Shown: in pieces, positions 1 through 64,000 of the stretch | Position numbering within the stretch: position 1 is the stretch's first letter | Layout of the letters: each line of letters opens with the position of its first letter | Assembly (NCBI RefSeq): GCF_009856865.1 | Contig: NZ_WVUD01000003.1 | Span: 1 to 64,000, forward strand | Length of the DNA stretch: 64,000 nt | Source: Solidesulfovibrio aerotolerans | GTDB taxonomy: Bacteria > Desulfobacterota > Desulfovibrionia > Desulfovibrionales > Desulfovibrionaceae | Direction: 5' to 3' | Position numbers and translations under genes: made by a program | The notes under the pieces: model-generated | Told to the model about the DNA's origin: nothing | Databases searched by the model: none | The model's input: the letters and a program-made list of their open reading frames with translations, nothing else

Positions 1-4
1 GGGT

Positions 5-50
5 CTGGGGGAGGGAACCCCTTTTTTCAAAAAGGGGTTCCCTCCCCCAG
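5..50. terminator. Perfect hairpin upstream of xseA
   Basis: A perfect 22-base-pair inverted repeat (5-26 with 29-50, two-base loop) whose arms carry CTGGGGGAGGGAACCCC followed by T/A tracts. The internal T run next to the loop and the A run on the other arm fit a bidirectional intrinsic terminator for a gene ending just outside the window. Seen directly; the terminator role is inferred. Confidence 0.7.
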
Positions 51-77
51 TCTTCCTCTCCCCCCCCGGACGCACGC

Positions 78-1487
78 ATGCCCCATATATTTGAAGTCGG
101 TGAGTTGACGCGGTCTTTAAAGGACGTGGTCGAGTCCGAGTTCCCGTTTGTCTGGGTGCGCGGGCAGGTGGTGAACCTGTCGCGTCCGGGTTCGGGGCAT
201 TTGTATTTTTCCTTGCGTGACGCCGAGGCTTCGTTGTCCGTGGTGTGGTTTCGCGGTGCCCAGGCCGGGAAAGTGTCGGCTGGCGGCGAGCGTTATGATC
301 CGCTGACCGGCGAGGTTTTGGACCGGCCGCTGGCCGAGTCGATCACTGACGGCATGGAAGTCATGGTGGCCGGGCGGCTGACGGTTTATGCGCCGCGCGG
401 CGTGTACCAGCTCGTGGCCGAGGTGGTGCAGGAGGTCGGGGCCGGGCGGTTGTGGCTGGAATTTGAGGCCCTTAAAAAAGATCTGGCGGCTAAAGGCTAT
501 TTCGACGCGGGCAGAAAGCGGCAACTGCCGCCCCATGCGACCCGGGTGGCGGTCATAACGGCCCCGACCGGTGCTGCAGTGCGCGATTTTATCCGCATCG
601 GCCGCGAGCGGGGGCACGGGAGTCAAGTGCGCGTCTATCCGACCCTGGTCCAGGGCGAGGCCGCCCCGGCCGGCATTGTGCGGGCCATGCTGCGGGCCGT
701 GGCCGACGACTGGGCCGAGGTGCTGGTCCTTCTTCGCGGCGGCGGTTCCCTGGAAGATTTGTGGGCCTTTAATACGTCGGATGTGGCCCGGGCCATTTTC
801 GCTTCGCCGGTGCCGGTCTTGACCGGTGTCGGCCACGAGGTTGATGTCACCATCGCCGACATGGTGGCCGATGTGCGCGCCGCCACGCCCTCCCATGCCG
901 CCCAACTGCTGTGGCCCGAGCGGGGGATGCTGGCCCAGCGGGTGGACGACGCCGAACTGGCCGTCAAGCGCATCATTGGTGCGCTGCTGGCCAGCCGCGA
1001 GCGGGAACTGGCCGTGCTGGCCCGGGGGCTGGCCTGGCTGTCGCCGTCGCGCCGGCTGGATCGGCTGACGCAATCCTTTGACGGTGCGAACCAGCGCTTG
1101 ACCAGGGCCGGGACCGGCTATCTGGACGGGCTGGACCGGCGGTTGGATGGCCTTACGGCCCGGGTGTCCCGGCGCTTTGATGCCCAGAGCCTGGACGCCA
1201 GGCAGGAGGCTTTGGCCCGGCGTGTCGAGCGCTTGGCCGCAGCGGCGAAGCTGTTTGTGGCCGAGCAGCAGCAACGGCTGGTACTGGCCGGGGCGCATCT
1301 CACCGGCCTTGATCCGGCCGCACCGCTGGCCCGGGGCTACAGCCTGACCACGGTGGCGCGTACGGGGAAATTTTTGCGTCGGCAGGCTGACGTGCGCCCT
1401 GGCGACAAGCTGGACATCATGGTGTATGAAGGCCGCGTCCGGGCCGTGGTGACGGACGGCGAGCCGGATGCTGGAGACAAGTCGTGA
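78..1487 (+). CDS. xseA: Exodeoxyribonuclease VII large subunit
   Basis: Large, catalytic subunit of exonuclease VII, which degrades single-stranded DNA from both ends in mismatch repair and recombination. The 469-residue product has the family order: N-terminal OB fold (about residues 5-100, with WVRGQVVNLSRPGSGHLYFSL), then the catalytic domain with VAVITAPTGAAVRDFIRI and LLRGGGSLEDLWAFN, GVGHEVDVTIADMVADVRAATPSHAA, and a coiled-coil C-terminal half that binds XseB. Length is normal for the family. The ATG follows a weak ribosome-binding region, but residues from the first codon match the family. The stop overlaps the xseB start (GTGA), so the two are translationally coupled, as expected for a complex with many small subunits per large one. 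Confidence 0.96.
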   Translation: MPHIFEVGELTRSLKDVVESEFPFVWVRGQVVNLSRPGSGHLYFSLRDAEASLSVVWFRGAQAGKVSAGGERYDPLTGEVLDRPLAESITDGMEVMVAGRLTVYAPRGVYQLVAEVVQEVGAGRLWLEFEALKKDLAAKGYFDAGRKRQLPPHATRVAVITAPTGAAVRDFIRIGRERGHGSQVRVYPTLVQGEAAPAGIVRAMLRAVADDWAEVLVLLRGGGSLEDLWAFNTSDVARAIFASPVPVLTGVGHEVDVTIADMVADVRAATPSHAAQLLWPERGMLAQRVDDAELAVKRIIGALLASRERELAVLARGLAWLSPSRRLDRLTQSFDGANQRLTRAGTGYLDGLDRRLDGLTARVSRRFDAQSLDARQEALARRVERLAAAAKLFVAEQQQRLVLAGAHLTGLDPAAPLARGYSLTTVARTGKFLRRQADVRPGDKLDIMVYEGRVRAVVTDGEPDAGDKS

Positions 1488-1747
1488 GCGTGAAAGAAGA
1501 ATCCTTCGAGAAGGCCTTGGAACGGTTGGAGCGAATAGCCGTGCGCCTGGAAGCCGGCGACGTGCCGCTGGAAAAGGGCGTGGCCCTGTATAAAGAGGGC
1601 ATGGGGCTGGTGGGAACCTGTCGCAAACGGTTGGAAGCCGCCCGCATGGAAATCGCCCTGGCCGGCGAAGACGGGACGCTGCGGCCGTTTGCGGTGACAG
1701 ACGACGAGGCCGCCGGTCTGGCCGGTGCTGCCGGGGAGGAGTCGTGA
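1484..1747 (+). CDS. xseB: Exodeoxyribonuclease VII small subunit
   Basis: The 87-residue small subunit of exonuclease VII, which wraps around the coiled coil of XseA. Family hallmarks are visible: SFEKALERLERIAVRLE near the start and a VPLEKGVALYKEGMGLV segment in the centre. It starts with GTG overlapping the xseA stop, and its own stop overlaps the GTG of ispA, so xseA-xseB-ispA form one tightly coupled operon. The last 25 residues, rich in Ala/Gly/Glu, go beyond the conserved core. Confidence 0.95.
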   Translation: MSVKEESFEKALERLERIAVRLEAGDVPLEKGVALYKEGMGLVGTCRKRLEAARMEIALAGEDGTLRPFAVTDDEAAGLAGAAGEES

Positions 1748-2643
1748 CGGTAAAAGAAAGGTTGGCTGCGCTGGCGGCCGAGGTCGAGGTCTATCTGCGG
1801 GAGCGGTTCGGGGTGCGCCTGCGTGAGCGCGGCGTGCCGGAGAATCTGCTTGCCGCCATGGAATATTCGCTCCTGGCCGGCGGCAAGCGGCTGCGGCCGG
1901 TCTTGTGTCTGACCTTTGCCGAGCTGTTTGAGGCCCAGCGGGGTCGCGTCATGCCCTTTGCCGCCGGGTTTGAGTTGATCCACACCTATTCGCTGGTCCA
2001 CGATGATCTGCCGGCCATGGACGACGACGATCTGCGTCGCGGCCGGCCGTCCAATCACAAAGTTTTTGGCGAGGCCGGGGCCATTTTAGCCGGCGATGCC
2101 CTTTTGACCGAAGCCTTTGGCTGCATGGGCCGGACCTGGCCGGGAGTGGCGGCCGAGCTGGTTCTGCCGGCCTTGTCCGAGGCGGCCAAAGCGGCTGGAG
2201 CGGCCGGCATGGTGGGCGGGCAGGTCCTCGACATGGACTACACCGCCCGGGATGGCCTGACCCTGGCCGAGCTGGCCCGGATGCAGACCCTTAAAACCGG
2301 AGCGCTCATTACCGCCTCCTGCGTGTGCGGGGCGATCCTGGCCGGGGCTGGCGAAGAGGGTGTGGCCCGGGCGCGGGAATACGGCGAGGCCGTGGGCGCG
2401 GCCTTTCAGATCGTTGACGACATTCTCGATGAGATCGGCGACGCCGCGACCCTTGGCAAGCCTGTGGGCAGCGACCGGGAGCAGGGTAAAAATACCTATC
2501 CCAGCATGATCGGCCTTGACGAAAGCCGCCGGCTGGCCGAGGAACGCGTGGCCGCTGCCGTGGCCGCCATCGAACCGTACCGTGGCGAGGCGTCCGAATT
2601 TTTGCGGGATTTGGCCCGCTACATCGTGGTGCGGGTGCAGTAA
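1744..2643 (+). CDS. ispA: Polyprenyl (farnesyl/geranylgeranyl) diphosphate synthase
   Basis: Condenses isopentenyl diphosphate with allylic diphosphates to give C15 or C20 prenyl diphosphates for quinone, undecaprenyl and other isoprenoids. The 299-residue protein has GGKRLRP (about residues 46-52), the first Asp-rich motif DDLPAMDDDD (87-96), and the second Asp-rich motif in QIVDDILDE. The residue pair before the first DDxxD (HD) and the insertion within it are typical of bacterial FPP synthases. It starts with GTG overlapping the xseB stop and is followed 37 bases later by dxs, the usual isoprenoid neighbourhood. Product chain length cannot be fixed from sequence alone. Confidence 0.93.
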   Translation: MTVKERLAALAAEVEVYLRERFGVRLRERGVPENLLAAMEYSLLAGGKRLRPVLCLTFAELFEAQRGRVMPFAAGFELIHTYSLVHDDLPAMDDDDLRRGRPSNHKVFGEAGAILAGDALLTEAFGCMGRTWPGVAAELVLPALSEAAKAAGAAGMVGGQVLDMDYTARDGLTLAELARMQTLKTGALITASCVCGAILAGAGEEGVARAREYGEAVGAAFQIVDDILDEIGDAATLGKPVGSDREQGKNTYPSMIGLDESRRLAEERVAAAVAAIEPYRGEASEFLRDLARYIVVRVQ

Positions 2644-2680
2644 CGCCAGTACGCCCGGGCAGGGACAAGGAACAGACGCA

Positions 2681-4582
2681 ATGACGGCAATGAGCGATAC
2701 GGCCCTTCGCATCCTCCCGCGCATCAGGCATCCGCATGACGTGGCCGATCTTTCCGCTGAAGAGCGGACCGTACTGGCCGAGGAAATCCGGCAGGTCATT
2801 ATTGGCACGGTGTCCATGAACGGCGGCCATCTGGCCCCGTCGCTGGGCGTCGTGGAGCTGACCGTGGCTTTGCTCGCCGCCTTTGATCCCGGCCGCGACA
2901 AGCTGGTCTGGGACGTGGGGCATCAGGCCTATGCCTACAAGATCCTCACCGGCCGCCAGGAAGAATTTCACACCTTGCGCACCATGGGCGGCATAAGCGG
3001 CTTCCCGCGCCCGGCCGAAAGCCCCTACGATCATTTCGGCGTCGGCCACTCCAGCACCTCCATCTCGGCGGCCCTGGGGCTGGCCATGGCCCGGGACCGC
3101 AAGGGCGAGGACCACGACGTGGTGGCCATCATCGGCGACGGCTCCATGACCGCCGGTCTGGCCTATGAGGGGCTCAATCAGGCTGGGGGCTGGGGCGGGC
3201 GGCTTATCGTCGTTTTAAACGACAACGAGATGTCGATTTCCAAAAACGTCGGGGCGCTCTCGCTGTTTTTGAGCCGCAAACTCAACCAGCGCTGGGTCAA
3301 GCGGCTGAAAAAGGACATGGAAAGCTGGATCGGCTCGCTGCCCTATGGCGGCGACCTGATGGGCTATGTCCGGCGCGGCGAGGAATCGTTTAAAAGCTTT
3401 TTTACGCCCGGCATGCTGTTTGAGGCCTTTCGCTTTAATTACCTCGGTCCCATCGACGGCCACAACACCGAACGGCTCATCGAAGTTTTCAAGGAAATCA
3501 AAGGGATCGAAGGTCCGGTGCTGGTCCATGTGCTCACCAAAAAGGGCCGGGGCTACGAACCGGCCGAGAGCAATCCCACCTATTTCCATGGCGTGGGCTG
3601 TTTTGAGCCGGAAACCGGCTTGGTGGAAAAGCCCGGGGTGTGTGCGCCAAGCTATACGCAGGTCTTTGGCGAGGCCTTGCTGGCGGCGGCCAAGGCCGAT
3701 CCCCGGGTCATGGCCATCACCGCTGCCATGCCCGAGGGCACGGGCCTGTCCCGTTTCGCCACCGAGCTGCCCGAGCGCTTTGTCGATGTCGGCATATGCG
3801 AACAGCACGCCGTCACCTTTGCCGCCGGTCTGGCTATAGCCGGGTTCAAGCCGGTGGTGGCCATCTATTCCACCTTCATGCAGCGCTCCTACGACCAGAT
3901 CGTCCACGATGTCTGCCTGCAGGAGCTGCCCGTGACCTTTTGCCTCGACCGGGGCGGCCTTGTGGGCGAGGACGGGGCCACCCATCACGGGGCCTTTGAC
4001 ATTTCCTTTCTGCGCCACATTCCCAACCTCGTTTTCATGGCTCCGGGCAGCGAAGCCGAACTGCCAGCCATGCTGGCCACCGCCCTGGCCCATCCCGGCC
4101 CGGTCGCCATCCGCTATCCCCGGGGAGCCGGCGTGGGCCTGCCTGTGCCCCAGACGGCCGAACCGTTGCCGCTTGGCCAGGGCGTTTTGGTGCGCCAGGG
4201 GACCGATGCCCTGGTCGTGGCCATCGGCAGCCGGGTTATGCCGGCCGTGGCCGCAGCCGATGCCCTGGCGCGCGAAACAGGCAGGGAAGTGGCGGTCTTT
4301 AACGCCCGCTTTATAAAGCCCTTGCCCAAGGACCAGCTTTTGGAACTGGCCGGCCGCTATCCGTTGTGGCTGACGGTGGAGGAAAATGTGCTCCAGGGCG
4401 GTTTCGGTTCGGCCGTGGTGGAGCTGCTTTCCGACGCCGGGGCGCTCTCCGGCCTCACCATCACGCGTCTGGGCCTGCCTGACGCCTTTGTGGAGCACGG
4501 CGCGCAAAAGGCCCTGCGGGCGCTGTGCGGCATCGACCAGAGCGGCATCAAGGCAGCCCTTTTGCGCCTGCTTGGGCTGTAG
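2681..4582 (+). CDS. dxs: 1-deoxy-D-xylulose-5-phosphate synthase
   Basis: First enzyme of the MEP pathway: thiamine-diphosphate-dependent condensation of pyruvate and glyceraldehyde 3-phosphate. The open frame extends upstream into ispA, but the ATG at 2681 is chosen because AGGGACAAGG lies ten bases ahead of it and the family N-terminus begins here, giving 633 residues (a second ATG at 2690 is possible). Seen: GHQAYAYKILTGR, the ThDP motif GDGSMTAGLAYEGLN ending in LNDNEMSIS, the transketolase central domain with CEQHAVTFAAGLA, and a C-terminal domain with TVEEN and GGFGSAV. Together with ispA here and ispH at 36 kb, isoprenoid synthesis by the MEP route is supported. Confidence 0.96.
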   Translation: MTAMSDTALRILPRIRHPHDVADLSAEERTVLAEEIRQVIIGTVSMNGGHLAPSLGVVELTVALLAAFDPGRDKLVWDVGHQAYAYKILTGRQEEFHTLRTMGGISGFPRPAESPYDHFGVGHSSTSISAALGLAMARDRKGEDHDVVAIIGDGSMTAGLAYEGLNQAGGWGGRLIVVLNDNEMSISKNVGALSLFLSRKLNQRWVKRLKKDMESWIGSLPYGGDLMGYVRRGEESFKSFFTPGMLFEAFRFNYLGPIDGHNTERLIEVFKEIKGIEGPVLVHVLTKKGRGYEPAESNPTYFHGVGCFEPETGLVEKPGVCAPSYTQVFGEALLAAAKADPRVMAITAAMPEGTGLSRFATELPERFVDVGICEQHAVTFAAGLAIAGFKPVVAIYSTFMQRSYDQIVHDVCLQELPVTFCLDRGGLVGEDGATHHGAFDISFLRHIPNLVFMAPGSEAELPAMLATALAHPGPVAIRYPRGAGVGLPVPQTAEPLPLGQGVLVRQGTDALVVAIGSRVMPAVAAADALARETGREVAVFNARFIKPLPKDQLLELAGRYPLWLTVEENVLQGGFGSAVVELLSDAGALSGLTITRLGLPDAFVEHGAQKALRALCGIDQSGIKAALLRLLGL

Positions 4583-4667
4583 CCGGACATGTGGGGCGCA
4601 GTGCCCGGTGCGTTGGCCGTTGGCCTGGACGGCCTGTTCTGTCTGGACGGTGCGGGCCTGAGAGGAT

Positions 4668-4784
4668 ATGGTCAAAGCCTTGCGCCAGGGGAACACGACT
4701 GTTTTTGAGGGCTTTTTGCCCGGTTTCCCGGACGCCATCAAGGAGCAGGCCGGCCATTGCGGGGGCGGCACTGCCGAGGATTAA
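4668..4784 (+). CDS. Possible 38-residue small protein
   Basis: In the 216-base gap between dxs and the deoxyhypusine-synthase-like gene there is a short open frame starting ATG GTC AAA GCC and ending TAA, with mostly G/C third positions like its neighbours. AGAGG lies directly before the ATG, closer than normal. The product ends in HCGGGTAED and matches no family I recognise. The stop is 14 bases before the next ATG, so it could be a leader or coupling ORF. Weak support; it may be chance. Confidence 0.25.
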   Translation: MVKALRQGNTTVFEGFLPGFPDAIKEQAGHCGGGTAED

Positions 4785-4798
4785 CCCAAGGAGTTACA

Positions 4799-5770
4799 AT
4801 GTCTTCCATATCCCGTTTCATGGAAACCAATTTCCGTCACTTCAACGCCCGCGAGACCCTTGACGCAGCCAAGGCCTGGAACGACCTGCTGGGCCGGGGC
4901 GGCAAGATGTTTCTCACCATGGCCGGGGCCATGAGCACCTGCGAACTGGGCATTTCCCTGGCCGAGATGATCCGCCAGGACAAGGTCCACGCCATCAGCT
5001 GCACCGCCGCCAACCTTGAAGAGGATCTGTTTAATCTCTTCAATCACAACGAATACAAGATGGTCCCCGAATACCGCGACCTTTCGCCCGAAGCGGAAAA
5101 GGCGCTGTACGACCAGGGATTTAATCGTGTCACCGATACCTGCATTCCCGAAGGGGTGCTGCGTCAGGTGCAGCGCCGTATCTCCAAGTTGTGGGCCGCC
5201 GCTGCCGATTCCGGCAAGCCCATGTTCCCCTACGAATACATGTACGCGCTGTTGGATCAGCCCGATATCGAGCAGTTTTTTCAGGTTCCCAAGGAGCATT
5301 CCTGGGTGCTGGCGGCCAAGGAAAAGGGCCTGACCATCTATTCGCCGGGTTTTGAAGACAGCACGCTGGGCAATATCTTTTGCGCCGAAGTGATCCTCGG
5401 CCACGTCAAGAGCCACAGCGCCATCCGCACCGGCACCGAGCAGATGGAAGTGTTGGCCCAGTGGTACACCGAGCAGGGCAAGGCCGGCACGCCCATCGGC
5501 TTTTTCCAGATCGGCGGCGGCATCGCAGCGGATTTTCCCATCTGCGTGGTGCCCATGCTCATTCAGGACCTGGAACGCGAAGACACGCCGTTTTGGGCCT
5601 ATTTCGCCCAGATCGGTGATTCCACCACCTCCTACGGCTCCTATTCCGGCGCGGTCCCCAATGAAAAGATCACCTGGGGCAAGCTCGATATCGATACGCC
5701 CCGGTTTATGATCAATTCCGACGCCTCCATTGTGGCACCGCTGATTTTTGCCTACGTGCTGGGCTGGTAA
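4799..5770 (+). CDS. Deoxyhypusine synthase-family protein
   Basis: A 323-residue NAD-dependent spermidine-using enzyme of the deoxyhypusine synthase fold. Seen: MAGAMSTCELG and SCTAANLEEDLFNL in the NAD-binding region, the YSPGFEDSTLGN loop that carries substrate-binding residues, the GGGIAADF stretch and TWGKLDI with Lys295 at the place of the lysine that forms the enzyme-butylamine intermediate. Bacteria lack the eukaryotic/archaeal substrate eIF5A, so this homologue probably transfers the aminobutyl group to a small amine (homospermidine-synthase-like) or to an unknown protein; that is inference. The ATG at 4799 is chosen over an upstream in-frame start because AAGGAG sits five bases before it. 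Confidence 0.88.
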   Translation: MSSISRFMETNFRHFNARETLDAAKAWNDLLGRGGKMFLTMAGAMSTCELGISLAEMIRQDKVHAISCTAANLEEDLFNLFNHNEYKMVPEYRDLSPEAEKALYDQGFNRVTDTCIPEGVLRQVQRRISKLWAAAADSGKPMFPYEYMYALLDQPDIEQFFQVPKEHSWVLAAKEKGLTIYSPGFEDSTLGNIFCAEVILGHVKSHSAIRTGTEQMEVLAQWYTEQGKAGTPIGFFQIGGGIAADFPICVVPMLIQDLEREDTPFWAYFAQIGDSTTSYGSYSGAVPNEKITWGKLDIDTPRFMINSDASIVAPLIFAYVLGW

Positions 5771-5890
5771 AACCGATAAAAGTCTTTGCTTTCGGGAGGA
5801 TCGGGCGTAGAAAAAGGCCGCATCCCTCTGGTTACAATCCGCACGGCGCGGGTGCTTGTATGCAGGAAACCGCCAAACCTGGAGGAGACC

Positions 5891-6133
5891 GTGAGCAATT
5901 TTACCGAAGCCGATCTGCCGGTCAGCATCGACCACGAACAAATGGTAACGCTTGGCGACGGCACGACCATCCGTTTTGAAACCAACGGCGAGGCCAAAGA
6001 CATTTACGTGGGCGATTCGTTTACGGCCAATACCCAACTCTTCCCTGGCAACGACTTTTTTGTCGAAGCCGGCGGCAAGACCTTTAAGGTGACAGCCGAA
6101 TTCGAGGATGTCGTCACGGTCAGCGCGGCCTAG
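5891..6133 (+). CDS. Small conserved-looking protein of unknown function
   Basis: An 80-residue acidic protein starting MSNFTEADLPV. The frame is open further upstream, but the GTG at 5891 has a strong GGAGGAG site immediately ahead, so this start is preferred. It has no signal peptide, membrane segment or cysteine. Predominantly short beta-type segments (TTIRFETNG, KDIYVGDSF, KTFKVTAEF, DVVTVSAA) suggest a small beta fold. It lies 120 bases after the deoxyhypusine-synthase-like gene and may share its transcript. I do not recognise the family. Confidence 0.7.
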   Translation: MSNFTEADLPVSIDHEQMVTLGDGTTIRFETNGEAKDIYVGDSFTANTQLFPGNDFFVEAGGKTFKVTAEFEDVVTVSAA

Positions 6134-6193
6134 GCGCGTCCTGGACACGCCTCACGCGGTTTGACACGGCAGGCTGCCGTCATCATTGTTCTA

Positions 6194-6222
6194 TTCTCGT
6201 AAAAAGTAATTTTTTATGAGAA
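6194..6222. repeat. AT-rich stem-loop
   Basis: TTCTCGTAAAAA (6194-6205) pairs with TTTTTATGAGAA (6211-6222) across a five-base loop, with one G-T wobble. It is unusually AT-rich for this window. It may be a terminator half-site or part of a small RNA; the function is not known. Confidence 0.5.
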
Positions 6223-6255
6223 CGCGACACAAGTTTCTTGTTTCTCGCTCGTGGA

Positions 6256-6292
6256 AAGTGGCCGGGGGCTTTGGCTCCCGGCCACTTTTTTG
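6256..6292 (+). terminator. Strong intrinsic terminator
   Basis: AAAGTGGCCGGGGGC and its complement GCTCCCGGCCACTTT form a long GC-rich stem followed by a T run. It lies 120 bases beyond the preceding stop and 280 before malate synthase. The rest of this gap to 6570 holds AT-rich sequence that probably carries the malate synthase promoter, but I could not assign -35/-10 boxes. Confidence 0.8.
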
Positions 6293-6570
6293 GGATCACC
6301 CGGCAGGTGGCCGCACGCGGCGGGAGAAAGCCCCGGTTTGCGTCAATTGCAGCCCGTATGCCCAGCCGTGAAGTACTCTTGTACACTGGATAATTATTTT
6401 TGTGCAGCCACCTTGGCCTGTGTGAATTGATTTATGGGGCTGCGCTTGGCAGCGATTGCTTTCCTCTGGCATCAAATGATAGGCCTTGATGCGATTGGAG
6501 CAGTTTTTTTGAGAAATTTTTCTGTTTACCCGCCTGGCGGGAAGCGCCATACGTCCCAAGGAGTGCCGCC

Positions 6571-8787
6571 ATGTCGCAGCGTATCGCCGTCGCCGGCCTG
6601 TCCGTTGAAAAACACCTCTACGACGTCATCACCAACGAAATCCTGCCGGCAACCGGCCTTGGAGCAGAAGCTTTTTTCGCCGCCCTGGCCAGGTTGGTTG
6701 CTGATCTTGGCCCCCGCAACCGCGAACTGCTCGCCAAGCGCGACGCCCTGCAGGCCGCCATCGATGTCTGGCACAACGAGCGGCGGGAGACGCCCCACGA
6801 CGCCGAGGCCTACAAGTGCTTTCTGGCCGGCATCGGCTATCTGCTGCCCGAAGGCCCGGATTTCACCATCGAAACCGCCGGCGTTGACCCGGAAATCGCT
6901 GCCGTGGCCGGGCCGCAACTTGTCGTGCCCATCACCAACGCCCGCTACGCCCTAAACGCTGCCAATTCCCGCTGGGGCAGCCTGTACGACGCCCTCTACG
7001 GCACGGACGTCATCCCGGAAACCAACGGCGCGGCCAAGGGGCCGGGTTATAATCCGGTGCGCGGCGCGGCAGTCGTGGCGTATGCCGCTTCATTTCTCGA
7101 CCAAACCCTGCCCCTGGCCGCAGGTCGCCACAGCGACGTGGCCGCCTACGCCGTCTCGGACGGCGGTTTGCGCGCAACCCTGGCCGATGGCCGGACTATC
7201 GGCCTCGCCCAACCGGAGCAATGCGTGGGCTTTGCCGGTGCGGCCGAGGCACCCACGGCAGTGTGTCTGCGCCACAACGGTCTGCACGTCGCATTGCTGT
7301 TTGATCGCAACCATCCCGTGGGTGCGGCCAGTCCTTCGGGCCTCAAAGACGTGGTCCTGGAAGCGGCGCTCACCACCATCCTCGACTGCGAGGATTCCGT
7401 GGCCGTGGTGGACGGCCCGGACAAGGCCCAGGCCTATCGCAATCTGCTGGGACTTTTTCGGGGCGACCTTACCGCTTCGTTTGACAAAGGAGGGCGCACG
7501 GTGTCGCGCGGGCTGGCCGAGGACAGGGTCTTTACTGCCCCGGATGGCGCACCCGTGATCCTGCCCGGCCGCAGCCTCCTGCTGGTGCGCACCGTCGGCC
7601 ACCTGATGACCACCGACGCGGTTTTGGACGCTTCCGGCAACGAAATCCCCGAAGGCATGCTCGACGCCCTGGTCACGGGGCTGGTGGGCCTGCATGACGT
7701 GCGGGGGTTGGGGACAAAGCCCAATTCCCGGACCGGCAGCGTGTATATCGTCAAACCCAAGATGCACGGCCCGGACGAAGTGGCCTTTGCCTGCGCCTTG
7801 TTTGGCCGGGTGGAACAGGCGCTCGCCCTGCCGCCCCTGACCCTTAAAATCGGCGTCATGGACGAAGAGCGGCGCACTTCGCTCAATCTCAAGGAATGCG
7901 TGCGCGCCGCCAAGGACCGCATCATCTTTATCAATACCGGCTTTCTCGACCGCACGGGCGATGAAATCCACACCGTCATGGAAGCCGGGCCGGTGGTCGG
8001 CAAAAACGACATGCGCGCCCAGCCCTGGATGGCCGCCTACGAGGACGGCAACGTGGATGTGGGGCTGGCGTGCGGTTTTTCGGGAAAAGCGCAGATCGGC
8101 AAGGGCATGTGGGCCAAGCCGGACCGCATGGCCGAGATGGTGGAGGTAAAGATCGAGCATCCCCGGGCCGGGGCCAATTGCGCCTGGGTGCCTTCGCCCA
8201 CGGCTGCGACGCTGCACGCCATGCACTACCACGCCGTGGATGTCTTCGCCCGCCAGCACGAACTGGCTGGTCGCCACAAGGCCAATCGGGAAATTTTGCT
8301 GACGCTGCCGCTTCTGGGGCAGTCCCGGCCAACGCCCGAGGCCATAACCCGGGAGCTTGAAACCAACTGTCAAAGTATCCTGGGCTATGTCTCGCGCTGG
8401 GTGGACCAGGGTATCGGCTGTTCCAAGGTGCCGGATTTAAACGACGTGGGCCTTATGGAAGACCGGGCAACGTTGCGCATTTCCAGCCAGCATATCGCCA
8501 ATTGGCTGCGCCACGGCCTATGCAGCGAGGCCGAGGTCAGGGCTGTCCTCACGCGCATGGCGGCAGTGGTGGACCGCCAAAACGCCCTGGACCCGGCCTA
8601 CCGGCCCATGGCCCCGGATTATGACGCCTCCATTACCTTTGCCGCGGCCAGGGATTTGATTTTCCTGGGCAGGGAACAGCCCAACGGCTATACGGAACCG
8701 GTCCTGACGGCCAGACGCCGCCAGGCCAAGGCACGGGGCGAAGAGGCTGTGGCACCGGCTGGATCGTCCCCGCAGGGCGTCATATAG
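6571..8787 (+). CDS. glcB: Malate synthase G
   Basis: Condenses glyoxylate with acetyl-CoA to malate, entering glyoxylate or glycolate carbon into the C4 pool. The 738-residue length and layout are those of the monomeric G isoform (TIM barrel with a large N-terminal insertion), not the shorter A isoform. Seen: [27 protein letters not shown], the core segment [49 protein letters not shown] and the C-terminal catalytic-Asp region [26 protein letters not shown] lies seven bases before the ATG. No isocitrate lyase gene is in the window, so the glyoxylate source is not evident here. It appears to be monocistronic. Confidence 0.97.
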
Positions 8788-8846
8788 TTTTAGTCACAAG
8801 GCGCATGGCGGGTATGCGCTGCAAACTGATTGCTTCACTTCGCCGG

Positions 8847-8876
8847 TCCGGTTGCGACGCTTGGTCGTTGCAACCG
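8847..8876. repeat. Inverted repeat upstream of fliL-like gene
   Basis: GGTTGCGAC and GTCGTTGCAACC form an imperfect hairpin (a three-base bulge) in the short leader before the FliL-like gene. It could be an operator or mRNA structure; the role is unknown. Confidence 0.35.
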
Positions 8877-8900
8877 TTGGCTGGTGCAAGGAGATCGTCC

Positions 8901-9362
8901 ATGCGGCATGGCGTGCAACTGCTCCTCGTTTTCCTGGTTCTGGTCTTGGCCGTGCCGGCGTCTGTGTCTGCCTCCTCGGAAGGCGGCCACGGCGGCGGGG
9001 ATTCCAAGAAAAAAGAGAAGAGTGAAAAAAAGGAAAAGGGCGATAAAAAAGAAGCCGGCAAGGCTGAAAACGGCGTCATCACCATCGGGCCGCTGGTGGT
9101 CAATATTTTGAGCAACAAGGGCTACCGTTTCTTGCGTCTGGAAATGATCGTGGAATGCGCGGACAACGAGGCGGCTGAGCGGCTGGTCAAAGCTGATGCC
9201 AAGGAAGAGCTCATCCTTATGCTGTCGAACAAAGTGGCCGACAATTTGCTCGCCAATTCAGGAAAAATGATCCTGCGCAAGGAACTCATTGATCTTTTTT
9301 CCAAATACACCGGCCCGGATAAGGTGAAAAACCTCTATTTCGCGGAATTCGTTTTTCAGTAG
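8901..9362 (+). CDS. FliL-like flagellar basal-body-associated protein
   Basis: A 153-residue protein with an N-terminal hydrophobic export or anchor segment (about residues 5-24, LLLVFLVLVLAVPASVSA), a highly charged Lys/Glu linker (about residues 34-55) and a C-terminal FliL-type domain with ITIGPLVVNILSNKGYRFLR and a conserved closing segment leading to YFAEFVFQ. FliL stabilises the stator around the flagellar motor. The ATG at 8901 is chosen over an upstream in-frame ATG because AAGGAG lies seven bases before it and a signal sequence starts there. No other flagellar genes are adjacent, so it may be a stand-alone FliL paralogue. Confidence 0.8.
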   Translation: MRHGVQLLLVFLVLVLAVPASVSASSEGGHGGGDSKKKEKSEKKEKGDKKEAGKAENGVITIGPLVVNILSNKGYRFLRLEMIVECADNEAAERLVKADAKEELILMLSNKVADNLLANSGKMILRKELIDLFSKYTGPDKVKNLYFAEFVFQ

Positions 9363-9394
9363 GCCAAAGGGGCAGTTCGTCTCAGGGAGGGGGG

Positions 9395-9991
9395 ATGTTT
9401 CACGATCTTTCGCCGGCCATGCTGGCGCGTATGACCGAACTTGAAGCCATCGATGCCGCCGACCGCGCCGACGGCACGCCGCATAACCAACGGCTGCGCC
9501 AGATACCCCCGAATACCGGACGCTATCTGGCCATCCTGGCCGCCAGCGCTCCAGCCGGGCAGATGGTCGAGGTGGGGACCAGCGCCGGCTATTCCGCCCT
9601 GTGGCTGTCATTGGCCTGCCGGCAGCGGGGCGACGTCCTGACTTCCATTGACCGCGATCCCGACAAGCTGGTCCTGGCCCGGCAAACGCTCGACCTGACC
9701 GGCAGCAGCGACGTCGTGCGGCTGGTTTCCGGCGACGCCCTGGACATTGTGGCCGCAATGGCGGGCGTGGCCTTTGCTTTTGTCGATGCCAACCGTGACG
9801 TGTTGCTGGCCTGCGTGGAACTTCTGGCCGACCGACTCGTGCCTGGGGGGCTTGTTGCCGTGGATAACGTTATCAGCCACGCCGCCGAAATCCCGGGGGT
9901 GTTGGAACGCATTCTGGCCGATCCCAGGTTCGACGCGGTGGTGGTTCCCATCGGATCGGGCGTGCTGACGGCCCGCCGGACCGCCCGTTGA
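9395..9991 (+). CDS. O-methyltransferase, class I SAM-dependent
   Basis: A 198-residue Rossmann-fold methyltransferase of the catechol/caffeoyl-CoA O-methyltransferase family. The SAM-binding motif is VEVGTSAGYSALWLSLA (about residues 58-74), followed by TSIDRDPDKLVLAR (acidic ribose-binding Asp), SGDALDI and FAFVDANRDVL, then GGLVAVDNV. The family metal-binding Asp position is replaced in part (FVDANRD instead of FIDADK), so metal dependence is uncertain. A strong GGGAGGGG site precedes the ATG. The methyl acceptor is unknown. Confidence 0.87.
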   Translation: MFHDLSPAMLARMTELEAIDAADRADGTPHNQRLRQIPPNTGRYLAILAASAPAGQMVEVGTSAGYSALWLSLACRQRGDVLTSIDRDPDKLVLARQTLDLTGSSDVVRLVSGDALDIVAAMAGVAFAFVDANRDVLLACVELLADRLVPGGLVAVDNVISHAAEIPGVLERILADPRFDAVVVPIGSGVLTARRTAR

Positions 9992-10106
9992 CGCCCCGGT
10001 GTCGTTAAAGCGTAACACAAAGCCGCCCTTGGCGTTTCGGGCCGGGTTGTGCTAGCCTGCTTGGGCTATCTGCCCCACGCGGGGCACGGGACATCGGGAG
10101 GTGACC

Positions 10107-11039
10107 ATGACCGGCGACGCAGCGAAGTTTTTGGCCCTGACCCTCGTGTTGGCGGCCTGCCTGCTGACTGCCCAGGCCGGTCCCTGCCACTCGCGCCCAG
10201 GCGAGCCGGCACCGGTCATCGTCCTGGCCGCCGGACCGGGTAAATATGTCATCAAAGCCGGGGATACCATCAACGTGCTGGCGCTGCGGCACGGCGTGCC
10301 GGCCGCAGCCATTTTGCGGGCCAATCCGGGGCTTAATCCCGCCCGTCTGCCGCTCGGCAAGGAAATCATCATTCCTGCCGCCACCAAGGCCGGTTCCGAA
10401 GCCTCTGCCCCGGCTGTCCCGGCGGCTGTGCCGACGCCTGCCGTAGCGGCCGCCCCGGCGGTAGCCTCGGGGGGCCAGGGCATCGAACTGCGGCCGGGGA
10501 AAGTGCCGCAAGCCACACCCCTGCCCGGCAGCGGCATCAAAAGCCATGATCTGCCCGATGCCGTGGCCAAACCAACGGCCCCGGCCGGGGGAAAAGAGGC
10601 CGGTCCGACCGATGCGCCCCAGGTGGCGGAGACCGTCGTTGCGACGCCGCAGCGTCAGGCTCCCAGGAGCACGGACACGACGGTGCCCGGCCCGGCTGCA
10701 CCGGCCGGGAACTGGTCCATGGGTGCGGTCTGGGTGCTGGCCGGAGTCGTCGGTGGGGCGCTTATCGTGGCGCTGGCCCTGCAGGGGGTCTTTGCCAATG
10801 TGGTCGCCGGCGTGATGCTGCGGCTGCTGCGGCCGTTTCGGCCAGGTGATGCGGTCCTATTGGCCGGCATCGTCGGTCGGGTGGAGACCATCGGCGGCTG
10901 TTACGTGGCCATCCGGTCCGAGGCCGGGGAGACGGTGCTCGTGCCCAACGCCAAAGCGGCCGGCGAAATCGTGGTGGTAGCCAAGGCGAAAACGAAGGCT
11001 GCGGTCAAGGACACGGGCAAGCGGGCGGATCGAAGCTGA
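10107..11039 (+). CDS. LysM protein with C-terminal MscS-like pore/beta domain
   Basis: A 310-residue protein with an unusual architecture. Residues 1-24 are an export signal or anchor. A LysM peptidoglycan-binding domain follows (about 46-91: KYVIKAGDTINVLALRHGVP, ILRANPGLNP, LPLGKEIIIPA). Residues 92-205 are an Ala/Pro-rich linker. A membrane helix (about 207-229) leads into a segment with the MscS hallmark order ALQGVFANVVAGVMLRLLRP, FRPGD, AGIVGRVETIGG and VLVPNAK, matching pore helix TM3 plus the beta domain of mechanosensitive channels. TM1-TM2 and the large C-terminal cytoplasmic domain are missing. The ATG at 10107 is preferred to the GTG at 10101 because GGGAGG overlaps the latter. 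Its 3' end overlaps the convergent ABC gene by 35 bases. Confidence 0.85.
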   Translation: MTGDAAKFLALTLVLAACLLTAQAGPCHSRPGEPAPVIVLAAGPGKYVIKAGDTINVLALRHGVPAAAILRANPGLNPARLPLGKEIIIPAATKAGSEASAPAVPAAVPTPAVAAAPAVASGGQGIELRPGKVPQATPLPGSGIKSHDLPDAVAKPTAPAGGKEAGPTDAPQVAETVVATPQRQAPRSTDTTVPGPAAPAGNWSMGAVWVLAGVVGGALIVALALQGVFANVVAGVMLRLLRPFRPGDAVLLAGIVGRVETIGGCYVAIRSEAGETVLVPNAKAAGEIVVVAKAKTKAAVKDTGKRADRS

Positions 11040-12510
11040 GCCGGCCGTTGGCAAGGCGGGCGACCGTCTGAATTTCCGGTATGATATCCCCGAGATGGTG
11101 GACGGCGCAGACCACCGTGGCCCCGGATCGGGCCGCTGCCGACACCGCTTCCATGGCGAGAACGCGCGAGGCCGCATCCAGCCCGGAAAAAGGCTCGTCC
11201 AGCAGCAGCAGCCTCGGCTCGGCCACCATGGCCCGGGCCAGGAATAACCGCCGCGTCTGGCCAGCGGACAACGCCCCAAGCCGCCGCGCGGCCAGATCGG
11301 CCACACCAAAAAAATCCATCCAGCGCCGGGCCGCAGCCACATCCCGGTCTGACGGCGCGGCATAGAGTCCGATGCTGGCCTGGATGCCCGAGACCACCAG
11401 CTCCAGGGCGGGCAGCGTCTTGTCGTAGTCTGCCTCCAGCTCAAAGGACGCCATACCAATGCGCCGGCGGATGTCGCGCAGATCGGTCAGTCCCTCGGGC
11501 GCGGCCAGCCCCGGCCGCAGCGCCCGGCCGCCCAGGGCCGGATGGTGTTCCCCGGCTAAGAGCTTAAAAAGCGTGGTTTTGCCCGACCCGTTAGCCCCCA
11601 AAACAGCCAGATGCCGGCCCGGGGACACGGTCAGGTTGAGGCTGTCCAGGATTTTTCGCCGCGCCAGATAGACCGAAGCCTGCTCCAGCACCACCAGCGG
11701 CAGCTCGGACGGGGCCTTGCCGGTAAATCCCGGCAGCGCGGGGCGGGGCAGGGGGGACGGCCCTGTCTGCCGGGCTGGCGAGGCCTGGGGCCGGTGCGCG
11801 TGCTGCCGGGCCGCTTCGGCCGTGCCGGCAAAGACGAGCCGGCCGGCGTCCAGGACGATGCCCCGGGCTTCGCCCGCCGGCAGGGCCGCGCCCCGGTGGC
11901 TGGTCAGAACAATCCCCGCGCCCCCGGCCGCCGCTTCGGCCATGGCCCGGGCCGCGACCACGGTTGCGGCCGCATCGAGGCCGTCGAGAAATTCATCCAG
12001 AAAAAGCATGGCCGGCCGGCAGGCCAAGGCCCGGGCCAGGAGCACCGCCCGCAACTGCCCGTTGGAGAGCGATGCGACCGTTGCCTGGCGTAGATGCGCG
12101 AGGCCAAGACGGGAAAGGACATCGGTTGCAACGGCCAGCTCTGCCGGATTCGGTCCGCCCTGGACGTACATGGCGTCGCGGGGACCGGAGAGGATCACGG
12201 TCTCGGCGCGCAGATGCCCCCACACACGTTTGACGCTGCGCTGGATTTCCGGGGAAACGATGCCGAAGCGGTGGCGCACGCCGATGGGTGAGGCCCGGCC
12301 CGGTCCGTCGCCGCTGCTGTAGGCGCGGCTGCCCCGGCCGTCGTCGTCTGGCCAGAGATCGCCGCGAAGCACGCGCAGCAGCGTGGATTTGCCCGACCCG
12401 TTGCTGCCAAGCACGAGCAGTGTTTCGCCCTGGTCCAGGCGAAGCGAGACGTCGGTCAGGGCGGGCGTGCCACCCAAGGTGACGCTGACATGGTCAAGGG
12501 TGATGCGCAT
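11005..12510 (-). CDS. Double-domain ABC ATPase, ModF/PhrA-like
   Basis: A 501-residue protein with two ABC ATPase domains in one chain. Domain one has Walker A GSNGSGKS (35-42), signature SLSNGQLR and Walker B LFLDEFLDGLD. Domain two has Walker A GANGSGKT, signature LSAGQTRR and Walker B LLLLDEPFSGLD. Both signatures deviate from LSGGQ, as in ModF. No permease or binding-protein gene is adjacent, so the transport partner is unknown; ModF-like proteins are linked to molybdate systems but their role is poorly defined. The ATG at 12510 is chosen over upstream in-frame codons because the ABC fold begins here (MRITLDHVSV). It lies 92 bases downstream of dapA with a terminator between. Confidence 0.87.
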   Translation of the reverse strand: MRITLDHVSVTLGGTPALTDVSLRLDQGETLLVLGSNGSGKSTLLRVLRGDLWPDDDGRGSRAYSSGDGPGRASPIGVRHRFGIVSPEIQRSVKRVWGHLRAETVILSGPRDAMYVQGGPNPAELAVATDVLSRLGLAHLRQATVASLSNGQLRAVLLARALACRPAMLFLDEFLDGLDAAATVVAARAMAEAAAGGAGIVLTSHRGAALPAGEARGIVLDAGRLVFAGTAEAARQHAHRPQASPARQTGPSPLPRPALPGFTGKAPSELPLVVLEQASVYLARRKILDSLNLTVSPGRHLAVLGANGSGKTTLFKLLAGEHHPALGGRALRPGLAAPEGLTDLRDIRRRIGMASFELEADYDKTLPALELVVSGIQASIGLYAAPSDRDVAAARRWMDFFGVADLAARRLGALSAGQTRRLFLARAMVAEPRLLLLDEPFSGLDAASRVLAMEAVSAAARSGATVVCAVHHLGDIIPEIQTVARLANGRLSFDPPACPCP

Positions 12511-12542
12511 GGGAAGTGGTCTGCCGGGGTTGGGGGCGTTGC

Positions 12543-12575
12543 CAAAAAGGACGGGCCTTCCAATCGGAAGGCCCG
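12543..12575 (-). terminator. Terminator after dapA
   Basis: GGGCCTTCC and GGAAGGCCC form a stem around 12553-12574, and on the minus strand it is followed by CGTCCTTTTTGG. It sits between the dapA stop and the start of the ModF-like gene, so the two are probably transcribed separately or with partial read-through. Confidence 0.65.
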
Positions 12576-12602
12576 CGAGTCGAAACACTGTGGCCGGTCG
12601 GA

Positions 12603-13481
12603 TCAGACGAGGCCGGCGGTGGCGAGCACAGCCTGCAGCTTGGCCTTGTTGGCCGGCTCCAGGGGGACCATGGGCAGGCGCACCTCGAAGGGGAAGCGGC
12701 CCATCATGTCCAGCGCCGTCTTGGCCGGCACGGGGTTGGTCTCAATGAAGGCAACTCGGTAGAGCGGACTCATGGTGTAATGGAGCGCTTTGGCCGTTTT
12801 CAGGTCGCCGGCTAAAGCCGCTGCGCACATGTCCGACATCATTTTCGGCACGAAGTTGGACACGACTGAGATGACGCCGCAACCGCCGATGGTCATGGAA
12901 GGCAGGGCGGTGAAGTCGTCGCCGGAGAGCACTTGAAAGTCCTCGCCGCAAAATTCCAGCACGCGCGAGACCTGATTGAGGTCGCCGGTGGCTTCCTTGA
13001 CGCCGATGACCTGGCGGATCTCTTTTTTAAGGATGGCCAGCGTCTCGGGGAGCAGATTGACCGCCGTGCGGCTGGGCACGTTATAAACGATAAAGGGCAT
13101 GTCCACCCGGTCGGCAATGGCCTTGAAATGGGCCACCAGTCCGGTTTGCGTGGGCTTATTATAATAGGGCGTTATGAGCAGCGCGCCGTCGGCTTTGGCG
13201 TCCTTGGCGTCCTGGGTCAGTTCGATGGCCTCGCGGGTGTTGTTGGAGCCGGCCCCGGCCAGGACAGGCACACGGCCTTTGACCTGATCGACGCAGATGC
13301 GGATGACCCGTTTGTGCTCCTCATGGGACAACGTGGCGGATTCGCCCGTGGTACCGCAAGGGACAAGGCCGTGGATGCCCTGCTCGATCTGCCATTCGAT
13401 AAACGCGCGAAAGGCCTCTTCATCGACTTCGCCGTTTCGAAATGGCGTCACCAACGCCGTGATTGCGCCGCGAAACTCCAT
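12603..13481 (-). CDS. dapA: 4-hydroxy-tetrahydrodipicolinate synthase
   Basis: Condenses pyruvate with aspartate semialdehyde in the lysine/diaminopimelate pathway. The 292-residue (beta/alpha)8 barrel has GTTGES (43-48), the catalytic tyrosine in YNVPSRT (Tyr133) and the Schiff-base lysine in IGVKEATGD (Lys162), with YYNKPTQ at 106-112. AAGGAGGAT precedes the ATG on the minus strand. It stands alone here, with a terminator downstream. Confidence 0.97.
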   Translation of the reverse strand: MEFRGAITALVTPFRNGEVDEEAFRAFIEWQIEQGIHGLVPCGTTGESATLSHEEHKRVIRICVDQVKGRVPVLAGAGSNNTREAIELTQDAKDAKADGALLITPYYNKPTQTGLVAHFKAIADRVDMPFIVYNVPSRTAVNLLPETLAILKKEIRQVIGVKEATGDLNQVSRVLEFCGEDFQVLSGDDFTALPSMTIGGCGVISVVSNFVPKMMSDMCAAALAGDLKTAKALHYTMSPLYRVAFIETNPVPAKTALDMMGRFPFEVRLPMVPLEPANKAKLQAVLATAGLV

Positions 13482-13560
13482 ACGATCCTCCTTGGGATAG
13501 AAACCCCGTCAATTCCTAGAATGTTTTTGGCGCGGCGGCAAGTGGCGTGGCGCGCTCCGC

Positions 13561-13827
13561 TCAATCGGACGGGTCCGGTTGGTCGCGTTGCCGGACGTCG
13601 TCGCGCCAGGCGACCAGCGGTGCGCAACAGCCGTGGCCGACGCCGAGCAGGAACCGGAAGCGCTCACCGTGGACGGGATCTTCGGCCAAACGGCAGCGGT
13701 AGCAGTTGGTCCCGCCGTCCCAATAAAGGTCCGGGCAGCGTTTCTGGTAGCCATGCCGGATATGGGATTCCACGCACGGGTCGGACAGGCAGCACCAGCC
13801 GCACCCGACGCAGGGCAGGGAACTCAG
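13561..13827 (-). CDS. Cys-rich metal/cluster-binding small protein (unusual start)
   Basis: An 88-residue reading frame with ten cysteines arranged CVGCGWCCLSDPC, RCPD, NCYRCRL and GCCAPL, resembling CxxCxxCC zinc or Fe-S proteins (YkgJ-like). The Cys-rich part is clearly coding-like, but the frame has no ATG, GTG or TTG ahead of the first motif. The likely start is CTG at 13827, which overlaps the TGA of an upstream 19-codon ORF (13824-13883) that has its own CAGGAG site. Alternatives are a one-base frameshift joining the two, or a shorter start at GTG 13773 that would delete the first five cysteines. It is divergent from znuA, so a role in metal handling is plausible but inferred. Confidence 0.6.
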   Translation of the reverse strand: MSSLPCVGCGWCCLSDPCVESHIRHGYQKRCPDLYWDGGTNCYRCRLAEDPVHGERFRFLLGVGHGCCAPLVAWRDDVRQRDQPDPSD

Positions 13828-13883
13828 AGGGGAAGCAGTGTGACTGCTTGACCGGTGGTCAAGCCGGAAATCGCCATGCTCAT
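13824..13883 (-). CDS. 19-codon leader ORF
   Basis: A short open frame beginning ATG AGC ATG GCG with CAGGAG ten bases upstream and ending TGA. Its stop overlaps a CTG that would open the Cys-rich frame. Two mutually exclusive inverted repeats lie inside it (AAGCAGT-3-ACTGCTT at 13833-13849 and CTTGACC-3-GGTCAAG at 13847-13863). It may be a leader peptide controlling the next frame by coupling, or the true N-terminus of that gene interrupted by a frameshift. Confidence 0.35.
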   Translation of the reverse strand: MSMAISGLTTGQAVTLLPL

Positions 13884-13955
13884 GGTGCGATTGCTCCTGA
13901 CGGCCCCGTTACCACACTGGGGCCAGATTATATGTCGCAGCAACCTACCCCCAAC

Positions 13956-13974
13956 CCGGTTGCGACACAACCGG
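13956..13974. promoter_or_regulatory. 19-bp inverted repeat between Cys-rich gene and znuA
   Basis: CCGGTTG-cgaca-CAACCGG is a perfect inverted repeat with a five-base spacer in the divergent intergenic region. With the second repeat at 14013-14027 it shares a GTTG/CAAC core. Both are candidate Zur operators, given the zur gene at the end of the znu operon. Confidence 0.45.
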
Positions 13975-14000
13975 CACGGCGGGCCGCGCGGAATCGTCTC

Positions 14001-14029
14001 TTGACTTCGTCGTGCAACTTTGTTGCATT
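14001..14029 (+). promoter_or_regulatory. znuA promoter with candidate Zur operator
   Basis: TTGACT at 14001-14006 is a good -35 box, and a 17-base spacer leads to TGCATT (14024-14029), a weak -10. The perfect inverted repeat TGCAAC-ttt-GTTGCA (14013-14027) covers the spacer and the -10, the expected position for repression by the zinc-loaded regulator encoded downstream. Prediction only. Confidence 0.5.
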
Positions 14030-14069
14030 GCCCGTGGCAACGTCCCAAACAATGGCAAGGAGTATTCCG

Positions 14070-15047
14070 ATGCAACGCGCAACACTTTTGATCCTGGGAT
14101 TCATTTTCATGTCTGTCGCCCCAGTCCAGGCCAAACTCCTGGCGGCGGTCAGCATCGCCCCCCAAGCGTATTTCCTCAAGCAGATCGCCGGGGAGCGGGC
14201 CGACGTCGTGGTCATGGTCCCGGCCGGGGCCGATGCCCACACCTACGAACCCAAACCCCGCCAACTGGCTGATCTGGGCAAGGCGGCCGTCTACTTCGCC
14301 ATCGGCATGGATTTCGAAAAGGCCTGGTTGCCCCGGTTTGCCGCAGTCAATCCGAAGATGGCCATCGTTGCCACCGATGCCGGCATCGAGAAGATGCCCA
14401 TGACCGCCCACGACCATGACGACCACGAGCCTCAGGCCAAGGACGCAAAGGGTCACGGGCACGACAAGGCGAAAACAGCCGACAAGCATGGCCACGACAA
14501 GGCCAAAGCCGAGGAAGGCCACGACCACCACGACGGCGAGCCTGATCCCCATGTCTGGCTGTCGCCGAAACTGGCCAAAACGCTTGGCGCTTCCATGCGC
14601 GACGCCCTGGTTAAGGCCGATCCCGAGGGCGCGGCCGACTACGCCGCCGGCTACGACCGTTTTGCCGCCGCCTGTGACGCCCTGGATGCCGACATCCGCA
14701 AGACCTTTGCCGATCTGCCCCCGGGCGAGCATAAATTTATGGTGTTTCATCCGTCCTGGGGGTATTTCGCCCGGGACTACGGGCTCACCCAAGAGCCCAT
14801 CGAACAACTCGGCCGCGAACCCGGGCCCAAGGCCCTGGCTGCGGTTATGAAAGAAGCCAAGGCTGATGGCATCAAAGTTGTTTTCATCCAGCCGCAGATG
14901 AGCGCTGCCCAGGCCGAAACCATTGCCAAGGGTATCGGCGGCACCACCGCAGCCATTGATCCGCTGGCCGAGGACTGGCCGGGCGGTCTCACGGCTGCAG
15001 CCACGGCCCTGCGCCAGGGTATTGCCGGCAAAACGGAGGCCAAGTGA
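14070..15047 (+). CDS. znuA: Zinc ABC transporter substrate-binding protein
   Basis: A periplasmic high-affinity zinc receptor of the cluster 9 (A-1) family. The 325-residue protein has a signal peptide (MQRATLLILGFIFMSVAPVQA), the first metal-ligand His region GADAHTYEPKP, a long His/Asp/Lys-rich loop (about residues 111-155, repeated HDHDDHE, HGHDKAK and HDHHDGE) typical of zinc rather than manganese receptors, then PHVWLSPK, the third His region FHPSWGYFARDYGL and the final acidic region near IDPLAEDW. AAGGAG lies before the ATG at 14070; the frame is open far upstream but that part is antisense to dapA. It overlaps znuC by four bases. Confidence 0.95.
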   Translation: MQRATLLILGFIFMSVAPVQAKLLAAVSIAPQAYFLKQIAGERADVVVMVPAGADAHTYEPKPRQLADLGKAAVYFAIGMDFEKAWLPRFAAVNPKMAIVATDAGIEKMPMTAHDHDDHEPQAKDAKGHGHDKAKTADKHGHDKAKAEEGHDHHDGEPDPHVWLSPKLAKTLGASMRDALVKADPEGAADYAAGYDRFAAACDALDADIRKTFADLPPGEHKFMVFHPSWGYFARDYGLTQEPIEQLGREPGPKALAAVMKEAKADGIKVVFIQPQMSAAQAETIAKGIGGTTAAIDPLAEDWPGGLTAAATALRQGIAGKTEAK

Positions 15048-15835
15048 CCGAACCCGTCGTCGAAATTCGCGACCTGACCTTTGCCTATAACGGTCAGGAC
15101 GTGCTTTCGGATATAAGCCTTACGGTGGCCTCGGGCCAGCGTCTGGCCGTGCTTGGCCCCAACGGCGGCGGCAAGACCACGCTTTTAAAGCTCATTCTTG
15201 GCATCCTGACGCCGACCTCGGGGACCATCACGGTCTTTGGGGATGTTCCGGGCCGCCAGAGTGCCCGCATCGGCTATGTGCCCCAGCGCCTGGACGGCGT
15301 GGCCGAGCGGCGCGACCTGCCGGTGCGGGTGCGCGAAGTGGTGCTTATGGGACTGCTGCGCCCGGGGCGCAACGGCTTTCGCTACACGGCCGAAGAAGTG
15401 GCCAGGGCCGATGCGGCCCTGGCCCGGGTGGAGATGCCCGGCCTTGCCGACAAGCGGTTTTGCGAACTCTCGGGCGGCCAGAAGCAGCGCACACTCATTG
15501 CCCGGGCCTTGGTAGCCGAGCCGGGCCTGCTCATTCTCGATGAACCCACGGCCAACATTGATCCCCAGGGGAAGTTTTGTCTTTACGAGGTGCTGGCCCG
15601 CATCGGCGAAGGCGTCACCTCGCTGGTGGTCAGCCATGACTTGAGCATCCTGGCCGCCGGAGTCACGGCGGCCGCCTGCATCAACGGTCGGCTGTCCTAT
15701 GCCCCCGAGCCAAGACTGAACCAGGACATGCTGGATCTGCTCTACGGCGTGCACAGCCATACCTGTCCCATGGACGCCTTTTTGCGCCGCATGCCGCCCG
15801 ATCTGGCCGGATTGACGCCTTTGGAGACGCGATGA
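15044..15835 (+). CDS. znuC: Zinc ABC transporter ATP-binding protein
   Basis: The 263-residue ATPase of the zinc importer. Seen: Walker A GPNGGGKTT (about residues 39-47), signature ELSGGQKQRTLIARAL, Walker B LLILDEPTANID and the switch histidine in LVVSHDLS. A GTG start overlaps the znuA stop (GTGA), and its stop overlaps znuB (ATGA), so the three are translationally coupled. Confidence 0.95.
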   Translation: MTEPVVEIRDLTFAYNGQDVLSDISLTVASGQRLAVLGPNGGGKTTLLKLILGILTPTSGTITVFGDVPGRQSARIGYVPQRLDGVAERRDLPVRVREVVLMGLLRPGRNGFRYTAEEVARADAALARVEMPGLADKRFCELSGGQKQRTLIARALVAEPGLLILDEPTANIDPQGKFCLYEVLARIGEGVTSLVVSHDLSILAAGVTAAACINGRLSYAPEPRLNQDMLDLLYGVHSHTCPMDAFLRRMPPDLAGLTPLETR

Positions 15836-16644
15836 TTGCCGATTTGTCCCTGCCGTTTATGCAAAACGCCGTGCTGGCGGCCTTGTTGGCCGCCGTGTGC
15901 TGCGGGCTGATCGGCACGCTGGTTGTTGCCAACCGCATGGTCTTTCTGGCCGGCGGGGCGGCCCATGCCGCCTACGGCGGGGTGGGACTGGCCTATTTTC
16001 TGGCGTTGCCAGTCCTGCCTGTCACCGTGGGCTTCACCGTGGTTGCCGCCCTGGCCATGGCCGCCATCACCCTGCGCCGCATTGAGGACACCGACACGGT
16101 CATCGGTGTCCTTTGGGCCGCCGGCATGGCCTTTGGCATCATCCTGCTCGACCTCACCCCGGGCTATAAGCCGGATCTCATGAGCTATCTTTTCGGCAGC
16201 ATTATAACGGTGCCGACCGCCGACCTCTACGCCCTGGCCGGCCTGGACGTCGTGCTCCTGGCCGCCACCTTGCGCTATTACAACGGCTTTGTGGCCATGG
16301 CCTTTGACCGGGAATTTGCAGCCGTGCGCGGCGTGCCGGTGGGGTTGCTCCATTGTCTGCTGACGGCCCTGGCGGCGGTGTCGGTGGTGCTCCTTATCCG
16401 GGTGGCCGGGCTTATTTTGGTCATAGCGCTTCTTTCCGTGGCCCCGAGTCTGGCCGTGCGCCGGGCGGCGTCGCTGGGATGGGCCATGGTCTGGGCCGCA
16501 GCGCTCAACGTTGTCTTCTGCCTGTCCGGGCTGGTCCTGGCCTACCAATTCAATCTGACCTCGGGCGCGGCCATTATTGCCGTGGCAGCGGGCGTCTTTT
16601 TCATCTCCCTGGCTCCAGGGTTGGCTCGCAAGCGTTATGGATGA
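15832..16644 (+). CDS. znuB: Zinc ABC transporter permease
   Basis: The 270-residue inner-membrane permease of the zinc importer, an ABC-3 family protein with about eight hydrophobic helices. The family segment ANRMVFLAGGAAHAAYGGVG lies near residues 39-58, and the later region has FDREFAAVRGVPVGLLH. The stop overlaps the zur start by eight bases, placing the regulator in the same transcript. Confidence 0.94.
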   Translation: MIADLSLPFMQNAVLAALLAAVCCGLIGTLVVANRMVFLAGGAAHAAYGGVGLAYFLALPVLPVTVGFTVVAALAMAAITLRRIEDTDTVIGVLWAAGMAFGIILLDLTPGYKPDLMSYLFGSIITVPTADLYALAGLDVVLLAATLRYYNGFVAMAFDREFAAVRGVPVGLLHCLLTALAAVSVVLLIRVAGLILVIALLSVAPSLAVRRAASLGWAMVWAAALNVVFCLSGLVLAYQFNLTSGAAIIAVAAGVFFISLAPGLARKRYG

Positions 16645-17140
16645 ACTGCCAACGACGCCGGAGGCGGCAAACCATGCCAGCACCGAAACGGTGCTTAAGC
16701 GTGCCGGCATCGATCCGACACCATTGCGGCTGGCCGTGATCCAGGTGTTGGCCCGGGAAGGGCGGGCGCTGCCGGCCGGCGATATCCTGGCCCTGGTCCA
16801 GGACCAGCACCGGGCCAACAAGGTGACGTTGTACCGCATCCTGGATCTCTTTGTGGAAAAGGGGCTGGCCCGACGGCACAGTTCCGGCGACCGGGCCTTG
16901 CGCTACTGTCTGGAGCCGGGAAGTGCCGGGCGGCCTCATTGCCATGCCTACTGTCTGCGCTGCGGGCGCATGGAGTGTCTGCCGGGCGTCGAGGGCGTGG
17001 TGGATATGGCCGCTTTGGGGCCGGCCCTGGCCATGGAGGTGGTGGCGGTGGAGGTGCGCATCGACGGCGTTTGCGCCGCCTGCCGTCGAAAGCCCTCTGT
17101 ACCCGAGACGCCTGTTGACGCCGGGTCTGGAAACTCTTAA
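16637..17140 (+). CDS. zur: Fur-family zinc uptake regulator
   Basis: A 167-residue Fur-family repressor. It has the winged-helix domain (RLAVIQVLAREGRALPAGDI, VTLYRILDLFVEKGLARR) and a dimerisation domain with metal ligands in HCHAYCLRCGRMECL and a second pair in CAAC near the C-terminus, the structural-zinc CxxC pairs. Its place as last gene of znuACB and the inverted repeats at the znu promoter make zinc sensing the most likely role, though Fur-family specificity cannot be proved from sequence. The ATG at 16637 lies inside the end of znuB. Confidence 0.88.
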   Translation: MDELPTTPEAANHASTETVLKRAGIDPTPLRLAVIQVLAREGRALPAGDILALVQDQHRANKVTLYRILDLFVEKGLARRHSSGDRALRYCLEPGSAGRPHCHAYCLRCGRMECLPGVEGVVDMAALGPALAMEVVAVEVRIDGVCAACRRKPSVPETPVDAGSGNS

Positions 17141-17192
17141 AGGCAGAACGTACGCGTTGACCGCTCCCCTCTGGATGCCTTACCCATTATTT

Positions 17193-18161
17193 ATGAAACA
17201 AGCCCTCATTTTTGGCGTTTCAGGCCAGGACGGTGCCTATCTGGCGCAATTGCTGCTGGATAAGGGCTATCAAGTGGCCGGCACGTCCCGCGACGCCCAA
17301 ATGGCGTCTTTTGCCAGCCTCGACGCCCTGGGCATCCGGGAGCGGGTGGACGTCCATTCCGTGACGCTGACCGATTTCCGCAGTGTCCTGACCGTACTGG
17401 CCAAGGTCAAGCCTGACGAGATCTACCATCTGGCCGGGCAGTCTTCGGTTGGGCTGTCCTTTGACCAGCCCGTGGAAACCTTCATGTCCATCGGCGTCGG
17501 GACGCTCAATCTGCTGGAAGCCGTGCGCTTTCTCGGTGCCCCGGCCAGGCTCTACCACGCCTCCTCCAGCGACTGCTTCGGCGACACCGGCGGTGAACCT
17601 GCCAACGAGCAGACCCCCTTTGCCCCGCGAAGCCCCTATGCCGTGGCCAAGGCGGCCGCCCATTTCGAGGTGGTCAACTACCGCGACGCCTACAGCCTGT
17701 ATGCCTGCAACGGCATCCTTTTCAACCACGAGTCGCCGCTGCGCCCCAAGCGTTTCGTCACCCGCAAGATCGTGGCCGCCGCCGCCCGCATCGCCGCCGG
17801 TTCCGGCGAAACCTTGCGCCTGGGCAACATCGACGTGGCCCGGGACTGGGGCTACGCCCCGCAGTACGTCGAGGCCATGTGGCACATGCTCCAGCGCGAG
17901 GTTCCCGAGGATTTCGTTATCGCAACCGGGACGACCATCACCTTGCAGGAGTTTGTGGCCGAGGCCTTTGCCGCCCTGGGCCTGGACTGGCGCGCGCATG
18001 TCGTTGTCGATCCCGAACTTTTCCGGCCTGCCGACATTGCCGTCAGCCGGGCCAATCCGGCCAAGGCCGCCCGCGAACTCGGCTGGAAGGCTACCATGTC
18101 CCCGGCCGACGTGGCCCGGGCCATGGCCGCCCACGAACAACAGGAGATAGCCTCGAAATGA
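17193..18161 (+). CDS. GDP-mannose 4,6-dehydratase-family protein (paralogue)
   Basis: A 322-residue extended short-chain dehydrogenase. It has the NAD(P) motif [13 protein letters not shown] at the N-terminus, [18 protein letters not shown] (usually ASTSELFG), the catalytic [13 protein letters not shown] (YxxxK) and [10 protein letters not shown]. It is about 40 residues shorter than true GMD and is clearly related to the next gene, sharing long segments such as [12 protein letters not shown]. It could be a second dehydratase, or a reductase or epimerase acting on the 4-keto-6-deoxy product. The ATG at 17193 is chosen because the Rossmann fold begins there; no good ribosome site is visible. 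Its stop overlaps the gmd start (ATGA). Confidence 0.85.
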
Positions 18162-19249
18162 AACGCAAAGTTGCGCTGATCACCGGTATTACCGGCCAGG
18201 ATGGGGCATATCTGGCCGAACTGCTGCTGCAAAAAGGCTATGAAGTCCACGGCATCAAACGCCGGGCCTCGCTTTTTAATACCCAGCGCATTGATCACCT
18301 GTACCGCGACCCCCACGACACCGGCCGCAAGTTCGTCCTGCACTACGGCGACTTGTCTGATTCCACCAATTTAATCCGCATCATCCAGCAGGTCCGGCCG
18401 GACGAACTGTATAATCTGGCCGCCCAGAGCCACGTCAAGGTATCGTTTGAGTCCCCGGAATACACCGCTGATGTGGATGCCCTGGGAACGCTGCGCCTGC
18501 TTGAAGCCGTGCGTATTTTGGGGCTGGAAAAGCACACCCGGTTCTATCAGGCCTCCACTTCGGAGTTGTTCGGCCAGGTGGTGGAAACACCGCAGACCGA
18601 ACGGACCCCGTTTTATCCCCGAAGCCCCTATGCCGTGGCCAAGATGTACGCCTACTGGATCACGGTCAATTACCGTGAAGCCTATGGCATGTACGCCTGC
18701 AACGGCATTTTGTTTAACCACGAGTCGCCCATTCGGGGCGAGACCTTCGTCACCCGCAAGATCACCCGGGCCATGGCGCGCATCAAGCTGGGACTCCAGG
18801 ACTGCCTGTATCTGGGCAACCTTTCAGCCCTTCGCGACTGGGGCCATGCCAAGGACTACGTGGAAATGCAGTGGCTCATGCTCCAGCAGGACGCGCCTGA
18901 CGATTTCGTCATCGCCACCGGCCGGCAGCACTCTGTGCGCGATTTCGTGACCATGGCTGCGGCCGAGCTGGGCATCACCGTCCGCTTCGAGGGTACCGGG
19001 GCCGATGAGAAAGGCTACGACGCCAATACCGGCCAGTGTCTGGTGGCTGTGGATTCCCGCTATTTCCGGCCCACGGAAGTGGAGACGCTCTTGGGCGATC
19101 CCACCAAGGCCCGGGAGCGCCTGGGCTGGCAGCCGCGCATCACCCTTGAGGAGATGGTGGCCGAGATGGTGCGGTGCGATTTGCGCGACGCCCAGCGCGA
19201 CGCCCTGTGCAAAAGCGAAGGATATACCGTTTTCGACGGCAACGAATAG
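18158..19249 (+). CDS. gmd: GDP-mannose 4,6-dehydratase
   Basis: Converts GDP-D-mannose to GDP-4-keto-6-deoxy-D-mannose, the precursor of fucose, rhamnose and related deoxysugars in surface polysaccharides. The 363-residue protein has [20 protein letters not shown], the family segment [30 protein letters not shown], the catalytic STSELFG and [15 protein letters not shown], and [15 protein letters not shown] near the C-terminus. Length and motifs are standard for GMD. It is translationally coupled to the upstream paralogue. Confidence 0.95.
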
Positions 19250-19258
19250 CCGCCTGGC

Positions 19259-19287
19259 TTGACACGGCCCCTGGCCGTATCTAGCTC
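19259..19287 (+). promoter_or_regulatory. Promoter-like motif with internal inverted repeat
   Basis: TTGACACGGC-N5-GCCGT (19259-19278) has a perfect -35 box overlapping an inverted repeat; a weak -10 (TAGCTC) falls 17 bases after it. The same 15 specified bases occur at 6161-6180. It probably drives the small gene at 19331, 10 bases after the gmd stop. Confidence 0.4.
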
Positions 19288-19330
19288 AATACTTCGGCGC
19301 CTGGACGCCAAACACCAAGGAGAACGACAC

Positions 19331-19678
19331 ATGGCTTACGACATCCGTCTCGTGAAACTCATAAACGGCGAAACCGTCCTCGGCAAATGGGACGAGGCCG
19401 AGGGCAAACTGACCGAAGTGGCCATGCTGCAGACCATTCCCTCCCAGCAGGGCGTGCAGATGATGCTGCTGCCCTTCGGCTATCCCTTTGAGACCGAAAT
19501 CGGCGGCGAGATCGCCGGTGCCCATATTCTGTACCAGTTTAAAAAGTTCCCCGACGAACTGCAGACCCGGTATCTTGAAGCCACCAGCAACCTGACCCTG
19601 TCCACCACCGGCGATCTCAAGAATCTGTCCTCCCTGGCCGGCAAGGGTGGCAACATCTCCAATCTGCTCAAGAAATAA
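19331..19678 (+). CDS. Small protein of unknown function, possible Sm-like fold
   Basis: A 115-residue cytoplasmic protein beginning MAYDIRLVKLINGETVLGKW. The N-terminal pattern of a short helix plus strands with INGE is reminiscent of bacterial Sm-like/Hfq-type beta barrels, but I cannot assign the family firmly. The Ser/Leu/Lys-rich tail (STTGDLKNLSSLAGKGG) looks disordered. AAGGAG precedes the ATG at 19331. A strong terminator follows, so with the upstream promoter motif it is likely a single-gene unit. Confidence 0.8.
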   Translation: MAYDIRLVKLINGETVLGKWDEAEGKLTEVAMLQTIPSQQGVQMMLLPFGYPFETEIGGEIAGAHILYQFKKFPDELQTRYLEATSNLTLSTTGDLKNLSSLAGKGGNISNLLKK

Positions 19679-19691
19679 GCCACGGCCCCAA

Positions 19692-19727
19692 GCCGCCGCC
19701 CGAACACTTCGGGCGGCGGCGCATTTG
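19692..19727 (+). terminator. Intrinsic terminator
   Basis: GCCGCCGCCCGAA (19692-19704) pairs perfectly with TTCGGGCGGCGGC (19708-19720) across a three-base loop, followed by a T-rich stretch. It ends the small gene at 19331-19678. Confidence 0.85.
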
Positions 19728-19780
19728 TTTCCTCCTTCCCAAAGACCGCCCCGGCCCACTGCGGCGGCCGGAGATTTCCC

Positions 19781-22330
19781 ATGCGCGAGCTCGTTTACCG
19801 GTTGCAAAAGCCCACCCAGTACCTCGGCGGCGAGTGGGGCCGCATAGCCAAGGCACCGGCCACCGTGCGCGCCCGGGTGGCCCTGGCTTTTCCCGATTTC
19901 TATGAAGTCGGCATGTCCTATGTCGGCGGACGCATCCTCTACGAGGCCGTCAACCGCGTCGAAGGACTTGCGGCCGAGCGCGTCTTTGCCCCGGCCGATG
20001 AGGCCGTAGCCGTTATGCGCGAGGCTGGCACGCCGCTGGCTACCCTTGAAACCGACACGCCGCTTGCAGCCTGCGACGTGGTGGCTTTTCACCTCACCCA
20101 CGAGCTGTGTTATACCAGCGTGCTGCACATGCTCGATCTGGCCGGCATTCCCTTTCGCTCGGCCGACCGGGCCGCCAGCGGAACCTGGCCCCTGGTCATT
20201 GCCGGCGGCGGCTGCGCCTTTAACGCCGAGCCCATGGCTCCTTTTTTCGATGCCATGGTCATCGGCGACGGTGAAACGGCCCTGATCGATATTATGGAGG
20301 CCGTGGCCCAGGCCCGGAAAGCGGGGTTGACCCGGTTGGAGCTTTTGCACAAACTGACCGCCATTCCCGGCGTCTATATCCCGGAATTTTTCGATTACGA
20401 CCCCGAAACCGGCGTCAAACCGCTGGTGGCCGGCTACGAGCAGGTGGTCAAGGCCGTGGTGGCCGATCTGGACACGGCCCCGTTCCCGTCCTGCCAGGTG
20501 GTGCCCTTTGCCCAGGCCGTCCACGACCGGCTTTCGGTGGAGATCGCCCGGGGCTGCACCCGGGGCTGCCGCTTCTGCCATGCCGGCATGGTCTATCGGC
20601 CGGTGCGCGAACGCAGCCTGGAAACGCTGGACAAGCTGGTGGGTGAGGGGCTGGGCCGCACCGGCTACGAAGAACTGTCCTTCCTATCCCTATCCACTGG
20701 CGATTTTTCCGCCCTGGAAAGCCTATTCGCCCAGAGCATCGACCGCTGCCGCCGCGATCAGATCGCGGTGTCGCTGCCGTCCCTGCGGGCCGGCACGCTG
20801 TCCGATTCCATCCTGACCATGATGGCCGGCATCCGGCGCACCGGGGCGACGCTGGCCCCGGAGGCCGCCACCCAGCGCCTGCGCGACGTGATCAATAAGG
20901 GCATCACCGAGGAGGACATCCTCTCGCATACCAAGCGGCTTTTTGAGCACGGCTGGCAGCAGGTGAAGCTCTATTTCATGATCGGCCTGCCCACGGAAAC
21001 AGAAGACGATGTGCGCGGCATTTTCGAACTGGCCCAGCGTGTGCTGGCCCAGGCCCCGCGCGGGGCCAAGCGCTTGCAGGTCACGGCCGCCATTTCGCCC
21101 TTTGTGCCCAAGCCGCATACGCCGTTTCAGTGGGACGCCCAAATCACCCTGGAGCAGATTCGCGGCCGGGTGAACTTTTTGCGCGAGCTGTTTGCCACCG
21201 AGCGCCGGTTGACCCTTCGCTGGCACGAGCCGGAGATGAGTTTTCTCGAAGGCGTTTTTGCCCGGGGCGGCCGGGAACTGGCTCCCATCGTCGAGGCTGG
21301 TTGGCGCAAAGGGGCGCTTTTTTGCTCCTGGCTCGACCGCTTCGATCTGGCCCCGTGGCTGGAAGTCTTTGCCGAGGCCGGCCTTGATCCCGCCGACTGG
21401 CTGGCCGGGCGCGACCCGGACAAGCCTCTTCCCTGGGATCATCTGTCCTGCGGCGTCTCTGCGGCCTATCTGCGCCTGGAACGCCGCCGCGCCCTGGAAG
21501 GGACCGTCACCGGCGACTGCCGCTACGGGGAGTGCACGGGCTGCGGCGTGTGCAACGAGGGCGGCCGCAAAAGCCCGCTTGCTGCAAAGGCCCCCATCAT
21601 GCCGCGCCTGAATAGACCCACCCCCGAGAGTGAGGCCGTGGCTGCGCCCCCGCCGCCGCCCAAGGAAGACCTCACCCGCAAGGCGGTCCATTTCCGGGTC
21701 TGGTACGCCAAAAATGGCAGTGCCGTGTATTTGAGCCAGTTGGAGCTTGGCCGGGTCATCGAACGGTCCCTGCGTCGGGCCGGGCTCAAACCGGGTTTTT
21801 CCGCCGGCTATCACCCGATGCCGCTCATTTCCTTCGGCCGGGCCTTGCCGGTGGGCGTATCGAGTCAGGCCGAGTGGCTGGGCATCTTTTTGCGCGAGGC
21901 CGTTTCCCCTGACGATTTTACTACCCAGCTCAACCCCAATCTGCCCGAGGGCTTGGTTGTGGTCGGGGTTGAGGAACTGGCCGGCGGGCGCAAGGTGGCC
22001 CATCCGGTGCTGGAAACCTTTGAGCTGACCGTGCCCGAGGCTGTGGCCGCCATTTGCCTGCAACACTGGCAGGATTTTACCCGGACCGAGGCTTTTCCCG
22101 TGGCCTGGGAATCGAAAAAAGGGCCGCGCAGCCTCGACGCCAAGACCCTGGTGACGGATGTGGCCGTGGTCGGCCCGGCCACGGTGCGCTTTGTCTGCGA
22201 TTTCGGTGACACCTATTTAAGCCCCTTGCGCCTGGCCGAGGCCGTGTGCCCGGAGCTTGTCCGGGGGGCCTATGGGCTGGCCAAGACCGGGGTGGCCTTT
22301 GCCGAGGGTGGGGGCTGGCCACCAAGTTAA
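19781..22330 (+). CDS. B12-binding-type radical SAM protein fused to DUF2344 domain
   Basis: An 849-residue protein of the TIGR03960 type. The N-terminal region resembles a B12-binding Rossmann domain, followed by the radical SAM core with CxxxCxxC in ARGCTRGCRFCHAG (Cys259, 263, 266) and the TIM-barrel segment APEAATQRLRDVINKG. A Cys-rich stretch ECTGCGVCNEGG follows, then a C-terminal DUF2344 domain (from about residue 645, VWYAKNGSAVYLSQLELGRV). In other genomes the family lies near rng/rplU and is thought to act on RNA or ribosome components; the substrate is not established. The family often occurs as two genes; here both parts are in one chain. Confidence 0.9.
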   Translation: MRELVYRLQKPTQYLGGEWGRIAKAPATVRARVALAFPDFYEVGMSYVGGRILYEAVNRVEGLAAERVFAPADEAVAVMREAGTPLATLETDTPLAACDVVAFHLTHELCYTSVLHMLDLAGIPFRSADRAASGTWPLVIAGGGCAFNAEPMAPFFDAMVIGDGETALIDIMEAVAQARKAGLTRLELLHKLTAIPGVYIPEFFDYDPETGVKPLVAGYEQVVKAVVADLDTAPFPSCQVVPFAQAVHDRLSVEIARGCTRGCRFCHAGMVYRPVRERSLETLDKLVGEGLGRTGYEELSFLSLSTGDFSALESLFAQSIDRCRRDQIAVSLPSLRAGTLSDSILTMMAGIRRTGATLAPEAATQRLRDVINKGITEEDILSHTKRLFEHGWQQVKLYFMIGLPTETEDDVRGIFELAQRVLAQAPRGAKRLQVTAAISPFVPKPHTPFQWDAQITLEQIRGRVNFLRELFATERRLTLRWHEPEMSFLEGVFARGGRELAPIVEAGWRKGALFCSWLDRFDLAPWLEVFAEAGLDPADWLAGRDPDKPLPWDHLSCGVSAAYLRLERRRALEGTVTGDCRYGECTGCGVCNEGGRKSPLAAKAPIMPRLNRPTPESEAVAAPPPPPKEDLTRKAVHFRVWYAKNGSAVYLSQLELGRVIERSLRRAGLKPGFSAGYHPMPLISFGRALPVGVSSQAEWLGIFLREAVSPDDFTTQLNPNLPEGLVVVGVEELAGGRKVAHPVLETFELTVPEAVAAICLQHWQDFTRTEAFPVAWESKKGPRSLDAKTLVTDVAVVGPATVRFVCDFGDTYLSPLRLAEAVCPELVRGAYGLAKTGVAFAEGGGWPPS

Positions 22331-22438
22331 ACGATTGTTCAGTATCGTTTCCGCGCAAAAGCCCGCATCCTGTCTTTTTGCCGGCCCTGCGTCGTCCTGA
22401 CGGAGGGTCGGCCCCAGTTCCAAAGGAGTATCCCCCCT

Positions 22439-25069
22439 ATGCGTTGGCCATCTGTTGTGTGTCTGGCCCTGGTCGTCCTTGGCCTGGGCGTTTCTGCGGT
22501 TGGCGCAGCCGAGGCCCCCAAGGTGGTCCGGCTGCAAAACGGCCTGACGGTCATGACCATTGAAGACGACCGTTTCCCCTTGGTGGCGGTGCGCCTTTTC
22601 GTCCATGCCGGCTCGGGCTACGAAACCGCCAAGCAGGCCGGCATCAGCCATCTGCTCGAGCACATGGTCTTTAAATCCACGGCCAAACGCCCGGCCGGGC
22701 AGGTGGCTTCGGATATCGAGGGGGCGGGTGGTGAGCTCAACGCTGCCACGAGTTTTGACAGCACCGTCTACCGGGTGGATCTGCCGGCCGAACGCTGGCG
22801 TCTGGGCCTGGACGTTATCAAAGACATGATTTTCGGTGCCAAGTTTGATCCGACGGAACTTGACGGCGAGAAGCAAGTGGTGCTCTCCGAGCTGGCCCGG
22901 GGCAAGGACGCTCCCGACAATCGCCTCTTCCAGGTCACCCAGGCCATGGCCTGGCCCGGTCAGGCCTATGGCTGGCCCATCATCGGCTTTCCCGAGACCG
23001 TGGGGCAGTTTGGCGAAGCGGATTTGCGCAATTACGTGGCCGAACATTACCAGCCGCAATCCATGCTGCTGGTGGTGGTGGGCAAGGTGCGCGCCACTGA
23101 GGTTGAGCAAGAGGCCGAGACGCTTTTCGGCTCCCTGGCCAACGACCGGCCCGTGCCGCCGCCGGCCACTTATTCCCTGCCTGCAGCTACGGCCCAGCCG
23201 GCAGTGCGGGTCGAATACGGCCCGTGGGGCAAGGTGCGCTTGCAGGTCTCGTTCCCCACATCGGGGCTGCGCAGCGCTGATGAGCCGGCCCTGGAAGTCC
23301 TGGCCAGGCTCTTGGCCAGCGACGAAACCAGCCGCCTCTACCGGACCTTTAAATACGAAAAACAGTTGGTGGACGATATTGTCTGTTCGTCGATGACCTT
23401 GGAACGGACCGGGCTTTTCAGCATCGACGCAACCCTGGATGCCAGGAATCTGGCCGCGTTCTGGCACGGGTTGCTGACTGAGCTTGGCAAGCTCAAGGGC
23501 ACGTCGTTTAGCGACAAGGCGATTGAACGGGTGAAGCTTGGCGTCGAGGACGGCCTGTACAACGCCAAGGAAACCCTGGCCGGACTGGCCATGAAGGCCG
23601 GGTATTTTCGGTTCTACGGCTATGAGCCCGACGGCGAGGCCAATTATCTGCGCTCGGTGCGTCTGGTGGATCAAAAGGCCCTGGATGCCGTCATTGCCGC
23701 GACCTTTCAACCCGAGCGCATGCTGACCGCCGTGCTGGCCCCCAAGGCTGACGAGGCCACGGTCACGGCCGCCAAGCTGGCCGAGGCGGCGGCCACCCTG
23801 TGGCCCGTTCCCAAAAGCAGCACCGCTGCCAAGGACGCCAGCGCTGGCAAAGCCGCCACGGAAACCATCGAACTCGGCAAGGGCCGGACCTTGGTCCTTA
23901 TTCCCGATGCGACCCTGCCCTATGTTTCCGTGTCCCTAGTCTACAATGGCGGCGATGCGCTGCTGGCCAAGGATCGCCAGGGGCTGGCGGAACTGGCCGC
24001 CGGCAGCCTGACCACGGGCACGGCCAAGCTCTCGGCCAACGCCCTGGAAGACTTCCTGGCCGACCGGGCCGCCTCGCTTGGGGCCGCTTCCGGGCGCGAC
24101 TCGTTTGCTGTGAAAGCGCGCTTCCCCAGCCGCTTCCAAAACGACCTGTACGGTCTTTTGGCCGACATGCTGGCTGCTCCGGCCTTTTTAAAGACCGAGG
24201 TGGCCCGGGAGGTCAAGGACCAGCTCGCCGCCATCAAGAGCAAAGAAGACGAGCCCATGGGGCTGGCCTTTCGCAAGCTCTTCCCGTTTGTCTTTACCGA
24301 CACCGCCTACGCCTATACCCGCCTGGGCGATGCAGCCACGGTTGCGGGCTTTGGGCCAAAGGACGTGGCCGCCTTCTGGAGCACCCAGCGGGCCATGCCT
24401 TGGGTGCTGGCCGTGAGCGGCGATTTTGACCCGGCAGCGGTGCGCCGGTTGGCCGAAGCTGTGGCCAAATCCAGCGGGCCGGCCAAACCCTTTGCCTTTG
24501 CCACGCCCCAGTGGGGAACCACGCGCCAGGCTGTTGCCACCATGCCTGAACGCAAACAGACGCATCTGTTCATGATTTTCCCCGTGCCGGGTCTTAACTC
24601 CCCGGATGTCCCGGCTTTAAGCCTTTTAAACGACGTGCTGGCCGGACAAAGCGGCCTGCTCTTTACCCGGCTTCGCGACGGCGAGAGCCTGGGCTATTCC
24701 GTGACCTCGTTTTTATGGCAGTCGCTCCATGCCGGCTTTTTGGCCTTTTACATCGGGACTTCGCCGGAGAAGACCGACGCCGCCCTGGACGGCTTTCGCC
24801 GGGTGGCCGAGCAGCTTCGGGATACGCCGCTGCCTGAAGATCTCATGCTCCGGGCGAAAAGCGTCATGGCCGGCGATTATTACCGCGCGCAGCAAAGCCT
24901 TTCGGCCCGAAGTGGCGAAGCGGCCCAGGCCCTGGCTGCCGGCCTGCCCCTGGATTACGACCGGCAGGTCATTGAGGCAGCCCAGGCGGTCACGGCCCAG
25001 ACGCTCCAGGAACTGGCCGGCAAGTACTTGCGCCCGGAAAATGCCTACTTTCTGACCGTCAAACCGTAA
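22439..25069 (+). CDS. M16-family zinc metalloprotease, two-domain
   Basis: An 876-residue exported protease of the insulysin/pitrilysin family. It has a signal peptide (about residues 1-24, ending AVGAAEA) and the inverted zinc motif HLLEH (71-75), with the third ligand at Glu151 in VVLSELARG, 76 residues later as in the family. The second half (from about residue 470) is the inactive M16 partner domain without HxxEH, with the closing segment FYIGTSPEKTDAALDGFRRV. AAAGGAG precedes the ATG. It is a stand-alone gene with a terminator behind it. Its substrate is unknown; a role in periplasmic peptide turnover is likely. Confidence 0.92.
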   Translation: MRWPSVVCLALVVLGLGVSAVGAAEAPKVVRLQNGLTVMTIEDDRFPLVAVRLFVHAGSGYETAKQAGISHLLEHMVFKSTAKRPAGQVASDIEGAGGELNAATSFDSTVYRVDLPAERWRLGLDVIKDMIFGAKFDPTELDGEKQVVLSELARGKDAPDNRLFQVTQAMAWPGQAYGWPIIGFPETVGQFGEADLRNYVAEHYQPQSMLLVVVGKVRATEVEQEAETLFGSLANDRPVPPPATYSLPAATAQPAVRVEYGPWGKVRLQVSFPTSGLRSADEPALEVLARLLASDETSRLYRTFKYEKQLVDDIVCSSMTLERTGLFSIDATLDARNLAAFWHGLLTELGKLKGTSFSDKAIERVKLGVEDGLYNAKETLAGLAMKAGYFRFYGYEPDGEANYLRSVRLVDQKALDAVIAATFQPERMLTAVLAPKADEATVTAAKLAEAAATLWPVPKSSTAAKDASAGKAATETIELGKGRTLVLIPDATLPYVSVSLVYNGGDALLAKDRQGLAELAAGSLTTGTAKLSANALEDFLADRAASLGAASGRDSFAVKARFPSRFQNDLYGLLADMLAAPAFLKTEVAREVKDQLAAIKSKEDEPMGLAFRKLFPFVFTDTAYAYTRLGDAATVAGFGPKDVAAFWSTQRAMPWVLAVSGDFDPAAVRRLAEAVAKSSGPAKPFAFATPQWGTTRQAVATMPERKQTHLFMIFPVPGLNSPDVPALSLLNDVLAGQSGLLFTRLRDGESLGYSVTSFLWQSLHAGFLAFYIGTSPEKTDAALDGFRRVAEQLRDTPLPEDLMLRAKSVMAGDYYRAQQSLSARSGEAAQALAAGLPLDYDRQVIEAAQAVTAQTLQELAGKYLRPENAYFLTVKP

Positions 25070-25097
25070 ATTCACCTCGGCCCACCGGCTGCACCGA

Positions 25098-25136
25098 CGC
25101 CCCTGGCAGGAAAACTTCCTGCCAGGGGCGTTTTTT
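25098..25136 (+). terminator. Intrinsic terminator after M16 protease
   Basis: CGCCCCTGGCAGGAA (25098-25112) pairs perfectly with TTCCTGCCAGGGGCG (25116-25130), followed by six T residues. A textbook rho-independent terminator. Confidence 0.92.
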
Positions 25137-25186
25137 CTGGCAATTGCCGCCCGTTTGGGCCATCTGGCTGAAAAGGGGGCAAGGTC

Positions 25187-25573
25187 ATGATGGTTTGCCA
25201 CGGATTAAAAAAGCCGCTGCAAGTGGCGTTTGGCAACGGGAGTTTTACCGGGGTCTGCGACGCGACAACCGACAAAGGTGGTGCCGGGGAGGGCTTTCGA
25301 CCCCATGAACTGCTGGAGGCGGCGCTGGGATCGTGTCTGGTTATGGTGATGACCAAATACGCTGCCGCCCACGGCCTGCCACTGGCCTGGGCCACGGTGA
25401 CAGTGACCCTGGATCGCTCCGACCCTGACGTGGCGGCCTATGGCTGCGAGGTGTCTCTGGAAGGCAATCTCACGAACGCCCAGCGCCAAAAGATCCTGCG
25501 GGCGGCCCGGGTCTGCCCGGTGCGCCGCACGCTGGGCTGTCGCACAGTGGTGACGGAATCGGTCAGAAGATGA
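25187..25573 (+). CDS. OsmC-family peroxide-reductase-like protein
   Basis: A 128-residue OsmC/Ohr-family protein. It has the family helix RPHELLEAALGSCLVMVM with the first reactive cysteine at 50, and the second at 110 in RVCPVRRTLGC. OsmC proteins reduce organic hydroperoxides with a thiol partner. Two extra cysteines (residues 4 and 24) and the short length place it in the YhfA/OsmC-like branch, whose function is less certain. Two adjacent ATG codons (25187 and 25190) are possible starts. It faces a convergent gene 97 bases away. Confidence 0.85.
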   Translation: MMVCHGLKKPLQVAFGNGSFTGVCDATTDKGGAGEGFRPHELLEAALGSCLVMVMTKYAAAHGLPLAWATVTVTLDRSDPDVAAYGCEVSLEGNLTNAQRQKILRAARVCPVRRTLGCRTVVTESVRR

Positions 25574-25670
25574 CCCGTCTGGCCGGCCTGATCCGCTTTG
25601 CCACGGTCGGCGCGGTGCTGGCGACCCCGGCCCGGCCTCGGCGGCAGTCTTGCCGACGCTGTGGCGGTGC

Positions 25671-26153
25671 CTATTGGCGCAGCTTGTCGGCGGTGATCAT
25701 GCGAATGAGGATGACGATGAGGCAGGCGGTGAAAACGCCCAGGGACAGGTAGCCGAAAAAGGCTTCCGAGGCGGCGAGCAGGCGCAATTGGGCTGTTGGG
25801 GCGCAGTCGGCGCAGCCGGTGTTGGTGAACTGGGACACGCTGAAATACAGGCAATCCCGGAAGCTTTCGGCGGGTTTGCCGTTGCAGGTGATCTGGAAGG
25901 CCATAAACGTGCGGGCATAGCCGGCGATGACGCAGGCGGCATAGACCGGCAACGACACGGCCAGGATGATCAGGCTGCGAAAAAGGACCAGGGACAAAAG
26001 AATCAACGTCGGAAAGGTGACGGAAAAGGCAAAGGCCAGGAAAATGATCTGTTCGGGCGAGGTCGTCTTGGCCTGGCTCAAATAGACCAGAAAGCCCAAA
26101 AACGGCAGGGAAACGACCAGCCCGATAAGGGCCAGGGCAGCACGCAGGCTCAT
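25671..26153 (-). CDS. K+-channel-like membrane protein with altered selectivity filter
   Basis: A 160-residue membrane protein with four hydrophobic helices (about residues 5-26, 36-58, 60-82, 126-152). Between helices three and four is a typical pore loop, RDCLYFSVSQFTNTGCADCA, followed by a helix like the inner helix of two-helix K+ channels (RLLAASEAFFGYLSLGVFTA). The usual filter TTVGYGD is replaced by TNTGCAD (110-116), and flanking cysteines (90, 101, 114, 117) could form disulfides. No cytoplasmic RCK or ligand domain is present. Selectivity for K+ is therefore doubtful; it may be a different cation channel or a non-conducting relative. Confidence 0.8.
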   Translation of the reverse strand: MSLRAALALIGLVVSLPFLGFLVYLSQAKTTSPEQIIFLAFAFSVTFPTLILLSLVLFRSLIILAVSLPVYAACVIAGYARTFMAFQITCNGKPAESFRDCLYFSVSQFTNTGCADCAPTAQLRLLAASEAFFGYLSLGVFTACLIVILIRMITADKLRQ

Positions 26154-26171
26154 GGCCGCCGCCTGTGGCTG

Positions 26172-26200
26172 CCGGGGCGTTTCCCAAGGAAACGCCCCGG
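26172..26200 (-). terminator. Hairpin after pckA
   Basis: CCGGGGCGTTTCC and GGAAACGCCCCGG form a perfect 13-bp stem with a three-base loop between pckA and the next minus-strand gene. No T tract follows on the minus strand, so it is either a weak terminator or an mRNA-stabilising structure. Confidence 0.5.
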
Positions 26201-26291
26201 CTTCTTCGCCAGGGGAAGAGGGGTGTCGCCGGTCATCATCTCACCCGTCCTGCCGAAACCCATATGCATCGCCGCCAGTGGCAACAATCGC

Positions 26292-28025
26292 CTAGGCCCG
26301 CACCATGAGCGCATTGACCAGGCGCATGAGCAGTTCCGGCCGGTTGTGCAGATCGGAATTCTGCAGAAAGACCCGACGCTGGTGGAAGCGGTCTTTAAGC
26401 GTCGCCACATAGCGCTCGCGATTGCCCACCAGGGAGGGATCATAGAGTGCGGTATAACCGGGCAGCAGCTTCTCAATGCTTTCGGCCTTGGGCAGTTGCG
26501 CCCCGGGCAAAAGATCCCAGTCTTCCCATTCCAGGCGTTCCAGCAGCAGACACGATTGCAGGGTCAGCGAGCTTTGCAGCGCAATCTTTTGGAGCTCCTG
26601 ATCGGAGGTCTTCCAAAAGCCGATGGAGTTAAAGGAATAGCCCATGGCCCCGGTCTCAAAGACTTGCAGAAACGCTTCCACGTCCTTCCACAACTCATAG
26701 ACCCTAAAGGGGTTGGCAAAGGGCTCGAAAACGAGTTTCTTGAGTTCCTCTTCGCTGACATTTTCGGCCAGATTGCGCCGGGTCATAAGCGAAGCGCCCA
26801 TGGCCACGGCCAGGTGCTTGTCTGCGAAGCGCACCACCGGCGGCAGGCAGGTGTCCTTCATGAGCCAGACCATGATATCCGGGAAGGAACAGCGGTTGAC
26901 GTAGGCCCCGAGCAGATCGCGGTCAATGAGCGCCCGGCCGTTGGGATTGCGCACGTCCTGGCCCAAGGGCAACACCTTGCCGTCGGCGTTGGTCAGGCCC
27001 AGGTTCATGGTGGAGATCATGTAGCGCCAGTCGCCATGGCCTGTGGGGCGCGAATCGGTCTTGTCGAACAGGGTGGGTTCCCAGACCCGGCAGACCTTGT
27101 TCTGGCAATCGATCTGAAAGGCGTCGTCGTGGAGCACGACCTTGGAAAAGCCGGCCGGCAGGGTGCCGCCGTTGTCGTGGGAATTGGTGTGGGAGGACTT
27201 GCCCGTACCGGAGAGGCCGAAAAAGGCGATGGAGCGTTTGCCCTTGGCCTTGGCGTCAGCTTCGGCGCAACCGGTAAAATCGATTTCCTTGATGCCGCCG
27301 TGGCAGGCGGCCATGCCCAGGCGCATGCCCGAGGTCCAGGCCAGGGTCAGGGTGCCTTTTTTGCGTTCGCCGAAATAGCGCATGCCAAGGTTAAAGATGA
27401 CATTGGCGTCTTCATCGACCAGGGCGAGTTGGGAGCCGCCGGCGTTGTGGTAATAGGGGTCGGTGGTGGACCAGTGGTTAAACCCCACCACGAGGATATC
27501 GGGGATAGGGAGTCTGGGGCTTTTTTCGTACGCCTCGGCCAGTTCTTCGTAGGGGGTGAAATTCGCCAGCCAGTTAAAGACGTTGACGGCATCGTCTTCG
27601 GTGGCAACAAGCGTGGCCTTGATCATGAGGTCGGTGTCCAGGCCCAAAATGGCTTCGGCCTTGATCAGCGGATACCGCTGCATCCCGTACATGGCTTCGC
27701 GCAGATCCGCTTCGACCTTGCGCCGTTCCACCGGTTTCATACGGGTGTAAAAGCGCCGGGCCAAGGCCGTGCGACCGACAATGCGGCCGTGGCAATTGTT
27801 GAGGACGGTGGCTCCCTCAGGGAGTCCCAGCCGTCTGGCCGCCGCCGGATAGATGGGCAGATCGGTGTCCATGACGTCGTGCTGGCTTTTGGCCAGCGCG
27901 TAGGCCTCGGCCGCCGTCACTTTGCGAACGCGCTTGTCCAGGCAAAGGGTCTGGGCAATGGACCGAAGCGCCGGCATTTTGGTCATGTCGTCGCGGTAGT
28001 AGTCGTGGCTGGCGAGGCTGGCCAT
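26292..28025 (-). CDS. pckA: Phosphoenolpyruvate carboxykinase (ATP), divergent type
   Basis: Interconverts oxaloacetate and PEP with ATP. The 577-residue protein has the kinase-1 loop FFGLSGTGKSSHTN (about 268-281), where the more usual motif is GLSGTGKTTL, and the metal-binding Asp pair in HDDAFQID. The substrate region includes TLAWTSGMRLGMAACHGG and the downstream ATP-binding loop is present. It is longer and more divergent than the enteric enzyme. GGAGG precedes the ATG on the minus strand. It lies 78 bases downstream of the iorAB regulator and could be read from that transcript. With malate synthase it supports gluconeogenic use of C2/C4 carbon. Confidence 0.88.
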   Translation of the reverse strand: MASLASHDYYRDDMTKMPALRSIAQTLCLDKRVRKVTAAEAYALAKSQHDVMDTDLPIYPAAARRLGLPEGATVLNNCHGRIVGRTALARRFYTRMKPVERRKVEADLREAMYGMQRYPLIKAEAILGLDTDLMIKATLVATEDDAVNVFNWLANFTPYEELAEAYEKSPRLPIPDILVVGFNHWSTTDPYYHNAGGSQLALVDEDANVIFNLGMRYFGERKKGTLTLAWTSGMRLGMAACHGGIKEIDFTGCAEADAKAKGKRSIAFFGLSGTGKSSHTNSHDNGGTLPAGFSKVVLHDDAFQIDCQNKVCRVWEPTLFDKTDSRPTGHGDWRYMISTMNLGLTNADGKVLPLGQDVRNPNGRALIDRDLLGAYVNRCSFPDIMVWLMKDTCLPPVVRFADKHLAVAMGASLMTRRNLAENVSEEELKKLVFEPFANPFRVYELWKDVEAFLQVFETGAMGYSFNSIGFWKTSDQELQKIALQSSLTLQSCLLLERLEWEDWDLLPGAQLPKAESIEKLLPGYTALYDPSLVGNRERYVATLKDRFHQRRVFLQNSDLHNRPELLMRLVNALMVRA

Positions 28026-28103
28026 GAAACCTCCATTGGGAGATGAATTGGCGTTGGGTATTACGCGGTTGGGCCGTTAGGGTAAACCGTTATTTCCGGC
28101 TTT

Positions 28104-29693
28104 TCAGCCGCGTCGTCCGGGTGTGAAGCGTTTGGGATCGATGTTGTATTTTTTGACTTTGTAATTGACCACGCGGTAACTCTCGCGCAGATCGCGGGCG
28201 GCCTGATACATGTTGCCCCGGGCTTTTTTAAGCGCCTCCACCAGCAGTTCCTGCTCGAACTTGGCCACGGCCTCGCCAAAGGACAACGAGGGTTCCGTGT
28301 CGGAGGATTCCCCGGTTTGCAGGGTCGGGGGCAGATGGTAGGTGCGCACAACGGCCTCGTCGCACAACGTGGCCGCCCGTTCCATGCAGTTGGCCAGTTC
28401 CCTGACGTTTCCCGGCCAGTGGTACTGATTTAAGAGATCGATGGCCGGCGTGGAGATGCGTCGCACGCTCTTGCCGGTGCGTTGGGAAAAGTCGTTTAAA
28501 AAGTGTTCGGCCAGGGGCAGTATGTCGCCCATGCGGTCGCGAAGCGGCGGCACATAGAGGGCGAAAACACCCAGGGCGTAGAAGAGATCTTCCGAAAACT
28601 CCCCCTGGGCCATGGCGTCTTCCAGGGAGGCGGTGCTGGCTGCCACCACCCGGGCATCCACGGCCACCGGCGTATCGCTGCCCAGGCGGGCCACGGTGCC
28701 TTCCTGGATGACTTGCAGCACCCTGGCCTGGGCGCTTGGGGTCAGGGCCTCAATGGCGTCCAGAAAGACAATGCCGCCCTGGGCCAGTTCAAAAAGGCCG
28801 CGTTTGGAACGCGAGGCCTTGGAGCGTTCGCCCTTTTGAACACCGAAAAGGTGTTCCATCACCGCTTCCTGGGGCATCTCGCTGCAGCCCAGGCGCAAAA
28901 AAGGGCGGTGGCGACGGTTGCCCTGGCTGTGCAGGCAGCGGGCCAGCAATTCCTTGCCAGTGCCTTCCTCGCCCCGAAAAAGGACCGGATCATCGGAATC
29001 AGCGGCCTGGGCGATCTGGCGCAGCACCAGCCGGATGCTTTTGGACACGGCCACGGGCTGGCAGGGCGCTTCCTGCTCCGTGGCGTCCTCAATGGACAGG
29101 GGGACGGCCGGGGCGGCCCGGCGCGAGGTGTCGAGTTCGTCGCGCAGGCGTAGGGCGGCGTTGCCGAGGATGCCGCCGACAACGCTTAAAAATTCCCGAT
29201 GGGCCTCCAAAAAAACCATGGGGGCCTTGGGCAGGTCGATGCTGAGCGCCCCGACCACGCCCGAGGCGGCAACCGGGGCAAAGCCTTCCACATGGCCGTC
29301 CGGGGTTGGCACGGTCACCGGCACGCAGATGTGGGAGAGATGCGAGAGTTCCTCTGGCGGGCGGCCGATAAAGTCCGGGTGGTCCTTGACGTCCTGGAGA
29401 ATCAGCGACCGCTTGGACCCGATGACCTGTCCCATGGTGATGGGGGCCGGGCCATAGAGATGGTCCAACCCCTGCTGGCGGCCGTGGGACAGGACGATGC
29501 GGGCACCGGGCTGGGGCAGATCGTGCAGTTCCAGGCAGACCCGGCGATAGCCCAGGGCTTCGACCAGCACGGCCAGGGCGTTTTCCAGGCCCCGGCGCAC
29601 GGCCCGCCCCGGGCCGGTGACGGCCACGATGCGCGCCAGTGCGCCGTAAAAGGCCGGTCCGGCCCCGTCAAAGGACGTAAGCGCGTCGATCAC
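28104..29693 (-). CDS. GAF-AAA-HTH regulator with degenerate ATPase (NifA-like)
   Basis: A 529-residue protein with the layout of sigma-54 activators: N-terminal GAF-type domain (about 15-185), AAA domain (about 215-450) and a Fis-type HTH (about 490-520, GNMYQAARDLRESYRVVNYK). Walker A is present (GEEGTGKE, 241-248), but the sigma-54-contacting GAFTGA loop reads GERSKA (288-293), Walker B reads VFLDAI with Ala313 replacing the catalytic Glu, and the arginine positions of FREDLYYRL read FSEDLFYAL (Ser367, Ala373). It is therefore unlikely to hydrolyse ATP or activate sigma-54. The GTG start overlaps the iorB stop, so it is in the iorAB operon and probably senses and controls that pathway. Confidence 0.9.
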   Translation of the reverse strand: MIDALTSFDGAGPAFYGALARIVAVTGPGRAVRRGLENALAVLVEALGYRRVCLELHDLPQPGARIVLSHGRQQGLDHLYGPAPITMGQVIGSKRSLILQDVKDHPDFIGRPPEELSHLSHICVPVTVPTPDGHVEGFAPVAASGVVGALSIDLPKAPMVFLEAHREFLSVVGGILGNAALRLRDELDTSRRAAPAVPLSIEDATEQEAPCQPVAVSKSIRLVLRQIAQAADSDDPVLFRGEEGTGKELLARCLHSQGNRRHRPFLRLGCSEMPQEAVMEHLFGVQKGERSKASRSKRGLFELAQGGIVFLDAIEALTPSAQARVLQVIQEGTVARLGSDTPVAVDARVVAASTASLEDAMAQGEFSEDLFYALGVFALYVPPLRDRMGDILPLAEHFLNDFSQRTGKSVRRISTPAIDLLNQYHWPGNVRELANCMERAATLCDEAVVRTYHLPPTLQTGESSDTEPSLSFGEAVAKFEQELLVEALKKARGNMYQAARDLRESYRVVNYKVKKYNIDPKRFTPGRRG

Positions 29694-30292
29694 GCGGCCT
29701 GACTCGCTGCAGCCGCTTGGGCCCCCAGAGCCAGGGCCTTGCGGTTGACCTCAACGAGTTTGGGCTTGAGGTATTTTTCGATGGAGCGGGTGAGGGCGTC
29801 GAGGGAAAACGGCAAGGCTCCGCAGGCAGCCGCCGCGCCCAGCAGGACGGTGTTGGCGGCCTTGGCTGTGCCGGCCTGTTCAGCCAGGCTGATGCAGGGC
29901 ACCATGACCACCCGGGCGGCAAAGCCCTTGGCAGTGTCGAGAACCTGCGTGAGCGGCGGATAACATTCCCGGCCCAGGCACACGCCAACAGGCTGGAGCG
30001 ACTCGCTGTTGCCAACCACAAAGCCGCCGCGTTTGAGCATGGGCAGCGCCCGCAGGGTTTCGAGCAGTTCAAAGCCCAGGATCACGTCGGCCTCGCCCGG
30101 GGCGATGATGGCGCTTTTGTAGCCGCCGACAAGCAGGGTCGATTCGACCACGCCGCCGCGCTGGGCCATGCCGTGGATCTCGCCCGAGGTCACGGGCAGG
30201 CCGGCATCCAGGGCGGTGCGGGCCAGCAGGGTGGTGGCGGTCAGGGTTCCCTGGCCGCCGACGCCGGTGAAAAAGATGCGGGCGCGAATCAT
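29690..30292 (-). CDS. iorB: Indolepyruvate:ferredoxin oxidoreductase, beta subunit
   Basis: The 200-residue gamma-domain subunit of the aryl-pyruvate oxidoreductase, which with IorA oxidises indolepyruvate and other aromatic 2-oxo acids to acyl-CoA, reducing ferredoxin. It has the N-terminal segment FFTGVGGQGTLTATTLLART and the family stretch SGEIHGMAQRGGVVES. Start and stop overlap its neighbours by four bases each, so iorA, iorB and the regulator form a coupled operon. Confidence 0.93.
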   Translation of the reverse strand: MIRARIFFTGVGGQGTLTATTLLARTALDAGLPVTSGEIHGMAQRGGVVESTLLVGGYKSAIIAPGEADVILGFELLETLRALPMLKRGGFVVGNSESLQPVGVCLGRECYPPLTQVLDTAKGFAARVVMVPCISLAEQAGTAKAANTVLLGAAAACGALPFSLDALTRSIEKYLKPKLVEVNRKALALGAQAAAASQAA

Positions 30293-32130
30293 TTCGCCTC
30301 CTTCTTGCCGGGCTTAATATCCGGTGAGAGCTGGACGCAGAACATGCAGCCGTCGCACTGCTCGGCATTGATGGTAAAGGCTCCGTCCACCATGGCAAAG
30401 GCCGGGCAGGCCAGATTGTCGCGCACGGCCAGGCAGGCGGCGGGATCGCCGGCCACCCGGGCGGGCAGGGTCTTTTTGGCCTGTCCCACGCGCCGGGCGT
30501 GGATGGGGCAGGGATATTCCGCCACCAGCACGCGCGGGCCATGCTGCTGGGACAGCGCGGTGAGGGCGGCAAGCGTGGCCTTGTGGTTGAGCGGATTGAC
30601 CTTGACCGGCTCCACGCCGCAGGCCCGAATCAGCGCCATAAGATCCACCGGATTGGGGTTTTCGCCAAAGATGGTGGTATCAACACCCGGATTGGGCTGA
30701 TGCCCGGTCATGGCCGTGGTGCGGTTGTCCAAAATGACGATGAGGATGTCGTGGTTATAGGCCACGGCGTCAATAAGCCCGGTGATGCCGGAATGGAAAA
30801 AGGTCGAGTCGCCAATAAAGGCCACGACCGGTTTGCCCGAGGCCCGGGCGAAGCCGGCTCCGGTGGAAATCGACGAGCCCATGCACAGCAGGAAGTCGGC
30901 GGCCCGAAAGGGCGGCAGAAAACCCAGGGTGTAGCAGCCGATGTCCGAGGAATAGACTGCCGTGTCGCCATAGACTTCGCGCACGGCGTAATAGGCGGCC
31001 CGGTGGGGGCAGCCGGCGCAGAGGTTGGGCGGACGCCGGGGCAGATCGGCCGGCACGGTCAGGGTATCGACCACGGCGGCGGGGCGGCCGAGGAAGGCGC
31101 GCACGGCTTGGCGGACATTGGCCGTGGAGAACTCGCCGCGCCGGGGCAGATGGGCGCTTTTGCCGCAGATTTCCACGGCAATGCCGCGGGTCTGGGCCAG
31201 GGCGCGGATCTCGGTTTCCAGCACCGGTTCGAGTTCCTCGACAATGAGCACTTTTTTGCAAGAGGCTAAAAAATCGGCGATGCGGTTTTCGGGCAGGGGA
31301 TAGGTCATCCCCAGTTCCAGCACCTGCACCGTGCCGGTCAGGCCGTCTTCGGCAAGGACGTCGGCCAAGTAGTTGCGGCTGACGCCCGAGGTGATAAAGC
31401 CCACGTCGCCAGCGCCGGAGGTAACGTTATAGGGGGAGGCGTCGGCTTCGGCGACCAGCCCGTCCAAGAGCGCGCGCAGCCGGGTGTGCATGACCCGGGC
31501 CGAGGCCGGCAGCGGCACGAACCGGGCCGGATCTTTGTGGAAGGGTTTTTCGGCCGGGGTGGTCGGCATCTCGCCCACAACGACCGGACCGCGCACATGG
31601 TTGACCCGGGTGGTGGTGCGCAGGAGCACCGGGTTTTCGATGCGGCGGGACAACAGCAGTGCGTCCCGGGCCATGTCCTTGCATTCCTGGGCGGTTGCCG
31701 GCTCAAAGCAGGGCAGGCCGCCCAAACGGGCGTATATGCGGTTGTCCTGCTCGTTTTGCGAGGAATGGCAGCCCGGATCGTCGGCCGAAAGCAGCACCAA
31801 ACCGCCCGGAGCCGAAACATAGGCCAGGGTCATCAGCGGGTCGGCGGCCACGTTGACGCCGACGTGCTTCATGGTCACCAGTGTGGGCAGCCCGGCCAGG
31901 GCCGCGCCGCCGCCCACTTCCAGGGCGACTTTTTCGTTGACCGAATACTCGAAATAGTACGGCGCACCCTGGCTTAAACGGAAAAACGTATCCGGGACTT
32001 CCGAGGACGGGGTGCCCGGGTAGCAGGTCACAAACCGGACGCCGCCTTCCAGCGCGCCTCGGGCGATAGCCTCGTTGCCAAGCAGCAGCAGGGTTTCACC
32101 GGCTGCCGCACTGAGGAGTTCCTTGCCCAC
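30289..32130 (-). CDS. iorA: Indolepyruvate:ferredoxin oxidoreductase, alpha subunit
   Basis: The 613-residue catalytic subunit, with an N-terminal pyrimidine-binding/PFOR-type domain (YCPGTPSSEVPD near residue 39, EVGGGAALAG, MKHVGVNVAADPL), then the ThDP domain (CAGCPHRAAYYAV, SDIGCYTLG, GDSTFFHSGITGL with LDNRTTAMTGHQ). The C-terminal ferredoxin-like tail normally carries two 4Fe-4S clusters. Here only Cys566, 575, 592, 595 and 598 remain; the CxxCxxC at 592-598 plus Cys575 would complete one cluster, and the other is lost. A GTG start is used, with GGAGG eight bases before it. The CoA esters formed could feed the acyl-CoA metabolism encoded at 46-51 kb. Confidence 0.95.
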   Translation of the reverse strand: MGKELLSAAAGETLLLLGNEAIARGALEGGVRFVTCYPGTPSSEVPDTFFRLSQGAPYYFEYSVNEKVALEVGGGAALAGLPTLVTMKHVGVNVAADPLMTLAYVSAPGGLVLLSADDPGCHSSQNEQDNRIYARLGGLPCFEPATAQECKDMARDALLLSRRIENPVLLRTTTRVNHVRGPVVVGEMPTTPAEKPFHKDPARFVPLPASARVMHTRLRALLDGLVAEADASPYNVTSGAGDVGFITSGVSRNYLADVLAEDGLTGTVQVLELGMTYPLPENRIADFLASCKKVLIVEELEPVLETEIRALAQTRGIAVEICGKSAHLPRRGEFSTANVRQAVRAFLGRPAAVVDTLTVPADLPRRPPNLCAGCPHRAAYYAVREVYGDTAVYSSDIGCYTLGFLPPFRAADFLLCMGSSISTGAGFARASGKPVVAFIGDSTFFHSGITGLIDAVAYNHDILIVILDNRTTAMTGHQPNPGVDTTIFGENPNPVDLMALIRACGVEPVKVNPLNHKATLAALTALSQQHGPRVLVAEYPCPIHARRVGQAKKTLPARVAGDPAACLAVRDNLACPAFAMVDGAFTINAEQCDGCMFCVQLSPDIKPGKKEAK

Positions 32131-32153
32131 GTCTCAAACCTCCAACACGCAAT

Positions 32154-32234
32154 GGACGCCGTTGACGGCGTCCGTCGTTCCCGACAGGGCGGGAGGGTAC
32201 AGTCCGGTAGAATCCCGGGGCAGTGTGCCCCGGG
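32154..32234 (-). terminator. Two hairpins between the TPR-like gene and iorA
   Basis: GGACGCC-gttgac-GGCGTCC (32154-32173) and CCCGGGG-cagtgtg-CCCCGGG (32214-32234) are stems in the gap after the upstream minus-strand gene. They may terminate it or shape the iorA leader. No T tract follows clearly. Confidence 0.45.
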
Positions 32235-32240
32235 GGTGCT

Positions 32241-32906
32241 CTAGCCGTTGGCCTTGGTCGCGCCGGCAGTCTTGGCCTTTAAGTCGGCGATGCGAGCGTC
32301 GATGAAGCTGGCATTTTGGACATTGCCGTTGGCCTTCATGCGCTCGTAGGCAGCCAGGGCTTTTTGCCACTGCTGGGCCGCTTCGGCGGTGACAGCCAAC
32401 TGGCGGTCGATGGTCATGGCAAAGGCCTTGGGGGCGGAACCGGCCAGGGCATCGAGGACATCCACAGCTTTGGCGTCCTGGCCGGCGCGCGACAGGGCGG
32501 CGGCCTGCCCCAGGGCGGCGATGGTCTTCATGCCTGCCGGGGCAGAGGTGGCCACGGCTTCAAAAGCGCTGGCGGCTTTGGCGAAGTCGCCAAGCCCCTG
32601 GGCGGTTTTGGCCACTTCCAGATAGATGCCGGCTTTGGCTTCGGCCGGCGCGGTTTTGGCCAGACTGTCCAGGGCGGCGATGCGGTCAGTCCCGGTCTTG
32701 GTGGTGATGATTTCGCCAAGGGCAGCCTCGGCCTTTTCAACCTGGCCTTTCTGATAGACGCCATACAGGGCGTAGCCGCCGGCGGCCACCAGGATGACGG
32801 CAGCCGCAGCCAGGGATTGCCGCCAATACTGCACAGGGGCGCGCAACACCGTGGGAATGTCGGAAGCCTTGGCCGAGCCGTGCTGCGGCGTGGGGGAATC
32901 AGTCAT
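32241..32906 (-). CDS. Membrane-anchored TPR-like protein (YfgM-type)
   Basis: A 221-residue protein with a short cytoplasmic N-terminus, one membrane helix (about residues 31-53, SLAAAAVILVAAGGYALYGVY) and a long Ala-rich helical region with TPR-like pattern (for example AKAASAFEAVATSAPAGMKT). Its topology matches YfgM, which helps chaperone proteins at the Sec translocon. The ATG at 32906 is chosen over an upstream ATG because GGAGG precedes it. No BamB or other usual partner is adjacent. Ala-rich composition limits certainty about the fold. Confidence 0.75.
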   Translation of the reverse strand: MTDSPTPQHGSAKASDIPTVLRAPVQYWRQSLAAAAVILVAAGGYALYGVYQKGQVEKAEAALGEIITTKTGTDRIAALDSLAKTAPAEAKAGIYLEVAKTAQGLGDFAKAASAFEAVATSAPAGMKTIAALGQAAALSRAGQDAKAVDVLDALAGSAPKAFAMTIDRQLAVTAEAAQQWQKALAAYERMKANGNVQNASFIDARIADLKAKTAGATKANG

Positions 32907-33068
32907 ACAATACGCCTCCAAAGCGCGTGCGAGTTTCATGAAAAAGGGGGTTCACCTAAGCACAAACCGGGAGACGTGTCAAAAGGTGGCGATGGGCCAG
33001 GTGGTGGGGCGGGGGTGGTGACGGAACAGGGGTGGGACGGCCAAGGGGCCGCCAGGGCGGCAGCGGAA

Positions 33069-34589
33069 TCAGGCCGCCGCGGCGGTCTGCGCGCGCGCCA
33101 GGGCGAGCCGGGCCGCTCCGATCAGTCCGGCCCGGGCCGAGGCGTCCTTCACCAGAACGAGCCTGGCCTGGTCGGGAACCAGGGGGCGCTTGGCGGCAAA
33201 GGCGGCATAACCGTCGCGCATGGCCGCAAAAACCGGCGCGTCCAGGCGGTTGGTTTGGGAGCCGAGCACCACAACCGCCCCGATGGGCCGGCGGCGATGG
33301 ATTTCTGCGGCCAGCATGGCCAGATGCGCCCCGAGGATGCCGTACACGGCGGCCGCCTCATGGCAGGCCAGAGGGTCGTTGCCGAGAAGGCGCTTATGGA
33401 AAAACGGGATGGCTTCTTCGATGTCGAGATGGTGTGTGGCAAGCAGCCCCAGTTCATGGGCGGCGGCAGCCACGCCGTAGTGGGAAAGGGGAAAGCGCAG
33501 GGTGGAAAAAAGCGGTCCCCCGGACTGCGGCGCGCAGGCAGCGGTGACCAGCCAGCCGTATTCGTCAAAGGCCGGGACACTATGACCGTTTCCGTCCAGG
33601 CAATGGACGCAGGGACAGGCTCCCAGGCGTACGGCCAAAAGGTGGCGGCCGCCAGCCGCCAGGCCTCCGCCGGCATCGTGGAAGGCATAGAGGGCTTGGG
33701 CCTTGGCGTCATTGACGACCGACACGGGGCGTCCTGGAAACGCCTCCTGACCGGCCGCAACCAGCAAGTCCGTCGCCTGATTGCAGGACAACTCCGGGCA
33801 GGTGGCAAAGAGCCCGAAGTCGGGCACCGGCCGCACGATCCCGTCCAGCACCGTGACCGCAAGGCTGATGCCCACGGCCGAGACCGTCGCGGCTGCTGCG
33901 CCAAGACTGCTGCGGATGGCGGCCAAAATCTCACGGATTTCGTCGGTCAGGCAGCGCGGCGTGCCGTCGGGGCTGGTTTCCCGGCGCGACAGGCCAAGGA
34001 CAGTGGCACCGCCATCGGCCGCAAAACGCACCAGTCCCCAACGCGTCAGGTGCTGGCCGATATTCACAGCCAGGGCCGTGCCGGGTCGCAGCGGTTTCTC
34101 AGAGGCAGACGGGTTCGGGATTTGGGCAACGGCTCGATCCAGAAGGCGCAAGGCTTGAATCTGTTCGCTCTCGGCATCGATGCTCAGGGCTGTACCCAAA
34201 ACGGATTCAATCAGACCGTGGAGGAAAGACAGGGACATGTTGGAAAACGTGTCCGGGCGCAGGAGCAGATTCCCGCGAACGGCGGCCAGGAGACGGGCAT
34301 CGAACCCAGCCCGGGCCTGGATGCTGACGCGTTTTGCACCGGCCGTGCACAAGACGTTGTTGATCAGAGCCGAAAGATGCAATTCGACAAGACGCCGGTC
34401 GCGGGCATCGGGGCAGCAAGGCAGGCGCACGCGTTCGACCACCGGCGGGTACGGCCCCCGGTCAAACCAGATTTCCGCCGGGGCCGAGACGGCCGGGTCC
34501 AGGGCGGCAAAGGCCTGGTGCCAGTCGGTGATATAGGGGGAAATGGGCTGGTTGGGGACAAAAAGCGTCGGGGAGGTCGCGGGGGGCAT
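33069..34589 (-). CDS. ROK-like sugar-kinase-fold protein
   Basis: A 506-residue protein whose second half fits the actin/hexokinase fold of ROK proteins: TALAVNIGQHLTRWGLVRF at the position of the first phosphate loop (normally DIGGTKI), GISLAVTVLDGIVRPVPDFG, VVNDAKAQALYAF at the phosphate-2/catalytic Asp position, and an actin-like C-terminus VVVLGSQTNRLDAP. The N-terminal 180 residues do not clearly form a DNA-binding domain. The first loop lacks the usual Asp-Gly-Gly, and the ROK zinc motif is absent, so kinase activity is doubtful. Start: ATG at 34589 with AAGGCGG ahead; a TTG at 34631 is an alternative. Confidence 0.7.
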   Translation of the reverse strand: MPPATSPTLFVPNQPISPYITDWHQAFAALDPAVSAPAEIWFDRGPYPPVVERVRLPCCPDARDRRLVELHLSALINNVLCTAGAKRVSIQARAGFDARLLAAVRGNLLLRPDTFSNMSLSFLHGLIESVLGTALSIDAESEQIQALRLLDRAVAQIPNPSASEKPLRPGTALAVNIGQHLTRWGLVRFAADGGATVLGLSRRETSPDGTPRCLTDEIREILAAIRSSLGAAAATVSAVGISLAVTVLDGIVRPVPDFGLFATCPELSCNQATDLLVAAGQEAFPGRPVSVVNDAKAQALYAFHDAGGGLAAGGRHLLAVRLGACPCVHCLDGNGHSVPAFDEYGWLVTAACAPQSGGPLFSTLRFPLSHYGVAAAAHELGLLATHHLDIEEAIPFFHKRLLGNDPLACHEAAAVYGILGAHLAMLAAEIHRRRPIGAVVVLGSQTNRLDAPVFAAMRDGYAAFAAKRPLVPDQARLVLVKDASARAGLIGAARLALARAQTAAAA

Positions 34590-34890
34590 GGAAACCGCCT
34601 TGTCCGCCCCAGAGATATGGCCGCTTGCCAAAGCGGGCCGGGCGCAGCAACGCGGCCCGCCCGCGTCGGGACCAGGGGCATGCCGGGAAAGTCTCCCGTG
34701 CCTGACTGACGGTTACAGAGAAAGAGAAAAGATTCCGGGCGGCTCCGGAAAACGTCGGCCGCCCAACGCTTGGGTCTTGTCGTCGCTGCCCATTCATAGG
34801 GCGTCGGAGGGCACTGGAAAACGTCGGCCGCCGGACGCCCGGACCTCCCCCAGGGGAGCATCAGGCGTCCGGCGGCGACGTGTCCCGGCT
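34590..34890. repeat. Gap with a duplicated 17-mer and terminator hairpin
   Basis: The 301-base gap between the ROK-like gene and cheV has no credible gene. It holds a 17-base direct repeat, GGAAAACGTCGGCCGCC (34747-34763 and 34816-34832), and an imperfect stem pairing 34822-34839 (CGTCGGCCGCCGGACG) with 34864-34880, the latter 11 bases after the cheV stop codon on the minus strand. The stem is probably the cheV terminator. Confidence 0.5.
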
Positions 34891-35880
34891 TCAGGCCGCG
34901 CTGCGTTCGCCGATCTTGCGTTCGATGAGCACCTTGGCCCGCATGGCGAGCTGGCTGACGTCGGGCTTGGAGATCTGGTCGTCGGCACCGACGGCTTCGC
35001 CCTTGTGGCGCAGCTTGTCGGTAATGAGCGAGGAAAACAGGATGACCGGCAGTTCGCGCAGCACCGGGTCGTCCTTGATGCGTTTGGTCAGGTTGTGCCC
35101 GTCCATGGCCGGCATTTCGATATCGGCCACCATGACGTGGACGAAATTTGACAACGGCTGGTTCTCGGTGTCGGATTTTTCCTTGATCTGGGCCAGCAGA
35201 TCCCAGGCTTCCCGGCCGTTTTGCACGGCGGTGACGTCGAACCCGGCCTTGTTGAGCAGATCTTTGAGCATTTCGCGCACCAGCACGGAGTCATCGGCCA
35301 CAAGCGCCCGGTAGCGGCTGGCCGAGTTCCATTCGATGCTCATATCCAGGCGCAGGCCGAGGCTGGGATTGAGGTCGGCCACGATTTTTTCCAGGTCGAG
35401 CAAAAAGACAATGCGGTCTTCGAGCTTGACCACGCCGGTGATGCAGTCGCCGCTCATTTTGGAAACGTAGCGGTTGGGCGGTTCCACGGCTTCCCAGCTC
35501 ATGCGGTGGATGCGGGTGACGCCGGAAACGAGAAAGGACGTGGTGACGTTGTTAAATTCCGTGACGATGACCTTGGGCGACTCGGTGTCCTGGCGCACCT
35601 TGTCCAGCCAGATGCTCAAATCCACCAGGGGGATGATGTGGTTGCGCAGATTAAACGCGCCCATGACGCTTGGGTGCGACACTTCGGGCATGCCCGTGAC
35701 CTTGGGCAGGCGGATGATCTCCAAAACCTTGGCCACGTTGACCCCATAATAGCCACGATAGTGGCCCGAGGCTTCGGGAGCATTGGCAGTGAACGTGGAA
35801 ACCGAGGGTTCATCAATGAAAAACTCCACGATTTCCAATTCGTTGGTGCCGGCTTCAAGGAGAATGTTGGTCTGGGCCAT
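34891..35880 (-). CDS. cheV: CheV-type chemotaxis coupling protein
   Basis: A 329-residue hybrid with a CheW-like coupling domain (about 15-170, NLRNHIIPLVDLSIWL and VKLEDRIVFLLDLEKI) fused to a response-regulator receiver (about 195-325) containing LVADDSVLVREMLKDL and the phosphorylation Asp in VMVADIEMPAMDGH, plus the conserved SKPD near the end. CheV couples chemoreceptors to the CheA kinase and is tuned by phosphorylation. The ATG at 35880 is chosen because the family N-terminus begins there with a GGAGA ahead. No other chemotaxis genes are nearby. Confidence 0.93.
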   Translation of the reverse strand: MAQTNILLEAGTNELEIVEFFIDEPSVSTFTANAPEASGHYRGYYGVNVAKVLEIIRLPKVTGMPEVSHPSVMGAFNLRNHIIPLVDLSIWLDKVRQDTESPKVIVTEFNNVTTSFLVSGVTRIHRMSWEAVEPPNRYVSKMSGDCITGVVKLEDRIVFLLDLEKIVADLNPSLGLRLDMSIEWNSASRYRALVADDSVLVREMLKDLLNKAGFDVTAVQNGREAWDLLAQIKEKSDTENQPLSNFVHVMVADIEMPAMDGHNLTKRIKDDPVLRELPVILFSSLITDKLRHKGEAVGADDQISKPDVSQLAMRAKVLIERKIGERSAA

Positions 35881-36003
35881 TGGGGTCTCCGCAAGTCGAG
35901 CCACGGACCCGCCCCAAAGGGGACGGGACGGGTTCAACGTTAAATCCGCGTGATCAACGGGGCCGGTGCGGCTCGGGAAATCCCGGGCCTTCGCGGCGGC
36001 ATC

Positions 36004-36873
36004 CTAGTATGATTCCAGCACCTGCTGAATGCGGTCAATTATTTTCTTCGGTGTTGAAGCCCCGGCTGTCAAGCCGATTGTGTGATAGTCTGCAAACATT
36101 CCTGGGGAAAGCTCATCAGCAGTTTCCACATGCACGCAGGGCGTGCCGGCGGTTCGGGCCACCTGGGCCAGCCGTCTGGTGTTGCCGGATTCGCGCCCGC
36201 CGATCACCACCAGAAAATCCACGGCCGCAGCCAGATCCATGGCTTCCTGTTGCCGATTCATGGTGGCGTTGCAGATGGTGGCCAAAACGGTCAATTCCGA
36301 GCCGAAGCGGTTTTTGAGATAATCGCGGATGCGCAGGAATTCCTGCTCATCCTGGGTGGTCTGGGCGGCCAGAAAATAAGTCGGCCCGTGGGGCAGACTC
36401 AATTCATCCAGTTCATCCATAGAGTTAAAAACGCAGGCGCCGGCCGTGGCGTAGCTGAGCAGTCCCTTGACTTCGGGATGATCCTCCTCGCCGAAAAGAA
36501 GCAGCACCTTGCCATGGCGGGCCTGGGCGAAAATGAGGGTCTGGGCCTTTTTCACCTTGGGGCAGGTGGCGTCGATGATTTCGGCTCCCCGGGCGGCAAT
36601 GGCCTGACGCGTCGGTTCGGGGATACCGTGGGCGCGGATGACCACGGTGGCGCTGGCCGGAATAGCCTCCGGGGTGTCGATCACATGCACGCCCTTGGCG
36701 GCGTATTCCTCCAGCACTTGCGGATTGTGGATGATGGGGCCGAAGGTGACGATGGTTCTGGACGTCTCGCCAGCCCTTGCGCCGCCCGGTGTTTCGATGA
36801 GGGCGGCGAGCTTTTTAAGCGCAAGGTCCACGCCCATGCAAAATCCGGCGGTCTTGGCACGCATCAGTTTCAT
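36004..36873 (-). CDS. ispH: 4-hydroxy-3-methylbut-2-enyl diphosphate reductase
   Basis: The last enzyme of the MEP pathway, an Fe-S protein making IPP and DMAPP. The 289-residue protein has the three cluster cysteines in GFCMGVDLAL (Cys12), DATCPKVKKA and ATICNATMNRQ, plus the catalytic VIRAHGIPE and the later SGNTRRLAQ region. The frame is open upstream through dus, but MKLMRAKTAGFC at 36873 with GGAGA ahead is the family start. It overlaps dus by four bases, so the two are coupled. It completes the isoprenoid set begun by dxs and ispA. Confidence 0.95.
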   Translation of the reverse strand: MKLMRAKTAGFCMGVDLALKKLAALIETPGGARAGETSRTIVTFGPIIHNPQVLEEYAAKGVHVIDTPEAIPASATVVIRAHGIPEPTRQAIAARGAEIIDATCPKVKKAQTLIFAQARHGKVLLLFGEEDHPEVKGLLSYATAGACVFNSMDELDELSLPHGPTYFLAAQTTQDEQEFLRIRDYLKNRFGSELTVLATICNATMNRQQEAMDLAAAVDFLVVIGGRESGNTRRLAQVARTAGTPCVHVETADELSPGMFADYHTIGLTAGASTPKKIIDRIQQVLESY

Positions 36874-37862
36874 GACATTTCTCCGGCGACAGGGGTCGGG
36901 GCATGAGAGAGACCCTCGGCCTCGTCGATGATCTGACCAAGTTCCTCCCAGGAGTCCACCCGGCACAATCTGGCCCGCAGCGCCCGGCAGCCCGGCAGAT
37001 CGCGCAGATACCGCGGCACGGCCGTGCGCATACGCAGGAGCGCCTGCCGGTCGTCGGCGTATTCCCGGCACAGGGCGGCGTGGCGGCGGATAACCTCGCA
37101 CACCGGCGGCACAGGCCCGGGGAGGGCGGCGGCACCCGGATAACGGGCCGCATGATGGGCAAAAATTCGCGGGTCGGCCATGGCCCCCCGGGCGTACATG
37201 ACGCCGGATGCGCCCGTATGCGCCAGGACACGCTGCCCATCGGCGGCAGACATCAGGTCGCCGCTGGCCAGGACCGGCACAGGCGAGGCGGCCACAAAGG
37301 CGGCCAGGGCGTCGTGGTCGGCGACACCGGCAAACCCCTGGCTGGCGTAGCGGGGGTGGAGCGTGAGCCAGGCGACTCCGGCTTCGGCCAGCCGTCCGGC
37401 CACCTCCAGATCCACCCGCGCCGGCGGCTTTGGCCCCAGACGCAGCTTCACCCCGACCCGTCCCGGACCAGCCACTTGGACCATGGCCGCTGCACAGGCC
37501 ACCAGCCGGTCTGGCGCGCTCAGAAGGGCCGCCCCGGCCCTGGTTTTGACCACCTTGCGCACCGAACAGCCGCAATTGAGATCAAAATAGGTATATCCCG
37601 TCCCGGCCAGGGAGGCCGCAGCCCGCGCAAGCGGGTCTGGTTCGGCACCGAAAAGCTGCACCACCAGGGGACTATCGGCCGGGCAGGTGTCCAGCAAGCG
37701 ACGGGTGTTGCGCGAATCGTAGAAAAGCCCTTTGGCGCTCACCATTTCAGTGACAGCGACCGCTGCCCCGAGTTCCCGGCACAGCAGCCGAAAGGGCAAA
37801 TCGGAAAAACCGGCCAGTGGAGCCAGCCAGGGGGCGTCGGGAGCGATGGGGAGATGGGACAT
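36870..37862 (-). CDS. dus: tRNA-dihydrouridine synthase
   Basis: A 330-residue FMN-dependent enzyme that reduces uridine in tRNA. It has LAPLAGFSDLPFR at the N-terminus, the flavin and RNA-binding core VVQLFGAEPDPLA, the catalytic cysteine in DLNCGCSVRKVVKTRAGAALL (the family usually has Pro after this Cys; here Ser), and the barrel segment LTLHPRYASQGF with LASGDLMSAADG. Which U it modifies (DusA/B/C class) is not clear. Co-transcribed with ispH. Confidence 0.9.
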   Translation of the reverse strand: MSHLPIAPDAPWLAPLAGFSDLPFRLLCRELGAAVAVTEMVSAKGLFYDSRNTRRLLDTCPADSPLVVQLFGAEPDPLARAAASLAGTGYTYFDLNCGCSVRKVVKTRAGAALLSAPDRLVACAAAMVQVAGPGRVGVKLRLGPKPPARVDLEVAGRLAEAGVAWLTLHPRYASQGFAGVADHDALAAFVAASPVPVLASGDLMSAADGQRVLAHTGASGVMYARGAMADPRIFAHHAARYPGAAALPGPVPPVCEVIRRHAALCREYADDRQALLRMRTAVPRYLRDLPGCRALRARLCRVDSWEELGQIIDEAEGLSHAPTPVAGEMS

Positions 37863-37955
37863 ATAGGGCTAAGGTGTTCCTCCCTGTTCCATAGCCCAAG
37901 CTCGGGCCGGGCGCAATGGTCGGTTCGGCTGACGCGCCGGGCCGGGGCGGTGGAG

Positions 37956-39245
37956 CTAACGCAACTCCAGCTTTTCACCTTCCTTGAGGGAAAACGGCAC
38001 CTTGCCGGCCGGGGTTTCCAGGATATAGTCCCCCGGCGGCAGGGCCGCCGTGCTCTGGACGGCGCTGACCACGGCAACCGGCGCGCCGTTAGCCGCAACA
38101 ATGGCCCAGCCGCCAATCGGCGCACCCGGCACGCTCGCCCGCCCGGGGTTGAGGGTGAGCTGTTGGCCCTCTTCAAGCTCCACCGGCCAGAACGTCTGGC
38201 CAAAGCCCACCTGGTAGCGACCGGGCATGAGCGCCGTGCTGGAGGTCGTGGCGCTTACCACCGCCACTTCTTCGAGGGTTTCCGGGTCAATGATGGGATG
38301 GCCTGCGCTCAAAGCCCCTTGCACCCCGAGACGGGCCAAACGCAGGGTGGTGGTCTGGCCCGGCTTGACCGCGACGCTTTTCCAGACCGCTTTGCCAACG
38401 GTCACGGCGTAGATGCCGGGCGGGAGGGATACCGATGACCCTGTCTGGGACAGGGTGGCGACGTGCTCCCCGGTTGTCGCGTTGCTGACGGCATGGCCGG
38501 ACAGATTGGCTCCGACCAGGGTCAGGACACCAGGATCGTTGCGAGGCAGGGCGATGGTCCGGGCGGTTGCGGTCGGTTTGGAAGGATCTGCGACGGCGGC
38601 CTTGGCCAGGGCGGCGGCCAGATCAGCAGCGTTGCCGGCCGCGAAGTAGGAACCGCCCGTTGCCTGGGCGATGCACTGGAGTTGGGAGCGGGCGGCGGCG
38701 TCCACGTCAAAGCCAATGACGTGAATCACCAGATTCGCGTCGGCCTTGGCCAGGGCGGTAGCCAGGGCGCAGGGATCGCCGGGGCAGGTTTCCTTGCCGT
38801 CGGACACCAGGACAATGCGGCGGGAGGGGGCGGGAAGGGCTGAAAAATCGGCGGCAGCCAGACCAAGGACAAAGGTAATGGGCGTATAGCCGCGCGGGGC
38901 CAGACCCGGCAACGCTTTGGCCGCCGCCTGTCTGGTCTGGGAGGCAGGGCCGAAGGGCACCAGAACGGCCGCATCCTGGCAGTCGTGTCGGGCGGTTTCC
39001 GATTGGTGTCCGTAAACGCGTAGGGCCACGACGTCCGCGTCAGGCAGAGCGGCTAAAACCTCGGCCACGGCTTTTTTGGCTGCCTCGATCTTGCGTTCTC
39101 CAGACGGCAATCGGGCGGCCATGCTGCCCGAGGCGTCCAGAACGATATTGATGCTCGCAGCCGGACAAGGCAAGGCCCAAAGCGCGAGACAGGCAAGGAT
39201 GAACCCTGCAAACGCCAAACCACGAAATGTCGCAACACAGGTCAT
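37956..39245 (-). CDS. Exported von Willebrand factor A-domain protein
   Basis: A 429-residue protein with a signal peptide (about residues 1-30, ending LPCPAA), a VWA domain with a full metal-ion-dependent adhesion motif (INIVLDASGSM, the Thr in RGYTPITFVLG, the Asp in LVSDGKETCPGDPC), and a C-terminal half built of three similar beta modules, each with PPGxY or PGxY followed by V/L-rich strands (LPPGIYAVTVGK, LMPGRYQVGFGQ, LPPGDYILETPAG). VWA proteins bind protein ligands through a divalent metal. The ATG at 39245 has GAGGTG ahead. The partner is unknown. Confidence 0.85.
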   Translation of the reverse strand: MTCVATFRGLAFAGFILACLALWALPCPAASINIVLDASGSMAARLPSGERKIEAAKKAVAEVLAALPDADVVALRVYGHQSETARHDCQDAAVLVPFGPASQTRQAAAKALPGLAPRGYTPITFVLGLAAADFSALPAPSRRIVLVSDGKETCPGDPCALATALAKADANLVIHVIGFDVDAAARSQLQCIAQATGGSYFAAGNAADLAAALAKAAVADPSKPTATARTIALPRNDPGVLTLVGANLSGHAVSNATTGEHVATLSQTGSSVSLPPGIYAVTVGKAVWKSVAVKPGQTTTLRLARLGVQGALSAGHPIIDPETLEEVAVVSATTSSTALMPGRYQVGFGQTFWPVELEEGQQLTLNPGRASVPGAPIGGWAIVAANGAPVAVVSAVQSTAALPPGDYILETPAGKVPFSLKEGEKLELR

Positions 39246-39556
39246 GGGCGCACCTCGGAGCGGACAAGGGTTGGCGCCAAGGCTGTCCCGGGCAGGCACT
39301 GCGGGAAAGGAACGCTCGGGCCTGGCTATGGCGGTCGATTGTCCAATCGTAGTTACGCTTTGTCATGCTGCAGCGTCAATACCGCGCTGGAGCGGCTGGC
39401 AATATTCACTGGGAAATGGTTTTGACGACATGGTCTTGCCGCAGAAAGTGCCTTGACGTACACCGGTATCGGCACAGCCCTTCGGGAAGCCTGCCGATTC
39501 AAGTACAACAAACAGCTTTGCCGGACCTTGCGTCGTCTGGAATACGGAGGAGCTGC
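39246..39556. promoter_or_regulatory. Divergent intergenic region before nhaA
   Basis: The 311-base gap between the divergent VWA and nhaA genes. A perfect inverted repeat CGATTG-tc-CAATCG lies at 39336-39349 and may be an operator. I could not assign -35/-10 boxes with confidence and see no gene in it. Confidence 0.35.
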
Positions 39557-40900
39557 ATGGAGAATCAGATGCAAAACGATTCCCGGCCTATCCCCCTGCT
39601 GGAGCAGGCCCTCTCGCCGTTTCGGCGTTTCAGTCACATCCAGGCCTCGGGGGGGCTGGTGCTCATCGCCTGCACCATCATTGCTCTCGTCTGGGCTAAT
39701 TCCCCCCTGGCCCCGGCCTATTTCGCCCTGTGGGAGACGCCGGTCAGCTTCGGTTTCGGTGACATGACACTATCAAAGACCTTGCTCCACTGGATCAACG
39801 ACGGTCTTATGGCGGTGTTTTTTTTCATGGTGGGGCTTGAGATCAAGCGCGAAATCCTGGTTGGCGAACTCAACACCGTGGGCCAGGCCGTGTTGCCAGT
39901 GGCCGCTGCCGTGGGCGGCATGGTCGTCCCGGCGCTGCTCTATGCCCTGGTGAACCAAGGCCAGCCGACCATGGCCGGTTGGGGCGTGCCCATGGCCACG
40001 GACATCGCTTTTGCTTTGGGCATCCTGTCGTTACTCGGCAATCGCGTGCCGGTGGGGCTTAAGGTCTTTTTGGCGGCCGTGGCCATAGTGGACGACATCG
40101 GGGCCGTGCTGGTCATCGCCCTGTTTTATTCCGGCGATATCTCCTTTCTTTCCTTGGTGGTGGGCGGCGGCCTGTTTGCGGCCATGCTTATCGCCAATGC
40201 CGTCGGCGCGCGCCATCCCGCTGTGTATACCATTTTGGGCACGATCATGTGGCTGGCTTTTCTCAAATCCGGGGTCCATGCCACCGTGGCCGGCGTGCTG
40301 GCGGCCATGACCATCCCGGCCCGCACCCGCATCCCGGCCGGGGCCTTTCTGCACAAGGCCCGCCGTTTGCTGGACTGCTTTGCCGCCTCCATGGAGCCGG
40401 GGCAGGTCTTATTGGCGAACAAAACCATGCAGGGCGCGTTGGAAGATCTGGAAACGGCTTGTTCCCGGGCCAGCGCCCCCTTGCCGCGCATCGAACACGC
40501 CCTGCACCCCTGGGTGTCCTATGGCATCATGCCCCTTTTCGCCTTGGCCAATGCCGGGGTGGTGTTCACCGGACAGGCCGGGGCGTCACTGGGTGAACCG
40601 GTGTCGCTGGGGATTTTTCTGGGACTTTTTATCGGCAAGCAGGCAGGTATTTTTCTGGCCTGTTTCGCCATGTTTCGGCTGGGACTGGCCGCTTTGCCCC
40701 AGGACTTGCGGCTGGCCCATTATTACGGAGCCTCGGTCCTGGCCGGTATCGGCTTCACCATGTCCATCTTCATCGACGGTCTGGCCTTTGGCGACCAACC
40801 GGCCATCGAAGCCCAGGCCAAAGTGGCGATTCTGGTCACTTCCACTCTGGCCGGGGCGTTGGGCTATGTGATTTTGCGGCGGGCGAGCCGGGACGGCTGA
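39557..40900 (+). CDS. nhaA: Na+/H+ antiporter NhaA
   Basis: A 447-residue inner-membrane antiporter that exchanges one Na+ for two H+, for sodium and alkaline tolerance. Seen: the twelve-helix layout, FMVGLEIKREILVGEL, ATDIAFALGILSLLG, the ion-binding Asp pair in VAIVDDIGAVLVIALFY, GVHATVAGVLAAM, and FALANAGV and GIGFTMSIFI near the end. A large cytoplasmic insertion (about residues 245-300) is present. The ATG at 39557 has a GGAGGAG site; the frame is open upstream but the family N-terminus starts here. Confidence 0.96.
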   Translation: MENQMQNDSRPIPLLEQALSPFRRFSHIQASGGLVLIACTIIALVWANSPLAPAYFALWETPVSFGFGDMTLSKTLLHWINDGLMAVFFFMVGLEIKREILVGELNTVGQAVLPVAAAVGGMVVPALLYALVNQGQPTMAGWGVPMATDIAFALGILSLLGNRVPVGLKVFLAAVAIVDDIGAVLVIALFYSGDISFLSLVVGGGLFAAMLIANAVGARHPAVYTILGTIMWLAFLKSGVHATVAGVLAAMTIPARTRIPAGAFLHKARRLLDCFAASMEPGQVLLANKTMQGALEDLETACSRASAPLPRIEHALHPWVSYGIMPLFALANAGVVFTGQAGASLGEPVSLGIFLGLFIGKQAGIFLACFAMFRLGLAALPQDLRLAHYYGASVLAGIGFTMSIFIDGLAFGDQPAIEAQAKVAILVTSTLAGALGYVILRRASRDG

Positions 40901-40925
40901 CCGGCAGTGGCAGGGCTGGATGGGG

Positions 40926-41684
40926 TCAGGTCGAAAGCCCAGGGCGCATCCAGGTGCGCTGGCGCACGCCGGACAGTTTTTTAAAGCAGCTTCCGGCCCG
41001 GATGCCGGCCAGGGCGGCCTCGGGGTCAGGCGTTTCACAGCCGGCCAGGACATCGATGCCGCAATCAAAGAGACTGGCGGCAAAGGGCGTGGTCGGGCCG
41101 AGCAGGATAACCAGGGCGTCGGGACGGCACAGGGCCAGCAGGCCGGCCAGGGAGCCGTTTAAGAGCGTGGTGGCGGTGATGGCCACGACATCGGCCCGGG
41201 GCAGAACGCCGCCGGCCTCCTCGGCCGGTGTGTCACCCGGGCGGGGATGCTTTTCCAGCACCCAGAATCCGGCACAGGACTCCCGCAGCTTTTCCACGAA
41301 GGGGAAATGGCCGACCACGGCCACGTTTCGGCCGCGCCCGAAGGTCAGCAGCAGCTCCTGGCCCGACATGGACGTGGCTGCGGCCGGCAGGGGCAGCAAC
41401 GAGTTGCCGGCGGCAACGGCCAGGGAAGCTTCGTCGGTGTTGGTCGTGGCCGCATCAAGGAGCAGCCTGGCTGCGGCGTGGACGCTGGCCGGGCCGGTTG
41501 CTGCCTGGGAGCCGATCTGCCCCGGCGCGAAGTGGGAAATCAGCGAGGCCAGACCAAGATTTCGCGAGGTCACGGCCGTTAAGCAGGAACCCGTGACCAC
41601 CGACGTGATGGGTTGATCCGGCTGTTGCTGGATGTCCTCCACCAGGGCGCGCAAAATGTCAGATTGCTGCATGCGTCGTTGCAT
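40926..41684 (-). CDS. DUF364/DUF4213 putative heavy-metal chelation protein
   Basis: A 252-residue protein with the DUF4213 N-terminal domain (about 1-100) and the DUF364 C-terminal domain, recognisable in NVAVVGHFPFVEKLRE and DVVAITATTLLNGSLAGLL, followed by VILLGPTTPFAASLFDCGID. The family is proposed to bind metals or act in metal-dependent small-molecule metabolism. GGAGG precedes the ATG at 41684. It follows the lar genes by about 100 bases on the same strand, so it could act in nickel or other metal use; that is inference. Confidence 0.82.
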   Translation of the reverse strand: MQRRMQQSDILRALVEDIQQQPDQPITSVVTGSCLTAVTSRNLGLASLISHFAPGQIGSQAATGPASVHAAARLLLDAATTNTDEASLAVAAGNSLLPLPAAATSMSGQELLLTFGRGRNVAVVGHFPFVEKLRESCAGFWVLEKHPRPGDTPAEEAGGVLPRADVVAITATTLLNGSLAGLLALCRPDALVILLGPTTPFAASLFDCGIDVLAGCETPDPEAALAGIRAGSCFKKLSGVRQRTWMRPGLST

Positions 41685-41785
41685 CGCAAACCTCCGTTCC
41701 TGGTCTGTCGCCACCCAGGAATACTCCCAGCCGTTTTTTTCCAGGCAAAGCGGAAGGGACGCTCCCCACCGCCGCGCACAGGTTC

Positions 41786-42844
41786 CTACTCCTGCCGGGG
41801 CCGGGCACCGGGCAGTTCCAGCTTGTCGAGCACCCGGCGGCAGAGCAGATCGTAGCCGGTCATGGTCATGTGCACGCCGTCGCCGGCCCGAAGCGACACA
41901 GTCTTGCCGCCAATGTCCTTGGCCTGGACGTAGTTGCCCGAAGCATCGGTAAAAATGTCTGCGGCCTCCATATAGACGCAGCCGGTCACTTTTGAGCAGG
42001 CGGATTTTGCCGCCGCATTGACCGCTTCCACCCGCCTGGCATAGGCCGCCTCTTTCATGGCCGGCAGCCCCACCCACAGCACCTTGACCTGGGCCGCCTC
42101 GGCGATGCGCAAGAAGCGTTCGGCTTTGGCGACGTAGGCGGTGTGCCATTCCGGCGTGCCGGCACCCTTGCCGGCGATGGCGTTGTTGGCGTCGTTGCCG
42201 CCCAGCACCACCACCACGGCGCTAATGGGCTCCTTGGCCAGCAGCTCGGCGAGAGCCTTGTCCCAGTCGTATTTTTTGGAAATAAGGCCGGTTGAAACCT
42301 TGCCCAGGGGCAGGCAGCCAAGGCCTTCGGTTTTTTGAAGGCGCTGTTCCATGGTCATGCCGACGCCTACGGCCAACGAATCGCCGACCACGGCCACGGA
42401 TCGACCAGCGGTTTTGGTTTTGGCTGCCTTGGCCGTCTGGGCCTCGGGAGCCGGGGGGACCGATGCCGCCGTGCCCTTGGTCGGGGCCGGTGGAGGGGTT
42501 GCCGCTTGGGGCGACGGGGCGACCGGTTCCGAACGGGGCGGGGTCAGGGCGGCCGTGCGGGCTATTTTGGGTTCCAGGGCCTGCTTGGTGGCCTGTTCGG
42601 GCATGCCGGACAGGGCGGGTGGCGTGGCCGGGGAGGCTGCGACCTCGCTGTCCGGCACTGTTGGCGGCACGGCCGCCGGCAAGCTGTCGGACGGTGCCGG
42701 CTTGATGGCGGCCTCGGGCGACAACGGCGCCGCAGCTTCCGGGGCGGCGGCCTCGGCCGGAGCCTTGGCCGGGCGCTTGGCGCAGCCCGGAAAAACCAGT
42801 GCCGCCAGCAGCAGGGCAAGGATTATTCGTGGGTATGCAGGCAT
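41786..42844 (-). CDS. SGNH/GDSL-type hydrolase lipoprotein
   Basis: A 352-residue lipoprotein with signal and lipobox LVFPGC, a long Ala/Pro-rich linker (about residues 25-145), and a C-terminal SGNH hydrolase domain with the catalytic Ser in VVGDSLAVGVG, the oxyanion block in VVVLGGNDANN and the Asp-His pair in DGVHMT. The resemblance is to the DUF459 group, which acts on cell-wall or glycan O-acyl groups. It overlaps the larC1 stop by 22 bases, so it is probably in the same operon; a link to lactate racemase maturation is not obvious. Confidence 0.85.
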   Translation of the reverse strand: MPAYPRIILALLLAALVFPGCAKRPAKAPAEAAAPEAAAPLSPEAAIKPAPSDSLPAAVPPTVPDSEVAASPATPPALSGMPEQATKQALEPKIARTAALTPPRSEPVAPSPQAATPPPAPTKGTAASVPPAPEAQTAKAAKTKTAGRSVAVVGDSLAVGVGMTMEQRLQKTEGLGCLPLGKVSTGLISKKYDWDKALAELLAKEPISAVVVVLGGNDANNAIAGKGAGTPEWHTAYVAKAERFLRIAEAAQVKVLWVGLPAMKEAAYARRVEAVNAAAKSACSKVTGCVYMEAADIFTDASGNYVQAKDIGGKTVSLRAGDGVHMTMTGYDLLCRRVLDKLELPGARPRQE

Positions 42845-43665
42845 GGATTGTCTCCGACCGCATGGGGGTCGTGGGGAGGCGTGTGACCGGCTCCGGTTGC
42901 GGTTTGCTCGGGTGAGACCGTTGCGGCCAGGTCAAAGGCCCGGCCCAGGGCGAAAAGCGCGCCGTTGGGGACGCCAGGCAGCACCCGGCCGCCGTAGGCC
43001 CGGACATGCCGGGTCAGCGTCACCGCCGGCCACAGGCCAAAGGTCGCGTCCATGGCCCGTAACAGCGCCGCTGCCGTGGGGGTGACGGTCTCGCCATGGC
43101 TTTGGATGCCGTAGACCGGCAGGCCGGCCAGCAGATGGAGCACGGCCGGAGCCGGCGTGGCCAGGATGCCGTGGGCGCACTGGACCGTGCCGTCGCATAC
43201 CGGCAGGGGCGAGCAGATAAAGCGCGCCGGAGCCAGGCGCACAAAGAGTTCGCAGGCGACACACACGTCAAGCAGGCTGTCCAGGGCACCGACTTCGTGA
43301 AAGTGCACGTCTTCGGGACTGGTGCCATGCACCGCCCCCTCGGCTGCGGCCAGGAGGCGAAAAGCCGTGGCAGCCATGTCCTTGGCCGGTTCGGCCAGGG
43401 CGCTTTTTTCGATGATTTCCAGGATATCGCCAAGATGGCGGTGCGCATGGACCTGGGGCAGCACGACATCAAGTCCCACGCCGGCAATGCCGGCGTGGCT
43501 GCGGGGCACGACCCGGGCCGCGCAGCACAGCTCTGCCACGCCAAGACGCGAAAGCACTTCTTCAAATGCAGCCGCGTCAAGTTCGCACAACACGGCCAGC
43601 CCGGACACGAGCATGTCGCCGCTGATCCCGGAGGGCGTTCGCAGCACCAAAACGTTGTCAGCCAC
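42823..43665 (-). CDS. larC: LarC N-terminal domain protein (LarC1 only)
   Basis: Nickel-pincer cofactor biosynthesis protein. The 280-residue product carries the LarC1 domain, with SGISGDMLVSGLAVL, the HAHRHLGDI segment and VHFHEVGALDSLLDV. The nickel-insertion CTP-dependent domain LarC2 that follows in the complete protein is absent; the chain ends about 40 residues after YGGRVLPGVPNG, in a His-rich tail. The start is taken as GTG 43665 with GGAGC ahead, eight bases inside larB, because the conserved sequence begins there. Some organisms make larC2 as a separate or frameshifted gene; no such frame was seen next to this one. Confidence 0.85.
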   Translation of the reverse strand: MADNVLVLRTPSGISGDMLVSGLAVLCELDAAAFEEVLSRLGVAELCCAARVVPRSHAGIAGVGLDVVLPQVHAHRHLGDILEIIEKSALAEPAKDMAATAFRLLAAAEGAVHGTSPEDVHFHEVGALDSLLDVCVACELFVRLAPARFICSPLPVCDGTVQCAHGILATPAPAVLHLLAGLPVYGIQSHGETVTPTAAALLRAMDATFGLWPAVTLTRHVRAYGGRVLPGVPNGALFALGRAFDLAATVSPEQTATGAGHTPPHDPHAVGDNPCLHTHE

Positions 43666-44311
43666 AAATTGCTCCGATGATGCGGGCGGCGGCGCAGGCC
43701 GCGCCGTAACCGTTGTCGATATTAAGGACACACACGCCCGGGGCGCAGCTGGAAAGCATGGCATGAAGTGCCGCCCGGCCGCCCTCGGCCACGCCATAGC
43801 CCACAGAGGTGGGCACGGCCACCACCGGCTTGGGTGTCAGCCCGCCGAGCACCGTGGCCAGGGCGGCGTCCATGCCGGCCACCACGATAATGACGTCATG
43901 GGTGTTGATGGCCTCCAGCCGCGAGGCCAGCCGCCACACGCCGGCCACGCCGCTGTCTTCGTAGATGGTATGCTGGATGCCAAGATAGGCCAGGGTGCGG
44001 GCCGCCTCATGGGCCACCGGGCCGTCGCAGGTGCCGGCCGAGACCACGGCCACGCGTCCCCGCTCACGCTGCGGCAATGTGCCGCCGAGGGCTGTTTTGG
44101 ACAGCGGGTGGTAATCCACCAGATCCCGGGCGTCCGCCGGCAACGCCTCGAAAATATCTGGGAAAAGGCGCGTAAAAAGGAGCGGCGTGGCACCCGGTGC
44201 TGCCTGCTCACGCATGAGTCGGGTGAGCGTTTCCAGGGGTTTACCCTGGCAAAAAACTGTTTCGGGCAGGCCGATGCGTTCCGTGCGGCAATGATCGAAT
44301 AAAACGTCCAT
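43658..44311 (-). CDS. larB: LarB, pyridinium dicarboxylate synthase
   Basis: The 217-residue enzyme that carboxylates and hydrolyses nicotinic acid adenine dinucleotide to start nickel-pincer cofactor synthesis. It has an N-terminal domain and a C-terminal PurE-like domain, with VSAGTCDGPVAHEAARTL and YEDSGVAGVWRL, VVAGMDAALATVLGGL and VPTSVGYGVAEGG. It is coupled to larE by a one-base overlap (TGATG), and larC follows. Confidence 0.92.
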   Translation of the reverse strand: MDVLFDHCRTERIGLPETVFCQGKPLETLTRLMREQAAPGATPLLFTRLFPDIFEALPADARDLVDYHPLSKTALGGTLPQRERGRVAVVSAGTCDGPVAHEAARTLAYLGIQHTIYEDSGVAGVWRLASRLEAINTHDVIIVVAGMDAALATVLGGLTPKPVVAVPTSVGYGVAEGGRAALHAMLSSCAPGVCVLNIDNGYGAACAAARIIGAICG

Positions 44312-45147
44312 CAGGTTCTCGTAAAGGCTCGGCCGCGCTGATAGCCGCGCGGGTCAAGGCTGACGCCGGTTATGTCCGGGCACTGGTTGGGGATGTCCCG
44401 ATTCAGGGCGGCGATGACGGGCGCTACGGCGGCGAGCAGGGCGGCATCGGCCAGGACGTCGGGGGCAAGCTCCACCCGCATGGCGCAGCCTTCCACCCGG
44501 CAGCGCACCAGGGAGAAGCCCGTCTCCCGGCGAATCCTGGCCTCGGCAGCGGCCACGGCCGCAAGGCGTGCGGCCGTCACCGGCGTGCCGGTGAAAATGC
44601 GGCTGGAAAGGCACGGCGAGGCCGGAATATCGGCAAAGGGCAGACCCAGTTCCCGGGCAACGGCCCGCACATCGGCCTTGGCCATGCCGGCTTCGAGCAT
44701 GGGGTGGCGCACGCCAAACCGTTTGGCCGCCTCCATGCCGGGCCGGTAATCCGACAGATCGTCGGCATTGGCCCCGGAGACGACCGTTGCCGCGCGGCCC
44801 GCAAAGGCCGTGGCCGCCAGCCCGCCGAGCACGCCGTAGAGGTTGCTTTTGCAATAAAAACAACGATCCACAGGATTGTTGACGTAGTTGGGGTCATCCA
44901 TCTCGCCGGCTGTGACCAGACGTAGATTCCAGCCTTCGGCGGCAGCGGTCTCGCCCACCCGGGCCGAGTCCTCGGGCGGCACGGACGGGCCGGCTGCATG
45001 GGCCATGATAACGTCCTGGCCAAGGGTCCGTCCGGCCACCACGGCCAGCAAGAGGCTGTCCACGCCGCCGGAGACGGCGACGACGCACGGGGCCAGCGAA
45101 ACGAGCACCGCCGGCAAGGCGGCCCCGGCAGAATTGGTGATGCGCAT
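44311..45147 (-). CDS. larE: LarE, ATP-dependent sacrificial sulfur transferase
   Basis: Adds sulfur to the pincer precursor, using its own cysteine or a cluster. The 278-residue PP-loop protein has AVSGGVDS (24-31), DRCFYCKSNLYG and the sulfur-donor cysteine in ASPCLSSRIF (Cys179), matching Cys176 of the Lactobacillus enzyme. First gene of larE-larB-larC1. Together they indicate synthesis of the lactate racemase nickel-pincer cofactor, although the larA racemase itself is not in the window. Confidence 0.93.
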   Translation of the reverse strand: MRITNSAGAALPAVLVSLAPCVVAVSGGVDSLLLAVVAGRTLGQDVIMAHAAGPSVPPEDSARVGETAAAEGWNLRLVTAGEMDDPNYVNNPVDRCFYCKSNLYGVLGGLAATAFAGRAATVVSGANADDLSDYRPGMEAAKRFGVRHPMLEAGMAKADVRAVARELGLPFADIPASPCLSSRIFTGTPVTAARLAAVAAAEARIRRETGFSLVRCRVEGCAMRVELAPDVLADAALLAAVAPVIAALNRDIPNQCPDITGVSLDPRGYQRGRAFTRT

Positions 45148-45229
45148 GGCCCGCGTTATGACCCAAGGTCGGTGGCGTGGTCAACGCCGGGGCGGGGGGG
45201 GGGGAACCGGGGTGCTGCCCCGGACCCCG

Positions 45230-45250
45230 CCGGGGGGATGATCCCCCCGG
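45230..45250. repeat. Palindromic CCGGGGGGAT/ATCCCCCCGG hairpin
   Basis: A perfect palindrome with a one-base centre, followed by ACCCCC. A near-identical element is at 51396-51418. Such G/C-rich hairpins are scattered between genes and probably act as terminators; here it is 21 bases downstream of the BASS/ACR3-like gene stop. Confidence 0.6.
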
Positions 45251-45270
45251 ACCCCCGCAATAGGGCGGTG

Positions 45271-46281
45271 TTATCGGCTAATCGCCTCGGCGACAACGGC
45301 CGGGGCGGGTGCGGCCAGAGGCGCCTGCCCGAAAACCCGATCCGTCAGCTTGACGTACCAGGCTGCTGATTGGACTTGGATGACATAGGCCAGGGCCACC
45401 ACCAGCGCCGCCTCGGAGCCGCTGGTCCCGAAAGCGTTCATGGCCACGGCCAGCGCAATGGACAGGTTGCGCATGACCGTGCCGTAGACCATGGCGATGG
45501 CTTCCCCGCGCGGCAGCAGCCACCGGGCCAGGATGGTGGAAATCAGGTAATTGGCACCGTAGAGCAGACAGAGGGGAACCAGGATTTCAGCCAGCAGGCC
45601 AGGGGCCTGGACAATGGTTTGCGCCTTCATGGCCAGGGCAATCAGCACGATGCCAAGGACGCCCAGGGTGGACAGGGCCGGGAAACGCGGTCCGATGCGG
45701 GTGGCAAAGGCCTGCTGGCCATGGCGGGCCACCAAAAAACGCTGGGTGGCATAGCCGGCCGCCATGGGCAGAAAAACGATTAGCGCAATCTGGCCCATGA
45801 CCCCGGAAACATTGACCGTGATGGCCTCACCAAGCAGGGCCTTGACGTAAAACGGGGTGGCCAGCGATCCTAAGATCAAGCCTATGACCGTCATCTTGAC
45901 CGCTGCCGCCACCTTGCCGCCGGCAAAGCCTGTCCAGGAGATGGTCATGCCGCTGGTGGGCACCAGTCCGGCCAGCAGCAGGCCGAGAACCAGGGTCGGG
46001 CGGTCCGGGAAAAACAATTGGGCCACGCCGAACGCCAAAAAAGGGATGAGACCGAAATTGATGCACTGCCTCAGAAATTGTGCTTTGCCGTCGCCGCCGG
46101 AAAAAACCTCACGAATCTTAAGCGTTACCATCATGGGATAGACCATGAGAAACGTGAACGGCAAAATGAGGGCGCGCATCCAGGACGTGTCGCCCAAAAG
46201 CCCCCAGGCAAATCCGACGAGCATGGCCGCCGGGATCGCCAGCACCAGATTCTTTGAGATGCGTTGCAGCATGTTCCACAT
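45271..46281 (-). CDS. BASS/ACR3-like solute transporter
   Basis: A 336-residue membrane protein with about ten hydrophobic helices, of the superfamily that includes bile-acid:Na+ symporters and Acr3 arsenite exporters. The segment FLMVYPMMVTLKI resembles Acr3, and GTVMRNLSIALAVAM is typical of both. The fourth helix, VPTSGMTISWTG, lacks the cysteine needed for arsenite transport, and no ars genes are adjacent, so another anion or organic acid is more likely. The ATG at 46281 has GGAGAAA ahead. An FNR-type box lies 146 bases upstream. Confidence 0.83.
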   Translation of the reverse strand: MWNMLQRISKNLVLAIPAAMLVGFAWGLLGDTSWMRALILPFTFLMVYPMMVTLKIREVFSGGDGKAQFLRQCINFGLIPFLAFGVAQLFFPDRPTLVLGLLLAGLVPTSGMTISWTGFAGGKVAAAVKMTVIGLILGSLATPFYVKALLGEAITVNVSGVMGQIALIVFLPMAAGYATQRFLVARHGQQAFATRIGPRFPALSTLGVLGIVLIALAMKAQTIVQAPGLLAEILVPLCLLYGANYLISTILARWLLPRGEAIAMVYGTVMRNLSIALAVAMNAFGTSGSEAALVVALAYVIQVQSAAWYVKLTDRVFGQAPLAAPAPAVVAEAISR

Positions 46282-46640
46282 GGCTTTTCTCCGTTGTTTG
46301 ACCGGATGGCAGTGCCGGCCGGCATGATCGGCTTCCATCCGGTGTCGGAAGGTGGCGGCGTGCGGGACGGATTGAACGGGCCGCCTGCTTTAGTTGCGAG
46401 TTTGCCCCCACGCGGGGCAGACGGCATTGATCAGGATCAAGGCTGCGGGAAATAATGCCGGTCGAACGGCCAGAAGGGGCACAAAGGCGGCGCACGGAGA
46501 CGTGCATCGGAGTCATCCCGGACTGCTGCGATGGGCGGCAGGGGGATGTGGGGCGACGTGGCGGCGGCAGGCGGAGAAAGAGAGCGCGGCGCAGAAGAAA
46601 AAAGGGTCCAGGCGATTGCCTCGCCTGGACCCGGGAGCGC
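46282..46640. promoter_or_regulatory. Intergenic region with FNR-type box
   Basis: This 359-base gap holds TTGATCAGGATCAA (46427-46440), a perfect match to the FNR/CRP-family consensus TTGAT-N4-ATCAA, upstream of the BASS/ACR3-like gene, and at 46598-46632 the terminator of the acyl-CoA synthetase from the other side. No coding frame is supported between them. Confidence 0.5.
46598..46632 (-). terminator. Terminator of acyl-CoA synthetase gene
   Basis: GGGTCCAGGCGA (46604-46615) pairs perfectly with TCGCCTGGACCC (46621-46632); on the minus strand it is followed by a six-T tract. It ends the gene at 46641-48296. Confidence 0.9.
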
Positions 46641-48296
46641 TTAACGCATGGCTTCGGGGAAGAGCTTGCCGCCCAGTTCCCGCAGCTTGTATTTTTGCAC
46701 CTTGCCGCTGGTGGTCAGCGGAAACTCAGTGACGAAAGCGATGTATTTCGGAATCTTGTGCCAGGCGATCTGGCCGCGGCAGAAGTCGCGCACGTCTTCC
46801 GGAGCAAGCTCCACGTCTTTGCGCAGGATGATAAACGCGCCCACTTCCTCGCCGTATTTGCGGCTGGGAATGCCCGCCACCTGCACGTCGGCAATGCCCG
46901 GCATGGTGTAGAGGAATTCCTCGATTTCGCGCGGATAGATGTTCTCGCCGCCCCGGATGATCATGTCCTTGATGCGGCCGGTGATGACCACGAAGCCGTT
47001 CTCGTCCATGACGCCCAGATCGCCGGAATGCAGCCAGCCGCCCGCGTCGATGCACTTGGCCGTGGCTTCGGGGTTGTTGTAATAGCCCTTCATGGCGTTA
47101 TACCCCCGGCAGCAGACTTCGCCCTGCTTGCCGCGCGCCACTTCCTCGTTCGTTTCGGGATCGAGCACCTTGACCTCGACATGGGGGAAGGCCTTGCCCA
47201 CGCTCTCGACCCGGTAGTGGTACGGGTCGTCCACGTCGGACTGGGTCATACCGGGCGAGCTTTCGGTCAGACCGTACACGCTTGTGATCTGCTTCATGTA
47301 CATCTTCTCGGTCACGGCCCGCATGGTCTGCACCGGGCAGACCGAACCGGCCATGATGCCGGTGCGAAGCGAGGAGAAGTCGAATTTCGGAAACAGCGAA
47401 TGCTCCAGCATGGCAATGAACATGGTGGGCACGCCGTAAACGGCCGTGCATTTTTCCTGTTCAATGGACATCATGGATTTGACCGGATCGAAGACCTCGG
47501 TAAAAACCATGGTGGTGCCGTGGTTGAGGCAGGCCATGACACCGAGCACGCAGCCAAAGCAGTGGAACAGCGGCACGTGGATGAGCAGCTTGTCCTTGTT
47601 GGTGAAGCGCTGGCGCTGGCCGATGGAATAGCCGTTATTGAGGATGTTGTGGTGACTGAGCATAACACCTTTGGGAAAGCCGGTCGTTCCCGAGGTGTAC
47701 TGCATATTGACCACATCGTGGCAGGAGATGGAGTCCTGCCGGGCTTTATACTCCGCATCGGTGACGGTGCGGGCCAGCCCGATGATTTCGGGGATGGAGT
47801 ACATGCCCCGATGCTTTTCCACGCCCAGAAAACAGACGCGCTTTAAGTGCGGGAAGGTTTCGCTTTTGATCGCCCCGCGCTGCATGGAGCGCAGTTCCGG
47901 GGCCAGATCGTAGAGGATTTCGATATAATCGGAATCGCGGAAGCCGTTGATGATAAAGATGTTGTCGGCTTCGGAGTTGGTGAGCAGATATTTCAGCTCA
48001 TTGCGCTTGTACGCCGTGTTGACGGTAAGCAGTATTGCTCCCATCTTGGCCGTGGCAAACATCAGCGCCACCCAAAAGGGCACGTTGGTGGCCCAGACCC
48101 CGACTTTTTCGCCCTTTTGAATGCCAAGGGCCATAAGCCCCTTGGCCAGCTCGTCGGTCAGTTCGTCGAACTGCTGCCAGGTGAGCCGATAGTCGCGGTC
48201 CACATAGACCACGGCGTCCTGGTCCGGGAATTTGGAAGCCGTCTCGTTTAAGAGCTGCCCCAGGGTGAGGTCGCGCAAGGGAGGCACGAAGGACAT
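46641..48296 (-). CDS. AMP-forming acyl-CoA synthetase (first of mirrored pair)
   Basis: A 551-residue adenylate-forming enzyme that activates a carboxylic acid with ATP and CoA. Seen: the phosphate loop [11 protein letters not shown] (200-210), the central [10 protein letters not shown] motif, and the C-terminal hinge [19 protein letters not shown] with the catalytic-lysine region [14 protein letters not shown]. It resembles medium- or long-chain fatty-acyl-CoA ligases (FadD/AcsM type); chain length cannot be predicted. The start lies 14 bases after the upstream XRE-cupin regulator, on the same strand. Confidence 0.92.
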
Positions 48297-48310
48297 GGGC
48301 GGCTCCTTAT

Positions 48311-48889
48311 TTATTGCGGGATGTAGAGGACCGCGTAAATGTCGGTCTTGGCCGCGTTGCCACAGCCCACGTAGTGGGGCACCACCGAGTTGAAATAGAC
48401 GGAATCGCCGGCAGCCAGGACATGGCGGTCCGGCCCGACGATCACTTCCAGTTCGCCGGAGACGACCACGATAAATTCCTCGCCCTCGTGGGAGGACAAC
48501 GGTTTTTCGTCGGTCGGCTCGTCCTCGGGATAGATTTCAATGAAAAACGGCTCCATGTGGCGGTCGGTCTTGTCCGCGCCCAGGGAATGGTAGCGAAAGG
48601 CCGCGCGTTTGCCCCGGGCTTTGCGTAACACGGCGTCGTCTTCGCCGCGTTCTGCCTGGCAGGTCACGCAGATGTCGCTGTCCACGGCATCGTCCATAAA
48701 CGTGCCCAGGCGCTGGCCCAGGGCCAGGGAAATTTTCAGGAGCGGGCCAAGCGACGGGGTGACGTCCTCTTCTTCCAGGGCGGTGAGAAACTCAACGGAA
48801 AGGCCGGTGCGCCCGGAAAGATCCTCCCGGGAGAGTTCCTGCCGTTCCCGATAGGTGCGAATACGATCCCCAAGCTTGTGAACGCTCAT
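48311..48889 (-). CDS. XRE-family regulator with cupin sensor domain (first)
   Basis: A 192-residue regulator with an N-terminal helix-turn-helix (about residues 5-65, [20 protein letters not shown]) and a C-terminal cupin (about 115-190, [37 protein letters not shown]). A CVTC pair sits in the linker. Such XRE-cupin proteins bind a ligand in the cupin and control an adjacent catabolic gene, here the acyl-CoA synthetase directly downstream. The ATG at 48889 has GAGGT ahead. Confidence 0.9.
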
Positions 48890-49096
48890 GGCTACCTCGT
48901 GAAAAAATAGGATGGGTTGGGGCCAAAGAGATGACAGCCCCGATAAAAGTGACCGCCTAGCATATGACGGGTCGGAATTCCAGCCGTTTTTCCCGACGCT
49001 CCAACTCGGAAAGAAGCATTTGACAAGGCCGCCTTCCATGCGAAAAGACGTGGGAAACCATTTCACAACTCAAACGCACCAGGCAAGGGGAACCCC

Positions 49097-49657
49097 ATGA
49101 GCAAGGAGATCGGGCCGGTTCAGGAGATCGCCATGCGCCTTCGCGGCCTGCGCGAGGCCACAGGGCTGACCGCCGAGGCCGTGGCGCTGGCCACCGGCGT
49201 ATCGCCCCAGGACGTCGTGGATTATGAAACCGGCGGCAAGGAAATTCCCGTCAGCTACCTTTATGAAGTCGCCAAGGTGTGCGGGGCCGATCTGACGGCG
49301 ATTTTGACCGGCGACGACGCCCATTTGCAGGCCTATTCCCTGGTGCTGGACGGCCAGGGGCTTAATGTGGACCGGCGCAAGGCGTACAAGTACCAGGCCC
49401 TGGCCTATCGTTTCCACAAGCCGCACATGGAGCCGTTTCTGGTCACGGTGCCGCCCAAGGAAGAGTCCGAGCTGGAATTCAACCGGCATCTGGGCGAAGA
49501 ATTCATTTATATGCTGCGCGGTCGGTTGGAAGTGCGCCTGGGCGACGACGTCCTGACGCTTGTCCCCCACGACAGCCTCTATTTTTCCTCCCGCACCCCC
49601 CACGCCATGCGCGGGCTGGATAATCAACCGGCCGAGTTTTTAGACGTCATCATCTAA
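49097..49657 (+). CDS. XRE-family regulator with cupin sensor domain (second)
   Basis: A 186-residue XRE-cupin protein, divergent from the first across a 207-base gap. The HTH (LRGLREATGLTAEAVALATG) is followed by a cupin with EEFIYMLRGRLEVRLGDDV and LYFSSRTPHAM. It shares the architecture and PHMEPF-type segment of the first regulator (RHMEPF there) but lacks the CVTC pair, so the two are old paralogues rather than a recent copy. It precedes its own acyl-CoA synthetase by 24 bases. Confidence 0.9.
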   Translation: MSKEIGPVQEIAMRLRGLREATGLTAEAVALATGVSPQDVVDYETGGKEIPVSYLYEVAKVCGADLTAILTGDDAHLQAYSLVLDGQGLNVDRRKAYKYQALAYRFHKPHMEPFLVTVPPKEESELEFNRHLGEEFIYMLRGRLEVRLGDDVLTLVPHDSLYFSSRTPHAMRGLDNQPAEFLDVII

Positions 49658-49681
49658 ACCCCTTGCCACCCGGAGACCGCG

Positions 49682-51334
49682 ATGCCCGTCGCCAAACTGC
49701 GACCCAAGACCTACCGTGAGCTGCTGGAGACCTTTGCCGTCTCCGTGCCCGAGAACTATAATTTCGCCTTTGATTTTCTCGACGCCGAAGCCGCCGCCGA
49801 TCCGACCCGGCCGGCCATGATCCATATCGGCCCGGACGGAACCCGCCGCGACTTCGATCTGGCCTATTTCAGCAAAGAATCCGCCCGTATGGCCAATGCC
49901 TTCAAGGCCGCAGGCCTGGAGAAGGGCGATAAGGTCATGGTCATCCTCTACCGCCGGGTGGAGTGGTGGGTGACCATGCTGGCTCTGCACAAGCTCGGGG
50001 CCGTGCCCGTGCCCTCGCCCAACCTGCTCACCCCCCACGACATTGATTTCCGGGTCAACTACGCCGGCATCAAAGCCGTTGTGGCCGAAGATTCCGTGGT
50101 GGATCGGGTGGAGGCTGCCCGGGCGGCCTGCCCGACGCTGACCGTATGCGTCCAGGTGGGCGCGTCCGCCCTGCCGGCCGGCTGGCTGGACTACGAAACC
50201 ATCCGGGCGGCGGCGGCCGAAGATTTCCCGCGCACCGGCGACACCCCGGGCGGAGCCGACCCCCTGCTCATTTTCTTTTCCTCAGGCACCACCGGCATGC
50301 CCAAGATGGTGGAGCACAACCACGGCTATCCGCTGGGGCATCTGACCACCGGCGTCTACTGGCACAATCTGGAGCCGGGCGACGTGCATCTGACCCTGGC
50401 CGACACCGGCTGGGGCAAGGCCGTGTGGGGCAAGTTTTACGGCCAGTGGATGGCCGGGGCCACGGTCTTTACCTGGGATTTTCGCGGCAAGTTCGTGCCG
50501 GCCGAGCTGCTGGACATCATAAGCAAGCATAAGGTCACGACCTTTTGCGCCCCGCCCACGGTCTACCGCTTTCTCATCCGCGAGGATCTCAAGAAATACG
50601 ATCTCGCGGCCCTGCGCTACTGCACCACCGCCGGCGAACTGTTAAACGACAGCGTGTTCAGCTCCTGGCTCGAAATCACCGGCCTGCCCATCTACGAGGG
50701 CTACGGCCAGACCGAGACCTGTCTGCAGATTGCCACCTTCCCCTGCATGAAGCCCAAACCCGGCTCCATCGGCCGGCCGACCCCGGGCTGGAACGTGGCC
50801 ATCCTGGACGAAGAAGGCAAAGTCTGCCCGGCCGGCGTCGAGGGCGAAATCTGCTTGAAGCTCGAAGAGGGCAAGAACCTCGGCCTTTTCACCGGTTATC
50901 TGCTGGAGCCGGAAAAGACCGCCAACGCCATGGTGGACGGCTACTACCACACCGGCGACAAGGCCTGGATGGATGAAGACGGCTATTACTGGTTCCTCGG
51001 ACGCACCGACGATCTCATCAAATCCAGCGGCTACCGCATCGGACCCTTTGAGGTGGAAAGCGCCCTTATCACCCACAAGGCCGTAGTCGAAGCCGCGGTG
51101 ACCGGCGTGCCCGACGCCGTACGCGGCCAGGCTGTCAAAGCGACCGTTGTCCTGGCCCAGGGCTACGAAGGCTCGCCCGAACTGGTCAAGGAACTGCAAA
51201 ACCACGTCAAAAAGGAAACCGCGCCGTATAAATACCCGCGCATCATCGATTTCGTGCCGGAATTGCCCAAGACCATCAGCGGCAAGATCAAACGCGCCGA
51301 GATCCGGGCCAAGGACGCCAGCCGGGAGATATAG
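49682..51334 (+). CDS. AMP-forming acyl-CoA synthetase (second of mirrored pair)
   Basis: A 550-residue adenylate-forming ligase with phosphate loop SSGTTGMPKMV (200-210), EGYGQTETCLQ, and the hinge GRTDDLIKSSGYRIGPFEVES with the catalytic lysine in LPKTISGKIKR. Its features are closest to the medium-chain/butyryl ACSM group. It differs clearly from the first ligase, suggesting a different acid substrate. The mirrored arrangement regulator-ligase on both sides is discussed as a finding. Confidence 0.92.
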   Translation: MPVAKLRPKTYRELLETFAVSVPENYNFAFDFLDAEAAADPTRPAMIHIGPDGTRRDFDLAYFSKESARMANAFKAAGLEKGDKVMVILYRRVEWWVTMLALHKLGAVPVPSPNLLTPHDIDFRVNYAGIKAVVAEDSVVDRVEAARAACPTLTVCVQVGASALPAGWLDYETIRAAAAEDFPRTGDTPGGADPLLIFFSSGTTGMPKMVEHNHGYPLGHLTTGVYWHNLEPGDVHLTLADTGWGKAVWGKFYGQWMAGATVFTWDFRGKFVPAELLDIISKHKVTTFCAPPTVYRFLIREDLKKYDLAALRYCTTAGELLNDSVFSSWLEITGLPIYEGYGQTETCLQIATFPCMKPKPGSIGRPTPGWNVAILDEEGKVCPAGVEGEICLKLEEGKNLGLFTGYLLEPEKTANAMVDGYYHTGDKAWMDEDGYYWFLGRTDDLIKSSGYRIGPFEVESALITHKAVVEAAVTGVPDAVRGQAVKATVVLAQGYEGSPELVKELQNHVKKETAPYKYPRIIDFVPELPKTISGKIKRAEIRAKDASREI

Positions 51335-51395
51335 CGAGAAGCGCGAGTAGAGAAGGGTAGAGTGGAGAAGAGAAGGCAGAAGATGCCTCCGGCGG

Positions 51396-51418
51396 CCGGG
51401 GGGGATAATCCCCCCCGG
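51396..51418. repeat. Palindromic CCGGGGGGGAT/ATCCCCCCCGG hairpin
   Basis: A perfect palindrome with a one-base centre followed by ACCCCC, matching the element at 45230-45250 (each arm one G/C longer here). It lies 61 bases after the acyl-CoA synthetase stop and probably terminates it. The rest of the 234-base gap to 51569 shows nothing else clear. Confidence 0.6.
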
Positions 51419-51568
51419 ACCCCCTTGATAAGAAAAATTTCAATGTGTTATAGGCGTTGGCTGGCTGGCCGATAGTGAACCGGGGTAGCCGAACCATAAC
51501 CAGACTTAACGACACGGCGGGAGGGGCTCCTCCTCCCGCTTCAGGAAGTCCCCCGGAGACAACGCACC

Positions 51569-52384
51569 ATGGAACGCACCCGCCTTTACGTCTTTGCCAG
51601 CGTTTTTTTCGGCGTGGTGCTGGTCGGCACCTTGACCTTTATGCGCGTGGAGAGCCTAAGCGCCCTGGATGCGCTCTATTTTAGCGTGGTCACGGTCACC
51701 ACCGTCGGCTACGGCGACATCCATCCGGTCACGCCCCTGGGCAAGCTTTTGGCCATGGGACTGATCCTCTCCGGCGGCGGCACGTTTTTCGGCATTCTCG
51801 CTGCGGCCGTGGAAATGTTTCTGGGGCGGCGGGAGAAACGGCTGCGGGCCGAAAAGCTCGACATGATCATCGGACTTTTTTTCAGTCAGGTCGGTTCCGC
51901 CCTGGTGCGCCGGCTCATCCGCGCCGACGGCGGCGTTGCTGTGTTGCGCGAAAACCTGGACGTGTCCCTGCGCTGGACCAAGGAGAATTTCAAGAAAGCC
52001 CAAGAGACCCTTAAAAACTACCATTACGATGTGGACATGGCTGCCATCGATCTGCCGGCGCTCAATACGTTGCTGGCGCAAAATTCGGAATTCCTGGTGC
52101 GCCTGTTGGAAAATCCCAATGTCCTGGAGCACGAAACCTTCACGTCGCTGTTGCAGGCCGTCTTTCATCTCAAAGAGGAGCTGGCCCACCGGCCTCATCT
52201 GGACGCCGTGCCGGATTGCGACCGCGAACATCTGCGCCTGGATTTAAAGCGTATTTATGCCCAGATCCTGCTGCAATGGCTCCATTATCTGGACCACATC
52301 AAGGACAACTACCCCTATTTCTTCTCTTTCCAGTGCCGGGTGACACCCTTTCTGGCGACTGAAGACGCAACGGTCTGTTCCTGA
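51569..52384 (+). CDS. Two-helix potassium channel with cytoplasmic domain
   Basis: A 271-residue protein with two membrane helices around a canonical K+ pore, LYFSVVTVTTVGYGD (filter TVGYG at 45-49), and a glycine hinge in LSGGGTFFGILAAA. From about residue 85 a soluble, mainly helical region of about 185 residues follows, rich in charged residues; it does not resemble the RCK/TrkA domain. The gating signal is unknown. The intact filter contrasts with the altered one in the protein at 25671-26153. Confidence 0.9.
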   Translation: MERTRLYVFASVFFGVVLVGTLTFMRVESLSALDALYFSVVTVTTVGYGDIHPVTPLGKLLAMGLILSGGGTFFGILAAAVEMFLGRREKRLRAEKLDMIIGLFFSQVGSALVRRLIRADGGVAVLRENLDVSLRWTKENFKKAQETLKNYHYDVDMAAIDLPALNTLLAQNSEFLVRLLENPNVLEHETFTSLLQAVFHLKEELAHRPHLDAVPDCDREHLRLDLKRIYAQILLQWLHYLDHIKDNYPYFFSFQCRVTPFLATEDATVCS

Positions 52385-52468
52385 CGCCGGCAGCGGCGGG
52401 GAGGGGCGGGCTGCCCGATATCCGGGCCGGGCTTGCCAAAGCGCCCTTTGCCGGGCCATCTGTCGGCC

Positions 52469-53359
52469 ATGGACCGTCCTAACGCCGTTGCCACCTTGCT
52501 TGCCCGGCTGCTTCGCGAACCCCTGGTGCATTTTCTTATCCTGGGCGCAGCACTCTTTTGCCTTGCCGGCCTCAAGGGTCCGCCTGCGCCGCTGCCGGAC
52601 GCCGGTTCGGGCCGTATCAGCCTGACCGAGGACGATCTGCGCCAGCTTGCCGGGCTGTGGCAGATGCAGTGGGGCCGCGCGCCAACGCCAACGGAACTGC
52701 GTCGGCTGGTGGATGCGCAGGTGCGCGAGGAAATCTATGTGCGCGAGGCGTTGCGCGCCGGGCTGGAACAGCAAGACATCCTGGTGCGCCGCCGCTTGGC
52801 CGCACTTGTCGCGTCCCAAAGCGGCGGGGAGGCGGGTGCGCCGCCGACCGAGGCCCAGTTGCAGGAATTTTACGAATCTGACCGGGACAGTTTCGCCCCG
52901 GTGTCGGAACTGACCTTTCGCCAGATCTTTTTTTCCGACCGGGTGCGCGCCGGCCGGGCCAAGGAAGAGGCCATCCTGGCCCGGGACGCCCTGGCCGGCC
53001 GGGGGAGCGCCGATTCTGCCGCTCTGGGCCTTGGCGATTTGAGTGAATGTCCCGACCGCCTGGAAGCGCAAACGCCGCCCGAGGTGGCGGCCCTTTTGGG
53101 CCAGCCCTTTGCCGCAGCCGCAACCCGCCTGCCGGCCGGCTCCTGGCAGGGGCCGGTGCCCGGTCCGGGCGGCTGGCATCTCATTTTTATTGAAGCGGCA
53201 ACGACCGGACCGGTACCGCCGTTTGCGGCCGTGCGCGAGCAGGTGGAGCAGGCCTGGAAACTGGCTCGCCAGGAACAAGACGCACAGCAGGCGTATGCGG
53301 CCATGCGGGCGCACTACACAGTCGAACTGCCGCCTTCACTGGCCGGGAGCCCTCCATGA
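52469..53359 (+). CDS. Parvulin-like peptidyl-prolyl isomerase, membrane-anchored
   Basis: A 296-residue protein with an N-terminal hydrophobic segment (about residues 19-37, LVHFLILGAALFCLAG), an N-terminal helical region and a parvulin-type rotamase domain (about 155-265, VSELTFRQIFFSD, GWHLIFIEAAT). Such isomerases help fold exported proteins. The ATG at 52469 is taken as start; a TTG at 52433 would add 12 residues. It overlaps the next gene (ATGA), and a SurA/PpiD-like isomerase next to HupE/UreJ genes suggests it folds a periplasmic part of that transport system. Confidence 0.82.
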   Translation: MDRPNAVATLLARLLREPLVHFLILGAALFCLAGLKGPPAPLPDAGSGRISLTEDDLRQLAGLWQMQWGRAPTPTELRRLVDAQVREEIYVREALRAGLEQQDILVRRRLAALVASQSGGEAGAPPTEAQLQEFYESDRDSFAPVSELTFRQIFFSDRVRAGRAKEEAILARDALAGRGSADSAALGLGDLSECPDRLEAQTPPEVAALLGQPFAAAATRLPAGSWQGPVPGPGGWHLIFIEAATTGPVPPFAAVREQVEQAWKLARQEQDAQQAYAAMRAHYTVELPPSLAGSPP

Positions 53360-54372
53360 AGCGGGTGCGGCCGGGCTGGCTGCTCGCTCTGGTCGTTGCG
53401 GCTGCCCTCTGTTTGATCCGGCCAGCGGCAGCCGTAGCCCATGAGACCCGGCCGGCTGTGCTGGAACTGCGCGAGACAGCCCCGGAGCGCTACGACGTGC
53501 TGTGGCGCACACCACTTTTCGAGGGCCAGCGTCTGCCTTTTGCCCTGCGCTTCCCCGAGGACGTGCGCCAAGTGACACCACCGCTGCTTATCCAGTGGCC
53601 GGACTGGCATCTGGAGTCCTGGCGGGTGGCGGTCCCGGGCGGGCTGGTCGGCAAAACGCTATATGTTGCCGGCCACGACGCCACCACGGCCGGCGTGGTG
53701 GTGCGGCTTTTTAATCGGGACGGGACGGAATGGAGTGCTGTGGTCACGCCCAACCATGACCGGCTGGTCCTTGGCGGCCAGACGGCAGCCGGAGCCGATT
53801 TGGCCGATGCCGTGCAGCTTGGCGTGCGCCACATTCTCTACGGCCCCGACCATCTGCTCTTTGTCCTGGGTCTGCTCTGTCTGGCCCAAACCCGGCTCAT
53901 GCTCGTTAAAACCGTCACCGCCTTTACCCTGGCCCACAGCCTCACCCTGGCCGCCGCCACTCTGGGGCTGGTCGTTGTGCCGGTGGAGCCGGTCAATGCC
54001 GTGGTGGGCCTCAGTATTCTTTTCCTTGGCCCGGAAATCGTGCGGATGCGGCGCGGCCAGACCAGCCTGGCCATCCGTCGGCCGTATCTGGCCGCCTTTA
54101 CCTTTGGCCTGCTCCATGGTCTGGGCTTTGCCGGGGGATTGACCGGGCTGGGGCTGTCCCGCGACGCTCTGGTCACGATGCTTGTCGGCTTTAACCTTGG
54201 GGTGGAGATCGGTCAGCTTGCCTTTGTGGGCGTTTTGCTCGCCGTAAGTGCTTCGGTGGCCCGGCTGGCCGTGGGCTGGCCGCACTGGCTGGGCTACGCC
54301 CCGGCCTATCTGGTCGGCTCGGCCGGCGCCTATTTTACCATAGCCCGAACCGCCGTGCTCCTGGGGGTATAG
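53356..54372 (+). CDS. HupE/UreJ-2-family membrane protein
   Basis: A 338-residue protein with a signal peptide (ending AAAVAHE), an N-terminal periplasmic domain of about 130 residues, and a C-terminal HupE/UreJ-type domain with GVRHILYGPDHLLFVLGLL, FTLAHSLTLAAATL and LLHGLGFAGGL. These His/Asp motifs are those of nickel/cobalt permeases. It begins inside the previous stop and is followed two bases after its own stop by the HupE-NicO fusion, so the three form an operon. The exact metal is inferred. Confidence 0.88.
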   Translation: MKRVRPGWLLALVVAAALCLIRPAAAVAHETRPAVLELRETAPERYDVLWRTPLFEGQRLPFALRFPEDVRQVTPPLLIQWPDWHLESWRVAVPGGLVGKTLYVAGHDATTAGVVVRLFNRDGTEWSAVVTPNHDRLVLGGQTAAGADLADAVQLGVRHILYGPDHLLFVLGLLCLAQTRLMLVKTVTAFTLAHSLTLAAATLGLVVVPVEPVNAVVGLSILFLGPEIVRMRRGQTSLAIRRPYLAAFTFGLLHGLGFAGGLTGLGLSRDALVTMLVGFNLGVEIGQLAFVGVLLAVSASVARLAVGWPHWLGYAPAYLVGSAGAYFTIARTAVLLGV

Positions 54373-54374
54373 CC

Positions 54375-55790
54375 ATGGTCCAAGGCCTGCTCCCGCCACT
54401 GGTGCTTGCCATATTCGCCTGCGGCGTCCTGCCGGACCCGGCCCTGGCCCATATGGTCAGCAGCGACGTGGGCGATTTCTATGCCGGGCTGCTCCATCCG
54501 CTGTCCTCGGCCGAGCATTTTTGGGCGGTGCTGGCGGTGGCCTTTCTGGCCGCCCAGGGCGGTAATCGCGCCGGCCGACTGGCTGTGCTTTTGCTTCCCC
54601 TGGCCCTGGTCGCCGGCAGTCTGGCCGGGCTGCGCTGGCCCCTGCCGTGGCTCGCCGCCCTGGCCAACGCAGGCGGTCTGGTGGTGGTGGGCGCGCTTAT
54701 CATTGTCTCGCCGCGTGTTGCCCCGGCCCTGACTGCGGCCTGCGCCGTGGCCGTGGGACTGGCCCTGGGCTGGCGCAGCGGCGGGGATTGGGCAGCGTCC
54801 CAAGCCGGCTGGCAGTTCGTGCCCGGCCTGGCGGCGGCCGGCTTTGCCCTGACAGCCTTGGCGGCCGCCTGGCTTCCCTGTCTGGCCGGCGGCTGGCGGG
54901 GAGCGGGGCGGGCGCTTCTTGGGGCGGCGTTTGCCGGCTACGGCAGCGTCCTTCTTGTCGCGGCCCGTGGCGACACCAGCGGGGGGCTGCGGCTGCCGGC
55001 ACTGCCCGACGGGACGGTCTTGCGGGAATTTCTCCAGCAGCCGCTCCAGTCTCCGGCGGCCTTAATGGCCGCCCTGGGTCTGGCTGCGGCCTGGGGCGCG
55101 GCCCATGCCCTGACTCCTGGCCACGGCAAGGCCCTGGTCGGGGCCTATCTGGTCGGTTCCCGGGGCACGTGGCGGCAGGCGGTCTGGCTGGGGGTCACGG
55201 TGACGATCACCCACACCCTTGGCGTGTTCGTCTTGGGGATGGTTGCTTTTCTGGCCGCCGGGCGGGTGGCCCAGGATCGGCTTTTGCCCTGGCTGACCCT
55301 GGCTTCGGGGCTGGGTATGCTTGGCCTTGGCGGGATACTCGTGCGGCGCGGCCTGACTCAGGTCCGGGCCGGGCACGACCACAGCCACGGCGGCCCTGGA
55401 CACAGCCATGGCGCAGTCGCCCACAGCCACGGCGGCCTTGCCCACAGCCATGGCGGGGCCGCTGCCGGGGATCTGGGCTGGCGCTCCTTGCTCACCCTTG
55501 GCGTGGCAGGTGGGCTTGTGCCGTGTCCTTCGGCCTTGGCGCTCATGCTCGGGGCCATTGCCCTGGGCCGGGTACAGTTGGGGCTGGCCTTGGTGGCGGC
55601 GTTTGGTCTGGGACTGGCCGGGGTGCTGACGCTGGTCGGACTGGCCTGTCTCAAGGGAGCCAACGTGCTTTATGGACGAAAGGAACTGGGTTCGCTGGTC
55701 CGGTGGCTGCCGTTGGTGGGAGCGGGGCTTATCGCCGCCATCGGCGGGCTGGTGGTCCTGGAGGCTTTGCCCGGTCTGGGCGGCTGGTAG
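54375..55790 (+). CDS. HupE-NicO (RcnA-like) fusion metal transporter
   Basis: A 471-residue membrane protein that seems to join two nickel/cobalt transporter modules. Residues 1-200 resemble HupE (HPLSSAEHFWAVLAVAFLAA at 41-60). From about residue 225 comes a NicO/RcnA-type domain with AAHALTPGHGKALVGAYLVG (242-261) and TVTITHTLGVFVLG, a His-rich loop (334-360, repeated HDHSHGG, GHSHG, AHSHG) and a final helix bundle with VPCPSALALMLGAIALG. In RcnA-type proteins the loop binds Ni/Co. The DNA for the loop is a tandem repeat (55377-55460). Whether it imports or exports is not certain. Confidence 0.85.
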   Translation: MVQGLLPPLVLAIFACGVLPDPALAHMVSSDVGDFYAGLLHPLSSAEHFWAVLAVAFLAAQGGNRAGRLAVLLLPLALVAGSLAGLRWPLPWLAALANAGGLVVVGALIIVSPRVAPALTAACAVAVGLALGWRSGGDWAASQAGWQFVPGLAAAGFALTALAAAWLPCLAGGWRGAGRALLGAAFAGYGSVLLVAARGDTSGGLRLPALPDGTVLREFLQQPLQSPAALMAALGLAAAWGAAHALTPGHGKALVGAYLVGSRGTWRQAVWLGVTVTITHTLGVFVLGMVAFLAAGRVAQDRLLPWLTLASGLGMLGLGGILVRRGLTQVRAGHDHSHGGPGHSHGAVAHSHGGLAHSHGGAAAGDLGWRSLLTLGVAGGLVPCPSALALMLGAIALGRVQLGLALVAAFGLGLAGVLTLVGLACLKGANVLYGRKELGSLVRWLPLVGAGLIAAIGGLVVLEALPGLGGW

Positions 55791-55907
55791 ACCCCATTTG
55801 CGGCAAAAAAACGGCGTGACAAGCAGTTGCCAGGGCTGCCTGACCAGACTATGGAAAGGCCACATCAACGCGGCAGCCGTATCCCGGCCGCCGTTTAAAG
55901 AGGTTTC

Positions 55908-56261
55908 ATGCGCCAGGGCGAGGCTGTCAAACTGTGTTCCGCCATCGAGTCCGTGCGACGGTATTGCCTGACGGCCTGCATGGGCGGCCAGCGAAACCTT
56001 GTTACGGCTTGTACCGACCGGGACTGCCCGTTTTATCTGCTGCGCCACAAGGAGATTCCGCAAGGTTTCGGCGTACGGGTGGTGCGGGTGATCCGGCGTT
56101 TCTGCCTGCGCTGCACCGTGGGCGACCGCGAGGCTATTCGGCGTTGCACCGAAAAAGGCACCTGTCCGGTCTGGTCCTATCGAATCGGCGTCTCCCCCAA
56201 AAAGCTCAAACGCCTCATTGCCGAAAAGCGCCGTCCCAAACAGCTCGGCCTGCCGTTGTAG
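55908..56261 (+). CDS. Cys-rich small protein with duplicated motif
   Basis: A 117-residue basic protein with ten cysteines in two similar halves: CLTACMGG...TACTDRDCPFY and CLRCTVGD...RRCTEKGTCPVW. Each half has C-x2/3-C, then C-x3/4-CP, suggesting two zinc or Fe-S sites from an internal duplication. The C-terminus (SPKKLKRLIAEKRRPKQ) is Lys/Arg-rich and could bind nucleic acid. It is not recognised as a known family. GAGG precedes the ATG. It lies 117 bases after the HupE-NicO gene and may be read with it. Confidence 0.78.
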   Translation: MRQGEAVKLCSAIESVRRYCLTACMGGQRNLVTACTDRDCPFYLLRHKEIPQGFGVRVVRVIRRFCLRCTVGDREAIRRCTEKGTCPVWSYRIGVSPKKLKRLIAEKRRPKQLGLPL

Positions 56262-56337
56262 CCGTCCGCTCTGCCCGTTGCCGCCAGGCGCGGCCTACCT
56301 CGCCCGATGCTTCTTTTGCCGGCGCTCCCGGCACACC

Positions 56338-57636
56338 CTAGCCGACGATTTTGTTTCTGCCGCTGGCCTTGGCGGCATAAAGTTTGTTGTCCGCTGCTTT
56401 GAGCATGGTTTCAAAGGGCTCGGCCGACCCGGCGTGCAAGCCGATGCTGATGGTAAAGCCAATGCCGCCGGCCGGCGATTCCACCTTGGTGGCCGCAACG
56501 GCCGCGCGCAGCGTTTCGTAGCGCTCCCCTATTTGCGCCGTGCCATGCCCGGGGCTGACCACGCAGAATTCCTCACCGCCGATGCGGCCGATGATATGGC
56601 CGTCATCAAACGTCTGCTCCAAGTCGGCGGCCAGGCGGGTCAGCACCAGATCGCCTGCGGCGTGGCCGTAGGTGTCGTTGATACCCTTGAAATGGTCTAT
56701 GTCGATCATGGCGACGCACACGGGTGCCCCGGTGTCGCGGGCGGCCTCGGTTGCGGCCGCAGCCGATTCAAACAAATGCCGCCGATTGGAGAGCCGGGTC
56801 AGAAAATCGGTATTGGCCAGGCTTTTGATGGTCTGAAATTGGATGATGGTGTCGATGTTTAATGACACCCGGCAGTAGAATTCTTCTGTCTGAAACGCTT
56901 TTGCGAGGTAGTCGTTGGCTCCGTTTTTGAGAAACAGCACCGAGGCCGGGAGGTTGTCGGCGCTGGAGATGCCAATGATGGCCATTTCGTCAATGCGGAA
57001 CGTTTTTCGGATTTCCTGGGTCAGGGTCACGCCGTCCATATGCGGCATGGTATAATCGGTCACGGTCAGGATGACGTCGCGGTGTCTGGCCAGGAGCTCC
57101 AGGGCTTCCCGGCCGTTTTGGGCTTGCAGCACCCGGTAGCCGTGGGCGGCGAGCAGGCTGGAGACATGGTGCAGGCCCAATCGGGAATCGTCCACAACCA
57201 GGCATTTGAGATCCTTGTTGCGGATGATGCGCCGCACGGCCTTGATGGCGTAATCCATGCATTGCGATGACTGCTTGAGGATGTAATCGACGATGTGTTT
57301 GGCCCAGAAAGCGTCGCGCGTGGCCTCGCTGATCGTTCCGGTCAGGACGATCACCGGAATGTTGTGGCCAAGCACCAGGTCAATGACCTCGCCGCGTGTC
57401 GCATCAGGCAGATTGACGTCAAGCAGAGCGACGAAAAAGGCGGTGTCTCCCCTGGCAAGCAGCGTCTCGCAGGCCTGGTATGAGCGCACCCAGGTGACTG
57501 GGACGGACAATTCCCGCTGGATTCTGCTTTTGAGGACAACGCCAAAAGTCTGGCTGTCTTCGACGATCAGAATTTCGATGGGATTACAGTATGTGTCGTG
57601 CGTATTCATGCGGAAAACGAGTTTATCCGATTGCAT
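56338..57636 (-). CDS. Two-receiver diguanylate cyclase (GGDEF)
   Basis: A 432-residue protein with two receiver domains (about residues 18-135 and 140-255) and a C-terminal GGDEF domain with RIGGEEFCVV. The first receiver has ILIVEDSQ and LLDVNLPDA; the second has CLVVDDSRLGL and the phospho-acceptor Asp in VTDYTMPHMDGV. The GGEEF active site is intact, and no RxxD inhibitory site was seen. It makes cyclic di-GMP in response to phosphorylation. The ATG at 57636 is chosen; an ATG at 57609 is possible. Confidence 0.92.
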   Translation of the reverse strand: MQSDKLVFRMNTHDTYCNPIEILIVEDSQTFGVVLKSRIQRELSVPVTWVRSYQACETLLARGDTAFFVALLDVNLPDATRGEVIDLVLGHNIPVIVLTGTISEATRDAFWAKHIVDYILKQSSQCMDYAIKAVRRIIRNKDLKCLVVDDSRLGLHHVSSLLAAHGYRVLQAQNGREALELLARHRDVILTVTDYTMPHMDGVTLTQEIRKTFRIDEMAIIGISSADNLPASVLFLKNGANDYLAKAFQTEEFYCRVSLNIDTIIQFQTIKSLANTDFLTRLSNRRHLFESAAAATEAARDTGAPVCVAMIDIDHFKGINDTYGHAAGDLVLTRLAADLEQTFDDGHIIGRIGGEEFCVVSPGHGTAQIGERYETLRAAVAATKVESPAGGIGFTISIGLHAGSAEPFETMLKAADNKLYAAKASGRNKIVG

Positions 57637-58142
57637 TGCGATGCTGTTCCCGTTGCCTTGCTCGGACAGACGGACTGTTGCGCCGACATGTTGCGGGCGA
57701 AACGCTGGTCCGGGAGCGGTCTGCCCGGCCAACAGCAGCCCCCAGCGGATTTGTCTGCAGGCCGTAGTTTGCTCTAGCACGGGGCCTCACGAAAGGGGAG
57801 GGGCGGCGACAGTTAAAAATTGAAAACCGTGCGCCTCGAGCCGTTGGACGCGCGGCAAATGTCTCGCCGCCTGACCGGGCTGTTTGGCCAAGCCGGCCGT
57901 TGGCTGCGGCCAACGGCTTTTCCCTGCCGGTAAACGGCAAATCCCCACGCGAAGCCCTTCGTTCTCCCTCCATGGGGCCATTGCCGCCGTTGGCCGAAAG
58001 TTGCGGGCCAATGCCGCGCGGGCCGCCTATTCCTGGCCCATCCCCGACGATGCCCGCCATCGGATGGGGACGGAAGGCGCAGCCCGCGCCTTCCCCGGAC
58101 CAACCCCGGCCCGGCCCGCACGCCGGCTCCAAGGAGCAAACC
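57637..58142. promoter_or_regulatory. Gap with orphan terminator before actP operon
   Basis: The 506-base gap between the divergent GGDEF and DUF485 genes. It contains a hairpin GCCGTTGGC-tgcg-GCCAACGGC (57896-57917) followed by TTTT, a plus-strand intrinsic terminator with no plus-strand gene before it in this gap. It could terminate a small RNA or act as leader attenuation for the actP operon. No supported coding frame was found here. Confidence 0.4.
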
Positions 58143-58469
58143 ATGCAACCCGACCATGCCCCGGCCTCCGGTTTGTCAGCCCCTGACGCCGGCCTGTTTT
58201 CCGCCCTCGTGCGCAAACGCTGGACCGTCTCTTTGACGCTTACGGCCCTCATGCTTTCCATCTATTACGGCTTCATCGTTATCCTGGCTTTTCGTCCCGA
58301 CATTTTTGCCACCCACGTCACCGGGAGCCTGACGCTGGGCATTGTCGTGGGCCTTGGCGTCATTGTCGCCTCCTGGCTGCTGACCGGACTCTATGTCCGC
58401 TGGGCCAACGACGACTACGACGCCGCCGTGCACACCATCAAACACGCCATGCGGGAGAAGCAGGGATGA
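58143..58469 (+). CDS. DUF485 membrane protein (YjcH-like)
   Basis: A 108-residue protein with two membrane helices (about residues 33-53 and 65-87) and the DUF485 signature in [21 protein letters not shown] and [17 protein letters not shown]485 proteins pair with ActP-type symporters (yjcH-actP). The ATG at 58143 has AAGGAG ahead; the frame is open upstream but no start there is supported. It overlaps actP by four bases. Confidence 0.92.
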
Positions 58470-60013
58470 ATACCTTCACCACCACCATCGGCCAACCCAA
58501 CCTGACTTCCATCCTGTTTTTCTTTTTCTTTATCTGCGCAACCCTTATAATCACCTATTACGCTGCCCGCAAAAGCCGTTCGGCCTCGCAGTTCTACGCT
58601 GCCGGCCGGTCAGTGACCGGCTGGCAAAATGGTCTGGCCCTGGCCGGCGACTACATGTCCGCCGCCTCCTTTTTGGGCATTGCCGGGCTTGTGTCGCTTA
58701 AAGGCTACGACGGCCTGATCTATTCCATCGGCTTTCTGGTCGGCTGGCCCATCATCATGTTTCTCATCGCCGAACCGCTGCGCAATCTCGGCAAATACAC
58801 CTTCGCCGACGTGGTGGCCTACCGGCTTTCCCAAAAGCCCATCCGGGTGGCCGCCTCCATCGGGTCGCTTTTGACGGTGTGCTTTTATCTCATCGCCCAG
58901 ATGGTGGGTTCCGGGGCCTTGATCAAAATGATGTTCGGCCTGCCCTATGAGACGGCCATCATTGCCGTGGGCGCGGTCATGATCGCCTACGTGCTCTTCG
59001 GCGGCATGCTGGCCACCACCTGGGTGCAGATCATCAAAGCCGTGTTGTTGCTCTCCGGGGCGACTGTCATGGTGATCATGGCCCTTTCCCACTTCAACTA
59101 CGACGTGACCGTTTTGTTTAGCACGGCTGCCGCCACCTACGGCGAGAAAGTGCTCAATCCCGGCGGATTGATGGCCAACCCGTTTGACGCCGTGTCCCTT
59201 GGCATCGCGCTCATGTTCGGCACGGCCGGCCTGCCCCATATCCTCATGCGCTTTTACACCGTGCCCGACGCCAAGGCCGCCCGCAAATCCGTGTTCTACG
59301 CCACGGGCCTGATCGGCTACTTCTACATCCTCACCTTTATCATCGGCTTTGCCGCCATGGTCCTGGTCGGCCGCGACGTGGTGGCCAAGGTGGACGCCGG
59401 CGGCAACATGGCGGCCCTGCTGTTGGCGGAAGTGACTGGCGGCACGGTGTTTCTCGGCTTTATCGCAGCGGTTGCCTTTGCCACCATCCTGGCCGTGGTG
59501 GCCGGGCTGACCCTGGCCGGGGCCACGACCCTCTCTCATGACCTCTACGCCAACGTGTTTCGGGCCGGGCGTTCCACGGAAGAAAACGAAATGAAGGTGG
59601 CCAAACGGGCCACGGTGGGGCTTGGCGTCGTGGCCATCCTGCTCGGCCTGGCCTTTAAGGGCCAAAATGTGGCCTTTATGGTTGGCTTGGCCTTCGCCAT
59701 CGCTGCCAGCGCCAACTTTCCGGCCCTGCTCCTCTCCATCCTGTGGAAGGGAACCAGCACCTTTGGCGCGGCGGCCAGCATCATCACCGGCACCGTGGCA
59801 GCCGTGGGCCTGATCCTGCTCTCGCCCACGGTCTGGGTGGACATCTTCGGCAACGCCGCACCGATCTTTCCCTGGAAAAACCCGGCCTTGATCTCCATGC
59901 CCGCCGCCTTCTTCGTGGGCTGGCTGGGGTCGGTGCTGGTCCCGGACGCCCGGGCCCAGTCCCTCTACGGGGCGCAGCAGATCCGCAACTACCTGGGAGT
60001 TGGCGCAGAATAA
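58466..60013 (+). CDS. actP: Acetate-type solute:sodium symporter
   Basis: A 515-residue, about thirteen-helix member of the solute:sodium symporter family, cation/acetate branch. Seen: [30 protein letters not shown] at 33-62 (core of the first LeuT-like repeat), the mid-protein [20 protein letters not shown] (typical of ActP) and [15 protein letters not shown]. It likely imports acetate or other short acids with Na+. With DUF485 upstream and the DUF294/DnaQ genes downstream it forms a known gene neighbourhood. A terminator lies just after it. Confidence 0.93.
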
Positions 60014-60023
60014 GGCCACTCGG

Positions 60024-60052
60024 GGGCCGGGGAATTCTTCCCCGGCCCTTTT
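60024..60052 (+). terminator. Terminator after actP
   Basis: GGGCCGGGGAA (60024-60034) pairs with TTCCCCGGCCC (60038-60048) across a three-base loop, followed by TTTT. It may partially uncouple actP from the downstream DUF294 genes. Confidence 0.8.
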
Positions 60053-60079
60053 GCCGTTTGCGGCAGGGGAGAAGGGCAC

Positions 60080-61216
60080 ATGGAAACAGCTATCCGGGCA
60101 TTGGAAGACGCTCTTGACTTGGCCGCAGACGCAGCCGTTCTGGGGCGGCTGCTGGAGCGCATCCGCGGCCTGATCGCCGGCTGGGCCGCACCGGGCTGCG
60201 ACGCCCTGGCCGTGGGCCGGGCCGCCAGCCGGCTCTACGACGCGTTTCTGGTCCGAGCAGCCGTCCTGGCCCGGCCCTGGCCGCTCCAATCGCCCGAGCC
60301 GCCTGATTTGGCTGATCCGCCCGATCCGGCAAATGCGCCCGCTCTGCCCGAATCGCCCGAGCCGCCTGATGCAGGCGGCCGCTTCGCCCTGGTCGTCCTT
60401 GGCAGCCAGGGACGGCGGGAGCAGTTTCTGGCCACGGACCAGGACAACGCCCTGATTCTGGCCAACGACTGTGACACGGCCCCGACCCAGGCGGCCTTTG
60501 CCGCCTATGCCGGGCGTCTGGCCGCTGTGCTGGGGCAAGCCGGCATGCCGCCGTGTCCCAAGGGCATTATGGCCGCCTCCCCGGACTGGCGAAAGACACT
60601 GTCCCAGTGGCGCGACGCCATCGACGCAGCCGCCGGCCGACCTGACGAGGCGGCAGTGCTGACCGTGTCCCTGCTGGCCGATGTCCGGCCTGTTTGGGGC
60701 GACGCAACCCTGGCTGGTGCCGTAACCGCCCACCTGCTGCGCCGGGTCGGGGAAACGCCGCTACTCGCCCGGGGGCTGGCCCGCGAGGCCTTGCGCTTCG
60801 GGCCGCCGGCCCTTCTTTTCGGCCATCTGGCCGCCGGACGCTTTGGCCTGGGCCAGCATACCGTGATTGATCTGAAGGGCGAGGCCGTCTATCCGCTGAT
60901 CCTGGGGATCAAGGCCCTGGCCCTGGACGCGGGCATCGCCGCCCCGGATACCCTCGGCCGGCTGGACGGACTCGTTGCAGCCCGGGTTCTCGGGGAGCCG
61001 TTTGCCAAGGATGTGCAAAGCGCGCTTAACGCTATCCAGGCGCTGCGCCTGACTGCCCAGGCCAAGGCCTGGCGGACCGGCGCGCCCATGGAAAATAAAG
61101 TCGTGCCGGCCCGTCTGGAGGCTGTCTCCCTGTCCGGGCTTGAAGGCGCGCTCAAGGCGGCAGGGCGCTTGCGCGACGTTCTCGAACACCATTTCAGCCT
61201 GCGCTGTCTGACCTAA
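60080..61216 (+). CDS. DUF294-type nucleotidyltransferase-like protein
   Basis: A 378-residue protein with a helical N-terminal region, a Pro-rich low-complexity insert (about residues 68-99, PEPPDLADPP and ESPEPPDAGG) and then a nucleotidyltransferase-like core with an intact motif GSQGRREQFLATDQDNA (108-124), followed by the helical DUF294 C-terminal domain. The motif resembles GlnD. Without cNMP or CBS domains it may be the catalytic partner of the next protein. The DNA for the Pro-rich insert has a direct repeat TCGCCCGAGCCGCCTGAT (60290-60307 and 60353-60370). Confidence 0.85.
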   Translation: METAIRALEDALDLAADAAVLGRLLERIRGLIAGWAAPGCDALAVGRAASRLYDAFLVRAAVLARPWPLQSPEPPDLADPPDPANAPALPESPEPPDAGGRFALVVLGSQGRREQFLATDQDNALILANDCDTAPTQAAFAAYAGRLAAVLGQAGMPPCPKGIMAASPDWRKTLSQWRDAIDAAAGRPDEAAVLTVSLLADVRPVWGDATLAGAVTAHLLRRVGETPLLARGLAREALRFGPPALLFGHLAAGRFGLGQHTVIDLKGEAVYPLILGIKALALDAGIAAPDTLGRLDGLVAARVLGEPFAKDVQSALNAIQALRLTAQAKAWRTGAPMENKVVPARLEAVSLSGLEGALKAAGRLRDVLEHHFSLRCLT

Positions 61217-61227
61217 GGAAGTGGCCT

Positions 61228-63099
61228 ATGCAATTGTCCGATCCGGCCCTGCAACCCGAGGCCGTCACCGCCTTTCTGGCCACGGCCCCACCCTTTGACC
61301 GGCTTGGCCCGGCCGCTCTGGCCGAGTTGGCCACGGCCGGCCGGGTGGCTTTTTATCTCAACGGTGAAGTGATTGCCGAGGCCACTGCCACCGAGCCCTT
61401 TGTCTGCTGCATCCAGCGCGGCGGCGTCGTCATGGTGCGGCCGACCGGCGAACCCGGCAGCGAACCGGGCGAGGCGCGCTTGCAGGACGCCTTGGGCGAG
61501 GGCGAGTGTTTCGGGGTGGCCGGGGCCTTGCCCGGCTGCCCGGCCGGTTGCCGGATTCTAGCGGCGGCCGACACGTTTCTGGTACGGCTGCCCGGGGTCG
61601 CATTTGCCGCGATTGCCGCACGCAATCCGGCCGTTACGGCCTTTTTTGATGCCTGCCTGACCCAGTCGCGTTGCGTCTTGCCCGAAGGAACCGAGGCCGA
61701 CCCAGCGGATCGACCCGACGGCGACTACCTCTTTACCCGGCTGGCCGGAGAGGTGGCCTCGCGCGGGATCGTGGCTGTGGCGCGCGGCACGGATCTGCGC
61801 GGCACGGCCCGAATCATGGAAGAAGCGGCGGTGGGGTCGGTATTGGTGCGCGAAGGTAGCGGCTCGGTCATCGGCATTGTCACGGATCGCGATTTGCGCC
61901 GGGCCGTGGCCCAGGGACTTGGCCTGGGCGCCCCGGTGGAAACGCTGATGTCCGCGCCGGTGGCCGCCCTGGACGCGGCCACCTCCTGTTTTGAAGCCTT
62001 AAGCCGCATGACCGAAGCGGGCATCCGCCATCTGCTGGTGACCGGCGACGGCGAACCGGTGGGCATGGTCACGGCCAACGATCTGCTGCTGGCCCACGGC
62101 CGCTCGCCCATGGCGCTCATGCGGGCCATCCGCCGGGCCGGGGATGCCGTGGATCTGGCTGCCCTGTGCCGCCGGACCGGTCCCCTGGCTGCCGCCCTGG
62201 CCGCGCGGGGGGCCACGGCAGCGACGGTTGGCGGGTTGCTGACCATGACGGCGCAAGCGGTGCTGGCCCGCCTGCTGGAACTTCTTGTGCGCCGTTTTGG
62301 CCCGCCGCCGGCCCGCTGGTGCCTGCTCGCGCTGGGAGCGGCCGGCCGGCGGGAGCTGTTGCCGGGGTTGGGGCTTGATTTGGTCGTTGTGGCCGACGAC
62401 GGCGACGACGACATCATCGGACGGGCCATGGAAACCTACTGCCACACCGTCCTGCCGGTCCTGGCCGGGCATCTGGCCGACTTTGGCCTTGGCGGTGCAC
62501 ATCTTGCCGGGCCGGTGTTCTTGTCCGGGCTTACGGCCTTTTTGCGCACCGGACCGGAGTTTGCCCACCTGGAAGCCCGAATGGTTGCCGGCGACAGCGG
62601 CTTGGGCGAGGGCGTGCGGGCGCGTTTGCTCCACAGCCGGCCGGACCGGGATGCGCTGCGTGCGTGTTTGGCGGCGCAGCTTCTCAATCCCGCACCGCTT
62701 GGCATCCATCAGGGAAAACTCGTTGAGCGCGACGGCTCCTTTGCTGCAGTCTTTGACATCGCCGCCCGGGGCACGCAGCCGATTGTAACCATGGCCCGTC
62801 TGGCCGGGCTGCTGGCCGGCATACAGGAAAACGGTACTGCCAACCGCTTGGCTGCCCTGGGCCGCCTGGAGCGGCTTCCCCCGGAGGTGGCACGAAACGC
62901 CGAGGATGCTTTCGCCTTTTTCCAGCGCGAACGCCTCATGGCCCGTTTGTCGGGATTGACCGGCGATCCTGACGTCGTCGCCAGGCCAAGCGCCCTTTCG
63001 GCCCGCCGCCGACAGGAATACCGGGCCGCTTTCGGGGCCGTGGAAGCCTTGCGCCAGGCCCTTGGCACCGGATTGGGGGCAGGGGAGGGCGCGCCATGA
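61228..63099 (+). CDS. cNMP/CBS/DUF294 signalling protein with degenerate NTase
   Basis: A 623-residue protein with an N-terminal cyclic-nucleotide-binding-like domain (about 15-135), two CBS domains (about 178-290, GIVTDRDLRRAVAQG and GMVTANDLLLAHG), and a DUF294 nucleotidyltransferase plus C-terminal domain. The transferase motif reads ALGAAGRRELLPGLGLDL (369-386): the GS and TDQDNA elements of its neighbour are lost, so it is probably inactive. Family members sense nucleotides and regulate the adjacent transporter. It overlaps the exonuclease gene by four bases. Confidence 0.88.
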   Translation: MQLSDPALQPEAVTAFLATAPPFDRLGPAALAELATAGRVAFYLNGEVIAEATATEPFVCCIQRGGVVMVRPTGEPGSEPGEARLQDALGEGECFGVAGALPGCPAGCRILAAADTFLVRLPGVAFAAIAARNPAVTAFFDACLTQSRCVLPEGTEADPADRPDGDYLFTRLAGEVASRGIVAVARGTDLRGTARIMEEAAVGSVLVREGSGSVIGIVTDRDLRRAVAQGLGLGAPVETLMSAPVAALDAATSCFEALSRMTEAGIRHLLVTGDGEPVGMVTANDLLLAHGRSPMALMRAIRRAGDAVDLAALCRRTGPLAAALAARGATAATVGGLLTMTAQAVLARLLELLVRRFGPPPARWCLLALGAAGRRELLPGLGLDLVVVADDGDDDIIGRAMETYCHTVLPVLAGHLADFGLGGAHLAGPVFLSGLTAFLRTGPEFAHLEARMVAGDSGLGEGVRARLLHSRPDRDALRACLAAQLLNPAPLGIHQGKLVERDGSFAAVFDIAARGTQPIVTMARLAGLLAGIQENGTANRLAALGRLERLPPEVARNAEDAFAFFQRERLMARLSGLTGDPDVVARPSALSARRRQEYRAAFGAVEALRQALGTGLGAGEGAP

Positions 63100-63821
63100 C
63101 GCTTTGGGCCGGTTTGTGGTCACGCCTGGGCTTGCGGGCCGGCTCCCGGGGGCACCATCCCCGTCTGGCTGCCCATCATGCCATCCAGGCCGGGCGTGAT
63201 CCCCAGGCATTTTTGGAGGATATTGAGTTCGTCTCCGTGGACACGGAACTGACCGGGTTTGATCCCCGGCGCGACGCGGTGGTGTCCATTGCGGCGGTGC
63301 GGCTGCGGGGGCTCTCGATCATGGCCGGCGAAACCTATGCCACCCTGGTGCGTCCGGGCCGGGACGTGCCCCGCACATCGTCGCTCATTCATCGCTTGAC
63401 CGCCGCCGAGCTGGAACAAGCCCCGGAGATGGACGAAGCCTTGGCCGGACTCCTCGATTTCATCGGTCCGGCCGTGGTCATCGGCCACCATGTGGATCTG
63501 GACATGGCCTTTCTCAACGCGGCGTCCAAACGCACCTTTGGTGGCGAGCTGGCCGCGCCGTGCATCGACACCCTGCGTCTGGCCATGGCCTACGAGGAAA
63601 AACGCCTGACCCTGGAGGGCGGGGGCGACCTGGAACAGGCCGGCTACACGCTGCCGACGCTGTGCCGGCGCTATGGCCTGCCGGCCTTTGCCGCCCATGA
63701 CGCCCGCCACGACGCCCTGGCTGCGGCCTATCTCTTTCTCTATCTGGCCAAAAAACTGGGGCGCTCCCGCCCCATGCCGCTGTCCGGGCTGTGGCGGGCC
63801 AGCCGGTTGTGGTGGATGTAG
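63096..63821 (+). CDS. DnaQ-like 3'-5' exonuclease
   Basis: A 241-residue DEDDh exonuclease of the PolC-epsilon-subunit type. ExoI is SVDTELTGFD (Asp49, Glu51; usually DTETTG), ExoII is VIGHHVDLDMAFLN and ExoIII is FAAHDARHDALA. Residues 1-40 are a family-specific extension. In other genomes a similar exonuclease follows DUF294/CBS genes next to actP-type symporters; its role there is not known. A second, less typical role in DNA repair is possible. Confidence 0.88.
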   Translation: MTLWAGLWSRLGLRAGSRGHHPRLAAHHAIQAGRDPQAFLEDIEFVSVDTELTGFDPRRDAVVSIAAVRLRGLSIMAGETYATLVRPGRDVPRTSSLIHRLTAAELEQAPEMDEALAGLLDFIGPAVVIGHHVDLDMAFLNAASKRTFGGELAAPCIDTLRLAMAYEEKRLTLEGGGDLEQAGYTLPTLCRRYGLPAFAAHDARHDALAAAYLFLYLAKKLGRSRPMPLSGLWRASRLWWM

Positions 63822-63864
63822 CGGTGCGCAGCAAAAAAAGGGTTGACGGACCAAGACGGATTCT

Positions 63865-63889
63865 CTAAATAGGAATCAACAGCATTTAG
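63865..63889. promoter_or_regulatory. Inverted repeat upstream of Fur/PerR-family gene
   Basis: CTAAAT-N13-ATTTAG in AT-rich sequence 12 bases before the last gene's ATG. AT-rich palindromes are typical for Fur/PerR operators, so autoregulation is possible, but the match is weak. Confidence 0.35.
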
Positions 63890-63900
63890 GAATAAAACGC

Positions 63901-64000
63901 ATGCAGATTGAAGCCCTCAAAATTTTGTTCGCCCAAAGCGGACTCAAGTTTACCAACCAGCGGTATGTGGTCTATAAGGCCATGGTCGCGGCCCGGGATC
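63901..64000 (+). CDS. Fur/PerR-family regulator, 5' end only
   Basis: The first 33 codons, running off the window, read MQIEALKILFAQSGLKFTNQ and then RYVVYKAMVAARD. LKFTNQRYVVYKAM matches the N-terminal helix of Fur-family repressors (LRxTxQRxxIY), with spacing like PerR. It is distinct from the Zur at 16.6 kb. AGGA lies before the ATG. Confidence 0.65.
   Translation, partial: MQIEALKILFAQSGLKFTNQRYVVYKAMVAARD

Follow-up and report, generated by a model that had tools for sequence, protein, structure and literature searches.

What can an MscS protein still do once it has kept a single membrane helix and acquired a domain of the type that binds the cell wall? One gene of Solidesulfovibrio aerotolerans raises this question, lying in a window of 64,000 nucleotides (positions 1 to 64,000 of contig NZ_WVUD01000003.1). 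In textbooks, MscS exemplifies gating by lipid tension, which acts through the TM1-TM2 paddle. The protein described here has no such paddle, and it has close relatives at the same locus that do.

The gene and its domains

The gene forms one open reading frame at 10107-11039 on the forward (+) strand, on which all window features located below also lie; it encodes 310 aa plus a stop codon ending at 11039. Its likely start is the ATG at 10107, because the alternative GTG at 10101, six bases upstream, sits inside the strong Shine-Dalgarno-like site GGGAGGTG (10096-10103) that directly precedes this ATG. Orthologs likewise carry GGAGGTG or a near match ahead of their ATG. A search for sigma-70 promoters near the gene gave no match.

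The initial annotation had divided the protein into an export signal, one LysM domain, an Ala/Pro linker, one membrane helix and an MscS segment, and Pfam, phmmer and AlphaFold bear out every part. According to the ortholog alignment and AlphaFold, an N-terminal hydrophobic helix spans residues 3-23 (10113-10175); it is predicted to be a signal peptide or a signal anchor. LAAC at residues 16-19 resembles a lipobox and could serve as one, in the clade of reduced, one-helix proteins only. Cys27 (10185-10187), just past the helix, is invariant in all 12 full-length orthologs; lipidation there is unlikely, given the Pro or Leu at position -1 and the poor fit to a lipobox. The same cysteine could form disulfides between subunits.

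The LysM domain (residues 47-90, 10245-10376) matches PF01476 with 35.9 bits (cut-off 20.9, E 7e-9) as well as solved LysM structures. It is followed by a linker of about 112 residues (91-202, 10377-10712), of which 75% are P, A, G, S, T or V; its pLDDT is mostly below 50, which together with the composition marks it as disordered. Embedded in this linker is a conserved linear motif (residues 126-149, IELRPGKVPQATPLPGSGIKSHDL, 10482-10553), where E127-P130, P134-T137, H147 and L149 are invariant in the 12 orthologs. The pattern ELRP...PQAT...H.L is kept in both the short and the long orthologs described below, with variable linker around it, and a motif search of the genus found no convincing copy outside these orthologs. 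Judged by its conservation, the motif looks like a candidate binding site for a periplasmic partner.

The remainder is of MscS type. Residues 228-284 match PF00924 with 40.7 bits (cut-off 20.2, E 2.5e-10), and in phmmer against solved structures residues 208-291 align with residues 94-178 of E. coli MscS (E 5e-10). AlphaFold, run on the monomer with 34 aligned sequences, gave the helix 3-23, a LysM fold (pLDDT about 90), disorder over 97-195, a helix at 203-241 and, again with confidence, the beta-domain; the disordered linker holds the overall pTM at a low 0.36. Residues 203-294 of the model overlay E. coli MscS 91-180 with Z 12.9 and an rmsd of 1.6 A over 90 residues. Thus, the sole membrane helix (203-241, 10713-10829) corresponds to TM3a plus TM3b, and the chain ends after the beta-domain (249-292, 10851-10982). 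The best matches among solved structures are MscS chains over TM3 and the beta-domain and, separately, LysM domains. The latter include peptidoglycan-binding proteins such as the NlpC/P60 endopeptidase 4uz2 (Z about 7.7), in which the same fold is attached to enzymes or to LysM repeats, not to an MscS core.

The absence of the first two MscS helices and of the C-terminal vestibule, also proposed initially, holds as well. PF21088, the profile of MscS TM helices 2/3, has no match in this protein and is present in longer orthologs; the chain stops 18 residues past the beta-domain, with no alpha/beta vestibule. The best NCBIfam matches are again MscS models, with scores far under the full-length cut-offs, as expected of an MscS fragment. 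Ahead of the beta-domain, the model has a single helix, and that of a longer ortholog has three (224-269, 274-299 and 304-338).

Two forms at one locus

Each of the 14 Solidesulfovibrio genomes searched has an ortholog, always at the same locus. In seven species (G001-G004, G009-G011) it is a three-helix form composed of LysM, linker, TM1-TM2-TM3 and beta-domain, about 380-400 aa long when complete. The other seven (G000, which is the window genome, G005-G008, G012 and G013) have the one-helix form with LysM, linker, TM3 and beta-domain. The vestibule is absent from both. Twelve orthologs are full-length, the genes of G002 and G006 being split across contig ends; LysM and the beta-domain were matched in 12/12 and PF21088 in six, and TM1-TM2 can be seen in all seven sister-species orthologs. 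The fusion is therefore conserved in relatives. The three-helix orthologs (L036, L039-L043) share with the window protein the locus, signal, LysM, linker motif and beta-domain end point; they differ in length, in having TM1 and TM2, and in a TM3 with the G101/G104 pattern (E. coli MscS numbering). Because the short build is common to seven species, with its frame intact, an assembly error, a frameshift or chance can be ruled out.

The order malate synthase, FliL-like gene, LysM-MscS gene, ABC protein and DapA is kept across the genus, the last two genes lying on the opposite strand; in G009 the upstream neighbours were not found. The FliL-family gene (8805-9362; Pfam FliL 49.3 bits) is the upstream neighbour in 13/14 genomes, and in 9/14 an O-methyltransferase gene (9395-9991) lies between the two. 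This FliL-family gene differs from one or two further FliL-family genes per genome, and no close relatives of it were found outside the genus among 119 family genomes searched. A functional link between its product and the LysM-MscS protein is possible.

In a tree of TM3 plus beta-domain with other MscS proteins, both forms compose one clade (100/100), the reduced form falling within or beside the three-helix form. Its stem branch is long, at 1.09 changes per site, and marks a functional shift. A tree of three neighbouring genes also unites the seven reduced species (100/100). These trees show that TM1-TM2 was lost once, in a single clade of species, by a LysM fusion whose vestibule was already gone. 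That the reduced clade fused a different MscS independently is ruled out by what the two forms share, namely the locus, LysM, the linker motif and the C-terminal end point, and their grouping in one clade also speaks against it. A topology that separates the reduced form from a group of the three-helix form and two canonical Desulfovibrionaceae MscS was rejected (p-AU 0.01).

Canonical MscS proteins of the family share about 40-49% identity with the three-helix part. Apart from G011 and G004, which have a different, short MscS, no genome of the genus showed a canonical MscS of about 280 aa. In the simplest history, the canonical small MscS of this lineage would have gained LysM and lost the vestibule, in either order, before TM1-TM2 was lost.

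Beyond the genus, no other LysM-MscS fusion of the same kind occurs among the matches listed from 297 order genomes, 395 phylum genomes, GTDB contigs and IMG/VR; these searches rest on similarity to the LysM-MscS family, so divergent or unrelated independent fusions could escape them. LysM matches outside the genus (L063, L064) proved to be multi-LysM proteins without MscS and were rejected. In the open-access literature, a search turned up no relevant paper on fusions of MscS to LysM or another peptidoglycan-binding domain.

Two further observations concern this group of genomes. Near-identical frames of 175 residues with MscS TM helices and beta-domain (L072 1112-1636, L084 669-1193, L085 556-1080) occur in G002, whose genome is incomplete, and in two genomes from another genus; they are natural bacterial MscS proteins without a vestibule, and the copy in G002 hints at transfer or contamination. 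No MscL gene was found in the 14 genus genomes by a search that was positive in 10/14 control genomes. MscL is also rare across the family (10/59).

Pore residues, selection and known reductions

Pore residues were tabulated for six reduced sequences in E. coli MscS numbering. L105/L109, G113, G121 and the group G104/A106/G108 are gating residues of E. coli MscS, the last group being critical (PMC6261518). In the reduced forms, the gate positions remain non-polar (Leu, Val or Ala at 105, Leu or Phe at 109), and G113 and G121 are kept in 6/6; Q112 of the Q112-G113 kink, N117 and RPFR are kept as well. By contrast, other residues take the place of the packing glycines G101 and G108 in 6/6 sequences and of G104 in 4/6, leaving the reduced form without the Gly/Ala packing pattern of TM3a, and an Arg stands at the equivalent of position 125 in TM3b. 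Gating of the E. coli type needs this glycine packing, whereas membership by sequence does not in the MscS superfamily, of whose features the window protein has PF00924 and the TM3 pore helix and lacks the paddle and the vestibule. E. coli MscS (7onl, 2vv5, 6rld) shares with it the hydrophobic gate positions, the glycines equivalent to G113 and G121 and the beta fold; unlike it, E. coli MscS has three helices with a tension paddle, a vestibule with portals, a glycine-packed TM3a and no LysM. As far as residues can tell, the pore lining looks kept, the packing that permits normal gating altered and the lipid-tension paddle gone.

By Nei-Gojobori counts over six reduced species, dN/dS rises from 0.13 in the beta-domain through 0.18 in LysM, 0.23 in the linker motif and 0.34 in TM3 to 0.56 in the linker outside the motif; within the G013-G007 pair and the G012/G008/G005 group, the beta-domain value is 0.06-0.07. 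The protein has been under purifying selection since the paddle was lost, most strongly on the beta-domain. With the beta-domain constrained at least as much as LysM, it is not a decaying remnant.

The initial annotation knew of no described protein of this build. This stands, apparently, for the LysM fusion and for the reduction in a bacterium, and fails for the core, since microsporidian MscS2 is a known case of TM3 plus beta-domain (PMC11262690), and Trypanosoma cruzi has a two-helix MscS without a vestibule (PMC12334622). MscS2 of Nematocida displodere is a homo-heptamer, and its authors held the extreme N-terminal truncation to be unique to microsporidia (PMC11262690). Like the window protein, MscS2 clearly keeps only TM3 and the beta-domain, having lost TM1, probably TM2, and the alpha/beta vestibule, and in some members its N-terminal segment is a predicted signal peptide (PMC11262690). 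Unlike the window protein, it is eukaryotic, has 73-95 aa in its shortest forms and carries neither LysM nor a long linker. The likeness is convergent, and the two reductions independent, as the ancestor of the window gene was a bacterial three-helix form. TcMscS of T. cruzi, to which the window model aligns with Z 11.4, likewise has a reduced membrane part and no vestibule; it lacks TM1, keeps TM2 and a short N helix, has no wall-binding domain, conducts, and has been solved as a heptamer (PMC12334622). What appears to be new is the LysM tether, the reduction in a bacterium and the survival of the three-helix form in sister species.

Possible roles of the one-helix form

Two of the roles proposed initially, a minimal pore or a partner for a full MscS, are both possible. 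The reading that we favour, at a probability of about 0.5, is an MscS-core ring tethered to the wall, most likely a heptamer, that acts as a pore or scaffold anchored to the wall and whose gating is low or altered. The N-terminal signal would place LysM in the periplasm, on peptidoglycan glycans, and the long flexible linker would bridge the gap from wall to membrane. The TM3 helix would cross the inner membrane once, N out and C in; the positive charges after it (RLLRPFR) fit this direction and, taken together with the signal and LysM, suggest a periplasmic LysM and a cytosolic beta-domain, as in MscS. The beta-domains would form an MscS-like ring in the cytosol with the TM3 helices lining its centre. 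Such an oligomer is probable from precedent, and it is the heptameric MscS2 (PMC11262690) and the conducting T. cruzi protein (PMC12334622) that lead us to judge a wall-tethered ring most likely. The fold match to MscS, the conserved domains and locus, the purifying selection and the residues kept at 105, 109, 113 and 121 also count for this reading. The replaced packing glycines, the Arg in TM3b and the long stem branch count against it, as does the failure of E. coli MscS without its vestibule domains to insert in membranes, as cited in PMC11262690. With the paddle absent, a normal lipid-tension valve is unlikely, and the ring has most probably been retained as an anchored pore or scaffold.

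A non-conducting partner is the first alternative, which we consider rather unlikely: the single-helix subunit would join or regulate rings of the cell's other MscS-family proteins and tie them to the wall. The window genome does encode four other MscS-domain proteins, and the decay of the TM3 packing pattern beside a beta-domain that is the most constrained region would suit such a role. One large MscS-domain protein (L069 584-2956, G000:C126, 791 aa) is present in 6/7 reduced and 0/7 three-helix species. However, this co-occurrence tracks a single clade split and may reflect ancestry only, and G007, a reduced species, is without the protein. Moreover, TM3 plus beta-domain shares just 24-30% identity with the paralogs encoded in the same genome, a distance that lowers the likelihood of mixed rings.

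Similarly unlikely, though conceivable, is a ring of LysM-tethered single-helix cores whose pore or sensor state is set by the wall and not by membrane tension; to our knowledge, no such mode is known in the MscS family. Its mechanical version, in which movement of peptidoglycan pulls on LysM and the linker and so opens the TM3 pore, follows the initial proposal of a link between wall state and gating; we regard it as improbable. It fits the anatomy and the conserved linker motif, and with the lipid-tension-sensing paddle gone another input would be needed; but the linker is poorly conserved outside the motif (dN/dS 0.56), and by general polymer arithmetic its roughly 112 residues amount to a contour length near 40 nm, more than the usual distance from membrane to wall. 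The linker would thus be slack in turgid cells, direct transfer of force through it is unlikely unless the membrane retracts, and by the same arithmetic and general knowledge a pull would arise mainly in plasmolysis. An equally doubtful alternative, a mere tether from inner membrane to wall with the MscS part left over, would account for the lost paddle and vestibule and for the fast change of TM3 and beta-domain along the stem branch, but since the loss that very beta-domain has had a lower dN/dS than any other region, which is not expected of a remnant.

Overall, one genus holds at one locus a three-helix and a one-helix form, in seven species each, with the short form under purifying selection. 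This natural pair permits a direct test of the role of the paddle and of the action of the wall on an MscS core. The one-helix form, an apparent bacterial parallel to the reduction of microsporidian MscS2, bears on the minimum that an MscS channel requires.
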